The notes beneath the pieces are model-generated. The model saw only the letters and a program-made list of their open reading frames with translations, had not been told where the DNA came from and did no database searches. A program made the translations under genes and the position numbers. A DNA stretch of 64,000 bases from Lytechinus variegatus (lineage: Eukaryota > Echinodermata > Echinoidea > Temnopleuroida > Toxopneustidae). The DNA is taken from contig NC_054751.1 of the NCBI RefSeq assembly GCF_018143015.1, positions 15,175,292-15,239,291 on the forward strand, written 5' to 3'. The first letter of the stretch is position 1. Every line of letters begins with the position of its first letter. Of this stretch, positions 1 to 64,000 are shown one piece after another.

Positions 1-669
1 TATGGTATTTCTTTGAAAATACTGATTTCCTCGCCAAAATACTGATTTTCAGCTTTAAAAATACTGAAATGTTCTTGTTCAGGTTGGCAGCTCTGTCCAT
101 GGCAAAGGATTTGCCGGATGCCCATCTGGCAAATATTTGGAAATAATAACAACATTTGGGAGAGATCCCATCTGTAGACATCATTGAACATGGCTATCGT
201 CTCGCCGCTGCCACCACGCCATGAAATGAGAACAACAGACGAACTTAGTTGACGTTATGGCTGGCAACAGGGACCATTTTATTGAACACAATACAACAGA
301 CGAAGCTACATAGCTTTTACCGCAGAGGGCTACATTATACAACAATCAACATATAAGCACAGGCAAAACAGGATCCATCTTTCCCAAACATCATTGAACA
401 CACTCTTACATGCATATATACGTTTACCCTTTTACAACAACAAAAACAAGTGCGCAAAATAAAACAATGTATATTATAAATGCAACTATGAGTAATTTGG
501 TAAAGTCCTGTAATTCAAATTTGATGTATATAAAAATTCACACACAAGCAATTATCAATAAAATGCTAAAAGTTATTTGTCAGCATATACATTCAAATAC
601 ATTTAGAGGATTAAATGTATTCAGTATTGACAAAGCACAAAATATTTTTAAAAAAGACACAAGATTGAA
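1..669. other. no gene recognised
   Basis: I see no coding region, RNA gene or clear repeat boundary in this stretch. The small open frames are AT-rich and lack any recognisable motif. Confidence 0.4.
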
Positions 670-1258
670 TCAATCAAAATCAAAATATGAAATAACCAAT
701 AAGTAAAATGAAGAGCAATATAAACCACAACCAAATGCATAGAAAGAATGTAGAATCCAGTCAAATGGTAAATCTAAATAAAACAAAATCGTCCAAGTGA
801 TATAATAGGAAGGGTAGAGAATGTCAATATCTGTCTTCCAGTCTTCAGCTTGTACGCAATCCTCCGCCACCTGTTGTTGACCTCTATTCGGACCTCTTTC
901 TGAAACTGCTTCCATGGTGTTCAGCTGTCCGTTGTACACCTCACCACCATAGAAGTTCCTCTCTAGCTTGTTCGGATTCATTACCTTATCCAACAGCTTG
1001 ACTACCAAATCCTCAGGTCCTTTGCATTCTTCACAACACTCCTTGTACACTGCTTTTTCAATGATGACAAAGTAGCTCATTGATCCGACGTGCACATGGC
1101 CTCCATCTAACGCGACATACTTTGATGGTGGCTTCTTGATGTCTTTCCCACTCCTTAGATCCTTGTGTAGAGTCTAAGTCAGACATAACTTTCCAACTAG
1201 CTTCCAAATTAGCTAGGGTTGGTACTCTACCGCTATTACGCTTGCATGTCAGTTGCAA
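670..1258 (-). other. unidentified degenerate coding fragments
   Basis: Minus-strand open stretches at 670-1095 and 1058-1258 overlap in different frames and look like one decayed coding region. Visible residues include CCEECKGPEDLVVKLLDKV followed by LERNFYGGEVYNGQL. The run of hydrophobic and charged residues is faintly like a BEN-type domain, but I cannot identify it. It lies just beside a hAT transposase fragment on the same strand and is probably transposon-derived. I do not claim a function. Confidence 0.25.
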
Positions 1259-1555
1259 AGGGGAGACTATTGACTAACTCCAAACTTAAAAAAGGTACAG
1301 CTTTAACTCCGCCATCGCTATAGAAAGGCATGCTTTTTTAGTGGGGCCCAAGAAAGTTGCAGTTTACAAGAAATCACATAACTCTTTTCACATGAGCTTT
1401 TCGTTCATGACTAGTTTTGCCATGGCAGTCGCAGGCATGTCTTCTCCACATTCTTTGCATAGATTTCCTAATTGGTACATGTAAGGTGAAATACCAGAAA
1501 TTGTAGTTACTGAGGCACTGCTTAACAAATCAGAGATGCCATTATTAGGTTAAAG

Positions 1556-2000
1556 CTATGCAATGACCTGGTCAATTATTGTAAACTCTGCCATAGTAGG
1601 CATCATCTTTGTCTTCTTCATCTCAAGAAGCACACTACAGATTTCCTGTTGCTGTTTGAGGATTCCTGTCAACATGTCATAAGTACTGTTCCATCTGGTG
1701 CAAGCATCTTGCTGCAACTTGAAGGTTGGAAGTTGCGGTTGCTTTTGTTTGTCTAAGGTCAGATAGGCAGCTTTGGCGCTTTTATGCATGAACCCTGCCA
1801 TTTAAACGCATCTAGCCAGAGGTGTATGCATGCCAATGAAGTTTAGTGGTGTCCAAAAATAATATAGTGCCCATCCATTGTCTCTTCACAGCTTTTGTGA
1901 TATTTGCCACACTCTCTGTAACTAACATGTGTAGCAGCAACAGCTGTCTGTGATTTGCCTGAGCTGTTTGGCACATTGATAGACCCCAAATCAGCCACAT
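1556..2000 (-). mobile_element. hAT transposase fragment (ZBED-like)
   Basis: The minus-strand frame at 1556-1801 encodes a stretch with FMHKSAKAAYL, then QQDACTRWNSTYDML and QQQEICSVLLEM. The TRWNSTYDM core, preceded by an [F/H]xxSAKA motif, is characteristic of hAT-superfamily transposases and ZBED host relatives. Just upstream on the same strand (1812-2000) the reading continues in another frame with more transposase-like residues, so the copy is frameshifted. There is no BED finger, no complete catalytic core and no C-terminal dimerisation domain. I could not find terminal inverted repeats or an 8-bp target duplication, so this is an old internal fragment. Confidence 0.75.
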
Positions 2001-2009
2001 TATTCAGAA

Positions 2010-2830
2010 TACTTGTGATTTATTTTTCTATTGCAATTGTTCTTTTTTAAAGACTGAATGGAATTTATACTCAGCTGTGATAGACTTAAGACTGATTAAG
2101 AGTTGCAATTGAAAAAATAAAGTACAAATGTTGAGGGCTCAAAATGACGAAGCGTATTATACTTGTAGGTTTGAAGAATATTTATTCTTGTCAAAATAAA
2201 AACAGCCCCTGCACAGAGAGGTAAATCAAGAAATAAAACAATTGTATAAATTAATAACAAAACATTCAGTAATATATAAATCATCAATCATGAATACAAT
2301 AATATATTACTATATTCATACAGAATAAACATAATGCTAATATTTAATATCATATCAATTAAATATATATGGACAGAATGTAACACTGACAATTCCTAAA
2401 TCATACAATTATTTTTATAATATTTGTAATATTAGTAAAAGAAATTAACAAAATAATCACACAATTTTACATTCATGTAAAATATTCATTTTATCAATTC
2501 AACCGTACATGTACTTCTACTCACCAGTAAGCCTGTGTAAAACTTTTTCCAAGATAACAATTCAAATATTCAGATGATAAATGGTCGTCGATCAGCACAA
2601 ATAATTGGTAATTGATTCTTTTAAAAGGTAATCTATATCTCTGTCAAAACAAATTTAGAAAAGAAAATGTTTCGACATCGCAACGCAACTAACAATGCAT
2701 TGCAAGTTGACGCAAAAGGCGCTCAATACTATGCAACCAGTGATATTGTTATGTGACAAATTACATAACAATGGTATTACCACACAAATACAATTATTCA
2801 CATTTCATCTTATTCTGAGACCATTCCTTT
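2010..2830. other. AT-rich stretch without recognised genes
   Basis: Very AT-rich sequence with only short chance open frames. I see no gene, hairpin or repeat that I can name. Confidence 0.4.
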
Positions 2831-3500
2831 TCTAGCAGTGAATTCAACCTTATGAGGGACGTTGAAGACAAGACATTTCGAGACTAAGAAATGTACAGTT
2901 TCTGAAACAATTTCCTACGCTACTCTAAAGCAGTTTACCCAGGAAGACATGTGCAAAAGATACTCTGTACTGCTCCAGTCTTCTTTTCCAGACATATCCA
3001 TACTTTCCAAGGTATGTTATTAACCCTTTGAGAAGGGGTACACTCTGTTTGCAAAAAGCAATATTTGCTGTCTTCATCGATAGGATGGTACTCAACTTCC
3101 TAAAACCCACCCGGAGGCAAAGTAGCTATATGCCTTCCCATCCTTGTAATTGTTCCTTAGGGGCACACCATCGATATTTCTCAGGTATGTTCCTATGTCG
3201 AATGGGGGCCGTTCCGTTATTGAAGAAGTCTCTGACTTCCAATCCTTGATTTGACGCAGGTCCGGCAAATTCTTCCACCAGGAAGCCTCAGCCGATCAGC
3301 GTACTGTTGATCCTTCTCCCCATCACAACGGGAGCAAGATCCGGCAACTTCATTGCTGCAAACACGAGCGCACCCAGTTCATCTTTCCGCCCAGAAAGCT
3401 TTAGATTTCGGTCTCTCAGAAAACTCTTCTAACGCGACACATTCCATGAACGGATTTTGTCTATGGTCACAGATTCATCACCATCCATTTCGAAAAAAAT
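2830..3500 (-). mobile_element. fossil of a SAP/SWIM-type transposon ORF
   Basis: Minus-strand reading shows a SAP-like segment near 3480-3350 (FLRDRNLKLSGRKDEL) followed further on by DGKAYSYFASGWVLGS. This combination resembles the large SAP plus SWIM-type ORFs of uncertain element family that are frequent in cnidarian and echinoderm genomes. The copy is broken at several points and is a fossil. Family assignment beyond the SAP-like motif is inference. Confidence 0.4.
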
Positions 3501-3559
3501 ATAGTGCAAAATGGTACAAAATAGCAAACAGATATTAATCACATGCGCTGATATTGATT

Positions 3560-4447
3560 CACTAAAGAAAGGGTTGGGAATCAAATACCTCAGGTACACC
3601 ATGGAATACCAAAGTTCCTGTGGGCTCTGTTCTCCAAATCATCCATTTTTTGCGCCAAATCGACATTGACAGATTTCAGCTTGTCTACTTGCTTTTCAAG
3701 ATCTGAGATAAGCATAGCACAGGAGGTCCATTTCTATTCATGTTCACTCACCTTAGCAGATAGTTCGGATACCTGATTGGCGTTGACGTTTTGCATTCGA
3801 GATTCAAAGCTAACCATGTATTCTGTGAACCACGCCGGGGCCAGGGTCGGGGCAGGCGATCGCGAACCCTTGGAGGCCACTCACTGCACTCGTGTCTGCC
3901 TCATCACATGTGTTCTCGTCTATCTTGGGTTTCTTTGAACTCGGATTTTTGTCCTTTCCAGGTGATAAGTGGTTCTTCTTCCTATCCATCTTTATCCTGT
4001 AACTATCACACCGTAAAAAGTTCCACGAAATACCAAGAAAAGGCTTCAAATTTCAACACTTTGTTGGATTTTGATCAGAGCGTCAAATTATGCAAAGAAA
4101 AATTGAACATCGACATTGGATGTAAGGACTTAGATAGAAGTCATAGGCTAGGCCAAAAGAATGAAAGGAAAAGGAGAGCTATCATTGCTAAATTTGCAAA
4201 CTACCACCATAGAGATAGGGTATACCGGGTCGGAACACGCTTACGCAATTGCGAAGGGACCCCTGTATTCATCCATGAAAGTTTCACTAAATCAAGGAGT
4301 GAATTATTCTGGAAATTAAAATCTGAATACAGGGATATTGTAAAGATGGTTTGAACCCATGATGGCCGCGTCATTACTAAACTGAAGAACGATAAGAAGG
4401 TAACCCTAACGAACAATGAAGACCTCCGTAAGCTGAAGGAAAACTAA
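3560..4447 (+). mobile_element. LINE ORF1 fragment with inverted 5' half
   Basis: The plus strand from about 4020 to 4447 encodes the C-terminal part of a LINE ORF1 protein: CKDLDRSHRLGQK, then AIIAKFANYHHRDRVY, PVFIHESFTKSRSELF and, after one in-frame TGA at 4352-4354 where a Trp is usual, THDGRVITKLKNDKK up to a TAA at 4445-4447. The minus strand of 4010 down to about 3580 encodes the matching N-terminal part: a basic start (MDRKKNHLSPGK), then a coiled-coil segment (SDLEKQVDKLKS) and DLENRAHRNFGIP. The two halves point away from each other with the N-terminus at the junction, which is the geometry left by twin priming. It is cut off on the right by the duplicated unit at 4516. Confidence 0.65.
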
Positions 4448-5266
4448 GTGTCTGGCTATACAGAATTCAGATAATCACTCAGTATGCTTTGTTTGGCGAG
4501 GTCGTTGACTTCGCTTATGTACCGGAATCTCCACCAGCTTATAGGAATTTTTTGTATTTTTATGCTCTCTACATTGTGATCCTTTCAACTTTATAATCAG
4601 AAGCCCGGGGATAGCAGGAGTTAGTATTTGGCGCTGCCTGGTTTGCTGCCTCTCTTTTCACTACGATTCGTCTAATCTTGTGATCACGTGACCACGCCAA
4701 TCTCTTACTTTTTAGTTAGTGCTGATGTGAATTGTGAAATGTTGTCGAAATTTGACGATTGTAAGTATTGTGTTATTTTATGGGGATTTTATGAATGATG
4801 GAATCATTTTATCATGGTGTTTGTCTCTCGATTGTCATTTAGAAACCTTTATGTATGATTGGCATTGTGTTGATATTTTCTAATTCAGTCAGTTATGTAA
4901 TTATTTAGTCTTGTGTGAATTGATTTAGATGTAATTTGGACATGATTTGTAAATTCAATACACAGACCAACAAATATGTTACTTTTCTGGTTCTTAAAAA
5001 AGATGGTATTATTCTCTATTAAACAATACATTACCAAAATATTCCGGCATAATACACAATATCATAACAAACCAAAAACATATTATATTTAATCAACTAC
5101 ATATTTGCATTACGTTTTCCTTGCCATATTTTCTAAAAAATTTTCTCCTATCTGTCCTCTTCATCTTTATTTGCCTCTTTTTACTTCTACTAATCGTGTA
5201 CGAAACTAATTTTCACGTCAATTGTGATAAACAAAACATTGAATCACAAATACCATCTAATTTGTT

Positions 5267-5638
5267 CAATTGCTGATGTGGTTTATGGTACACCATGTGA
5301 AGCGTTATAGAAACAGTGAATAGAAGAAGAGAAGATGTGGATGGGCGAGAAAGTGGAGATTTGAGAATAGAGTATTCTTTCTTGAAAATAGTCCTGAAAA
5401 GGACTGTAAACCAGAAGGAATGTTCAGTGAGAACAGCTTGAGTAGTAGAGCTAATGAGGAGATGCTGGCTTGAGTCGGCGAGTAAAGATGATGAGTAGTA
5501 GAGACTAGAGAGACTCAACGTTTCGGACAGGTTGACTCCGGGGGTTGATTGTCTTCTCGCCTATGCACTTTTTCTTTTCTTCTATCCACTGTTTCTATAA
5601 CGCTCCTCATGGTGTACCGTAATCCACATCAGCAATTG
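5267..5638. mobile_element. foldback MITE inside unit copy 1
   Basis: The ends are inverted repeats of roughly 60-70 bp. The left arm begins CAATTGCTGATGTGG and the right arm ends CCACATCAGCAATTG, and both contain the TATAGAAACAGTG / CACTGTTTCTATA block. No coding capacity. Confidence 0.8.
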
Positions 5639-5803
5639 TACATGCCACTATGCAAACATTCAAACAACGTCTAATTTTGTTCAATACAAAACAAACCGAA
5701 AAACACAGTCGCATTCAAGCCTACATTTCCAACTCATAATCACAATAAATACATTAATGAAAATAAGAAATTTACTTAATTAACAAACTAATACACAACT
5801 CAC

Positions 5804-6085
5804 CTTCGATTCTGTAGATAAACTGCAGCTTGTTTGATATAACTTTAACTTCGTAATGATAATTCTCTGTCTCACATTCAGAGATACCACAGTTTCTCTT
5901 AGTTCATTATTTTTCAGATCAGTGTTCACATAGCACGTTAGAAAATCAGGTTTTGAAGAACCCGCTGACGTTGTTGCTACCTCCCCACTACCTTTAGCTT
6001 CTAGCACAAGACCAACAATCGTTCCGTCATTCCTTTTCTCAAATTTTTCAACGACAACACACTTGAAAACGTTTACAACTCCCAT
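5804..6085 (-). CDS. unidentified 94-codon exon, copy 1
   Basis: A minus-strand ATG at 6085 opens 94 codons that end exactly at a good splice donor (AAG|gtgagt, donor at 5803). The product starts MGVVNVFKCVVVEKFEKR, continues TIVGLVLEAKGSGE, and ends LKLYQTSCSLSTESK. It is rich in beta-type V/I/K alternation, which could suit a small OB-like fold, but I do not recognise the family. The frame is fully preserved in the second unit copy, where I saw only a Lys-to-Arg change. No partner exon was identified on the downstream (left) side. It may belong to the same element as the HARBI1-like exon upstream or be a captured host exon. Confidence 0.4.
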
Positions 6086-6816
6086 TTTAATTATAAACAG
6101 AAATAGATACACATAAACTGAAGACAAAAATGTATAGCCAATATCAAACAACAGTTTTAGATCACAATCTATTTCAACCACGTAACGATGCGCATTAACT
6201 CTGATAACTTTTGCTATACCTCTTTTACCTCATAGAACGAAGTAATTCTCAGCTTCCTCATTGGCTAAGAAAAATCCCGTGACCTTTTCCGAATTACCTT
6301 TAACATCATTACTCATACCAATTGATATTTCCTACATTTTCCGACGATAAATTCATGTCGAACTCGTATTTTATTCTAACTTCTTTTCTAGCAGGTGCTA
6401 CAGTCGATAGGAAACGTACCCATCCACCGACCATAGCGGCGGTGCCGAAATGACGGAGACGATCATGCTCGGCTCAGCTCAGTCAGAGCTCGAGCTTTAT
6501 CTATCGGCTCGCTATCGTAGACGTGTAAACATTCGACTTTGGGCCCACACCTATCTATGATATATTTTGTTTTGGAATTTTGAACCATCAAGAGGGCATG
6601 GACATGGCCTTAACTAGATCTAGGAATAATTAGTAATACTAATTACAACATAAAAATAATATTAAATTGTTAAGGTTGTGATACATTGATTAAATAGCGT
6701 GAACTGAAATTGACTATGCCTAGTACCGTATGCTTATTTTGCCCATAATTAAAAAACACAAACAAACTGCCAGTAATATATTTGAAAATTGAACATTATC
6801 AAAGGTCACTGCCTAC

Positions 6817-7134
6817 CTCGCTTAGTCGTCGAACGAGTGCAAATGTCACGTTCCGTATACATCTAGACACGGAAGCATTGCTGACTTTGTGGGCACGTGC
6901 AATTTGGTAGAGCAACGTGCCCCCAGCGTAGTACATTAGAACAATGCAGACTTTGAGTAGCACTGGCAAGGCTCTATTGCGATGGGTTCTGTGCTCCAAG
7001 TCTGCCCTTATAATGTCCACAATATGCATGATCCCATTCCTTGTAAACCAATACGCTTTTCTGATTTTGCTGTCATCCAGGCCATCAAATGGATCCTCTC
7101 TTGGCAGGAAAACCCTCCTCCTTCTTGCAGCCAT
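6817..7134 (-). mobile_element. HARBI1-like (PIF/Harbinger) transposase 5' exon, copy 1
   Basis: A minus-strand ATG at 7134 opens 106 codons ending at a splice donor (GAG|gtaggc). The product has a basic start (MAARRRRVFLPRED), then FTRNGIMHIVDIIRADL, THRNRALPVLLKV and the helix-turn-helix-like stretch IARAHKVSNASVSRCIRNVT. This matches the N-terminal region of HARBI1/Harbinger transposases, where NRA..(P)..(L) and S.(A)S(V/M)SRC..NVT are conserved. The DDE nuclease part is not present on the downstream side, so this is only the 5' part of a transposase gene. An in-frame extension upstream to 7182 is possible, but the ATG before the basic stretch is the simpler start. Confidence 0.75.
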
Positions 7135-8386
7135 TTTGTTGCTATGACTATGACTGCACTTACGCACAACTTTTAAGAACAACCTCTTGAAGTTAAGGAG
7201 AGCCCAAACCTATTTTACCATTTTAATGTTTTTTTACTTGAAAGAAAAACAAAGGGAGTGCATATCTTGTAGTAGCGTATAAAGCATATAGGAGACTTTG
7301 ATCGTTTACATATCTCTGATGTGAATATAAACTATATATGTTTTGAGTTGCGGCATAAAAAATCTCTGCTTTACATTGTATCCACATCTGATAAACAACC
7401 TTCTCAATCTCATAGCTGTTCTCTATTATCAATATACATGTCTCTCATTTGACTTTGTAGAAAAATGTATTTGTAGTAATGTATTTTCTGGGTTCAAAAT
7501 GAGGTGCAGGTGTTTGAACATGATTCTTGCTGTAAAAGTGAATATTAGTTCAATCACTGGAATATCCAACAGGTCCATTGCCCTGGTTGTTTCAGCAGTT
7601 TTTGCAAATTCCAATTGTGGTCCTAATACTTGATCTATGAACCGGAATCTCCACCAGCTTATAGGAATTTTTTGTATTTTTATGCTCTCTACATTGTGAT
7701 CCTTTCAACTTTATAATCAGAAGCCCGGGGATAGCAGGAGTTAGTATTTGGCGCTGCCTGGTTTGCTGCCTCTCTTTTCACTACGATTCGTCTAATCTTG
7801 TGATCACGTGACCACGCCAATCTCTTACTTTTTAGTTAGTGCTGATGTGAATTGTGAAATGTTGTCGAAATTTGACGATTGTAAGTATTGTGTTATTTTA
7901 TGGGGATTTTATGAATGATGGAATCATTTTATCATGGTGTTTGTCTCTCGATTGTCAATTAGAAACCTTTATGTATGATTGGCATTGTGTTGATATTTTC
8001 TAATTCAGTCAGTTATGTAATTATTTAGTCTTGTGTGAATTGATTTAGATGTAATTTGGACATGATTTGTAAATTCAATACACAGACCAACAAATATGTT
8101 ACTTTTCTGGTTCTTAAAAAAGATGGTATTATTCTCTATTAAACAATACATTACCAAAATATTCCGGCATAATACACAATATCATAACAAACCAAAAACA
8201 TATTATATTTAATCAACTACATATTTGCATTACGTTTTCCTTGCCATATTTTCTAAAAAATTTTCTCCTATCTGTCCTCTTCATCTTTATTTGCCTCTTT
8301 TTACTTCTACTAATCGTGTACGAAACTAATTTTCACGTCAATTGTGATAAACAAAACATTGAATCACAAATACCATCTAATTTGTT

Positions 8387-8755
8387 CAATTGCTGATGTG
8401 GTTTATGGTACACCATGTGAAGCGTTATAGAAACAGTGAATAGAAGAAGAGAAGATGTGGATGGGCGAGAAAGTGGAGATTTGAGAATAGAGTATTCTTT
8501 CTTGAAAATAGTCCTGAAAAGGACTGTAAACCAGAAGGAATGTTCAGTGAGAACAGCTTGAGTAGTAGAGCTAATGAGGAGATGCTGGCTTGAGTCGGCG
8601 AGTAAAGATGATGAGTAGTAGAGAGACTCAACGTTTCGGACAGGTTGACTCCGGGGGTTGATTGTCTGTCTTCTCGCCTATGCACTTTTTCTTTTCTTCT
8701 ATCCACTGTTTCTATAACGCTCCTCATGGTGTACCGTAATCCACATCAGCAATTG
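8387..8755. mobile_element. foldback MITE inside unit copy 2
   Basis: Same inverted-repeat element as at 5267-5638, carried along by the tandem duplication. Its interior has small indels relative to copy 1. Confidence 0.8.
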
Positions 8756-8920
8756 TACATGCCACTATGCAAACCTTCAAACAACGTCTAATTTTGTTCA
8801 ATACAAAACAAACCGAAAAACACAGTCGCATTCAAGCCTACATTTCCAACTCATAATCACAATAAATACATTAATGAAAATAAGAAATTTACTTAATTAA
8901 CAAACTAATACACAACTCAC

Positions 8921-9202
8921 CTTCGATTCTGTAGATAAACTGCAGCTTGTTTGATATAACTTTAACTTCGTAATGATAATTCTCTGTCTCACATTCAGAG
9001 ATACCACAGTTTCTCTTAGTTCATTATTTCTCAGATCAGTGTTCACATAGCACGTTAGAAAATCAGGTTTTGAAGAACCCGCTGACGTTGTTGCTACCTC
9101 CCCACTACCTTTAGCTTCTAGCACAAGACCAACAATCGTTCCGTCATTCCTTTTCTCAAATTTTTCAACGACAACACACTTGAAAACGTTTACAACTCCC
9201 AT
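8921..9202 (-). CDS. unidentified 94-codon exon, copy 2
   Basis: Duplicate of the 5804-6085 exon with the same ATG and the same AAG|gtgagt donor. The frame is intact and the protein starts MGVVNVFKCVVV. One residue differs (NTDLRNN here, NTDLKNN in copy 1). Function unknown. Confidence 0.4.
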
Positions 9203-9933
9203 TTTAATTATAAACAGAAATAGATACACATAAACTGAAGACAAAAATGTATAGCCAATATCAAACAACAGTTTTAGATCACAATCTATTTCAACCACGT
9301 AACGATGCGCATTAACTCTGATAACTTTTGCTATACCTCTTTTACCTCATAGAACGAAGTAATTCTCAGCTTCCTCATTGGCTAAGAAAAATCCCGTGAC
9401 CTTTTCCGAATTACCTTTAACATCATTACTCATACCAATTGATATTTCCTACATTTTCCGACGATAAATTCATGTCGAACTCGTATTTTATTCTGACTTC
9501 TTTTCTAGCAGGTGCTACAGTCGATAGGAAACGTACCCATCCACCGACCATAGCGGCGGTGCCGAAATGATGGAGACGATCATGCTCGGCTCAGCTCAGT
9601 CAGAGCTCGAGCTTTATCTATCGGCTCGCTATCGTAGACGTGTAAACATTCGACTTTGGGCCCACACCTATCTATGATATATTTTGTTTTGGAATTTTGA
9701 ACCATCAAGAGGGCATGGACATGGCCTTAACTAGATCTAGGAATAATTAGTAATACTAATTACAACATAAAAATAATATTAAATTGTTAAGGTTGTGATA
9801 CATTGATTAAATAGCGTGAACTGAAATTGACTATGCCTAGTACCGTATGCTTATTTTGCCCATAATTAAAAAACACAAACAAACTGCCAGTAATATATTT
9901 GAAAATTGAACATTATCAAAGGTCACTGCCTAC

Positions 9934-10251
9934 CTCGCTTAGTCGTCGAACGAGTGCAAATGTCACGTTCCGTATACATCTAGACACGGAAGCATTGCTG
10001 ACTTTGTGGGCACGTGCAATTTGGTAGAGCAACGTGCCCCCAGCGTAGTACATTAGAACAATGCAGACTTTGAGTAGCACTGGCAAGGCTCTATTGCGAT
10101 GGGTTCTGTGCTCCAAGTCTGCCCTTATAATGTCCACAATATGCATGATCCCATTCCTTGTAAACCAATACGCTTTTCTGATTTTGCTGTCATCCAGGCC
10201 ATCAAATGGATCCTCTCTTGGCAGGAAAACCCTCCTCCTTCTTGCAGCCAT
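9934..10251 (-). mobile_element. HARBI1-like transposase 5' exon, copy 2
   Basis: Duplicate of the 6817-7134 exon with the same 106-codon frame and donor. The TTAA MITE inserted a short distance upstream (10314-10810), so the 5' flank of this copy differs from copy 1. No DDE domain follows. Confidence 0.75.
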
Positions 10252-10313
10252 TTTGTTGCTATGACTATGACTGCACTTACGCACAACTTTTAAGAACAAC
10301 CTCTTGAAGTTAA

Positions 10314-10810
10314 AGGGGAAGTTCACCCTGAAAAAATCTTTGTTGTAAAAATAGCAGAAAAAATAGTAAAAAATATTGGTGAAGGTTTGAGGAAAATCCG
10401 TTAAAGAGTAAGAAAGTTATTAGAGTTCAAATTTTTGGATTTGTGACGTCATAAACGAGCAGCTGCCCCATGTGTTATGTGATATAAAATGTATGAATTT
10501 CAAATTTTGTATGGTTCCTGATGACTTAATTTTGTTTTCTTTTCATGATCGGGTGTGAAATGATTTGTCTAGTGATATACAAAAGTTACAGTGAAAACCA
10601 TTTTTAATTTTCTGAGAAAATGACATTTCATTGATTTTTTACCATTCGCTATGTAGGAATGCTGCTCGCATATGACGTCACAAATCAAATAATTGAAATT
10701 CAAATAACTTTTTAATTATTTGATGAATTTTTCTCAAACCTTCGGCAATATTTTTTATTATTTTTTCTGCTATTTTTACAATAAAATTTTTGTCAGGGTG
10801 AACTTCCCCT
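10314..10810. mobile_element. TTAA-flanked foldback MITE (family A)
   Basis: The insertion is precisely defined because copy 1 preserves the empty site. It is flanked by a TTAA duplication (10310-10313 and 10811-10814). The ends are inverted repeats AGGGGAAGTTCACCCTGA and TCAGGGTGAACTTCCCCT, and the inverted symmetry extends inward (TGACGTCA blocks on both sides). TTAA targets are typical of piggyBac-type transposases, which could have moved it in trans. A relative lies at 54461-54934. Confidence 0.88.
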
Positions 10811-11259
10811 TTAAGGAGAGCCCAAACCTATTTCACCATTTTAATGTTTTTTTACTTGAAAGAAAAACAAAGGGAGTTCATATCTTGTAGTAGCATATAA
10901 AGCATATAGGAGACTTTGATCGTTTACATATCTCTGATGTGAATATAAACTATATATGTTTTGAGTTGCGGCATAAAAAATCTCTGCTTTACATTGTATC
11001 CACATCTGATAAACAACCTTCTCAATCTCATAGCTGTTCTCTATTATCAATATACATGTCTCTCATTTGACTTTGTAGAAAAATGTATTTGTAGTAATGT
11101 ATTTTCTGGGTTCAAAATGAGGTGCAGGTGTTTGAACATGATTCTTGCTGTAAAAGTGAATATTAGTTCAATCACTGGAATATCCAACAGGTCCATTGCC
11201 CTGGTTGTTTCAGCAGTTTTTGCAAATTCCAATTGTGGTCCCAATACTTGATCTGTGAA

Positions 11260-12330
11260 GCGAGGCTCACGGTTGTTTTCACTTTCCCTAATGTGATGTA
11301 TTCTAATATCACGATGTACACAGTGTCTCTATCCATTTTACACATCAGGAAATCTGATGGATCCACATACTTTTAATGATAGTAAATCTAATACATTCAA
11401 AGTTTTGTCATCTGGTAGACGGCACATCCAAGTTTGAATGGGATCATCCATCTTTATTTTCTGTTTTGCCATGCCCACCTTAGTTGGAGCAGTCTTCCCT
11501 ATAGGATTCAAGTCTCAGCACAGAATACTGTTGACATTCTTTTATGCCTTCTTCTCATTGCATACGTTAACATTTTAATTTCTTTATTTGATATCGTCTT
11601 GCCATACGAAGAGTTCCCTATCAGTTTCATAGTGTCAGTGATAATTCTTTTACGTGGATCGCTGTCTCCCCCATGGCGGTCAACTGAAACTGCCTCCCCA
11701 AAGTGTTTGAAACAAGCAAGAGGTTGGAACTTGATGAATTCGTTGATATTACTGACGACATGCCCGTGTTTGAGGTACCATTCAATCAAGGGTGTGTACA
11801 ATAAGATGTTTCCCTCAAACATGCCTCCAATGAGGCTTCGTCGAGGAGTTTTCATGATTTCATATTCTTTTGCATGATAACGCTGTCATATTTCCGATGA
11901 TATCACGTGATAATTCTTGAATATTGGGCACATTTCAGAGAATCGTTAGGGTCTCTTAATTTCTTAATTGCCTTGATGGGTGGGGTGACATCAAGCTTGT
12001 TGTACCAAATCAGGTAGTCGTTTGGGCAGATCATCACATGATCACGCTATATCTGTTGACAGTGTTCATATTCTTCCGATGTCGGGGATATTTGCTTGAG
12101 TGCAGTATTAAAGTAAAAGCTTCAATGTAATGGAGTTCAGTTGACACTCATTTAGTTCGTCAAGAGAATCTACCCATTCATTTTCCTTGTAAAGCTCTTT
12201 GTACATCTGTTGGATTTTGACAATCTAGACATTTTTGCCTGTTGGAGAATGTAGGGCAAAATTTTGGTCTCCCTTGAAGTAATCATTTTATTTGCATTGT
12301 CTAGGTGCATCAATTTGAGCTCCTGCTCAA
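11260..12330 (-). mobile_element. Polinton (Maverick) fossil: DNA polymerase B part
   Basis: Minus-strand reading gives a protein-primed family-B DNA polymerase segment, including GNILLYTPLIEWYLKHGHVV, FQPLACFKHFGEAVS and the palm motif KLIGNSSYGKT. This is typical of Polintons. Only the polymerase part is visible; no capsid, integrase or terminal repeats were found in the window. It is broken at several points and looks old. Its right-hand neighbour is a MITE, its left the duplicated unit. Confidence 0.7.
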
Positions 12331-12339
12331 GCTAGAGCT

Positions 12340-12840
12340 AAAGGACAAGTACACCCCAACAAAATAAGCATAACACTAAAAATTTATCAAAATTGGATGT
12401 AAAATACGAAAGTTATAGCATTTCAAAATTTCACTTAATTTCACACAACAGTTATATGCACATCCTTTTCAGTATATAAATGAGGGGTCTGCTTACATCA
12501 CCCACTCACTATTTATTTTGTATTCTATTATATGAAATTGGAAATATTCTGAATTTCTCCTCCTTGTCATGTGAAATCAAGTTTTATTCTTCCCTGAACA
12601 TGTGGAATTGAAATTGTTTAACATTATGTGCTTCAGTCAAGTTTTACATTATTGTCAATTCTGTTATATATGTTTGAAATATTGTATAATTCAAACAATA
12701 AAAACAAAAGAAATAGTGAATGATGGACACCATCGACTCTCTCATTTGCATATCACCGAGTTGTACATATAATTGTTTTGAGAAAGATAAGCGAAACTTT
12801 GAATGTCATAACTTTCTTATTTATTCAATCGTTTCAGGAT
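12340..12840. mobile_element. foldback MITE (family B), one end decayed
   Basis: Begins AAAGGACAAGTACACCCCAAC and contains paired blocks such as ATTTCACTTAATTTCAC with an inverted counterpart on the far side. It matches the better preserved copy at 48414-48932, but its right terminus is missing or diverged. Confidence 0.55.
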
Positions 12841-14515
12841 GTCTGGACCCACAGCTGGTTACAATTTGTAACATTAAAAAGTGTCAAATTACACTTACTG
12901 AATCCAACACTTTGTAAATGTTGATATGTAATACTTAAGTTATTAGTGTGTAGCTGTCCTAAGCATTGCCATGGGTTACAAATAATGATTGTACACAAAC
13001 ATCTGTCATTATGTTTTATATTATTCCTGCTATAGGTTTTATTTTTTACTACATGAAACAAAACTTGTAATTTATTGACCATTCTTTTGATCAGAGAAAC
13101 TGTTTAACAATGAACACAGGTCTCAAACAGAGTTCTGAACAATGCTTGTACTTATTGTTTTACCCTTCTTATTGATGTCACCTAATGAATATTCATCATC
13201 CATCGTGCAATCAAAACATTGAATTGCATGTAAATCGGATCCACTTTAGGGCCTAGAGGTACATACACATACTGCTGACCTCACTAAGAATATATTACAC
13301 CAATGATAAGTTCATTCAACACAGATGTCATTTCATCCGTTACTGCAATAAATCTATTTCCTGGGTGAAAAATTTACCTGAAGCTCATATTCATACCTTG
13401 ATTATTAACTGAAATGAGAGGTGATGATTTGTCGCTGCAATTAACTTTAAAGTGAAGTTGTTGTTTTTTAAGCCTTATATTACATCAATGTATTGACTCA
13501 ATGTTAGCAGTGTGAAATACAAAATACATAAAGAGGTACATTTTTCTAACGAAAATATGTATTTGTATTTTGTATGAGCCCTGAATTATTATTTGTATGC
13601 CATTATTTCTTTTGATGTTCATGACAATATGTATTTTGCCTAAAGAGACAAAATTTACAAGTATGAATTCAAAGTTTTATTGGGTTTTCTTTTCACTTTG
13701 ATTAAGCGTTTCTTAGTGATTTTTTTATGGTGGTCTGTTTATAAATTTGTCTTTGTGAAATAACAGGGGCAGTGGAACAGTTTTAAAAGTGTTTGGGTGG
13801 GGGCTGACCATGCAACAAATCAAAATCAGACGATCATTATATTTTTGTACACAGTTTGGGAAAAAGCGGGGGCTGAAGCCCCCCCCCCCCCCCCCCCCCC
13901 CGGTTCTATGGCCCCTGAATAATAGAGTGTATGTTGAGAAAATAGCAATATTGCTCGTGTTTTATGAAGATCAAACTAATATAGTACGCAATATACATTG
14001 TGTTTTTATTTTATTTTTGCAATAAAGTTGATATGATATAATCAGAGCATATTCTGCTGAATTTCTTTTCTGTTTTGTTTTATATTCCAAATGTTGGTTT
14101 CTGATTGGTCAAAAATGAATATGAGGCTTAAAAGTTTTGATCAACATCAGAGTCCCAATGATTGATAGCATGAGGTATGTATATATTGCATTGTAGTGTG
14201 TTGCACTGTGGGCTATCCTAACCATAATAGCACTTAGAAATTTAGTTTCCTAGCATTTGCCTGAATTAGGCCATAATATTTCATTTTTAGAATCTCTCTA
14301 TATTTAGGTTTTTTCTAGTTTTGTAATTTAAAAGTGGAATAATATCCTTGTGATTTCAGTTGAGGAAACTGATAGTTATTTTACAATGCAGAATAAATTC
14401 AGATGCTAACATTCCTCAGCTCCACTTCTGAAAGATGGCTACATCCAAATCACCTGGATATGATAGCCCCATTCACTTATGCTAATTATTTTCTGTCTAA
14501 TTAGTTTAGATTTTT
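12841..14515. other. no gene; poly-C run
   Basis: No coding region recognised. The only notable item is a run of about 23 C at 13879-13901. The rest is AT-rich single-copy-looking sequence. Confidence 0.5.
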
Positions 14516-14519
14516 AATG

Positions 14520-15020
14520 ATAATGGGGGAGAGGAGGAAGAACTGGAGACAAAAGGAAAGATAATGTAGAAAGAGAGGGGGAGAGAAAGAAAAGAAAATG
14601 TTGGAAGAATGTTAGAGTGAAGGAGTGGAGGAGGGAGGGGGGAGCGAAAAAGAAAGAATGTGTGCAGATAGAGGGGGAAAGGACGGGAGGTACCGGTATA
14701 TAGAGAGAGGGAAAAAGCAGAGAAGGGAGGGGAGAGAAAAGGAAAGAGAATGTAGGAAGAGAGAGAAAGTGGGCGAAAGAGGGAAAAGGGGAAGGAAAGA
14801 GAAAGTGACGGAGGGGAAGGGAAAGGAAAGATGGTTTGGGGGGAGAGAGTAAGAAAGAGAAGGGGATTGAATAGGGACTGAAGTGTGGGGAGAGAGAAAG
14901 AAGGGTGAAGAAAATGAAATGTGAAGAGGGGGGGGGGGGAATGGAGGAAAAGAGAAAAGGTGGTGTGATGAGAGGAGAGAAGGGGAAAGAGTGTTGGAAG
15001 AGAGAAGGGAGAGAGGGATG
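14520..15020. repeat. 500-bp polypurine tract
   Basis: The plus strand is almost pure A+G for about 500 bp (GGGAGAGAAAG-type words, irregular, not a clean tandem repeat). The long open frames on either strand here are composition artefacts. Such tracts can form triplex (H-DNA) structures. It ends about 1.4 kb upstream of ERI1. Confidence 0.85.
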
Positions 15021-15059
15021 GTGCAAGGCAATATGCATGTGCATTATTGAGATATTAGT

Positions 15060-16270
15060 TTATGGTGTATTTAAGTTTAACACTTGAGTGAATGTATCTG
15101 AGCATAACAAATCAATTTACAAAATTCAAATGGACAATATCATTGATGAGCAATCCTTACACAGAAAATCTAGTTTGTGGGTTTCCTATTTTCATCGCCC
15201 CAAAATGGTCCATTTCTTAATTTGATGTTGATATTTCATTGATACTCCTACTCCCATACTCTTATGTCGGCTTTTTTTCATACCTTGAATTAAATGAGAA
15301 AAAATAGACCAACATCGATAAAGGAAAGATGATTGAGAGATACCACCATATGAAATTTGAATAGAAATTACTGAAGGGAATTTTTAATGATGCACAGAAC
15401 AAAAACCCAAACGTCAGAAAATTGAGGTGAATGGAAAAAGAAATAAATCGAACAAAAGAATGATAAAGATTGTAGAAAATAGGCATGATGACCTACATTG
15501 TAGAACGATCGCCAAACAAGTAAAGAGCCAGGAAGAAGGAAGAATAGCACAAGACAGATCATATAATGATGACTTTGAAAAAAAAAACATTCCAGTGGAA
15601 AATGACAGAATACTAGCTGAAGGGAAATCAAATGATTGAACGATAAATTGGCGGGGAACTATGGGGAACAAAGAATGGGATGTTGGGAGATCAAATTAAG
15701 GATTTAATTATTTAAAATCAAGAAAGTGGGGTTGCGATTTAAGGTACAAGTGAGAAATCCACCAAAAAAGTAAAGGGATTGAAACTATACTGAATAGGAG
15801 GCCTTGACTTCTAGGGTTTTCGCATACTACAGCAAAGGCTTTCCGTTTTCCTGTTTTCATGAGTTCATCCCGTAATTACCAGTAGGCCTATATGTTTCAG
15901 TTGGTTATGGTTGAGTATATTTGTTTTTCCTTGTCCTTCTTTACCAGTTTTCTTTCTTTTTCTTTCTTTTTCTTTTTCTGATCTTCGTTCTCAATATCAT
16001 CCATCATGCTAGTCTTATTCTCACTTTCAATAATCCTATAAATTTGCACATCAGTATTTTATGGAATAATTATTTTCCAAGTCGAAGACATGGCCTTCTA
16101 TTACAAAATTGTTATTTTATTGAATTATTTTCCAAGGTGGGAATGCAAAACAATGACTAAAAAAAAAAAAAACGGCCCCAGGGTCAAATACTTGTAAAAC
16201 CCCGAGCGCGGGCCGGGGTGTAAACTTCGTCATAAAAGCATCAGTAACTTCTGCTAACGCAAAAACAAAA
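15060..16270. other. upstream region of ERI1, no gene seen
   Basis: No coding region recognised. The last 100 bp (around 16190-16240) become GC-richer (CGAGCGCGGGCCGGGG), suggesting the ERI1 promoter starts here. Everything left of that is AT-rich filler with chance frames. Confidence 0.45.
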
Positions 16271-16281
16271 ACAAACAACAA

Positions 16282-16515
16282 ATGCAATACCGTACATCGG
16301 CGCGCCATTCGAAAAATAGACGAAAATGGCGTGGTGGAGACGTTTACTACATTGAAAAATCCATTTACGATTCATATATTCGATGGATTTGCAGATATAA
16401 TGATAGTTTTGGATTATGTGCTCATTTTAGGGAGCGTCATAGTCGTTTCATGTTTTATTTGGATATCCTTCGCCATGAATTCATCTCCGTCCACGGCGGA
16501 ACTTCAGGCACCTGA
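16282..16515 (+). promoter_or_regulatory. upstream ORFs overlapping the ERI1 start
   Basis: If transcription starts left of 16282, the leader contains an ATG at 16282 opening 77 codons that overlap the ERI1 start out of frame, and an ATG at 16326 (context AAAATGGCG, also a YY1-like word) opening a nine-codon ORF. Either could reduce initiation at 16475. The transcription start is not visible, so this is conditional. Confidence 0.35.
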
Positions 16516-19500
16516 CAAGGGCCATAGTCCCAGTCGCAGGAATCGACGTGGTCGAAAATTAAGACAAACTCCCCCGGCCTCATCGGCACCGCAAGAGAGT
16601 CAAAGTACCAACGTGAGGCACAGACGAACTCGACTCGCTGACAGCAATGATACCGTCGAAATGCACATTGATGATCCTCCTCTTCCAGAAGAAAATATGG
16701 ATATTGATGATGATGATGTGGAGTGTGAATATGGTGTGCAAAACACAATGTCAAAGACTCGGATTAAAGAAGGAAGGGAGAAGAAGAGACGAAAGGAAAA
16801 TGAGTCATTGTTGGTGACAAAAAAGGTGAATCTGAATGGGAAATTAATAATAATCAATTACTCATTGTCATATATTTTTTTTGCTTAAGCCAGGAAGCAT
16901 GAAATAGCCACTCCATGCAGCCATTCTTAGTGTGCACAAACATGAAAAAGTGAATCACGATGTCTCCCCACTGAAAAAATAAACATTGATAAATGCAATG
17001 AATGGATAGACCAAAAAGCTTCAGTCTCTAATGTTAGCTCTGTTGCTCCACTAAACTATGTTGGCTCCACTCATAGTTAAATGTCAGAAATTGTTAAATA
17101 AATCCCCAGAAATGATGGCTATTTCTGCCTTGTGAATGGACCGACTGTTTGCACCAAGTGCCATGGTCCAACAAAACTTGGTTGTAAAGCCTAAAGGTTT
17201 GTTTATCCTCGGAAAGTAAACTAACACCTGCATAGCAAGGAAGGGGCAGTCGGCCACCAAAAACATCCCCAAGAAAAAAGAAGGGGGAAAAAGATGGAAA
17301 AGGGAAGGAAGGTAGTTCAGTTTGTGGGTTTTTTGAACGATTCTTTTTTTTTCTCAAAAACTTAAACATGCTCCCTAATTTTGAATATAAATTTTGGAAT
17401 CCTCAAGAATAGAAAAATAATAATTTTGTATGGATGTTTATTGACCATTTAACTTAATTTTTATACCAATACATGTAGGTGCACTATAATAAGATTTGGA
17501 TGATTTCACACAAATGGGCAAGTTTAAAAGCATGGCCAAATAAACTAAACATTGAAAAGATCAATCATACATGTATTACTTGATCAATATGAAATTTTAA
17601 TTGATTAAAATGTAAAAATCACTAATCTATTTTGATACTGAGCGAGTAAAAGGACAAGGACATGGACCTTTTCCTAAAAGTTTACAGATAAATCCAGTGC
17701 TCTGATAATAAGAACATCTTCAATTGTTCTTCATGAATGCAGGATTCTTCTCCAGTTCGACTGAAAGACTTCAGTCATCCCATCTACAAAGAGATGTCGT
17801 TAAGGAACGGAAGTGTTAACAGGATGACCAAGATTGACCTTCAGAATACTTTGCAAGAACTTGGCCTGAACAGATTGTAAGGCTTTATATTTTAACCCTT
17901 AAATTTTAAAAATGAAAATATACTCTGGGCTGAATATAGTTATATTTGAATAAATAGAGTATAATTCACAGAGCAAAATGCTGAAAAATTCACCAATATC
18001 GGATAACGAATAAAGTTTTTGAATTTTAAAAGTTTGTAAAATCAGAGTTTCAGACAGCATTATTTATATAATTCTGAGCAATTTGATCAGCTCTCTACGT
18101 CCATTTCCAAATAAGGAAATCAGTGCCCAATACACATGCACGTGCACACATCCAGGTTTCTTTTACCCCCCCCCCATAAAAGTGTAAAAACAAAATGTAT
18201 GCTATTTGAACAAGATGATTTTAATTATAGTAATCCGGTTACATATGTTTAATAATTGAGAGAAAGATTGCCAATTGTTATCGGTGCACCTGGTGTAATC
18301 TGCTATTCTATGCATGCAAATCATATGATATTATACATAAGGAACTTTTGATGAAGTTGCAAAGGGGCTTATAAGTTTGTTTTTACTTTACATTCACCTG
18401 TAAATCAACCTCGAGGTAAATTTGAGTTAAATTTGTTGTGCTTAGTTATATCCAAATACATGTATGTCTAGACTTGTGTAGATATTGGGCACAAAAGAAC
18501 TAAAAAGATATTTTCCCCCCTAAATCACGGGTCATTATTCTTGGAAGATTTTTCAGATTTTAAATAAATGTGCACGTATGATAGTTTGATTATAACAGAT
18601 TTTTGGATGTACCTCCATCAATTTTTGGTAAACACCAGTGAAATTATCATATTTATCTTGCATTACATGTCTAACTGTCAAACTTTGATTTTAACGTTTG
18701 CTTTCCCATTTCTCCTCTATGCAGAGGGAGTGTAGATGTCCTGAAACACAACTTAAAGTACTCAGCATTCTGAATAGTCCCTGAATTAAGATTTCTGAAA
18801 CTGAAAGTAACGTTGGAATTGAATTCAATTCACCTCCACCAGTTTGATGACTAACAGTGAGAATATCACAATAGTTTGCATTCTCATTTTAACAAGAATG
18901 CAAAACAATTGTGATATTTTATGGTGACTAGTAATTAAATAGCAGTAAAAATTATGTATACAGGTGTAATCTGTATATATCTGCCTTCCTATTTCTCCTC
19001 TGTGCAGAGGCAGTGCAGATGTCCTGAAGCGCCGTCTAAAGCACCACTATTCCAAGGAGTCCCTGAAGATGGCAGGTCTGTCTACTGATGTACCTGTCAG
19101 GTTTGACTACCTGTGTGTGATTGATGTAGAAGCAACGTGTCTGGAGATCAACCCTGTAGACTACGTTCATGAGATAATTGAATTCCCCATTGTTCTGCTC
19201 AACACAAAGACGTTACAAATTGTAAGTAGTATTAGTAATAATTTGTGGTGGGTCATCATCATTGATATGATACCCTCATTCTGTTTCTCAAGATTTATTT
19301 TAGTGCCTTGAGCTCCACATGAAGTGGATATTGATGCTCTCTAACAAATCTTCAATATGAGATTTGAAATAAATGACTTAGAAAGTGTGATATAATGACA
19401 AATTTCAGCTTCAGTGGGGCTGTAGATTTCACCATGAAAGTGTTTTGAAAAATTGATTTTAACCCATTTACAAAAAAGGATTTTTAAAATTTTGCAGTGA

Positions 19501-21153
19501 CATGCTCTGACAAAAGTGCACATTATATACCCCCTGTGCTTCACGTTTGTTTTTCTTCTTTTTTTCACAGGAAGACACATTTGATGCATTTTGTAAGCCT
19601 GTTGTCAACCCTCAGCTCTCTAAGTTCTGTTCACAACTCACAAACATCTCACAGGTATTTTTGCAAGTTTTGATAATGAATGTTGTCATAGTCTTCTTCT
19701 GGATTGACATTTAAAATAATATTGCCACGATATGCACAGACTTTCCATTTTATTTTTCCCCTGTATATTTCAATCATGAGGAGTCTATTTCATTCCCATA
19801 ATTTGATTCTTCAAGAAGGTCAGTTAGATTGTCTGACCCCCCCCCCCCTTATAAGTGGGGCCATTCTTTGAAATGATTTCTCTCTGTTTTCCAATTTATA
19901 TGAATAGTAGTCACATCGCCTGAGCACCTCATAAAGTGAAGAATGGGGAAAATTCGGGTCAGACGTTTACAAATACATTGATTATTTCATGGAAATTGCC
20001 CAGATTTGGTCTTGATATAGTGACATGAAACAAATGTTCATTTTCCTCAACATTGTGTTCTTATTAACACTGTCTCTTAATTCACTCTGTATTATGTACA
20101 AATATTTCAGGTATTCCTAAATTAATGAAAAAAATATGTAATGAATAAATGAATTTCAAATCATGTTATTCAATATGTCTGATTCACTGTGTAAGTATAT
20201 AATGCATTATTGATTCTGAGAATATTTTCTTTTTCCCAGAAAATGGTTGACAAAGCTGATACATTTCCTGTCGTTTTGGAAAAAGCAGAGCGATGGATGA
20301 AACAGAAGGGCCTTGGAAGTAAACACTCCTTTGCAATAGCCACAGACTGGTCAGTATTATACCTCATTGATGTTGTAATAACAATGTATTTTAACCCTAA
20401 ATCTCCTGGGGTATTTCGATTCTTGTCATTCCCGGGGGGGGGGCATTATGGCCCCCTTTAAGATCTCAGCTGTGGATTGAGCGATCACAATGAAATTTGC
20501 ATGATGGTAGAGAATGACGTAATCATTCTCTACCAATTGCATTGGTAAGTTTCACTGAATTCATATATTTTTTATTTTATATGACTTGAAATCATACTTT
20601 TTGCTCTGATTCACTAAATAAAGCTCCTAGAATGCTATTTTTTAGTGAAAATATTCTTTATAGCATTCCTAACAATTGTGAATGGAAAAAATTCTGGTAC
20701 CAAGACAAATGGGATCAGAAATTTGCTATTAGTTGCAAATATTTTCTTAAAACATGTCTGTGGTCTTCATGTTGTAACTATTATACATATTTGCCATTCC
20801 CTATTTTCGTCCATTCTTAATCTAAATGAACTCGCTGGTCCACTATATTTGTATGTTCTCTCTTTCTTTACAGCTCTTTGGACATGGACCTATACCTGAA
20901 GCTGCAGTGTCTGGTCAGTGAGATCACCTACCCCCAGTATGCCAAGGAATGGGTGAATATCAGCAAGGTCTTTGCCAACCTCTACAAGACCAAACGGTTA
21001 CCGCTGAGGGCCATGCTGAACAGTATCGGACTGGCCTTCATAGGACAGCCTCATAGAGGGATAGACGATGCCAGGAACATTGCCAGGATTGCGTTGCAGC
21101 TGATTGAGGATGGTGCAGAGATGAAGTACAATGAAAAGTTGACAGCGTCGTAG
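16475..21153 (+). CDS. ERI1: 3'-5' exoribonuclease ERI1
   Basis: Complete coding region in six exons: 16475-16825, 17743-17876, 19008-19221, 19571-19654, 20240-20349, 20874-21153. All junctions are GT/AG and phases agree (0,2,0,0,2), giving 390 aa; the human protein is 349. Residues 1-117 are a basic then acidic low-complexity N-terminus. A SAP domain spans about 130-178 (MTKIDLQNTLQELGL; SADVLKRRLKHHY), the part that in ERI1 binds the histone-mRNA stem-loop. The DEDDh exonuclease follows: D201 and E203 (CVIDVEATC), D297 (AIATDC), H358 and D363 (PHRGIDDARNIARIA). All catalytic residues are present. ERI1 trims 3' ends of histone mRNA, 5.8S rRNA and small RNAs. The 16475 ATG has a good context (CGCCATGA); an in-frame ATG at 16400 would add a hydrophobic stretch and is less likely. 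Confidence 0.93.
17925..18100. repeat. dispersed repeat fragment in ERI1 intron 2
   Basis: The stretch with ATTCACAGAGCAAAATGCTG and CGGATAACGAATAAAG matches the left arm of the foldback repeat at 53766-54232 (ATTCACTGAGCAAAATGCCG). Only part of the element is here. Confidence 0.55.
18701..18786 (+). pseudogene. dead duplicate of ERI1 exon 3 inside intron 2
   Basis: Compare with the true acceptor and exon start at 18985-19060. Both have the same polypyrimidine tract and acceptor (TTTCTCCTCT.TGCAG), followed by AGG.AGTG.AGATGTCCTGAA and then a diverging but recognisable match up to AGTCCCTGAA. Read in the ERI1 phase it gives GSVDVLKHNLKYSAF and then a stop, so inclusion would truncate the protein inside the SAP domain. 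It has no clear donor. It is a partial tandem exon duplication that has decayed, or a poison exon. Confidence 0.75.
18862..18918. repeat. miRNA-like hairpin in ERI1 intron 2
   Basis: Arms AATATCACAATAGTTTGC-ATTCT and AGAATGCAAAACAATTGTGATATT pair over about 23 bp with one mismatch and one bulge around a ~10-nt loop. It lies between the dead exon and the true exon 3. Size and shape fit a pre-miRNA, but a short MITE would look the same. Confidence 0.5.
20505..20533. repeat. short hairpin in ERI1 intron 5
   Basis: GGTAGAGAATGA and TCATTCTCTACC form a perfect 12-bp stem with a five-base loop. It follows a poly-G run at about 20433. Confidence 0.6.
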
Positions 21154-21724
21154 CCAAGGGTTTTCTGGGAGTTATGGCATAGAAAGAACCCTTCATCTGT
21201 CTTTGGTCACTGACACGTACCCAGCAAAGGGCTTTCTGGAGAATTGTAAACTAGGAAGAACTGTTCATCTGTCCAGGGCAGCTGACACCTTTGTACAGAC
21301 AGTGGCCTCAGAGGCTCAGAACACTTTAAAGACAGGAAAGATAGTAGGGCCAAGCTATTGTGTGTTCACCATAGTTATCCCTCCAAACCAGTGTGTACTA
21401 TGAGTTGTCTGGTTGCATGAGGAGTTGTAATCAAAATGCAGCTTAAAAATCTAACGCAACTTGATTTTCAACCAATCCGATGTGTGTACTTGGGATTTGC
21501 AATAGATTTTTAGTTGCTTTCAAATGCAACTGTTCCTGCAACAGACCCACTGGTGCCGCTGTCACTGCAGAAGTTGTTTTTCCCACTTTCATTCAGATTT
21601 TGTTTAAGGGGAGAGACAAAGATTCTATAAAGAACATTGTTAAATCAAGGAACAAATGGATCTAGGTTTGGTGTTTTTTTAATGGTATTATATTAAGGTA
21701 AATTGACACTTGGTTTACTGTCAC

Positions 21725-21835
21725 TTTATGTACATTCTTTTTGGTCCCATCCCACATGGTCTAATACTAGTTTCTCTACCTACCATTTGGTCTAATTGCC
21801 GTTTACCATTTTCTCTTATTTTGACTTTAGACTAT
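21725..21835. repeat. TGGTCTAAT repeat, left flank
   Basis: Contains repeated CATGGTCTAAT / TTTGGTCTAATT words on the plus strand. The reverse-complement motif (ATTAGACCA) is repeated at 25575-25760, so the two flank the composite element between them in inverted orientation. Confidence 0.55.
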
Positions 21836-22127
21836 ACCCATATCATATGATATATGGTTTGATCAAACATTTATGAACCAATTTTTAGCTCATCCGGCCC
21901 GTAGGGCAAGATGAGCTTATGCCGTGGCGTCCGTCATCTGTCCACAATTTCAAAATGCTACTACTGCGCCATTTCAAGTCCGAGATTTCACAAGATGGGG
22001 GAATCAAAACTTCTACACAGAATTTTCAAATTCCTTAAATATGTTAATTTATGCGCATTTTTCAAAATTCACAGAAAATGCTTCTTTATTTGTTGACCGA
22101 TTTTGAATTTTTTGCTTCCTTTGAACT

Positions 22128-23775
22128 TTGAACTTTATTGAATAAATACCTTTTGGCCCCGATTGGGGCAAATAAAGGCTCAAACATTTGAACAAAAGTA
22201 ACATATTTACAAATGGGTAATATACATACTACATGGTGAGCTAACACTTAAGTAGTTGGGCGACATGCAGCGGGGCGAATAGGTCAGAAGTCAATCGTAA
22301 CAAACATGGATTATGTAAAAAGGTGGTATGTAAAAGGTCTAATATGATCTTGAACACCTGACTACTAGTATTCTGTAACCCACGGCAGGTCACCCAACCA
22401 CATTAAGCGCAGTTCATATACATTATATGTTGGGTGAATATACAATACTAGATGAGCAAAAACAGGCAACCTATCGTTGCCTGAAAATGGCAGTACTTAT
22501 ACCATGGAGCTTGTAGCTCCATGTTTATACATAACATGAAACAGCAAGATAAATATAAATGAGAATTTAACGTATATATGCATTGTATATATACATTGTG
22601 AGACATAACTTATAAGTCCACACGTGGGGAACATTACTGTGTAATACTGATAGTGGAACATACGTGATATTGGGGTAACGTATTGTACGTAGGTTACCCC
22701 GAGACTGATAGGGGGGGGATGAAGCTCAGGGTGAAGGTGGCGGCGGGGTTAGGGTTTTATGATGGCAACGAGGCCCTGTATTTTGTAATAATGGCATAAA
22801 TCAATTTACAAAGCTTTGTCATTTTTTCTTTACTTACAGTAGTAAACAATTTTTCCATCTTATAAGTATTTGGGTTTTTATAATAATACATAGGGAGAAG
22901 CTCCTTTCTAACATCGTTGAAGAAGCTACATTCAAAAAGGGCATGGAATTCGTCTCTAATTTTTCCTTGATCGCACAAAGTACATAGCCTCTCATCGTAA
23001 CTAATGCTGGTATATCTACCTGAGACCACTGGGAGTAGTGTGTTTTCCAGTCTAAATTTTGTGAGGTTAACAGCATGTTTTTGCGGAAGGGTTATGAGAA
23101 GTTTTCCAAACCAAACTTTTTCTTGAATATTCTGTAATTGAAACATGTAGTAGAGGATTCAATAGTGGAGAGCCAATACTGGATAAACTGGTCATCCAAT
23201 CTTTGCATTAGTTTAGCTTTCAAACTAGAAATACTGCTAACACAGTTTGACTGAAGTGTCCAGCAACTGTTAAAACCGGTACTAGTAATAATCTTTTGTA
23301 TAGCATACAACCACTCAGAGCGATAATCTTGTTTATCCTGCATATTGAAAATTAAGCTATACATAGTATTAGCAGTATGATGCAAATCTGTCTGAATCAG
23401 TTTGGCCCAAAAGCTGACCATTCTTGATTGTATGTAATTAATAACAGGGTATCGACCAAGATCTCCAAGAACCATACAAGTAGGGGTAGATTGTTTACAC
23501 TTAAGAATTAGTTTACAGAATTTCAGGTGCAGCTTTTCAGCTAGGGCGCATTGAGAATAGCCCCAAATTTCACAACCATATGTTACAATTGGCAGTACTA
23601 AGCTATCAAACAACTTTAACTGGATGTCGATTGGTAAAGCCTGTCGTCTACCTTTAGCAATTAAAGCGTACATGGCTTTACTGGCTTGGTCGTACAATTT
23701 CTTTTCAGCCTTAATAATTTTCCCATTATAATTGAAGCATATGCCCAAATATGTATAGTCATCTACAACTTCTAC
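22128..23775 (-). mobile_element. LINE 3' fragment (reverse transcriptase C-terminus)
   Basis: Minus strand. The first segment (from 23775) reads VVDDYTYLGICFNYNGK, LYDQASKAMYALIAKGRR, LFDSLVLPIVTYGCEIWGYS, the thumb region after the polymerase core. After a frameshift near 23100-23146 the C-terminal zinc-finger-like block continues (CTLCDQGKIRDEFHALFEC). The 3' end lies near 22128 (AATAAAGTTCAAAG on the minus strand). The element is 5'-truncated just after the catalytic core and inserted into the minisatellite array. Confidence 0.8.
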
Positions 23776-23865
23776 CAGGTTCACCAATTTTCTACACAGA
23801 ATTTTGAAATTTTGACCAGAACAATTTTATGCCAATTTATGCAAAATTAATTTATGCATAATTTT

Positions 23866-24470
23866 AATAATGATAATAATAATAATGGGTATTTAGAGGC
23901 GCTAAAAACAAAGAGTACCATAGCGCGTACAAAAGTAGGAAACATTTAATATTTGCAATGATTACTATACAATATTCAAGATAAAAAGGAAAATATTAAT
24001 TATTGAGGAAAAAGGTATGTCTTAAGGGATGATTTGAAGCCAAGAACACTTCAAACATTTCTTATTGAAAGAGGGATAGCATTCCAAGTCTTGGCAGCTG
24101 CTACGGCAAACTGTTTTTCGGCAGAGGAGAGTTTTGACAAGGGAATGCAAAGTCTGCATGTGTCAGTGATTGAACGAAGATTACGAGTGGGTGTGTATAA
24201 TTTGATGGTATTATTAAGATATTCAGGTGCTAATTGATTTAGAGTTTTGTATACATATAAACAGACTTTAAACTGAATGCGTTGGAATAGAGGTAACCAG
24301 TGGAGTTCCTTAAGTAGGGGTGTAGTATGAGTTCGGGATCCAAAGCCAAAAATTAAACGAGCGGCACGATTCTGTATAACCTCAAGTTTTCTTCTGTCTC
24401 TAGCTGACAAAACAGTATATAAACTATTACAGTAATCTAACCGAGAAAGGATAAGTGCTCGCACAGCATG
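23866..24470 (-). mobile_element. CR1/L2-type LINE 3' fragment
   Basis: Minus-strand frame at 24464-24051 reads ILSRLDYCNSLYTVLSARDR, VIQNRAARLIFGFGSR, LLKELHWLPLFQRIQFK, the standard C-terminal block of CR1/L2-clade reverse transcriptases. The 3' end carries an ATT-rich microsatellite tail (minus strand: AAATACCCATTATTATTATTATC), also typical of this clade. 5'-truncated. Confidence 0.85.
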
Positions 24471-25574
24471 GTGACATGTGAAAACTTCACATAAAATGCT
24501 TCTTCTTTATTTGTTGACCGATTTGATTTTTTTTCTTCCATCTGGTAGAACTTCATGAGGTTCACCAATCTTCTACTCAGAATTTTCAAATTTTGACTAG
24601 AACAAGTTTTATGCCAATTTATGCGAAATTAATCTATGTTTAATTTTAAAAATTCACATAAAATGCTTCTTCTTTATTTGTTGACCGATTTTGATTTTTT
24701 TTCTTCCATCTGTAGAGCTTCATGAGATTCACCAATCTTCTTCACAGAATTTTGAAATTTTGACTAGAAAATTACTTATGCTAATTTATGCGAAATTTAT
24801 TCAGAAATCACAGAAAATGCCTCTTCTTTATTTGTTGACATTTTGATATTTTTTCTTCCATCTGGTAGAACTTCATGAGGCCCACCAAACTTCTACACTG
24901 AATTGCGAAATTTTCAGTAGAAAATTATTTATGCGAAATGTATTCATAAAATCACAGAAAATGCCTCTTCTTCTTTATTTGTTGACAGATTTTGATTTTT
25001 TTTCTTCCATCTGGTAGAGCTGCATGAGGTTCACCAAAATTTTACACAAAATTTTGAAATTTTGTCTAGAAAATTATTGATTCTAATTTCTGCAAAATTT
25101 ATTCATAAATCACAAAAAATGTTTTTTCTTCTTCATTTGTTGAACAATTTCAATTTTGTTTGCTTCATATGATAGCTAGAGTTGGTGATACAAAATTTCA
25201 ACATAGAATTTTGAAACTCATTAAATATGCTAATTTATTCATATATTTTCAAATCTCACAAAAATTACTTATTTATTTTTTGATCGATTTTAGTTATTTT
25301 TGTTCCATCTGAGAGCTACATTAGGTTCACCAAGGTTCTACAGAGTTAAGAAACTGACTAGATAATTATTAATACTAGATCGCAAAAAATGCTCTATGTC
25401 ATTTCTTCATCAATTTCAATTCTATATCCTAAATTTATGTCACCAATATAATTCACTACAGTGTCAACTGGGATGAAGTAAAATTGTGTTAAATTTTGTT
25501 GCGAGATGCCGGATGAGCTCCACATCATTGATGTGCTAGTTCATTTGACAAACTTCAAAATAATTAGTAAACAA

Positions 25575-25760
25575 AGTCGAAAATAGACCATTTAGGCACT
25601 AGATTAAGACAATTAGACCAAGTTAGTGTTAGACCAAATGATGGTTAGACCCAAAAATTATTAGACAAAATTGATAGTGGACCAAGGGCGTCAAGCCAGG
25701 ATGGTACGAGACCAGCTGAGAATTAGACCATTGGCTAGTATGCCAAATGGATACTGTAAG
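25575..25760. repeat. ATTAGACCA repeat, right flank
   Basis: About six variants of (A/T)TAGACCA(A/G) in 170 bp, inverted relative to 21725-21835. Confidence 0.55.
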
Positions 25761-28400
25761 AATATATAGTTTTGAGTTACTTGTAAAAGAAAGAGCTGGA
25801 AGGCTTTGGATCAGTATAGCCCATAGATTGGAACACCTCCAGTAATGTGTACTGGAGCTTTTTTGTATTTTTTTTTGTATTTTTATTGCGATTTATTTAT
25901 CAATGTTGAAGATTACATAATGAAGTGTCATTAACTTACAATATCACTGCTATGAAGAATTTATTATTCAACTCACCATTTTAATTTTTTTCTTAAGAGG
26001 TAGAGTGAAAGAGAGAGAAAGTGGCTTTGTGAGAGAGAGCGTTGGCAAAATGTTTTTACTACTACTAGGTTATATCAGTTCATGCTATAGTCAACATTAT
26101 GAATAAGATGTTTGCACGTTGCAAATCAGTTTTAAGGTTTTAAGCAAGATTATTTTCTAAACCAAAATAGTCTGAACTCTTCACTTTATTCAATTTTATG
26201 TGCATTTACAATGATCTTTTGTGCATTATTTTTAGTGAGTGTAAACAGTATATCGTTGCCATCGTGTTATTTTTTTGCATGATTTTAGTAACATGAGCAG
26301 CAATCAGTGACTCTGGAATTCTCTTAATCCCCCTGTCTTTTTAATGATTAGTTGTGCAAATGATTTTCATTCCAGAAGACCAGACTTTTATCGGTTTTCT
26401 CCTTTTATATATTTCTTTTCAATTGATATATGCATTAGTATTTTTAAATATCATTTTTAAACCCTGTTTCCAGTGTTGGACGAAAAATTGTTCGCCGTGA
26501 ACATGAAACATGTGCGAGATTGTTCCACTTGTGACTTCTCAGAGAATTACAAGATATTTTTAAGAATGGACTAAAGTCAAATTAATGCATGTTTTAACAT
26601 GATTTGATTTGGGTTAAGGGACACACTCATGGGATAAACAGGAACAACCGTTGTTTCTGAGGATTTATGTCACAATTTCTGACATTTTCTGTAATGGTGA
26701 GTGGAGTCAATGTAATTCAGTGGAACAAGCAATGCACAGAGACTAAAGCTTTTGGTCTGCTCATGGGAATGCCTTAAAAAAATTGTTGTGACAAATTTGA
26801 AGAGTGAAAAATGAAAAGAAGTAATACCAACAGCAAGAATTTCAAAGAATTGTTAGGCTTCCTCTTGTACTAAGGATAAAACGCTTTATGTGCCATTCTG
26901 TGTTTGTTTGGTGTATACTTACTCTGTGCTTCTTTTTGAACATTTCTATGTTTTATTAGTCACAATGATACTAAAGGAATATTTTCTTCTGCTTTTAGGG
27001 AAATTTGAAACTTTTAATGCATGTTAATCCTCCACGATGGGTTGAATTTTTATGATTAACAAATCCTTGGCTGGCTATTAAAGAGTAAGTAGGTTGCATG
27101 TTCCTGGTATTTTCAATTCAGAAGTTATAGGTAGATTTTCTTTCGAAGTTTAATTCTAATGATAATTTCTTAAGCCTAGACTACCATTTTGGCTCATTAT
27201 AGATAATTTTACCTGGCTCCATATTGTACATGTATGTGTTAAGTTGGAGACACAAGTAGTGAGATTCAGAGTGATATATTAACTCAAACGTCTCAAAATG
27301 TTTTACTGATACGCATTTATAATTATTTGTTAAGTATTGTCTTTTGAAATTGAATATTGTAATATTTTGTATGATGCATAGCATTCTTCCAAAAAAATGA
27401 CTTAGCATGGCTAAGATCATCAATGTAAAGAACAAGATGTATTTCACTGATAATATTTTGATTGATAATATATGTGACTTATATGAGGTAAAAGAAAAAT
27501 AAAGCGCAATTATTTTTTATTGATAAATCATTTTTGTTACTTTCGTTTAAGTTTATGGTGCATTTAAAGTTTTTAAGTGGGTTGTGGTGCTGGAACGTTC
27601 TGGGCCCAATAGGGCTGATTTCTACGATTGATACATTGAATTCTGTGTGTGATCACTCTTAAAAAATCAGCCCCATAAACAAATCCCAAGCTGTATTGAT
27701 CACACCAAGGTTTTTTTTTTTGAGAGCGAGAGAGAGTGGAGGATGTTCTGCTACCATTGTAAGTGGGTATGAATTACGTTGGTAATGGTATACATGCTTG
27801 ACAATTCACTGCGGTCATCAGAACCAAGCAATTTTGTATATGGCAAGAAAAAAAATTAAGTAAAATATTTTCTATCAGTTCTGTAAAATTCTTTCATTCA
27901 ATGAGTAGCTTGTGCATGAGAGGGGTGAAAACAAGATGTTTTAAATTTTGTCTATGCAGCTATATATGAAAAAATGAAAAATACAGAATCATTAGAATTG
28001 TAATGTGATGGTGGATTTTGGGTCAGGGACAAATGATGAAAGTTTTCAGAATATGAAAAAAAATCAATAAAGCAATTTGAGAACCCAAAATTCATTTAAA
28101 AACACAATTTTCAGCCCCAAAAGTTCATATATGGAAAATCTGCACATCAAACATATTCGTAGTGTTCCTTGAATTGTAAACAGCAGTGACTAAGCTTTAT
28201 CATATTTATATTTTTTGATACATGTACATAACACCAAAGAAAATGAAACTTGCATTTTAGAAAACTAAATACTAGGGACTCAAGCATTAAATTTCAGTAT
28301 TTGTGAATAAGAGAAAGATGGCATATTAATATCAGATAAAACTTATGCATAATCTACTTTTCAAAGAAAACAAAACTCAATGGTCAGATATTTCAAGACA
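25761..28400. other. region downstream of ERI1, no gene
   Basis: No coding region recognised. It may hold a distal part of the ERI1 3' UTR: plus-strand AATAAA words occur at about 27498 and 28064. Otherwise AT-rich unique-looking sequence with a short GA-rich patch near 27720. Confidence 0.4.
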
Positions 28401-28661
28401 ATAAATTATTTATTCAAATTGTTTCATAAACAAAGGAATGAACTGTAACAAGCAAATTTACAATAAAACACTGCATTGTATTCACAGGAATATATCTCAC
28501 AAATTTACAAGATATATACAGTACATTATCTATATGGATGCATATTTATTGATATGTGGAATATTATATTTGATCACATTTATTATACATCTGTTTATTT
28601 TCAAACTGTTGAATATCAATGAATACATGAAAACACACCAGCAATTCAGCATAACCAGTCC

Positions 28662-28973
28662 GGGGCCGATTGCACGAAAGGGTCTTTGCAAGGACCGTCT
28701 TTCGTGTTGCCCATCTTTTATGATGCGCCATGTGAAACGCATTTTGAATAAATCATCTGCAAACATATTTCATTCGTCCGTTATATTAAACAACATATTT
28801 GTTTATAAAATGATGTGATATATCATGAAATTGTATAAAATTTGATTTATAAGCAAACTAACGAATCTTATTCTTTATCATAAATTTCAGAAACAACCCG
28901 CCTATAGCGTATCATAAAAGATGGGCGACACGAAAGACGGTCCTTGGAAAGACCCTTTCGTGCAATCGGCCCC
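28662..28973. mobile_element. foldback MITE near the FBXO36 3' end
   Basis: Long terminal inverted repeats: GGGGCCGATTGCACGAAAGG on the left and its reverse complement on the right. The symmetry continues through GACCGTCTTTCGTG and a CATCTTTTATGAT block. It sits downstream of the FBXO36 stop, possibly within its 3' UTR. Confidence 0.85.
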
Positions 28974-29252
28974 TAGTCTCTTCAAGGCGTACAACTTTGA
29001 TATCTAGATGAAAATTTACTACCTTACTAAATTTGACTAAATCCTTAAATATAAGAACACAACTAAATTTGAAAAGTGAATAAAATCAACTTTGATTTTC
29101 TAATAAAGGAATGTAATTCAATATAGAAATAAGAAATGCTTGCCACAAACACTATTCCACTCTTTCTATAGAAAATTGATTAAATCTGACAAGTTACACT
29201 AGTGGATGGAGTATTTCAGCATAAAGCATAATCTATTAAATTGTCTATCATC

Positions 29253-29283
<31 letters not shown>

Positions 29284-30295
29284 TATTTTGATTATTCTGT
29301 ATGGTTTTACAGCATAGAATCTTTATATACTGTACATGAAAGGCCAAAAATGTGATAAGACCGTTTTTTCCATGAGACAGAAAACGAATGGCAAAGGATG
29401 CAAATGACAAATTCAGCATTAGCATATATTACAATGTAGGATCCAAAGCTTCTCCAAACATGGTGGTTCTGGTGCATCATTACTAGAAACGTAAACAAGA
29501 AATTCATTCATTCCCTGCCAACTATTACATACTGCGATTTTTCATCTTTGGCTTTTTCAACTTTTGTGGAATGTTGCCTATGCCCATGAAAACCATTTTG
29601 AAAAATCAATTGAAAACTTCATCCTAATACCACTCATCTAAATTCAACTTCTGATAGATATTCCTGTTCATTTCCTCTTCAACAGATCACAAACAGGAAA
29701 AAAAGTCTATTTCAAGACATTCTATATAATCAAATCCTAATAACCAATTTTACATCTAACCTTCATTCAGCTGTAAAACATCAGGGGAACATTTCATGAA
29801 ACAAGAAGTCAGAATTTTCACTATTTATCATAAGCTACCAAAATCCTTGATTTTAAATGGACAAGACCAAATTAGTAGGTGAAATTCACTGACAAACTCT
29901 TCATTAAATGTGCTTCTGAATGCTTTATTGCATCTTGGAGCAATCATGACCACTTCTAGCACAGCCACAGCAAGTGTCCTCAATGTGTGTTATCCCACTT
30001 TTCATTATCAAACTATAGAGGGCAGCATTGGCAATGAGTCCAAACAATCTCTCCTCCCATATTTGATATTCTGTGCAGCAAAAACATTTTTCACTCGCAG
30101 TAAAATAGTAATGACACTTTCAAACCCCAACCCAAGAAAACAGTTAACACCTTTGATCTCTTGACAGTCAGAAAGGTGTAGATCTATAATTCTTTACAAA
30201 GCAATTTTCAGCTACCCCTTTCTGGCTGTTAGCAGATGATTTCATGGTCTCATGACTGTACCCTAACCATGAAAGGACACTTTTTCCTTCTGACT
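28974..30295. other. probable FBXO36 3' flank / 3' UTR
   Basis: No separate gene seen. An (AT)n microsatellite lies at about 29262-29284. Candidate minus-strand polyadenylation words occur as TTTATT on the plus strand, for example near 29281 and 28408. Confidence 0.4.
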
Positions 30296-32187
30296 TTAAT
30301 CATCTTCTGTCAGGAATGCTCTGGTGCCACTATCTGGAGATTGGATTCTTTGTTGATGTCTTCTCAGTTTAACCTGCATATGGTATAATATTAACAATGA
30401 TAATTATAGCAAAAGTGGTTCCAGTATACAAAAAGAATGATGTCCTTTATGTCCTCATGAAAGAAAAATATAATTTGAAATAAAACTTTTGGGAAAAATG
30501 ACATTTTAGCCATAATATGTATTGGAGTACATGGAAGAGTAGTCCTTGCCTTACATCACTATGACATCCCATATGCGGCCAATTTGAAATCTCCATGGGT
30601 ATAGTGATTACCAATATTTACAACTTTTAAAAATTCATATCTTTCTTTTTGTTTGTCCAATATTGTTCAAACTTTCACCTATCAACTTGTCTGATTTTCC
30701 TTTTCCTTATAAAAACAAGTTTTTATTTGGGTTGGATTCCCCTTTAAGTAATGTAAACTATGGTGTACCACAGGGATCTGTCCTTGGTCCATTGTTATTT
30801 TTGATTTACATTAATGATATCATCAATTCGTCTCAATTATTTACCTATTCTCTTTTTGCTGACGATACCTGTATATTATATTCTCACAAGAACATTCACA
30901 CTCTTATGCAGTCAGTTAATTCTGAAATTTGTAAACTCTATGCATGGTTTTGTAGTAACAAACTGTTATTAAATACAGGTAAAACACAATGTGTATTATT
31001 TAGGTCTAGAGGGAGGGTAATCCCTAATGATGTTCATCACTTAGTTATTGGCAATGAACAGATCAATTGCAGTCAACATGTGCAATTTCTAGGTGTTACG
31101 GTTGATGAATATGTATCTTGGAAAAACCACCTTGATAATGTATGTACTAAAGTTTCTCGTTGTGTTGGAGTGATATCCAAACTTCGTTATTTCCTCCCCC
31201 AGCAGACACTTGTTACTTTATATAATGCTATTGTCATGCCTCATTTGACGTACTGTAATGTTGCTTGGGGGCACACATATAAGACTCATATACATAAATT
31301 GCAAGTTCTTCAAAGAAAAATTGTTAGATACATAACATATTCGGATTATAGGTCGCCAAGCACTCCTTTGTTTTTACAACTGCAAATTTTACCTTTTGAT
31401 GAATTGGTATCTCTTAACTGTGTCACATTTATGTTTAAGTGTCAATCACGCCAGAATGCATTTTTGTCTCATGTGTTTGTTGAAAATTCTTCCATCCATC
31501 ATTATCATACTCGTCAAAGAAACCTTCTCCATCAGCCATTAGCAAGAACCCAAACTGCTTTAAATTCATTTAGAATAGTTTGTGTTAAAGAATGGAACAA
31601 GTTACCTCATGACATTAGAAATAGCTTGGCTCTGTCCCGATTTAAAACATTGTGTAAAAAGCATCTCTTCGATAGATTGCGGTCGGATGTGAATGTATAA
31701 ATCATGCAGCAGATTGCAATGGGTGAGGTCTCCATGTGTGTGTGAGGGTGTGTGTGTGTGTGTGAGGTGTGTGCGTGCATTTTTAATCGGGTGTGTATGG
31801 GGGGTCATGTGTGTGTTTATTATTAGAGGTTGTCTATACAGGGGTCAAAAAGGGTGGTGTTTCGGTTTTCTTGGGGCTCCTGTTCATTTGATGAGGCCCT
31901 GCTTCATTTAGGCTGTTAATAGGGTTACCCTAGGCAAGCTGAAACATCTCTATTTTATAACCTACCCCTTTTATTATACTGTCAAATCATTTATTCTTAA
32001 GTTACATGTAAGTTACACCCATTGTAAATATGTTACTTACTATGTAAAGGGGCCCCATTAACAAGCTGTGCTTCACTGGGGTCCCAAACCTATCATTCTG
32101 AGTCCTATGATGTTGTATTCTGTACTATTGTTTGTGTTTGATATGGTTTGAAATAAATACTATGCTATGATGATTATCATTATTATA

Positions 32188-32222
<35 letters not shown>

Positions 32223-35200
32223 TGTTCTTATCATTATCATCATTGTTATCATTAATCATTATTATTATTATATGTGACTGATATCTATGATTAATTGCAA
32301 ATGGAGCGTTGTGGCCCAGCGGATTAGTCTTTGGACTTAACAGAGGGTCGTGGGTTCGAATCCCAGCCATGGCGTAATTTCCTTCAGCAAGAAACTGATC
32401 CACAATGTGCTGCACTCAACCCAGGTGAGGTAAATGGGTACGGGTAGGAAGTAATTCCTTAAAAAACTGTGTGCGGCTGTGCGCTATGAACGCCTAGCTA
32501 AGCTGGGATATATAGGAGCGCCTTGAGCACCTAACAAGGTGGATATGTGCGCAATATAAATACCCTATATTATTTTCATTATTGCACTGGGTATTACATA
32601 CGATCAATTGTAAAATTCACCCCACAATCTATCACTAAGACTCATGTCAAGGGATCCAGATTGAAATTAGACCAAATGGTTTAAAAGCATATTGACCAAA
32701 TTGCAGCTTACCTGGAGTTGAAGTTTATTTGTGAAGAACATCTTCTTCCATCCCATTTCCTCAGCCAAAGACCTCATTTCATCTGTGACAGTCGTACCAC
32801 AATGCGTCTCATAGATCTGCTCCCATAATGCCTCTGCACTACAGAGCTAAAGAGAGATGCAAACATTGAGAATGGGAAAAATTTTACTGTTGAAGGCTTA
32901 TAGCTCTTTTCCCCTAAATATATACCGGTAATCAACGTTTTATTTTTGTTAAAATGTACAGTGAAACCTGCATTATGCTCAACCAGTTCTTTCTACAAAG
33001 ACCACCTATCAAAAAGCATCATTTTCTGGTTTTGTTTGGATGGAAAGGAAGGAAGAAGAAAGAAAGAAAGAAAGAAAGAAAGGAGAAGAAGAATCACCTC
33101 ATAAAAACTCTTGCAGGTCTGTGACAGTCTGGCAATATCTTCCAACTCTAAGAATGAGCACATGTAGAGCATCAAAGGTTTGGGAACCCTCATGATATAA
33201 TCAAAACATCCCTTCGATAGGAGCATGGCGTAGTTCAAAACACCTTCACCAAATACTTTGCCAACATCAACTGAAATCAATCAAATACAAATTAAATATA
33301 ATATATCAGACAATTATCACACACAATATCAATATCATAAATATTCAGAAGATATTTAAACAGCATACTACTGAATTTAAATTAGTTAGGGTAACTTAAT
33401 TGATAGAAGAAAACAATCATGCATCATGAGGCTAGCAATGACTGTTTTACACATTCAAATAAATTTGCAGCTAATATAAGTTTGATTGGTTGCCTTGAAA
33501 AAAAGGTTTTTAATTCCATGAACTAAATAATTTTATAATTAGAACTTAGTATAAAAATCAACAACTTTTTTCAATGATATACACATAAAGACAAGTGGAA
33601 TGCCTCTGGCCATCTCACCTGCATCACGCAGTTCAATATAGCAGCAGTGCTGACTTTGAAAACTACTCTAACTTGCACAAGATGTTCAGTGATACATGGT
33701 TACTCTTATGTCCACTTTTTATGGGCTAGACCAATAAACTTACAGAGATATGATGGTTATTCAACAAAAAACCCCAACATGGCCAAAGTTCATTGACCTT
33801 ACATAACCTTTGACCTTGATCATGTGACCTGAAACTCGCACAAGATGTTCAGTGATACTTGATTACTCTTATGTCCAAGTTTCATGAATCAGATCCATAA
33901 ACTTTCAAAGTTATGATGGTAATTCAACAGATACCCCCAATTTGGCCAAAGTTCATTGACCTTTGACCTTGGTCATGTGACCTTAAAATTTGCACAGGAT
34001 ATTCAGTGATGCTTGATTACTATTATGTCCAAGTTTCATGAATCAGATCCATAAACTTTCAAAGTTATGATGGGAGTTCAACAGATACCCCCTATTTGGC
34101 CAAAGTTCATTGACTCTAAATGACCTTCGACCTTAATCATGAGACCTGAAACTCATGCAGGATGTTCAGTGATACTTGATTAACCTTATGTCCAAGTTTC
34201 ATGAACTAGGTCCATATATTTTCTAAGTTATGATGACATTTCAAAAACTTAACCTCAGGTTAAGATTTTGATGTTGATTCCTCCAACATCGTCTAAGTTC
34301 ATTGACCCTAAATGACCTTTGACCTTGGTCATATGACATGAAACTCTAATAGGATGTTCAGTAATACTTGATTAACCTTATGGCCAAGTTTCATGAACTA
34401 GGTCCATATACTTTCTAAGTTATGATGTCATTTCAAAAACTTAACCTCAAGTTAAGATTTGATGTTGACGCCGCCGTCGCCACCACCGTCGGAAAAGCGG
34501 CGCCTATAGTCTCACTTCTGCTATGCAGGTGAGACAAAAACCATGAAAATGTGTAGGAAACCAGGCTTTATTGCATGACATCTATTATTAAGTATAAATT
34601 GAAATACCTTAACAGAACCTTGAAATATTTTAACACTGATTCAGCAAATTGAGAAAATTAAATATAATAAACCCCAATCCTTGCCTTAAATTTTATTTAT
34701 GTTTCATCACTATGATTTAAATACATGCAATAATGCAAGCATGAATATCATACACCATCCAACTAAATAAATATACAAATGAAAATTGGTAATAGTGATA
34801 TCACACAGCAAATTCAAATAAATTTACCACAGAAATATATCAGTATAGACCATGTGATAAAGAGTTTATCACGATGTATAAATTTAGATGAATATACTAA
34901 ATTGAAACTAAATATAAATTTCATAGTAAATCGAAAACATTATATATCATTCATTAGCATACAGAGATTCTACACTTACACTGCATTCTGTCATCATGCT
35001 GAAAGTCTTCCAATGGTTCGATAACTTCACCTGGACTAAGCCTCTTAGCATCATTCCTCAGTGTAATCACCCATGTTCTCCATATCACCTGAACATCAGG
35101 GAGAGAAATAAATCAGAAATTCAGGTGAATATCAAGATATACAGGATGGGAAGACAATTATGAGGCCTGTCCTTTTAAGACACCCCACAGGAGCTGTAAA

Positions 35201-38200
35201 TGATTAGAGATAGAAATAAAGTTGGATCAAGTCTCTCAACTTGATCCAACTTTATGTCCGAGTGTCATGAATGCATGAATCATAAAATGCAGTCTTAGAC
35301 GTTAAGGCTTGTCTTTGAGCCTGCAAATGAGCTTTTACTAAGCAAAAAAAGATAATAAAGGAGTGATGCAGAGGACACAAGTTCGTTGAAGCACCATTTA
35401 CAACAAAATCAACACTTAATAAACCCCTAAAAACAAATTGGAAATCTGAGTTTGGCCATTTATTTCTCCCAACTCCCAATTTTACATAAATATACACAAT
35501 GCATATTTGATATCATTTAAAAGATCACTCAATTCATAACAAAAATGGCCGATCGAGACGGGGGTAGAAGGAGAGAACTTTTCGTTTTTTGAGGTTCCAG
35601 TCTGTGCCCAGATTGCAGATGTCAGAAAAACTGCCACTCGTTACACCATTATCCATATAATCGTGGTAAGTCAGTAGAGGCGCACGGCCAATATTGGAGA
35701 CTGTCTCCCATGAGAGAGATTATCTCCAATATCAGAGACTTTTGTAAAGAATTTGGGTATCCAATTTCAGAGACAGTCTCCAGTTTGGGAGACCAATTTC
35801 CTTTGTTTACATTTGCTGCAAAAGGATTACCTTGGCGGCAAATAAAAATGTGATAAGCAGATTCCTCATGAAAAATCAACCCTTTTCACCGTCTACTTTA
35901 AAAATTCACCGTCTACTTTTGTTTTGATAAGGATTTTTGTTGTCAATCACACACAAAACAAATGGGCTTCTGACCTCAGTGAGACAAAATTCGGGGTGGA
36001 AAAAGTCATGTTTTTGTTGGTGTTGTTTCTTTTGTCCTTTTGCAAAGCAAGTCTCCAATGTGGGAGATTGTCTCCCCTATTGGAGAGAGTCTCCCACATT
36101 GGCCGTGCGCCTTGCCTGGAGGCGTTCTGGGGTAAAAATCATAGTACTATTCGTACCTTTACCCCCTAACGCCTGGCGCTTGGCCCTATAGGGCCGTACG
36201 TCGGGAAGGAAAATGCAACTATACAAATGCACCAAACAGCGCCTTATAATTTGAATCTGATGTTAACACTTCTGTACATGGGTAAAAATATCGGTTAGCA
36301 ACGTTTGGTTATATTAAAATTTAGTGAATAGGAAAAAAATCGCAGAAATGGGATGAAGAAATAAAAGTAGAAGAGAGTTTACTCACATTTGTTGTCTTCG
36401 CCATCTTGGATCCATTGTTAATGCAACCTAGTTACGTGACGCTTATAGAGGGCGGCAAAATCAAGTGCTAAAATGTCCCGCTTCAACCACAGCTGAACCA
36501 GGGGGGTGTTTCATCAATATTGTCGCGCGAGAACTATCAGCGCTGACAGTTGTTGCGCGACAATACTGATGAAACACCCCCCTGGTTCAGTGGTTGAAGC
36601 GGGACATTTTAGCACTTGATTTTGCCGCCCTCTATTAGCGTCACGTAACTAGGTTGCATTAACAATGGATCCAAGATGGCGAAGACAACAAATGTGAGTA
36701 AACTCTCTTCTACTTTTATTTCTTCATCCCATTTCTGCGATTTTTTTCCTATTCACTAAATTTTAATATAACCAAACGTTGCTAACCGATATTTTTACCC
36801 ATGTACAGAAGTGTTAACGTCAGATTCAAATAATAAGGCGCTGTTTGGTGCATTTGTATAGTTGCATTTTCCTTCCCGACGTACGGCCCTATAGGGCCAA
36901 GCACCAGGCGTTAGGGGGTAAAGGTACGAATAGTACTATGATTTTTACCACAGAACGCCTCCAGGCTACACTCATGGTTTCAAATCGTCTCGTGTGTGAA
37001 GGATTCATATGCACCTGGTGCACGCGAATCTTTCACACCATTTTTACTAAAATAACTATGACTTTACATCATAGCTATGAATCATGATTTTTCTATAACA
37101 CTTACCGAACCATATGGATTGTTTGTTGAATTCTTTTTGTTGTTTGTTTTAATAAAATAAGAGCATTTTTCGTGATCTTCACGTAGATGCCTCTTGGTCA
37201 GCGTTGATATCAACTTTTGCCTAAAGAGGGCGCGCGATATTATTCACCAAGCCGGTAGGCACTTAAGAACCAAGTTTGAAAGGATACTCGTAAAATTATG
37301 TCACTCTCGCCGATGAATATTCATTAGATCGTGGTCGTGCGTGTTCAATACACACCGAGTGCATGCATGCAGAGAGTTTGTATTGAACACGCAAAACCGG
37401 ATCTAATGAATATTCATCGCGAGAGTGACATAATTTTACGAGTGTCCTTTCAAACTTGGTTCTTAAGTGCCTACCGTACCTTTGTTTACGGTGTTGCAAG
37501 CTAGCTGCATTCTAGGCGATCAGCATTATTTTCTTGCTCGTTCAATCCACTTTCATCATCATCTTGTCAAAAGATGGCGTACTTTACCAATTTCAGTATA
37601 TACATGAGATGCAACCTGTTGATTTTTGGTACAATTTCCTATTACGCGCTGACGACTTGAATTGAGAATGTTCGATACGAAAAATTGCTTTTCGATTGTT
37701 GTTTGCGTACTTTCCACCGCAGTATTAAGGACGGATCGAACGGAGTATCCTGGTTGAGACTTGGAGGTAAGCGATAAAAACAGTTTTATAAATAATTTCC
37801 AATTCATTTTTTTTTTTAAAACTAAAACTATTAAAAAGAAATCATTAGTGGAGAAATACTGAAACGTTTGGCGTTTTTTATTCCCTCACATTCGTGTGAT
37901 GAACGAAAACGTCAAAGTCCACTATGAAACCACATGCGTTGTGCGAGGTTAGTATTACTAACCTCGCATGTTGTGTGAGTGCCAGGCTACGTGCGCCTCT
38001 ACTGTGTAAGTGCTTGATCATGTTGATTCCCGTTTTAACTATTTATTCGGAGAATTATTTTGACCATACTTCACGCTTGTCAGGTGAGTATGCCAAATTG
38101 CACGTACGATCTTGGGCTCCCGCCCGCGTAGCGGGCGGGAGTTCCTTGGGTTAGGGCTAGGCTTGACTTGAGAGGTGCTCACCGATCGTCGACTACTTTC

Positions 38201-38429
38201 AATAACACACATTGAACTCAATATATGGGACTTAATAATATTGTTAAAAAGTCTAGCTCGCATTTACAATAATTTTCCATGCAAAATACGTATTTATGTA
38301 TAAAATGTTTAATATCATGAATCTTACTTCAGTTGTGGTTATCTTGAATTCGTGAAAATTCTTCGAAGGTGAAGGAGCTTGGCCAGTAAGGTCAAGAAGG
38401 ACACCGTCTTTTGGAAGAAGGGACGCCAT
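30296..38429 (-). CDS. FBXO36: F-box only protein 36
   Basis: Five coding exons on the minus strand: 38429-38328, 35088-34980, 33270-33098, 32846-32712, 30373-30296. All have GT/AG borders and consistent phases, giving 198 aa; human FBXO36 is 188. Visible family blocks: MASLLPKDG start and APSPSKNFHEF (exon 1), VIWRTWVITLR and SPGEVIEPLEDF (exon 2), the F-box at about 94-138 with FLELEDIARLSQTCKSFYE (exons 3-4), ALWEQIYETHCGT, EEMGWKKMFFTNKLQLQ (exon 4) and a basic tail VKLRRHQQRIQ (exon 5). F-box proteins bring substrates to SCF ubiquitin ligases; no substrate is inferable here. The frame stays open upstream of the ATG to an acceptor near 38498, so an upstream coding exon is possible. Intron 1 contains a large palindrome. 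Confidence 0.92.
30740..32270 (+). mobile_element. jockey-superfamily LINE (CR1/L2-like), 5'-truncated
   Basis: An open frame encodes the second half of a reverse transcriptase: [20 protein letters not shown], the catalytic FADDTCIL, then NTGKTQCVLFRSRG, FLGVTVDEYVSWKNHLD and LPHDIRNSLALSRFK, ending at about 31699. A 3' UTR of ~450 bp follows and ends in an ATT/ATC microsatellite near 32170-32270. The remaining frame has no stops, so the copy is fairly young. It lies in FBXO36 intron 4, antisense to the gene. Confidence 0.88.
32304..32575 (+). mobile_element. tRNA-derived SINE
   Basis: The head looks like a tRNA: an A-box region (GTGGCCCAGCGGATTAGTC) and a B box (GGGTTCGAATCCC). A body with TTCCTTCAGCAAGAAACTGA follows, and the tail has GCGCAATATAAATACC then a TTATTTTCATTATT stretch. 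The tail resembles the 3' end of the CR1/L2-like LINE at 23866. Lies in FBXO36 intron 4. Confidence 0.85.
33614..34533. mobile_element. TIR element with internal minisatellite (GATGTTCAGTGATAC type)
   Basis: Ends TCTCACCTGCA and TGCAGGTGAGA. The interior repeats a unit of about 150-180 bp in five or so copies, marked by GATGTTCAGTGATACTTG, GTCCAAGTTTCATGAA and CATTGACC..TGACCTTTGACC. A GC-rich GCCGCCGTCGCC patch precedes the right end. Lies in FBXO36 intron 2. Confidence 0.85.
35216..35255. repeat. perfect 16-bp hairpin in FBXO36 intron 1
   Basis: ATAAAGTTGGATCAAG, an eight-base loop, then CTTGATCCAACTTTAT. Perfect pairing over the whole stem. Confidence 0.75.
35679..36112. mobile_element. 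foldback MITE abutting the palindrome
   Basis: Ends GGCGCACGGCCAAT and ATTGGCCGTGCGCC, with inner GGAGAC / GTCTCC symmetry repeated several times (TGTCTCCCA, GAGAGTCTCC). It ends within two bases of the large palindrome. No convincing target duplication. Confidence 0.75.
36387..36404 (-). CDS. possible alternative first exon of FBXO36 (left palindrome arm)
   Basis: The minus-strand ATG at 36404 (context CCAAGATGG) opens MAKTTN and meets a donor gtgagt in phase 0. The next FBXO36 acceptor (exon 2 at 35088) is also phase 0, so splicing would give MAKTTN-VIWRTW. The normal exon 1 ends ITTTE before the same VIWRTW. This would be a shorter isoform driven from the palindrome. Compatible by phase only; no transcript evidence. 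Confidence 0.35.
36676..36693 (+). CDS. mirror copy of the MAKTTN exon (right palindrome arm)
   Basis: Same ATG, six codons and gtgagt donor on the plus strand. It points away from FBXO36 and I found no convincing downstream partner exon. Possibly a decoy created by the inverted duplication, or half of a bidirectional promoter. Confidence 0.25.
37253..37476. mobile_element. foldback MITE, ~97-bp arms
   Basis: CGGTAGGCACTTAAGAACC at the left end and its complement at the right. Pairing continues through AAAATTATGTCACTCTCG and ATGAATATTCAT to GCGTGTTCAATA around a ~30-base centre. Confidence 0.88.
37943..37967. repeat. 11-bp hairpin
   Basis: GCGAGGTTAGT-ATT-ACTAACCTCGC, perfect. Within FBXO36 intron 1. 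Confidence 0.7.
38117..38141. repeat. all-GC 11-bp hairpin
   Basis: CTCCCGCCCGC-GTA-GCGGGCGGGAG, perfect and very stable, in otherwise AT-rich intron 1 sequence close to FBXO36 exon 1. Confidence 0.75.
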
Positions 38430-38737
38430 TTCACACCACTCTGTTTCTCTTAAATATTTACAATTCGTGACTTTGCACCAGTCTTTTTGCAGTTTACTAC
38501 CTAAAATTGGAAATAAAAGGAATAATAATCATAAAAATAACAGAAATCGATAATTAAAATTATTATAACATTAAAAAAAATAATATATTGTTCATACAAA
38601 TTAAATTATTTCCTAAAATGCTCTATTTTTTTCTTTGACGACAGAATCACTACAAATAGTTATAACATTGCCAATTTTACATTACACTGTTGTCAGGGTA
38701 CCTCTATGGGTACCATACCATCAAAGAGTCCGTGTCC

Positions 38738-39470
38738 CTCACATAGAGATGTATATTATTGACACTAGAGGGCGGACTTCATCAAATTGCTGTGATTCCA
38801 TGTGGTCTCACAGGCCTAATTCATTCCCCATAGACTCATGTGTTAAATTGGCACTTCAAAAAATTCATAAAAAATAAGGATGAAATTCGGGGGTCGAATG
38901 TTTACTACCAATGGATAGGATTTATATCTGGCAATCCATATCTGACCAGAAAAGGGTCCCTCGACCGGCTCATTTCAAAAATAAATTGGCGTGTTTGAAG
39001 ACACCGTCGGGGGGAGCAGATTCATCAACTCAAACAGCAAAATGGCCCTAATCCTTCCGCCAGTCAAAATATAGTCCAAAATTGGTGATATTTCTTCCCA
39101 ATTAGGGAAAAGGAAGTTCAGTAATTACCAAAAATAGAATCAGTGTTAGATGTACAATCATATGCATACACTTTGTCAATCAGCCATATCAAAATAAAAA
39201 AAATAGCAATGGGTTGGCTCGAATGAATATCTATGGCCTACCACTAGTAATTAGGCCCGTGAGACCATGTTCGGGGCGGCCGCCATCTTAAAGAGGGCAA
39301 GAGCGCCGATTTATAACACACGGCTCTATGGGAGAATATCACATATTTCACTTTTTTACATTATATTTTCAATTTAATGCTGTATGCAACGTTAAAATCA
39401 CAAGGCAAAACATTTTTATGTTAAAATATATGATAACCATGCATATTTTATAAAGGAGATGGACTGAACA
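38738..39470. repeat. R repeat, left inverted copy
   Basis: Matches 52213-52485 in inverted orientation. Shared blocks include CATAGAGATGTATATT, CTGTGATTCCATGT, GCCGCCATCTTAAAGAGGGC, ATAACACACG.CTCTATGGG and GGAGATGGACTGAACA. A MITE (38804-39266) interrupts this copy. Confidence 0.85.
38804..39266. mobile_element. MITE inserted in the left R repeat
   Basis: Ends GGTCTCACAGGCCTAATT and AATTAGGCCCGTGAGACC, flanked by an ATGT duplication (38800-38803, 39267-39270; one more base is ambiguous). The uninterrupted right R copy shows the empty site (CCATGTACTGC). Confidence 0.8.
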
Positions 39471-40541
39471 TCCAGAAAACGGGGGAAATAGGTTGCTGTA
39501 CGTCCGCTGTACGTGCATTACTTATGATGTAGATCAGGGCTTGGTCTGAAGTTTCCCCTCCTTTCAGTTAATTTTGAGGAAATCAAAGTAGAAATCATAT
39601 GGTGAATTACTGATAATCCCATTAAATATAATATTGGAGACTATGCGACATTATAGCTATATTTAACACCACGGGTGTTAAATATAGCAGCCCAATCAAT
39701 AAAGGACCTCACCATTGGAGTTACACTGCCACTGGTGTTAAGATTACCAACATTTAGGATGTTAAAATATAAACACCAGTCTTGGTGTTCAATTTGAGTC
39801 GGAGAATGTTATGAAGTTGACACCATTTGGTGTTCATTTGACACCCTCGAACACCTGCAGAAACGAACATTAAAACGCCAGTTTAAATCACCCATTGGTG
39901 TAAAAAAAAATACCAACACCACTTATACCAGCTTTGGTGTTGTTTCACGGTTCGGATTCACACCTGGGATTCACACCATTTGGTGTCCGATTTCAAGTTC
40001 TTCAACACCTGCAGCCTGACGGTGTAACTTAACACTAGGGTATTTTTATTTTATTTTATTTTATTTTATTTATTTATTTCCGTTCAAACAAAAGATATAA
40101 TCCAAGTACAGTGTAATACATGTTCAAAATAATACATACTCAAAATAATACAGTTATATAACATTTCATTTCAAAAATTGAAGATAAAATTATCTGAACG
40201 GATGTTAAATTTTTTTTATACCCCAACAACAGACAGTGTTGAGTTACTCCAGTGAAGTGTAACTTCAACAATAATTTTTGTTCTATCCAACACCTGTCAC
40301 GGTGTTGTTTCAACACTTCTGAGTATTTGGTGTTTATTTTACACTTTAAGTGTTGTTTCAATATAGTATATTGCTTGAACACTGAGTGTCAAATGAGCAA
40401 TAAAATCAAGAGAACATATGAACACTCTTAAGTGTTAAGTTGACCTTATCTGACACCCTTGTCACGGTATATATATGATGGCTAATATATTGAATAACTA
40501 CTACTCAGTCGATCTCGTCGTTTTCCCCCGTTTTCTGGATG
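39469..40541. mobile_element. TIR element packed with ACACC/GGTGT hairpins
   Basis: Ends CATCCAGAAAACGGGGGAAA and its inverse near 40522-40541. Inside, dozens of AACACC and GGTGTT words alternate (for example GACACCATTTGGTGTTC and TTCACACCATTTGGTGTCC), forming many small overlapping hairpins between about 39665 and 40465. A (TTTTA)n tract at 40046-40080, with an adjoining ~150-bp segment, looks like a retroelement tail inserted on the minus strand. Confidence 0.65.
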
Positions 40542-40544
40542 AAT

Positions 40545-42245
40545 CGCCAATGGTATTTGAATGGTGCCGAATGGTAGTTGAATGGTGGTCTGAATGGTAA
40601 ATGGTACGCGAATGGTATTTAAGTGGTGTTTCAATGGTAAGTTCTTAATGGTAATTGGTAGTTTATTCAATGGTAAATGGTATACCATATACCCAATGGT
40701 GTCTCAGTGGTATGTGTCTAATGGTATGATTAGTATGATGAATGGTATACCATACACCCAACGGTGTCTCAGTGGTATTCAATGGTGTCTCAGTGGTATG
40801 TGCTTGTAATGGTATGATTGGTATGATGAATAGTATACCATACACCCAATGGTGTCTCAGTGGTATACAATGGTGTCTCAGTGGTATTCAATGGTGTATC
40901 AGTAGTATGTGCCTGTAATAGTATGATTGGTATACCATACACCCAATGGTGTCTCAGTGGTATTCAATAGTGTCTCAGTAGTATGTGCCTCTAATGGTTT
41001 GACTGGTATACCATACACCCAATGGTGTCTCAGTGGTGTACAATGGTGTCTCAGTGGTATTCAATGGTGTCTCAGTGGTATTCAATGGTGTCTCAGTAGT
41101 ATGTGCCTCTATAATGGTATGATGAATGGTATACCATACACCCAATGGTGTCTCAGTGGTATACAATGGTGTCTCAGTGGTGGTCAATGGTGTCTCAATA
41201 GTATGTGCCTCTAATGGTTTGACTGGTATACCATACACCCAATGGTGTCTCAGTGGTGTACAATGGTGTCTCAGTGGTATTCAATGGTGTCTCAGTAGTA
41301 TGTGCCTCTATAATGGTATGATGAATGGTATACCATACACCCAATGGTGTCTCAGTGGTATTCAATAGTGTCTTAGTACTATGTGCCTCTAATGGTTTGA
41401 CTGGTATACCATACACCCAATGGTGTCTCATTGGTGTACAATGGTGTCTCAGTGGTATTCAATGGTGTCTCAGTAGTATGTGCCTCTATAATGGTATGAT
41501 GAATGGTATACCATACACCCAATGGTGTCTCAGTGGTATTCAATAGTGTCTTAGTACTATGTGCCTCTAATGGTTTGACTGGTATACCATACACCCAATG
41601 GTGTCTCATTGGTGTACAATGGTGTCTCAGTGGTATTCAATGGTGTCTCAGTAGTATGTGCCTCTATAATGGTATGATGAATGGTATACCATACACCCAA
41701 TGGTGTCTCAGTGGTATACAATTGTGTCTCAGTGGTATACAATGGTGTCTCAGTGGTGGTCAATGGTGTCTCAGTAGTATGTGCCTCTATAATGGTATGA
41801 TGAATGGTATACCATACACCCAATGGTGTCTCAGTGGTATACAATGGTGTCTCAGTGGTATTCAATGGTGTCTCAGTAGTATGTGCCTCTATAATGGTAT
41901 GATGAATGGTATACCATACACCCAATGGTGTCTCAGTGGTATACAATGTTGTCTCAGTGATATTCAATAGTGTGTCAGTAGTATGTGCCGCTATAGTGGT
42001 ATGACTGGTATGGTGAATGGTACACCATATACTCAATGGTGTCTCAGTGATATCCAATAGTCTCAGTGGCATATGCCTAATGATATGATTGGTATCAATG
42101 GTATACCATATGCCCAATATTGTGTCTTAGTAGTATGTGCCTAGTGGTATAATCATTGGATAGTTGTTGGATAATTGTAATGCCATAGTGGCTTAGTGGT
42201 GTGTGCCTAATGAATGTCATTTGTGTTAATGGAGAATGGTATGCC
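40545..42245. repeat. AATGGT minisatellite array with 178-bp higher-order repeat
   Basis: The motif AATGGTGTCTCAGTGGTATNC and the hinge GGTATACCATACACCC recur throughout. From about 41100 to 41970 they are organised into larger units; the segment starting at 41325 recurs at 41503, a 178-bp period, with near identity including shared variants such as TGTCTTAGTACTATG. The long open frames here on both strands arise only from the repeat. Confidence 0.92.
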
Positions 42246-43975
42246 CAATTGCATTACCCAATAACATAATTTCGAAGATTTAAAGAAAATATATCAAAGA
42301 TTTAAAAGTATTTAGAGTTAATAAAATTTTTGAGTCGTGACTTTTATGCGAGCAGCTTCCCCTAATCAAGTGTAATCGCTCATGATGGTAAACATGGTCT
42401 CTTGCATTCTTTTAAATTGTCTTTGTCCTTATTAAGTAAAAGGTCTATATGTGTTTAAATATAATTGATCCAGTGGTTATAATACAATACTATAAATTTG
42501 TATATTTTACGATTGTACATATTACCTTCTAAATTTAAATCTGATGCAATGGGTGCAAAATCAAAATCAATCGGTCAATGAAATCTTATTTGAGAAAAAA
42601 GGGTTTTAATTGTACCTTAATACCAACGGACAAATCATTTCACAGCCGCTCCCGAAAGTTCCCTGTAATCATTTACCATTAAAATCTTGAAATTCAAACA
42701 TGCACGTTTTATAGGGAGCATGAAGAAGATGCGTATCGTGCTAAATAGAAAATTGTACATTGATCACCATCCTCTCTTTTTCCCTTTGTTTCCTTTCGCT
42801 TTTTGTTTCTTGGTAGTCAAAATTAATGAACGGCATGAATGTAGCTCCTCTATCGTACGGTATACTGTTCGTTTTTATTTTAAACTACGTTCTTCATATT
42901 TTTATTTTCAAAGTTTTATTCTATTTAATTTATAATCATTTTGCTTATTTATGGCCGCTTTTTATGAAGAGAACTATATCTGGAGTGTTCCAAACTTAGA
43001 TATTTGCAATTAATCCCAAGATACAAATTTATAGGTTATATACATTAATTTTATCTAAAACATATCAATTTGGATTTTTTTGATGGAAGAAACAATAAAT
43101 CAGTTGCAAGTTTGCAATGAAAAGTATGACTTTCAATTGATTTTGGAGTGTGAAATTGATTTTCGTTCGATTGAAAGTTTCTTGCAATGCCCGCGGCCCA
43201 TATTTTGCTCAAAATGAATTCACTGTTGGTTGTCTTGGTCCCCCAACCTATAGTCAAATTCCCATCCGCAAACCCTGATATGGTCAGTCTGCAACGTCCA
43301 AAGCCCCCTCCGAACCCATTTGTACCTTATAGCTGTTTCCAATCATGAATTATTCCTCTCTTTTTTTTACAAATGATATTTTCAAAATTCTAATTCTATT
43401 TTTAGGCCCTAATTATTCTTTCTCACGGACGGCGTTCATAAAGAGGAGAGCTATTCTTTAGGACGGTCATTACTTGATTGAAATGATTTATCCATATTGT
43501 CTTGCTCCCCCACCCCTATCAAAATTCTCTGCCGCCATACAGGGTATAGTACAATGTAACAGAAAAGAAATATACTGAATGAAATCTCTATTTCAATCAA
43601 AACAAAAGCAAATTGAAAGGGAAGAGGAATGAGTAAAAAATATACATATAAAGGGAAAAAACAAGAAAAGAAAAAGGCAGAGGAGAAAAGAAAAAAAGAC
43701 AACGAAAATAAAAAAAGAAAAGAAGAGAAAAGAAAAGGAAAAAAATGAAGGGATCGAAAACTTTTTTCATAGATTCCAAGATCCAAGGGAAACAGTGGCA
43801 AAAATTGATCTCACGCCATCATGGTTTCCAACCACGAACCAATCGAGAGGAAAAAGAAGACACCCCTGATTTGGGTTTGATTCACCCCCCCCCCCATATC
43901 GGGATGTGTATTTATCTTGGCGAAGAAGTCCCCTCCCCCAGATTTGGTCATAATTTATCCCCCCCCCATATGTGT
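42246..43975. other. no gene recognised
   Basis: AT-rich, with a purine-rich patch at about 43640-43750 and two short C runs at 43888 and 43961. No coding region, RNA gene or named repeat. Confidence 0.4.
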
Positions 43976-44129
43976 TGGCGAGCAGGGCCGCTTGGCTGCT
44001 TGCCAGGTAGCTCTATTATAAATACGTATTGTTCTCGCACGCACGCGCGGACGTCTAACCGCCAAGTGCAATATTTGAAAAAGAAAACTCGATCTACCGG
44101 TAGGGCTACTACCGTTTTGCTGTTGATAA

Positions 44130-44213
44130 GTCCGTCGATAATTCATCAAAAACTAAAGGAACACGGGTCAGATTCGGACAGCGACTTCAAAGTCATTTGT
44201 AGAAGGCTAAACA
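44130..44213 (+). CDS. candidate orphan exon
   Basis: An open plus-strand frame reads KLKEHGSDSDSDFKVICRRLN and ends at a good donor (AAACA|gtaagt). It lies in a CpG-richer patch (43980-44380) unlike the flanks. It can join in phase to the exon at 47503 (N-I-W). No start codon is seen in frame nearby, and I do not recognise the protein. The left boundary is a guess. Confidence 0.25.
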
Positions 44214-44771
44214 GTAAGTTCTATAACAATTTTCTTTGATTTATTTCTCAAATTGTCTCAAAATGTTAGATGTCGTTGTACCGCCACGACATGCACGACC
44301 ACTGCACTGCCACCGTCACTGCCCCGTTGGCGCTGGCCGCTGCTCTACGGGCCGGGACGTGGCTTTGACGATAGGGAGTGCTTATGGTTTTTATGCTTTG
44401 TATTGGCAGAGTTTAGCTCGGCGAGCAGTGAATAGTAATTCGCTCATATTGCCTGATGTTTATTGTCAATGTTTTACAAAAACCATCTCTGAATAGGCCT
44501 ACATTGAATTCATGAATGAATGATTTGTTAATGCTAATGTCAAGACTGTCAAAGTTTTAATTGTGAAATAGACCGTTACTGCACACGTTAATTCACTGAA
44601 ATTGAAAACTTGCCGACAAATATTGCTTTGAAATTAGGCCTATAATTTGTTGTTGATAGATGTTGGTATTGAAATGAGATAAAATGGAGGTGAAACATGG
44701 GTCCTAAAGTTTAAAAAATGATAAAGGCTACGCAGGTCTATAACTTAGCTACACTGTACACCACAACGGCA

Positions 44772-45450
44772 AATTGTCCATAGACTGTGTACAACGGATA
44801 GATTGGCTCCGCACAGCGATTCGAAGACCGCTGATTGGTCAATCGCGCAGATCACGTCATGATCACGTGGTCCGAAAAATAATTCCTTCGGACTGCGTGC
44901 GGAAGTATCGATAGCGATAACGATATCCGGTCATGATGTGTACGTGGTAAATGGTCTTGGTTCGTAATCGGATCGCTCCGGTATCGATAAAAAATTATTG
45001 AAACTCTGTAATTTCATGCATATTCATGCGACGCTCCGAAACCAGGAAGCTAATTGACTTTGTGCACGTTGCGATAGACTCTACAAATTCCAACGAACAC
45101 GATGACATATAGACGCTAATTTGTAAGGTTTTGACGGAAAAGCAAAAAGTAATCGAAAATCTCTTACCTGTGCGGTATCGGTGAGAAAATAGATCCTCCG
45201 AGAATACCTTTCATAATTCATATAAAATATGCGAAAGTGAAATTCTAGGTCGATTTTGGTACGAGGTGATAGAGAATTGCACACTTGTTTTGGTGGAATT
45301 CTGTGTGGGGAAATAAAAGGCTTGCACTGCGCATGCTTACTATATTTTCATTCATAAATTGGTTCTCGGCAGTGGCTGGATGACGTCATGTAATAAGCAA
45401 AAATGTACACGACCGCTACGTTCACGCTCCGCTATCCATTGTACACAATT
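44772..45450. mobile_element. 680-bp element, copy 1
   Basis: Direct repeat of 46031-46703, apparently more than 90% identical by eye. The ends carry short inverted repeats (TGTACAACGGATAG / CTATCC.TTGTACA). It contains TATCGATAGCGATAACGATA and a minus-strand 67-codon frame that is conserved between copies, probably incidental. Confidence 0.75.
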
Positions 45451-45685
45451 TGTCGCTGTGTAATTGCACATACTATTTCAATGGTAAAATGTGCACTTTG
45501 TGTGTGGAACTGTGACTGGACGGAGTGACAAACGATTCCTATTCAATTTTTCTACAGAGGCTGCAATAATTATGCAGAGAAAACTGGCGCTAATGCAGTT
45601 TTGCACCGGCCGATTACCAGCATACCTCATCACCAAAACTTGTTCCCAAATGTCATGACAGGTCTCTCAGTCACATTTCTATGTT

Positions 45686-45958
45686 AATATACCCACCGCT
45701 TTTCAAAATATTGGGAACGGCTGTATTTAGTCTTGATCTCGACGTCGTTGATCTAATCCGTAGACATCACTTCGCGGATCGCTGGGATTCGCCTTAATAT
45801 TTATATGGACTGAAGTTAGCAACCAAATCATGCTAACATGTGGCGAACAAACTGCCAGCATGCCGCATGCGAATCTTTTGATCGCATAACTTCGGTCCAT
45901 ATCAACATGACGGCGAATCCAAGCGATCCGCAATATTTTGAAAAGTGGTGGGCATATT
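45686..45958. mobile_element. foldback MITE between the two 680-bp copies
   Basis: Ends ACCCACCGCTTTTCAAAAT and ATTTTGAAAAGTGGTGGGC. Internal pairs include GCGGATCGCTGGGATTCGCC with GGCGAATCCAAGCGATCCGC and ATATGGACTGAAGTTA with its complement. Confidence 0.85.
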
Positions 45959-46030
45959 GAATATTGATCTCAAAATGTGTGTAGACAACTCTGGTGGGGA
46001 GTTTTGCTCGAAGTTGCATGCACAACAAAC

Positions 46031-46703
46031 AATTGTCCATAGACTGTGTACAACGGATAGATCGTCTCCGCACAGCGATTCGAAGACCGCTGATCGGTCA
46101 ATCGCGCAGATCACGTCATGACCACATGGTCCCAAAAATAATTCCTTTGGACTGCGTGCGGAAATAGCGATAACGATATCCGGTCATGTTGTGTACGCGG
46201 TAAATGGTCTTGGTTCGTGATCGGATCGCTCCGGTATCGATCAAAAATTATCGAAACTCTGCAATTTCATGCATATTCACGCGACGCTCTGAAACCCGGA
46301 AGCCAATTGACTTTTTGCACGTTGCGATAGACTCTATAAATTCCAAGGAACACAATGACATATAGACGCTAATTCGTAAAATTTTGATGGAAAAGCAAGA
46401 AGTATTCGAAATTCGCTTACCTGTGCGGTATCGGTGAGAAAATAGATCCTCCGAGAATACCTTTCATAATTCATATAAAATATGCGAAATTGAAATTCTA
46501 GGTCGATTTTGGTACGAGGTGATAGGGAATTGCACACTTGTTTTGGTGGAATTCTGTGTGGGGAAACAAAAGGCTTGCACTGCGCATGCTTACTATATTT
46601 TCATTCATAAATTGGTTCTCGGCAGTGGCTGGATGACGTCATGTAATAAGCAAAAATGTACACGACCACTACGTTCACGCTCCGCTATCCGTTGTACACA
46701 ATT
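46031..46703. mobile_element. 680-bp element, copy 2
   Basis: Second direct copy, offset about 1255 bp from the first. Starts AATTGTCCATAGACTGTG and ends CTATCCGTTGTACACAATT. The better preserved right end makes the terminal inverted repeat clear. Confidence 0.75.
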
Positions 46704-47502
46704 GTTCACTGTGAGTTGGCTGGTGTGAAACTGCATTAGTGCGGGAGGGTATTCTTAGATCCTTTCATGGGGCTAGGCATATCAATTTTTTAAAGTAAAT
46801 TTTATCCTTTTTTAAAGTTAAGTTTGTCCTGTGATCACATTTTATCTGTTTTTATTTATTTACTGATCAAAACTTGCCTAAAAACGTCTGGAGTCCATCC
46901 ACTGGCATATGATTGTCCATGAACAGATCCATGATTTCTCAAAGGGGGTAGTGGGGCACATTTTCCCAAGGAAACTTTAAATAACAAGCAAACCAAAAAA
47001 GAGATCCTCTTGTATGAGACAATATTTTTAATATAAATATTTGCTGTAACTTTCGAAGGGGGGGGGGAACACTTGTGTAAGAAAGCCACATTTTTATCAA
47101 ACACATCGACTATTGCTCTCAAGGTGGGGGCACAGGTCAAATGTGCCCTCTTGGATCTGCTTCTGCGGTTGTCAATACCAGAAAAATGGAATTTATGTCA
47201 TCGATTACCCTCTTGAAAATTGCTGCTATAGACATTTGATTTCAGATGACCTAGCTTTTACTAGTATAAAGCATGCACAGTTATAATACAGCCTTGTCTG
47301 AACTACGCTGAATACTATCACATTTCCTTATTTTTATCCTGAATTCTGGGCTGGTAATCAGAGATCCATGAAAAATATCTTTAACATTAAAGTTCTAAGA
47401 TCATTCTTTTTCTATTACTATATTAGTATTCTATTTTTGCTTGTATCTGCACATACATGCAGATTTTACAACACTCAAATTGATTTTATTTCATTTTCAA
47501 AG

Positions 47503-47622
47503 TTTGGACGACGGATACACTGGATGATAAGGTAGATGGTCCAGCCTTATCTGGGAATGACACGACGGGTGTTGAACACAGAAAACGTGCCATGTACAAG
47601 AAACAATTGGAGTTTATGAAAG
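47503..47622 (+). CDS. candidate orphan exon
   Basis: A 120-nt stretch between a good acceptor (ATTTCATTTTCAAAG) and donor (AAAG|gtaggt) is open in one frame only. It reads WTTDTLDDKVDGPALSGND then VEHRKRAMYKKQLEFMK. Composition is protein-like rather than AT-rich filler. It has 2 nt before its first codon, which fits the 44213 donor, and ends in phase 1. I do not recognise the family and cannot place its neighbours with confidence. Confidence 0.4.
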
Positions 47623-48159
47623 GTAGGTGTGTAAGAATTTTCTTCAGTAGAAAAAATTGCAAAGCTTCATGAGATAAAACAGATTGTATTCCTGCAGTGG
47701 CATAGCTGGAAAAAAAAACCTTGTCAGGAATGGTAAAAAATCCTGAGAAAGGACAAATGTCATCCCTATTTAGAGGAGCACAAGTCTTTTCTGACACCCC
47801 CCCCCCCAGAAAAAAAATCAGTATGTTGGCTGAGGGGGGAAGGGTGGACAATTTGTCCCCAGGTATTCATTTGTTGTGGTATTTTTCATCATTGGGGCAA
47901 CCTCCCATTAGATAGGTTATTGTCTACCCATCTATGGTTAAACATTAATTTATTTATCATATTTTACCAAATGTTTTGTTGATATTTGTTAATTGGTATC
48001 ATTCAATTGAATGGTAGAGTATACTGCAAATTTCTCGATATATAAAAAAATATATGAACTTCTAAAGAAAGCTTACACACACGACAAGCATTCATATTTT
48101 GAACCCTTAGCTAATATACTGTCCTTTGCATTGTTATCATCCAATATTTCTTATTACAG

Positions 48160-48330
48160 CTTCAAGGAATTAATCCTGCCGGGTACCCATTCACTTCATC
48201 TGGGTCTAGTGATGCACAGTGTGGATGAATTTCGGGCTGAAGGAAAACACACCATGGCTAGGACTCAAATTCACGACCCTCTGTTTGGAAGGTGAGAGTC
48301 AGAACCACTAACCAGCTGATGTCATATCCC
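48160..48330 (-). mobile_element. tRNA-derived SINE fragment
   Basis: On the minus strand: AACAGAGGGTCGTGAATTTG (decayed B box), CCTAGCCATGGTGTG, TTCCTTCAGCCCGAAATTCA and ACCCAGATGAAGTGAATGGG. Same family as 32304-32575, more diverged and truncated. Confidence 0.7.
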
Positions 48331-48413
48331 CACTTGTATTTTATTACAAGAAGTCGCGCTAATTTACATTTTGTCCTCCGAGAACTATAAAAAATGGAGT
48401 GAAAATTTATTTC

Positions 48414-48932
48414 AAAGACATGTCCACCCTAACAAAAAAGTTGATTTGATTAAAAAGAGAAAAATCAAACATAAAAATCGGATGAAAAATAAGAAAGGCA
48501 TGACATTTTAAAGTTTCGCTCAATTTCACTTAATAGTTACATGCACATCCAGGTCGGTATGCAAATGAGGGAACTGATGACATCACTCATTCACTTTTCT
48601 TTGTTTTTTAAATATGAAATATTATAATTTTCTCCTCATTGTCCTATGAAATAAAGTTTTATTTTGATTTTTTTATTGTAAAATCTGTAAAAATTGAAAT
48701 ATTGTACAATTCAAACAATGAAAACCAAAACAAAAAGTGAGGGACATCATCGATTCTCTCATATGCATGTGGGTAAATTGTGTATATAACTATTTTGTGA
48801 AAAATAGGCGAAATTTCAAAATGTCACGACTTTCTTATTTTGCATCCGATTTAGATGAAATATTTTGCATGATGCTTGCCTGATTTTCTCTTTTGATTCA
48901 AAACAACCTTTTCTGTGGTGGACTTTACCTTT
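48414..48932. mobile_element. foldback MITE (family B)
   Basis: Ends AAAGACATGTCCACC and a GGTGGACTTTACCTTT right terminus. Paired inner blocks include AAGAAAGGCATGACATTTT with AAATGTCACGACTTTCTT and GATGACATCACTCATTCACTT with AAGTGAGGGACATCATCGA. Relative of 12340-12840. Confidence 0.75.
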
Positions 48933-48934
48933 AA

Positions 48935-50470
48935 TGTGAAGATATGCATTGCTGGAAATAATGATATGATACTTGGGACATATCATACACACATGTATGA
49001 AAATATGAAATAATTATTTCATTTTATAGAATAAGCCTAACAAATATTCCTGACGATCATGTGTACATTGGGTTAATTTTTTACCAAAATGTTGTTCAAA
49101 TTCAATAACTTTGTTATTATCAGATTTTAATGAAATTTTCAGCATGATCCTTTTCTGATTCATTCTCTCCCTACCAAAATCTCCCCTTTCCTCATGCTTT
49201 CTTTCTATGGTCCCCTTCATTCTCCTTATAACTATGTTATATGTAAAATGTAACCGGTCGTCCAACCAATTTGATTGAAGGGCTAGAGGTACTCGAGACT
49301 GAAAGCTATGTGATATAATTGAAAGTGTACATCAGACAACAAAAAACACTGAAAATTTCATAAAAATTTGTTGAGGATTAACAAAGTTTTGACGAATTAA
49401 AGTTGTTATTTTTTGGTAAAACTGTTCTCTGCAAGTCCTCATGAATATACAAGATCACAATTTATATATTTTTTGTATTATATGAATTTAAATTTTGTCC
49501 AAGCTCGGTTGTAAAGAATTACGATTGACTACTGATTTACTGTGTAAGACAATAATCATATTATTTCTCACACATAGTTGAGTTATTCATCTGATTTAAC
49601 ACAACAAAAATAGAAAGAAATAAGTGGGTATCTTGTATATATTATTTTTTATATTTTTTGCAAAAAAGGTCTCTATTTTTCTTCTGTTTTTTAGTGTTCC
49701 AAATTGAATAATTTTCTTTCCCTATTTTCATTATATTTTTTTTTCTATGTGTGATATATTATTTATTTCTTAATGTATCATTATTGTATTTATGATAAAC
49801 TTTTGGCGTGTTTGTACATTAAATCATTAAAAACAGTTTATCTTTTCCGGACTCGAATAACCTTATCGTTCTTAAACCAACCTCTTTCTACAGACTGAAT
49901 AATCTGATTAACTTGCATTTCGCGTCGCAAATACGGCAGAAATCAGAAAATCGGAAAATTCAACCTATAACCTCACATTGCATTTTGGTATGTCAAAAAT
50001 TGCATCTCGTTAGGAAAATTTTCAAAATTCATGGTAGATCTCACTCATTGTAACAAGTACACATGTTTCACGATCAGCTGGCGAGATAAAAACCGGCCAG
50101 AATATATGTATACTGTGAGATCGCACTTCTTGGTTCACGCACTTAAGCCAGACACGTATGCTATTTTGCCCCATGTTTTTACAAAAAATTTAAACGGATT
50201 AACATGGCAATAACCACCTCTCAGAGAGATGGTTATGAGAAACCGTATTTTGTGCGATGCAATTTATCAATAAACCGCATCGCGTCTGTTTCTACAGTTA
50301 TCCGGGATTCTGGATACTTAGGCGGGTAATACCTTTTAACAATTCTATGTAGAAACATGCCATTGATATATCTTTTTAGGTGAAAAGAAAAAAGAGACCA
50401 ATTTGGGGGTACTAATTTCCCCCCTTTTGGGGATATTTCATTTCTTCTAGGTGTGGTACACTTTATTCAT
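48935..50470. other. no gene; foldback-type repeat remnants
   Basis: Around 49060-49430 there are paired blocks (ATAACTTTGTTATTATC / AACAAAGTTTTGAC) suggesting another decayed foldback element. A 12-bp-class hairpin, ATAACCACCTCTC-AGA-GAGATGGTTAT, lies at about 50208-50234. No coding region seen. Confidence 0.4.
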
Positions 50471-50474
50471 TTGG

Positions 50475-51110
50475 CCATGTGAAGGCTATCACACATTTTG
50501 AGTTTAATCTTCGAAATTTGGTGTTCATTAGTTTGTTGTCCAAACTCTGTCTTACATGTAAATTTGTTTATAGGAAGTTTAACATAATATTTATGTGGAG
50601 TGCAATCATTGATCTCTTGTGGAGTCGCACAGTCACATGTATTCATAATATGGTGCTTTTATGCCATACCTGTCAATACTCTTTTGTACTTGAACTTATT
50701 AGTAAAAAATGTGTATTAATGTCGTTGAAAGCAATTACACATAACAGATTTAACATCAAGTTTATTGTATTACAAGTATCAGGTTTGTATGCAGAACAGT
50801 GGTTTTGCCAAGTACTCAATCCATGTAAAAAGCAATATGAGAGAACAGGTTTATTCTTGGAAATGTTAGTCTTCATTTGTTGTGTTTTTCAATCAAACTC
50901 TGTCTTGATGCATGTTTATTTTTAGATAACAAGATTGACAGAGTATAGATATCAACGAGTAGCTAAGTCATATTTATTAATAACTTATGTGCTTTATTAT
51001 AAAGTCTATACTTGTGAATACTCTGTGCCATTTATGCTGTACTTAAACTTCTTATAGTAAAAACATTTTATTGACGTTCTTGAAATAAGTAACTGTTTTC
51101 ATTTTTTTTT
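50475..51110. repeat. diverged tandem repeat, ~300-bp unit
   Basis: Blocks recur in order: GAAGGCTATCACACATTTTG / GAAAGCAATTACACATAACA, TTTTGTACTTGAACTTATTAG / TGCTGTACTTAAACTTCTTA and AATGTCGTTGAAAGCA / GACGTTCTTGAAATAAG. A 148-codon frame runs across it on the plus strand but is itself repetitive, so I do not call it a gene. Confidence 0.5.
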
Positions 51111-51139
51111 CTTGTGTATACTTATTCCATTATTAAGCC

Positions 51140-52212
51140 TACCATTAACCCCAGAGATATGCTGTTCACCATTGGTCTACCATTCACTGTACTTTATTGG
51201 CCTACTATACATTGCACATCGTTGTTCTACTGTCTACCATTCAGTGTAAACCATTGGTCTACCATTGAATTTACACTTGTGGTCTATAGTGTATGACCAA
51301 TGATGTTATTTGAATGGTTGACTAATAGTATAGTGTGTATGACAGTGTTGTATGGTAAATGGTAGGTCAATGGTGTACAGTGTATGGTAAGCCAATGGTG
51401 TATGGTAAGCCTATGGTGTACGGTGAATAGTAGTTCAATGGTGTATGGTAGGCCAATGGTGCACTGTAAATGGTAGGTCAATGGTATACGGTGTATGGTA
51501 GAATGGTGTAAAGTGAATGGTCAATCAATGGTGAACGGTGTGTGGTGTACGACGAATGGTAGTTGAATGGTGTATGGTGAGCAGTGAATGGTACACGAAT
51601 GGTGTACGGCGAATGGTGTACGGTGAATGGTGTACAGTGAATGGTACGCGAATGGTGTACGACGAATGGTAGTTGAATGGTGTATGGTGAGCGGTGAATG
51701 GTACACGAATGGTGTACGGCGAATGGTGTACGGTGAATGGTACGCGAATGGTGTAAAGTGAATGGTACGCGAATGGTATACGATGAATGGTACACGAATG
51801 GTATATGGTGAATGGTACACGAATGGTGTATGTTGAATGGTAGGCGAATGGTGTAAGGTAATTGGTAGGCCAATGGTGTCCAGTGAATGGTGGCTGAATG
51901 GTAAATGGTAGGCCAGTGAATGGTGGCTGAATGGTGAATGGTGGTCAATGGTAAACCTGTCTATAGTGGCCATATGGTAGATCAATGGTGAATGGTGTTT
52001 GATCAATGGTATATGAATGGTAAATGGTGCTCATGAATATGGTAATAGTAACGTCCGAATTATTTAAATTAGTTTGAATGGTATACCATTGAGGCTTGAA
52101 TGGTATACCATTGGTGTATGGTGGGTGCTGTGCGAATGGTATTCCAATGGTATATCAATGGTGTATGATAAATGGTAGTCAATGGTATACCATTCAATTT
52201 TTTTTATAAGGG
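51140..52212. repeat. second AATGGT minisatellite array, with orientation switch
   Basis: From about 51300 to 52200 the plus strand repeats words such as GAATGGTGTACGGTGAATGG and GGTACGCGAATGGTGTA. From 51140 to about 51290 the same motif appears reversed (CTACCATTCACTGTA, ACCATTGGTCTACCATT), so the array is a head-to-head structure with its centre near 51295. It abuts the right R repeat. Confidence 0.88.
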
Positions 52213-52485
52213 TGTTCAGTCCATCTCCTTTATAAAATATGCATGGTTATCATATATTTTAACATAAAAATGTTTTGCCTTGTGATTTTAACGTTGCATA
52301 CAGCATTAAATTGAAAATATAATGTAAAAAAGTGAAATATGTGATATTCTCCCATAGAGACGTGTGTTATAAATACGCGCTCTTGCCCTCTTTAAGATGG
52401 CGGCTGCGCAGTACATGGAATCACAGCCGCATTACGCGCGCGTCAATGCGAGCAATTACTCTAGTGTCAATATACATCTCTATGG
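52213..52485. repeat. R repeat, right inverted copy
   Basis: Inverse of 38738-39470 without the MITE. On the plus strand it contains TTTAAGATGGCGGCTGCGC (YY1-like word at an ATG, 52397) followed by an open frame MAAAQYMESQPHYARV that I do not recognise. Its left end begins TGTTCAGTCCATCTCC next to the AATGGT array. Confidence 0.8.
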
Positions 52486-52507
52486 TCCCTCATCAACCTT
52501 CCCCAGC

Positions 52508-53530
52508 GGGCCCGTTTCTCAACACCTGGACAAGTTAGTCATATCTTTATCCACAAACCACGGAGTTAGTTCTAATCTTACTAAACCTGTTTCACGAAAG
52601 GCTTCCTAACTAAAATACCTTGATATCGATACTATCGGTAAAAAGAGCAGACGAGACGTAGCCTTAGTCACATAATAGCATAATTTTCAAAAAGAAAGAT
52701 TATGACGAAATTGCAAATATTGTGATGAATTGGGAATTACATCTTTTAAAAATAACAGCACAGGTAAATTATGCATCATACATACTTATACCATGAAGAC
52801 TGGGGCATTCAATTGCTGAAAAATGGAATTATGAATAATTTATTTCATGACTAAAAAATCACACGTTTACGTTGAGATGGGTACCCCCGGGATATCCAAA
52901 TTTGATAGTTTACGAAAGTAAACCAAAACGGTTTTATTCGTAAAATTATGATAATTATACAATGTTTTACGATTCCAAACATCATCGAAATATAGTTTAA
53001 CATTTTTTTTATAAATCCTTGATACCGATCTTACGATTTGACAAATTCTATGCATAAATTAGAGATTAGAATTTATCCAAATGTCAATGGGTCTGAAAAC
53101 AACAAATACAAGTCCAGTTATGGATGGCCTGACGTGGTAGAATTTTTATCGATTATATTATTTTACTATTTCAAAATAAATGGTTTTGTGGCGTTTTACC
53201 AACAGTTTTCATAGTTACTTTGTATTACAATGATCATTGAATGCATATCCAACTTATTTTGGGATGTAATTTCAACCTCTATGATTGATTACGTAAGATT
53301 ATAATTTTCAAATTTCTCGGCACTTTTGCATGTCATAGTCTACCCACGTGATGCCACTACGTCATTAAGAAAGAAGTTATGACAGGTTCGGAGGTGTCAT
53401 AAATATTTAGTGAGGTTGTTGTACCCGATCTTGGTAAAGAGGGCTTCGTGAAACGGTTAGCGGACAAGTAGCTCACCATCTCCGATTTAGTCAAGAAGTT
53501 AGACTTATGACGGTGTTGAGAAACGGGCCC
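52508..53530. mobile_element. MITE with GGGCCCGTTTCTCAACACC ends
   Basis: Terminal inverted repeats GGGCCCGTTTCTCAACACC and GGTGTTGAGAAACGGGCCC, with further pairing (GACAAGTTAGTCATA / TCAAGAAGTTAGACTTATG). The interior (~900 bp) is AT-rich without a transposase. It truncates the R repeat. Confidence 0.85.
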
Positions 53531-53533
53531 CAC

Positions 53534-53688
53534 GGGCCTGTTGCATAAAACTTTTTACCTGAAAAAACGCTGGTAAATACTGAAAACTAAGGTTAGTCTG
53601 ATTTCTGCCATTGACTTTAACATAGGGCCATAACTCCGGTAAAAACAACCTGAGTTTTCTCAGGTAAAAACTTTTATGCAACGGGCCC
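53534..53688. mobile_element. 155-bp MITE with GGGCC.GTTGCATAAAA ends
   Basis: Ends GGGCCTGTTGCATAAAACTT and ACTTTTATGCAACGGGCCC with CTGAAAAAACG and CCTGAG..CTCAGG inside. It abuts the previous MITE with only CAC between. Confidence 0.85.
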
Positions 53689-53765
53689 CAGTTAGTTATC
53701 CTGGAAAAAAAACACCCCTACTCATAGTCGCATAGAAACATATAGTATATAAATGAAGTCTACCA

Positions 53766-54232
53766 ACAGTGGCGTAACTATTCACTGAGCAAAATGCCGA
53801 AAATTTTCATCAAAATAGGATAACAAATGATAAAGTTATTGAAGTTTAAAGTTTATAGCAATAATTTGTGAAATAAAATCATTTTTTTTTCATTATTTCA
53901 TTCTTGTGTGGATTATATGTATCCCTTAAAATGAAATAAGTTGCAGCAATATAATGCACTAATTCTGTTGTCAATCCAATTTTTCTCGTTCTTGGAGGAA
54001 AAAAAATGAATAAACACAATTTCATATAATAAAATACAAAAGAACAAGTGGGGATGCGACATCATCAGCCCATCTAATGAATATTCATGACGACTGTTTT
54101 CATTAAAAATTGCTAAACTTTAAAATTCAATAACTTCGATCTTGATGACATTTTCTGCATTTTGCTCAGTGAATTCTACTCTATCTATTGAATTATAAAT
54201 ACTTTCAGCACCATCCCTTTAAAGACTGAAAG
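53766..54232. mobile_element. foldback repeat (ATTCACTGAGCAAAATG type)
   Basis: Left arm ATTCACTGAGCAAAATGCCG and GATAAAGTTATTGAAGTTTA pair with AATTCAATAACTTCGATC and TGCATTTTGCTCAGTGAAT on the right. A truncated relative lies in ERI1 intron 2. Confidence 0.75.
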
Positions 54233-54460
54233 GGAAACGTATTTTGGGGAAGAAGAAGAAATTGTAGTATGTTATGATATATTATATTATGTTATATTAT
54301 ATTGTATTATATTATATCATATTATATCATATATATTATACTTTATGATATTACATATATATTTTTTTTCATGATTTGCTTATAGGGCCAATGTGTGGCA
54401 TAACTCCTGGTGCTCGCATTGTCTGTTATTGAGATATACAATCATGTTCAAAGGGATTAA

Positions 54461-54934
54461 AGGGAAAGGTCACCCCGACAAAAATTTATTGTAATTTTAG
54501 CCAAAAAGAAATGATTAAGAATATTGCTGAAGGTTTGAGAAAAATCCATCAAATAAAAAAAAGTTATTAGAATTTTAATTATTTTATTTGTGACGTGATA
54601 TGCGAGCAGCTTTCCTACATAACGAATGACAAAAAAAACAATGAAATGTCATATTTTCAGAAAATTGAAAATGGGTTTACTGTACCTTACTTCACACCCG
54701 TTCCGAAAGAAAAAAAAAGATAATTCATCATGCACAAACCATCAACAAATTGAAATTTATGCATAATATATTCCATAACATTATGGGCGCAGCTGCTCGT
54801 TTATGACGTCACAAATCCAAAAACTTAAACAATTATAATAAATTTCTTGATCTTTAATGGATTTTCCTCAAACCTTCATCAATTTTTTTCTGCTATTTTT
54901 ACAACAAACTTTTTCTTCAGGGTTAACAGCCCCT
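54461..54934. mobile_element. TTAA-flanked foldback MITE (family A)
   Basis: TTAA duplications at 54457-54460 and 54935-54938. Ends AGGGAAAGGTCACCCCGA and TCAGGGTTAACAGCCCCT; inner TGACGT..GCGAGCAGC and GCAGCTGCTCG..TGACGTCA blocks as in 10314-10810. More diverged than that copy. Confidence 0.82.
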
Positions 54935-55055
54935 TTAATTAGGGGAAGGATACTGAAATATCTTCTAAGTCAGTATAATACACCAAATATAATTCCTCAC
55001 AATTTGAGCTTTTATAATTTCACGTAGTGACATAGGGCCTATATGCTTCTTTTTC

Positions 55056-55093
55056 GTGACTACTTACAGTGATTGCCCTCCGACATCGCTACC

Positions 55094-55126
<33 letters not shown>

Positions 55127-55320
55127 ATCCGGCGGACTGGCGAGCAAGCCCGGCCCGCGATCGCGACCGACCGGCGCGGCCGCCGGATCGGACCTGCGAG
55201 GCGCAGCTCAGCAGCGCAGGCCATTATTGCGCAATTCATTTACTGCAGCATCAAGCAAAGTTGTACAGATTGAGCACGGACTCCCACGCAGACCTGATAA
55301 ATCATCTTTTTGGTATTGAA
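55056..55320. promoter_or_regulatory. CpG-rich promoter-like patch with 31-base poly-C
   Basis: A run of 31 C at 55095-55125 is followed by about 90 bp of dense CpG (CCGGCGCGGCCGCCGGATCG). The surroundings are AT-rich. It could be the promoter of the exon at 55321. The proline-rich frames across it are artefacts of the C run. Confidence 0.4.
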
Positions 55321-55385
55321 ATGGCAGAACTTATTTCGGTCAAGAGTGTGGAGGACTTCGGAAAAGAAGTAGACCAAACTGTCAG
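55321..55385 (+). CDS. candidate first coding exon
   Basis: ATG (context TTGAAATGG) opens MAELISVKSVEDFGKEVDQTV and reaches a donor CAG|gtatgc. The frame is also open upstream to about 55240 through an in-frame ..LYRLSTDSHADLINHLFG, so it may instead be an internal exon with an acceptor near 55239 (TTTACTGCAG). Protein family not recognised; no downstream exon identified. Confidence 0.35.
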
Positions 55386-56440
55386 GTATGCATTCAGTCT
55401 CAGACTTTTGACACCCATTTAAAAACTTTAAAATGCTTTACTCATCACGTTCATTGCCCCATGTGTTCATTTTCATGTCTTGTTCAAGTTGCGATTGTTT
55501 ATGAAGTTGTGTCACAGATCCAGACATGACACAGTGTGTGCAATCATGGCAATGTTGTTGTTTGTTGGATATTAATGGCGACCAGTCATATTTGACTATT
55601 ACCGCGGCATTATCGTGATATAGGTAACCACCATTCACTTCATACAGCAGCGCTTTATTCAGTCGCACGCACGGTTCCCTATTTCCACCTCCATTCACTT
55701 TGTACACAAATGCGCGTACACAAATCTATGAGTGGTTTCCAAAACCACGATTTGGCCATTACCGCCAACTCGTGAGGCCTAGTATTATTTTATTTCTTTT
55801 CTTCGACATGTCCTTTAAAATCGTTCCTCTCCTTCTTTCTTTGTTTTTTTTCTAATTATTATTATTCTAAAGACTATCGTAATTTCGTATCTAAATTCTG
55901 ATACAGGTTACTGCATGATCCCGTCCCTTCTAATGACACTGTCCAGACATCGACCTGCCTCTCCGGTGTAGACAGGGGGCTCCCTTTGGGATACCATATA
56001 TAGTCATGTAACTTGGAAAAAAAATAGAGAAATAAACTGTTAAAGAATCTTTTCCCGTGAAATGATCTCGCATATACCAATCAATTATATATGTGTCCGT
56101 TTTGTTTTGTAAAGAAGAAAGATAAAATTTGATATGGGGAGATTCGGATGATTCAAAATTTATGGGGGCATCCAAAATGAGGGCTTTAATAAATGAAATG
56201 GTGCATTGTTAAATCAAGGTAAAGTTAGATGGACATGGAGATGGTGTTAGTAAACAAGATACACACATGCATCTTTTTGTTTCCTTCCATTTCTTTATCT
56301 TAATATTCTATTTTCCTTTCATTTCTTCTCCTCTTCCTTCCATTCTTTCTTTTCTTTTTCCTTTCATTTTCTCTTTCTTTCCTTTGTCTTTCTTTTTTTC
56401 TCTTCTTTTTTGTTTCAAAATGGATTCTAAGCTCTACTAA
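55386..56440. other. no gene; polypyrimidine tract at 56268-56410
   Basis: No coding region recognised. The right part is a C+T-rich tract (TTTCATTTCTTCTCC-type words) of about 140 bp directly beside the Harbinger-like element. Confidence 0.45.
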
Positions 56441-57762
56441 GGCCAAGTAAAAAAAGAAAGTAGTTGATCGTCCTCGCGCGCATGTATTTTGGCCGCCGCA
56501 TTAAATTTTTTTTATATTTACTATTTTCTAAAAAAAAATGTGATGTTTCTCGTCCGTGCCCTCTTTCCATTTTGATTGCAGCATCAATTTTCTTGATATT
56601 TACTATTTTTATGACTGCTGAATCGCAAAAAAAATCACAAGATTGGCGAGTGATTTGCTCTCATGTGCTCTGGGATCTCTCTCACAACTTCAAAAACAAT
56701 TGCAAAGTCCGATATCGCCGTAACTGCAAGATTTTTTTTTTTATTGGAAATTTGAAGATACTTCATAAATTAGCGAGAAAATAAAGTTTGCAAGCTCAGA
56801 AAAGATCACAGATTTCTTCATTTTTAGTGCATTTTCAGGGACCCCACTTCCTGAATCTGAACTAATCCGTCGTGTGCTTTGGAAATATGGCGCAGATAGA
56901 TCAATTTCAGTGACGTAATTTGTATTTCAGCGGGGTTTTTTGGTGAGTGATAGCGCCTGTATTTTTGTGTGTTACGGTGATTGTCTGTGTGACTCTGTTG
57001 CATGGAGATATACATCTCTATGCTCTGTTGGCTGAATGCATGTGTGCTGGGATGATGTGACTGCTGGCACATGTGAATTTGTGAAATGAATTGAATTTTC
57101 TGTCGAGTTTTCAAACTTTAGCAGGCAATGCATTGAATATTCAATATCAATATAAAGAATGAATAAAAATTGAACAGTATTAAACATTATGTAAACGAAC
57201 AAGCAGCTGGAAACTGCGATGCAAAACCATGCCCAGAGCCCTGGCCCAGAGCTAAAGAAAAGATTGGCTCTGGAAAACTGAACATGACCATGGTAATAAA
57301 AATGAACCCCCCCCCCATACATTATTTTTACCCTTACCTATATATTAATATAGAATGTTTAAATTATTCACTTGACATGAACATTCTGTTTTACAAAAAT
57401 ACAGTACCAGTATACATGTACATCAGTAATAACATCAATAGATTTTTATCGCATAATACATTTTCCATAGATTTACAATCAATCGTAGATATTTATGTTC
57501 TACTGATTTATTATTAATATTGAGCATGCATCGATCACATAATTGGAGCTTGACATGGCCTGACAATGATTTGAATAAAAAATAGCAAAAAAAATAGTAA
57601 ATACTTTAGTAAGGGCCTCCCTCATCACTGATGTCAAAAATCGGGCCAAGAAAATGCCTCCTTGTTTTAAAAAAAATAGTAAGATAGCAAATAGTAAGGA
57701 CCTCCCTCATCATTGCTCTTGAAAAACCCGGACGGCCAACTACTTTCTTTTTTTACTTGGCC
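56441..57762. mobile_element. non-autonomous PIF/Harbinger-type element
   Basis: Terminal inverted repeats start GGCCAAGTAAAAAAAGAAAG and continue to TAGTTG; both ends are nearly perfect over 26 bp. The flanks are TAA on each side (56438-56440, 57763-57765), the TWA target typical of PIF/Harbinger. The 1.3-kb interior has no transposase; subterminal repeats such as AAATAGTAAG..CCTCCCTCATCA are repeated near the right end. Confidence 0.75.
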
Positions 57763-58009
57763 TAAATACAAGGAGTATAACCTAGAGAGAAGATAGATAT
57801 ATCTTATTCTAAAATAAATAGAACAATGACCATCATCTTATGTGGTCATCATACTCATAAATGACATATATATACACAAATACATGTATCTATGTGAGAA
57901 AATAAGTAATTAGATACTAATCAGATAGATATTTTTCTCTCTTTCCTTCACGGATAAAGAAAGAAAGAAAAGAAAAAAATATCGAATTATTCTTTTTGGA
58001 AGTGTTTCG

Positions 58010-58855
58010 TTCAAAGAACGAAACAAAACAGTGCATTTTGGACACCAGGGTCCTGAGAATTCAGGAGCCTAAGGATTTCCTCAGGATTGGTGATGTTTGC
58101 CTCGACAAGAAGCATTGACCTTTCCATTACATACTTAGGGCATTTTACAATGTAGTGTTCAATTGTTTCTTTCTCCGTACATGAATTGCACTGTCCCATA
58201 GGGTGTGTTTTCATTCGCCAGAGATCTTCATTTAGTACTATATGACCTAATCGGAGTCGATGGAATATCTTTTCTCTTGCTCGTTCTAATGAGCAAGTCA
58301 GTGTTTGTAAGACCGACTTTTGGATTACTCGATATTGGGTGTTAGGGGAGTTTTGCCATCTGGACTGCCATTGATTAAAAGAAATTATCTTTAAAATATT
58401 ATTCACTTCAGAAGTACATAAGTAATTTGTTATTTCTATGGGTTTGTTGAGAGCTGCTTTACATGAAAATTGGCACGTTCATTACCTATTATTCCACAGT
58501 GGGAGGGGATCCAATAAAAACTAACATCAATATTTTACAATTTTAGATGGGACAAACTTAGTAGTATTTCCGAAATGAAATTTTCTTCTTTGTTATTTTT
58601 AATGCCAGTAAAGCACTAAAGGAGTCTGTGAAAATAACAGTACCTACATAGAGGTTATCTAGCTGGTGTAGCCAATCAAGGGCCAGCATGATGCCTGCCA
58701 GTTCGGTTCTGTAGATAGAAGTACCATCTGACAATCTCTTTGATTGTTGATAAGTGAATGCTGGAACGCAAAATGCTGCAGAACTGCGCCCTTCCTTGGG
58801 TGTTTTGTTTTTAATTTTCTGTTCTAGTAAAATCAACCTTAGCGACAGCATAATT
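58010..58855 (-). mobile_element. LINE 3' fragment with RNase H domain (I-like)
   Basis: Minus strand. 58851-58558 encodes an RNase H part: SDGTSIYRTELAGIMLALDW (the RTELAG acidic site) and VIFTDSFSALLAL. After frame changes, 58406-58011 encodes the C-terminal region with FHRLRLGHIVLNEDLWRMK and a Cys/His block CNSCTEKETIEHYIVKC. RNase H after the RT with this tail is found in I/ingi-type LINEs. The RT core is missing, so it is 5'-truncated and frameshifted. Confidence 0.78.
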
Positions 58856-58859
58856 GGAC

Positions 58860-60460
58860 CAAAACAAAAAGTCAGTCATTAAACTAAATAAGAAATTTGT
58901 GTATTTCTGTGGTACAAATGTTAAATATTAACATCATAAAAAAATAGAATAGGACAAAATATAGTAAATGGGAATTATTTACTTACTACTAGAATTTTGT
59001 TTTTACCAAACATCGGACAAGCTTTCCAATTATCGGACATGTAAAAGTTGTGCGCTGCAATCACTTTTTTGCGATTTACATCACGCTCTAAATCCCAAAA
59101 TAATTGCTTGATTTCAGCTGGGCAAATTCATACTGATTTTTATTATTACTCTCAATAATTTTGATATATCAGTATATAATATCCTGCCTGTAGGGAATAT
59201 ACAGGTAGGATTATGGTATGCCAATGCAGTACACAACACACACACTTTAAAAAATCATTAAAATAACACTTTTGTGACCAAAATACTAATTTCCTTACAA
59301 TCACATCTGCAATTTACTTTTCATGAATAACATAGGATCAATTTTTGTATTCACCAGAGCACTAAAAAAACTTGAATTTTGGGCATATTTTTGTGTACGC
59401 CCTCTATTGGTGGAAAGTAATATGGCAAGAAAATTTTTTAATACGAAAATGTAATTAAAAGAATCAAATTTACTTCAGAGCCAAGTTATATGATGATTAG
59501 CTGTAATAATATCTGACAGTGTCAAACAATCAAGCATTTGTCCCAAAGAAAAAGAGAAAATAAGCCAAACATTGCCAACCTTATTTTTGCCACACATGAA
59601 GTACCAACAGAGAACAAGGTTATATCATAACATTGTTCATTGAATGAGTGCCAAACGGAACTCTTTCAGCTCTAAACATCAGACGCCTTTGCTCAGCTGT
59701 GAGCTACTTTGTTCTGAAAAGCAATGCATGCGTGTTAAAAAAATAATGATAATAATTACTTCTTATTAAGCGCTTTTTCAAAAGATACAAAATTAGCAAG
59801 GTTCATAAGAATCTTTGGAAATAAAAATCAAAGATTTTACCCTTGGATTTAACACCAGAAATATTTTTTTGAGCTGCAACCTTGGTCTACTGTATTTGCA
59901 ACTTCAATAGAAGGTAAGTTCATGTATCACCTGCATGCAAGTCCCCCACCAGTGCAGATTCCTGTAGTTGTGGGGAGGGAGATGAAGTAATTTTTGTCCG
60001 ATATTTGGGCACTTTACTCAGTGTCGATTATGTCATTTCTCATCTTCCAAACAATTTTCCAGGAATTACATTTATTTTAGCATTAGTAAGTTACTACATG
60101 TAGGCCAAATCACTAATGTCAACAAATATTAACACAGCACAAAACACACCATAAATATTGTAACACGCTAAGCCTCAAAGCCACTATTACATTTTCCTTG
60201 CCACAGCACAGGAGAGTCAGATTTCAACTCCAAAATCGCCTTTGAAAATCAAATTTTGCTCTTGAAAATTAGAATCTGCATCATATTTCCAGTGCACATG
60301 ACGGCTTAGCTCAGATTTAAAAAGCGTGATTGCTGAAAAATGCGCTAGAAATGGAGAAATTGGTGGTTTTTGTTTCAAGGTTGCAAATCAAATGTTCTCA
60401 CGAATTTGGGACTGTACAGTATTTTCAAAATGGCAAATCAAAATCAAAACACTGAACACT
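58860..60460. other. no gene; short SINE/LINE tail at 59738-59800
   Basis: The minus strand of 59738-59800 reads AAAAAGCGCTTAATAAGAAG then AATTATTATCATTATT, the usual 3' end of CR1/L2-type LINEs and their SINEs. The rest is AT-rich without recognised genes. Confidence 0.45.
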
Positions 60461-60465
60461 GACTT

Positions 60466-60632
60466 CCATCAAAGTTTTCAGCACTGACTAAAATGGTCAG
60501 TGCTGACTATTTCAGTGAAATCCTTGGTTTTAATTGGCTAAGAAGCACTTGCGTCTGACTGTTGCTATGGTAACTGTCGGAGAAAGACAACGTGTCAGTG
60601 CTGACAACTTTCATGAAACGGATCCCAGGTTG
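60466..60632. mobile_element. short MITE with CAGCACTGAC inverted ends
   Basis: Left AAAGTTTTCAGCACTGAC pairs with right GTCAGTGCTGACAACTTT. An internal hairpin GCACTGAC..GTCAGTGC lies at 60482-60504. Right end TTTCATGAAACGGATCC is typical of this MITE class. Confidence 0.65.
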
Positions 60633-60824
60633 CATATCAAGTGCGGAGCAGCTAAATCCAGCGGCTCTTCCACACATTGACTTTTGATCACTTGATGTGC
60701 CATGTCGAATAAAGGGCTGTTATTATCAACATTATTATAGGGTTAGTTTTTACGATGGAAAGCTTGAACCTCGCACTTTATTTTTTCAGCAGGGCCGGGT
60801 TGTCTTAAATGCTGAGTTGACCTT

Positions 60825-62465
60825 TATCCATGTCTATAAGAATATGACTGTTGACCCTGGGCTAACTGCATTGACCTTTTTATTTATTTCTCTTCTCTTT
60901 CCATTTACAAAGGCAAAATTCATTACGTATCATTCATGTATCATTGTCAGTATGTTGACTATGCTTATACAACTGTATGTCTATTGAACTACAATGATTG
61001 AACCATTATCGTACTTAACATTCTTTAAGTATTTTTTTTTCCCGCCATTTCTCCAATTTCATCCCTTCATACGCACACAACTTGCATGACTTGTATGTCA
61101 ACCGCTTAATCTCTCAATCCAATTAAGCATTGTTCCAAATTAGTTTACGATTGACATGTCAAAATATTTTAAACGGTTTTTTCTTTTATATAAAAGATTT
61201 GGTTGACATACGAGCATGTATAAGAATATGACTGTTGACCCTTGGCTAACTGAATAGACCTTGCCTAATCTTTTTATTTATTTCTCTTCTCTTTCCGTTT
61301 ACAATGGCAAAATTCATTACATAATGCATACTGCAAAGTCTAATGACAATCTGTATAACAGAAACAAACTTCTTTTGTACTTGCACTGTAATTACATTCT
61401 TCAACGTTGCATGTTTTATTCGTAAAACAACCTTTATTGTGTTTTTCCTATTACAAGGAAAATACTTTCAAAAAGGGAAAGAGAAGAGAAACATTTTACC
61501 CTTTCATGTATCATTGCCAGTGTGTTGATTATACTTATACAAACTGTACAATATGTCATTTCAACTACCTGGTTGGAACAATTACTTTTAGTCTCGTACT
61601 TAACATTCCTTCATAGAGTATTTTTCCCGCCACTTCTCAGTTCATCCCTACATACGGCCCACCTTTTGTGTATCAATCGCTTTATCTTTCTCTATCCAAT
61701 TAAGCTTTGTTCCAAATTGGATGACGAAATTCATTCTTGGACTTTTAAACTGTCAGAAAAGATACGATTAGCATATTTTATTTAATGAAAGGTTGTTCTC
61801 TATTATTTTACACCTCAATGCATGCAATCACCTTGAATTATTACATCCACAGGTTTCACGTAGGCGTGATTATCATGCACCACCGATCATTCCCCGCCTA
61901 CCAAATTGTCCATGATTATTATTGCTGGATACATGAGCATGTAAGAACATGACGACTGACCATGGGCAAACCTCATTGACCTTTGCCTAATCATTCTTTG
62001 TTCTGTTCTCTGTCCCTATACAAATCATTACGTAATGAAGTTTATGTACAGCTAGCAACAACCAGAATACCGCAAGTGAACTTTTTGTACTTGTACTGTA
62101 ATTACATTCTTCAACGGTATTCATAAAACAACCTTTTATTGTTTATATTGTTATTAGACGAAAATTTGTTAATTCAATTGCTTTAATCCTTTGATTAAAA
62201 GAAAGGGAGAGAGAAGGTGAAAATCTGTTCTTTAATGTATGTTGATTACGCTAATACAGTGTATAAACTGTGCATTATTATGTCCTTTCAACTACATGGT
62301 TGTTCCATTATCTTTAGTCATGTACTTAACATTTTTCCATATAGTATTTTTTTCCCGCCACTCATCGAATTCATCCCTATATTTACACCAACCCTTTTGT
62401 GTACCAAACGCTTAATGTCTCTATCCAATTAAGCATTGTCTCAAAGTGGATACTCAAATTCATTA
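60825..62465. repeat. three diverged tandem copies of a noncoding unit
   Basis: Copies at about 60825-61145, 61215-61735 and 61935-62465 share ordered blocks: ATAAGAATATGACTGTTGACC, CATTGACCTTTGCCTAATC, TTTCTCTTCTCTTTCC, CAAATTCATTACGTAATG, GTACTTAACATT, TTTTTCCCGCCACT and TCCAATTAAGCATTGT. Inter-unit segments differ in length. Short open frames are not conserved between copies, so the unit looks noncoding. Confidence 0.7.
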
Positions 62466-62469
62466 TTTG

Positions 62470-63285
62470 ACTTGTAAACGATCTGCTGGTGAAGATATGC
62501 TGAAAGTTTGTACTGTACCTTCATTTCACGTAATTAATTTGCTTTATCACATCCCCAGGTTTCAATCAGGCATGGTTATGCACCACTGATCACTTCCCAC
62601 TCCTCAATGAAACTTTCTATTAAACAATAGTTGGCGGGTTCGTGCAGCCACTGACCTTGTAGTCCCCACTAGTCTCTTTGACAGTGCTTATCATTATTTA
62701 AATCAATTGTTTGTTTGTTTTTTGTACTACAACATTTACTACAGTGCAAACTTAAACAAACTTTTATTTGTTTGTTTTATGACTGTCTTAGCAGTATTTT
62801 GTTTTTCTAAGATGTGAGAAACCTAATCGTTTCTGGTTAATGGATCTGGCTTCATGTTTGCCTTTTCCCCTTCTTTCTTTTAATTTTTCTTGATATTTAT
62901 CTCTCAAGCATACCAATTCATGTCCTTTCAAAACAGTATTTTTTACCGATAGAAACCACTGTAAATAATCAAATGTTCGATACAGCTGAATTTAGGCTTT
63001 GTTTGTTAATTATGTCTTGTCTCGATTCCCCCTTTGTAAATTCTAAGTATTGCTGCTGAAATTGTTTTATTGTATTTTTTTTTGGTGGTCGGGCTTTGCT
63101 CTTCTGCCTATTCATCATTGACCAAGATGGGTCTTATTCATTTTGTACTTGTATATTATGTTCCAATTGCTGATACACGAGCACCACTTTCAAACATGAA
63201 CACACATTCACGCACACACATAATCACCTGCACCACTTGCACACTTGCAGTTGACCTCTCTCCAAACCTCCGGTACTTTACATTT
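62470..63285. other. no gene recognised
   Basis: AT-rich sequence with several T-rich runs. No coding region or repeat that I can name before the LINE begins. Confidence 0.4.
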
Positions 63286-63289
63286 TCAC

Positions 63290-64000
63290 GCCCCCCTGTC
63301 TGAGTCACATACCTTTACCCCAGACATTATTATTGAGAATTCACAAGATAGCAAATATTACACTCCGCAAGAATTTAAAAACAAATTTAATAATACTTCA
63401 GACAATATTTCACTTTTTCATGCAAACATACGAAGTATAAATAAGAACTTTGAATATTTAGTTAACCTGTTACACTCATTAAACAACTTTCCCTTTTCCG
63501 TAATTGGCTTAACCGAAACATGGTTACATGAAAATTCCCCAGATATTTTTAATCTACCTAATTATAATTTAATAAGGACAGACCGTAAAGAAAGAAGAGG
63601 TGGTGGTGTTGCCTTTTATATTTCACATAATCTTAAATTCACAGTTCGTTCTGATGCAAAATTATCTCATGCAGAGTCTTTGTTCATAGAGATCGAAAAT
63701 ACTAGTTCCAAAAACATTATAATAGGATTAGTTTATAGACCCCCTAATTCAAATACAGACCTCTTTCATGATGAATTAGAACAATTTCTTTATAAAATAG
63801 GGGATGAAAACAAACATATTTTTCTACTCGGTGATTTTAATATTAACTTCTTGCCCTCAACCGATAATAATAATGCAACTAATTTCATGAAATTGATGTA
63901 CTCATTTGGCTTCCTTTCTATCATTAATAAACCCACCAGAATTAATTTAAATTCATCAACTCAGATTGATAACATTTTTTCGAACGTCCATAATAGCAAA
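63290..64000 (+). mobile_element. jockey/CR1-type LINE, endonuclease part, runs off the edge
   Basis: From about 63290 one plus-strand frame stays open to the window end. It encodes the N-terminal part of an APE-type endonuclease: LFHANIRSINKNFEYL, FSVIGLTETWLHENSP, RRGGGVAFYISHN, IIIGLVYRPPNSN and IFLLGDFNINFLPS. The ETW, YRPP and GDFN motifs carry catalytic residues and are intact. The reverse transcriptase should lie beyond 64000. It may be the same family as the copy at 30740, which keeps the complementary 3' half. Exact ORF start not determined. Confidence 0.88.

Follow-up and report, generated by a model that had tools for sequence, protein, structure and literature searches.

The window (the whole stretch of DNA that was analysed, 64 kb) contains a long palindrome within a gene that we call FBXO36-like, on the basis of its F-box and of what we take to be its counterpart, the human protein FBXO36. 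The palindrome is located in intron 1 of this gene, since it lies between exon 1 (38429-38328, minus strand) and an open frame encoding the F-box (32996-33280, minus strand). Exon 2 was looked for and not found. The features of the locus are the following (positions in the window).

32996..33280, minus strand: open frame with the F-box of the FBXO36-like gene (F-box E 1.4e-06; limits of the frame, not of an exon)
35678..36112, no strand: small inverted-repeat element of 435 bp with 64-nt inverted repeats (ends AGGCGCACGGCC...; AGGCGCACGGCCAAT...)
36112..36968, no strand: whole copy of a palindromic transposon, family 1, subfamily A (limits set by comparison with other copies)
36114..36540, minus strand: left arm; its block faces outward along the minus strand, the sense strand of the FBXO36-like gene
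36349..36488, minus strand: conserved block of the left arm (arm 236-375), with a CRE-like motif GCGTCACGTAA, ATGs, mini-exon, donor and about 35 nt beyond
36386..36404, minus strand: putative mini-exon from the second ATG (36404) to the donor GTGAGT (from 36386), MAKTTN, phase 0
36541..36542, no strand: palindrome centre (CG), 2 bp
36543..36966, plus strand: right arm, its block directed outward on the plus strand
36676..36694, plus strand: putative mini-exon from the second ATG (36676) to the donor GTGAGT (from 36694), MAKTTN, phase 0
38328..38429, minus strand: exon 1 of the FBXO36-like gene (MASLLPKDG...TTTE, then GTAAGA), phase 0

The two arms are 97.9% alike (nine substitutions and three gap columns) and form the longest inverted repeat in the window (arms of at least 60 nt, at most 3 kb apart). 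Inverted-repeat detection delimited arms at 36103-36490 and 36590-36977 (97% complementary) and an inner pair at 36493-36541 and 36542-36590 (92% complementary). The predicted RNA folds as one hairpin at -784 kcal/mol, the mean of 20 shuffled sequences being -223. No open frame of more than 107 aa overlaps the 857-bp palindrome, which thus has no coding capacity for a transposase. The small inverted-repeat element at 35678-36112 directly adjoins its left end, their limits overlapping by one base, and to its right, nested inverted repeats (58 nt, 98%) form a small hairpin element at 37253-37476. Elsewhere in the window are found a reverse-transcriptase ORF (30588-31697, plus strand; Pfam RVT_1, E 5.2e-12), probably from a LINE-like remnant, a repetitive stretch in which both strands carry long open frames (40594-42126; MVYHTPNGVSVV... 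/ IPLRHH...) and two kilobases whose GC skew is strong and well above that of most others (14001-15000, 0.56; 51001-52000, 0.40).

Each arm carries a block of about 120-140 bp with motifs that we take to be a CRE-like site and a YY1/ATG-like site, followed by a splice donor located 56 nt from the CRE-like site, all facing outward. Judging from these motifs, the block would be a promoter with a spliced first exon. The minus-strand mini-exon runs in the direction of the FBXO36-like gene, and both MAKTTN/GTGAGT and the TTTE/GTAAGA end of exon 1 are in phase 0. An earlier ATG in the arm exon (ACAATGGATCC; ACAATGG) opens another, out-of-phase frame, so that this agreement holds only with the second ATG. 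The preliminary description had correctly recognized a near-perfect palindrome in intron 1 of this gene, with a CRE-like site, a YY1-like ATG and a donor in each arm (ATG 36676 and donor 36694 on the plus strand, ATG 36404 and donor 36386 on the minus strand). Its proposal that the minus-strand exon could splice in phase to the gene is right as to phase but depends on the use of the second ATG. The cassette was not duplicated from FBXO36, as that description had also suggested, since exon 1 of the FBXO36-like gene has no likeness to the arm exon beyond ATGGCG.

The palindrome has many relatives in the genome (869.6 Mb searched, 33 contigs). This genome is that of a sea urchin, since the sea-urchin protein bindin matches it at E 4e-66 and matches none of 14 control genomes. 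The arm gave at least 78 matches (40 of 225 candidates scored), an end pattern 124 matches (at most two mismatches) and an exon/donor pattern 178 (at most three mismatches), with no match for either control pattern. A chance origin is excluded by this recurrence, together with the rank of the palindrome as the longest inverted repeat of the window. Among 33 tabulated loci, 13 have two essentially full arms, nine have both arms with an internal insertion or deletion (the far end of L067 coming from the end-pattern search) and 11 show a single end within the DNA examined. The ends are constant inverted repeats, TAGCC...GGCTA; the window copy reads TTGCC...GGCTA, its first two bases being TT, not TA. 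An 8-bp target duplication (at least seven of eight letters) flanks 20 of the 25 two-ended copies tested and none of 600 mismatched pairings of flanks. The copies lacking it are the window copy (2/8), L002 (6/8), L075 (5/8), L076 (2/8) and L019 (1/8). Correction of end coordinates raises the count to 21/25 by adding L075 (7/8, in a G run) and brings L076 to 6/8; L019, whose left end is disturbed, stays at 1/8. The dinucleotide TA was considered as the target duplication and discarded, since it belongs to the transposon itself, whose duplications measure 8 bp. No letter differs over 415 positions between the left arm of L040 (contig C11) and that of L055 (C5), which indicates recent movement. 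A subfamily-B copy (L072, 1183-1600) is located just upstream of an exon presumably belonging to a gene for the copper chaperone ATOX1, with its block antisense.

Dispersed copies and 8-bp target duplications demonstrate the mobility of family 1, and the window palindrome is a copy of this dispersed non-autonomous foldback/MITE-type DNA transposon. The window copy itself lacks a target duplication and its left end is altered, so that its own arrival is undocumented. The missing duplication, and the agreement of position and phase with FBXO36 intron 1, would be in keeping with a private and recent inversion of a host promoter and exon within the intron of the FBXO36-like gene, the unique event initially proposed. 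The existence of dozens of other copies, 20/25 of those tested being flanked by target duplications, refutes this reading, and past ATGGCG exon 1 does not resemble the arm exon; many dispersed copies had been named beforehand as the observation that would refute it. The ordinary MITE that had been offered instead agrees with the dispersal but understates the element, whose outward block is conserved in the moving lineage (see below). A fold-back artefact of the assembly is very unlikely as the source of the family, since the element occurs in many places, each with its own target duplication, and unlikely at the window copy, since its two arms differ.

The pattern of variation along the arm was analysed by counting separately the variants common to several copies, which record selection on the source lineage, and those private to one copy, which record selection on inserted copies. 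The cleaned set only includes copies picked by full-arm or end matches. In subfamily A (33 copies), shared-variant sites amount to 0/122 in the block and 44/247 outside (p 7e-9), and private letters to 8/4023 and 26/8116 (p 0.28). In subfamily B (18 copies), the corresponding values are 11/142 and 75/249 (p 1e-7) for shared sites, and 57/2408 and 81/4363 (p 0.18) for private letters. Subfamily B was first found by the exon pattern, which favours copies with that 30-nt exon; removal of the 30 exon letters leaves the same picture (shared sites in the block: 0/92 in A, 7/112 in B). The consensus sequences of A and B differ at 5/140 positions of the block and 53/205 outside (arm 151-180, with 0/30 differences, is omitted from both counts). 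The donor GT is nearly invariant (G 59/60 and T 60/60 in A, 30/30 and 30/30 in B). The copies compared are the best matches of the searches, and more distant relatives without the block are possible. Since shared variants are depleted in the block and private variants do not differ significantly, the constraint bears mainly on the transposing lineage: the block is conserved there and not, or much less so, in inserted copies.

Other sources of this conservation are conceivable: transposase binding, a promoter maintained by an autonomous relative that has escaped notice, or gene conversion among the copies. Gene conversion or recombination between the copies of a plain palindromic MITE would lower variation in the block irrespective of any function. 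Within a copy, the two arms often resemble each other to the degree seen between copies (of 31 within-copy pairs, only five have arms nearer to one another than to every other copy). Furthermore, a less clean set (35 + 23 copies), which gives the same result for shared variants, also has fewer private letters in the block of A (9/4204 against 43/8607 outside, p 0.017); some loci of this set, as of an early conservation table, were chosen by their identity to the block itself, and the cleaned set is relied on for this reason. However, conversion should erase private variants of the block too, whereas in the cleaned set those of A do not differ significantly and those of B are slightly more frequent in the block. 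We therefore regard this explanation as very improbable.

A second palindromic family (TAGTCTTGAGGACG..., about 890 bp) is nested in two family-1 elements (L107, 362-1264; L059, 327-1214). Its end pattern has 1014 matches and its donor pattern 514, with none for the controls. Each arm carries, reading outward, the CRE-like motif TACGTCAT, a short exon-like stretch and a GTAAGA donor 88 nt on. Target duplications are 9 bp long in L107 and 8 bp in L059. A 9-bp duplication is also found where two family-2 ends lie 5.65 kb apart (C1:78029155-78034807; L109, L111, L112) between identical flanks GTGTTACTA. This structure is either a long unit or the result of a later central insertion; the identical flanks imply that units with a long interior exist or arise by later insertion. 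Compared with the older relative L104, family 2 is identical at 159/176 positions of arm 181-360 and 198/249 of the rest (p 0.003), and compared with L028, at 237/239 positions of arm 181-420 and 180/201 of the rest (p 4e-6), the limits of these regions being unequal between the two comparisons and set after viewing the table. No such contrast appears with a third relative, L053, which aligns in its inner part only. Another palindrome was observed in L105 (2232-2970; 763 bp aligned, 85%), with a donor-like GGTGAGA directed outward in its arms. This motif is too weak, and L105 was rejected as a third example of an outward block.

The second family bears on the proposal that the block is kept as DNA for the transposition machinery, as a subterminal binding region for the transposase or a host factor, its promoter and donor motifs being incidental. 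A constraint acting mainly on the moving lineage would suit such a role, and arm 151-180 is also conserved although it does not look like a promoter. Nevertheless, 140 bp is long for a binding site, the donor letters are nearly invariant, and a CRE-like site precedes an outward donor in both families (by 56 and 88 nt), although their sequences differ. These data make a binding function an unlikely reason for the conservation.

No transposase linked to the palindrome ends was found by comparing hAT and MULE domains with listed ends and by analysing the ORFs of the 5.65-kb structure. The genome has 63 hAT-domain matches, the nearest 37 kb from a listed end (63 family-1 ends and 34 family-2 ends, the latter on one contig), and 31 MULE-domain matches, the nearest 69 kb from a listed family-1 place (63 family-1 ends and 32 B places). 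In the 3,001 bp read of the 5.65-kb structure (L109), eight of the nine ORFs of at least 70 aa have no transposase domain, the best match being Erf4 (E 0.04). Several loci were considered as autonomous or parental elements and discarded. L069, L070, L071 and L081 are palindromes split by insertions; L077 contains both ends too, its arm pieces being separated by a long insert; L110 is an arm without outer end. L037, L078 and L079 (the GACCAC subgroup) have both flanks in common and thus represent one insertion inside another repeat, not a longer parent.

An autonomous partner would nevertheless account for the block if the latter were the promoter and first exon of its transposase gene, the palindromes being fold-back internal-deletion derivatives that were made repeatedly and have no outward function. 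A promoter, a start exon and a donor are what would be expected where a spliced transposase gene begins; the centre differs between the A and B palindromes, which may thus have arisen more than once, and the second family carries its own block. On the other hand, the exon of the palindromes reads toward the terminus, and an unsystematic inspection of the fetched copies recognized no transposase. Moreover, A and B align over the whole arm without a kilobase gap, so that their common ancestor probably already had no gene there, and the block was kept after the split. This scenario is rather improbable.

By its dispersed copies, inverted-repeat ends, target duplication and lack of coding capacity, family 1 belongs to the non-autonomous TIR transposons. 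It resembles hAT elements by its 8-bp target duplication (8, 9 and 9 bp in three family-2 cases) and by ends that begin with TAG. However, hAT TIRs have the form YARNG, typically with G as fifth base, whereas the fifth base of TAGCC is C, and no hAT-domain match is closer than 37 kb to a listed end. The TU foldback elements of sea urchin also have long inverted repeats and an 8-bp target duplication, but their repeats consist of short tandem units, unlike the family-1 arms. Copies of Galileo are made mainly of terminal repeats. This element of the P superfamily has long, structurally dynamic inverted repeats, one-repeat copies and target duplications of 7, rarely 8 bp, with the consensus GTATTAC (PMC4168063). 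Family 1 shares with it the long inverted repeats, the one-repeat copies and the short target duplications; its own duplications are 8 bp long, do not fit GTATTAC and are mostly C/G-edged, and the passages on Galileo mention no outward promoter/exon block (PMC4168063). The CERP2 and CELE2 MITEs of Caenorhabditis, co-opted as germline promoters of host genes, hold promoter motifs in their inverted repeats, divergent in CERP2 (PMC9757741). The conservation reported in the passages on these elements is that of co-opted promoters across species (PMC9757741), whereas in family 1 the constraint bears on the transposing lineage and inserted copies drift; each family-1 arm also adds a putative start-codon exon and a donor, a distinction drawn from the published description. 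The portions of the open-licence literature that were searched describe neither this family nor the conservation of a MITE promoter/exon at the level of the element.

Taken together, family 1 is best explained as a non-autonomous foldback/MITE-type transposon that keeps an outward promoter/exon block because this block aids its propagation, an explanation that we consider moderately probable. The following model can be proposed. A transposase encoded elsewhere would move the palindrome in trans. Going outward from the centre, each arm holds a compact region resembling a promoter (CRE-like, YY1/ATG-like), then a short putative start exon, a donor and the terminal repeat. As the element is symmetrical, one of its two blocks is always in the sense orientation in an intron, whichever way the element has inserted. 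Outward transcription would be what selection keeps. The benefit might be that the element is held in open chromatin in germ cells; alternatively, interrupted genes might stay transcribed with the hairpin excluded from their RNA. More tentatively, the palindromic transposons of this genome may be symmetrical portable promoter-exon cassettes selected for outward transcription and splicing, on which at least two families would have converged, a generalization that is conceivable but doubtful.

MITEs are commonly regarded as passive parasites, with an interior that can drift freely. In family 1, an interior block is conserved during the phase in which one copy produces others, and drifts once a copy has inserted. 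Were this block truly an outward promoter with an exon, selection at the level of the element would favour transcription into neighbouring genes. This would explain, directly and in a way that can be tested, why certain transposons continue to provide new promoters and first exons, and could explain the persistence of the palindromic form, which works in both orientations.

Some copies of family 1 are one-sided. Within the DNA examined, none of the 12 tested has an exact far target duplication, and a one-mismatch 8-mer is present somewhere in four of them. Among nine one-sided copies with a simple break past the centre (read by eye), eight stop within 36 nt of it (L007, L008, L011, L021, L026, L036, L054 and L068), a clustering with p 2.6e-8 under uniform breakage; this count leaves out L037, broken before the centre, and L052, which is complex. 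Several breaks are located about 28-34 nt beyond the centre. Palindromes extruded as cruciforms can break at their centre, and the one-sided breaks fit such a process with a preferred spot. Deletions in L020 and L028 likewise fall within the centre-proximal cluster.
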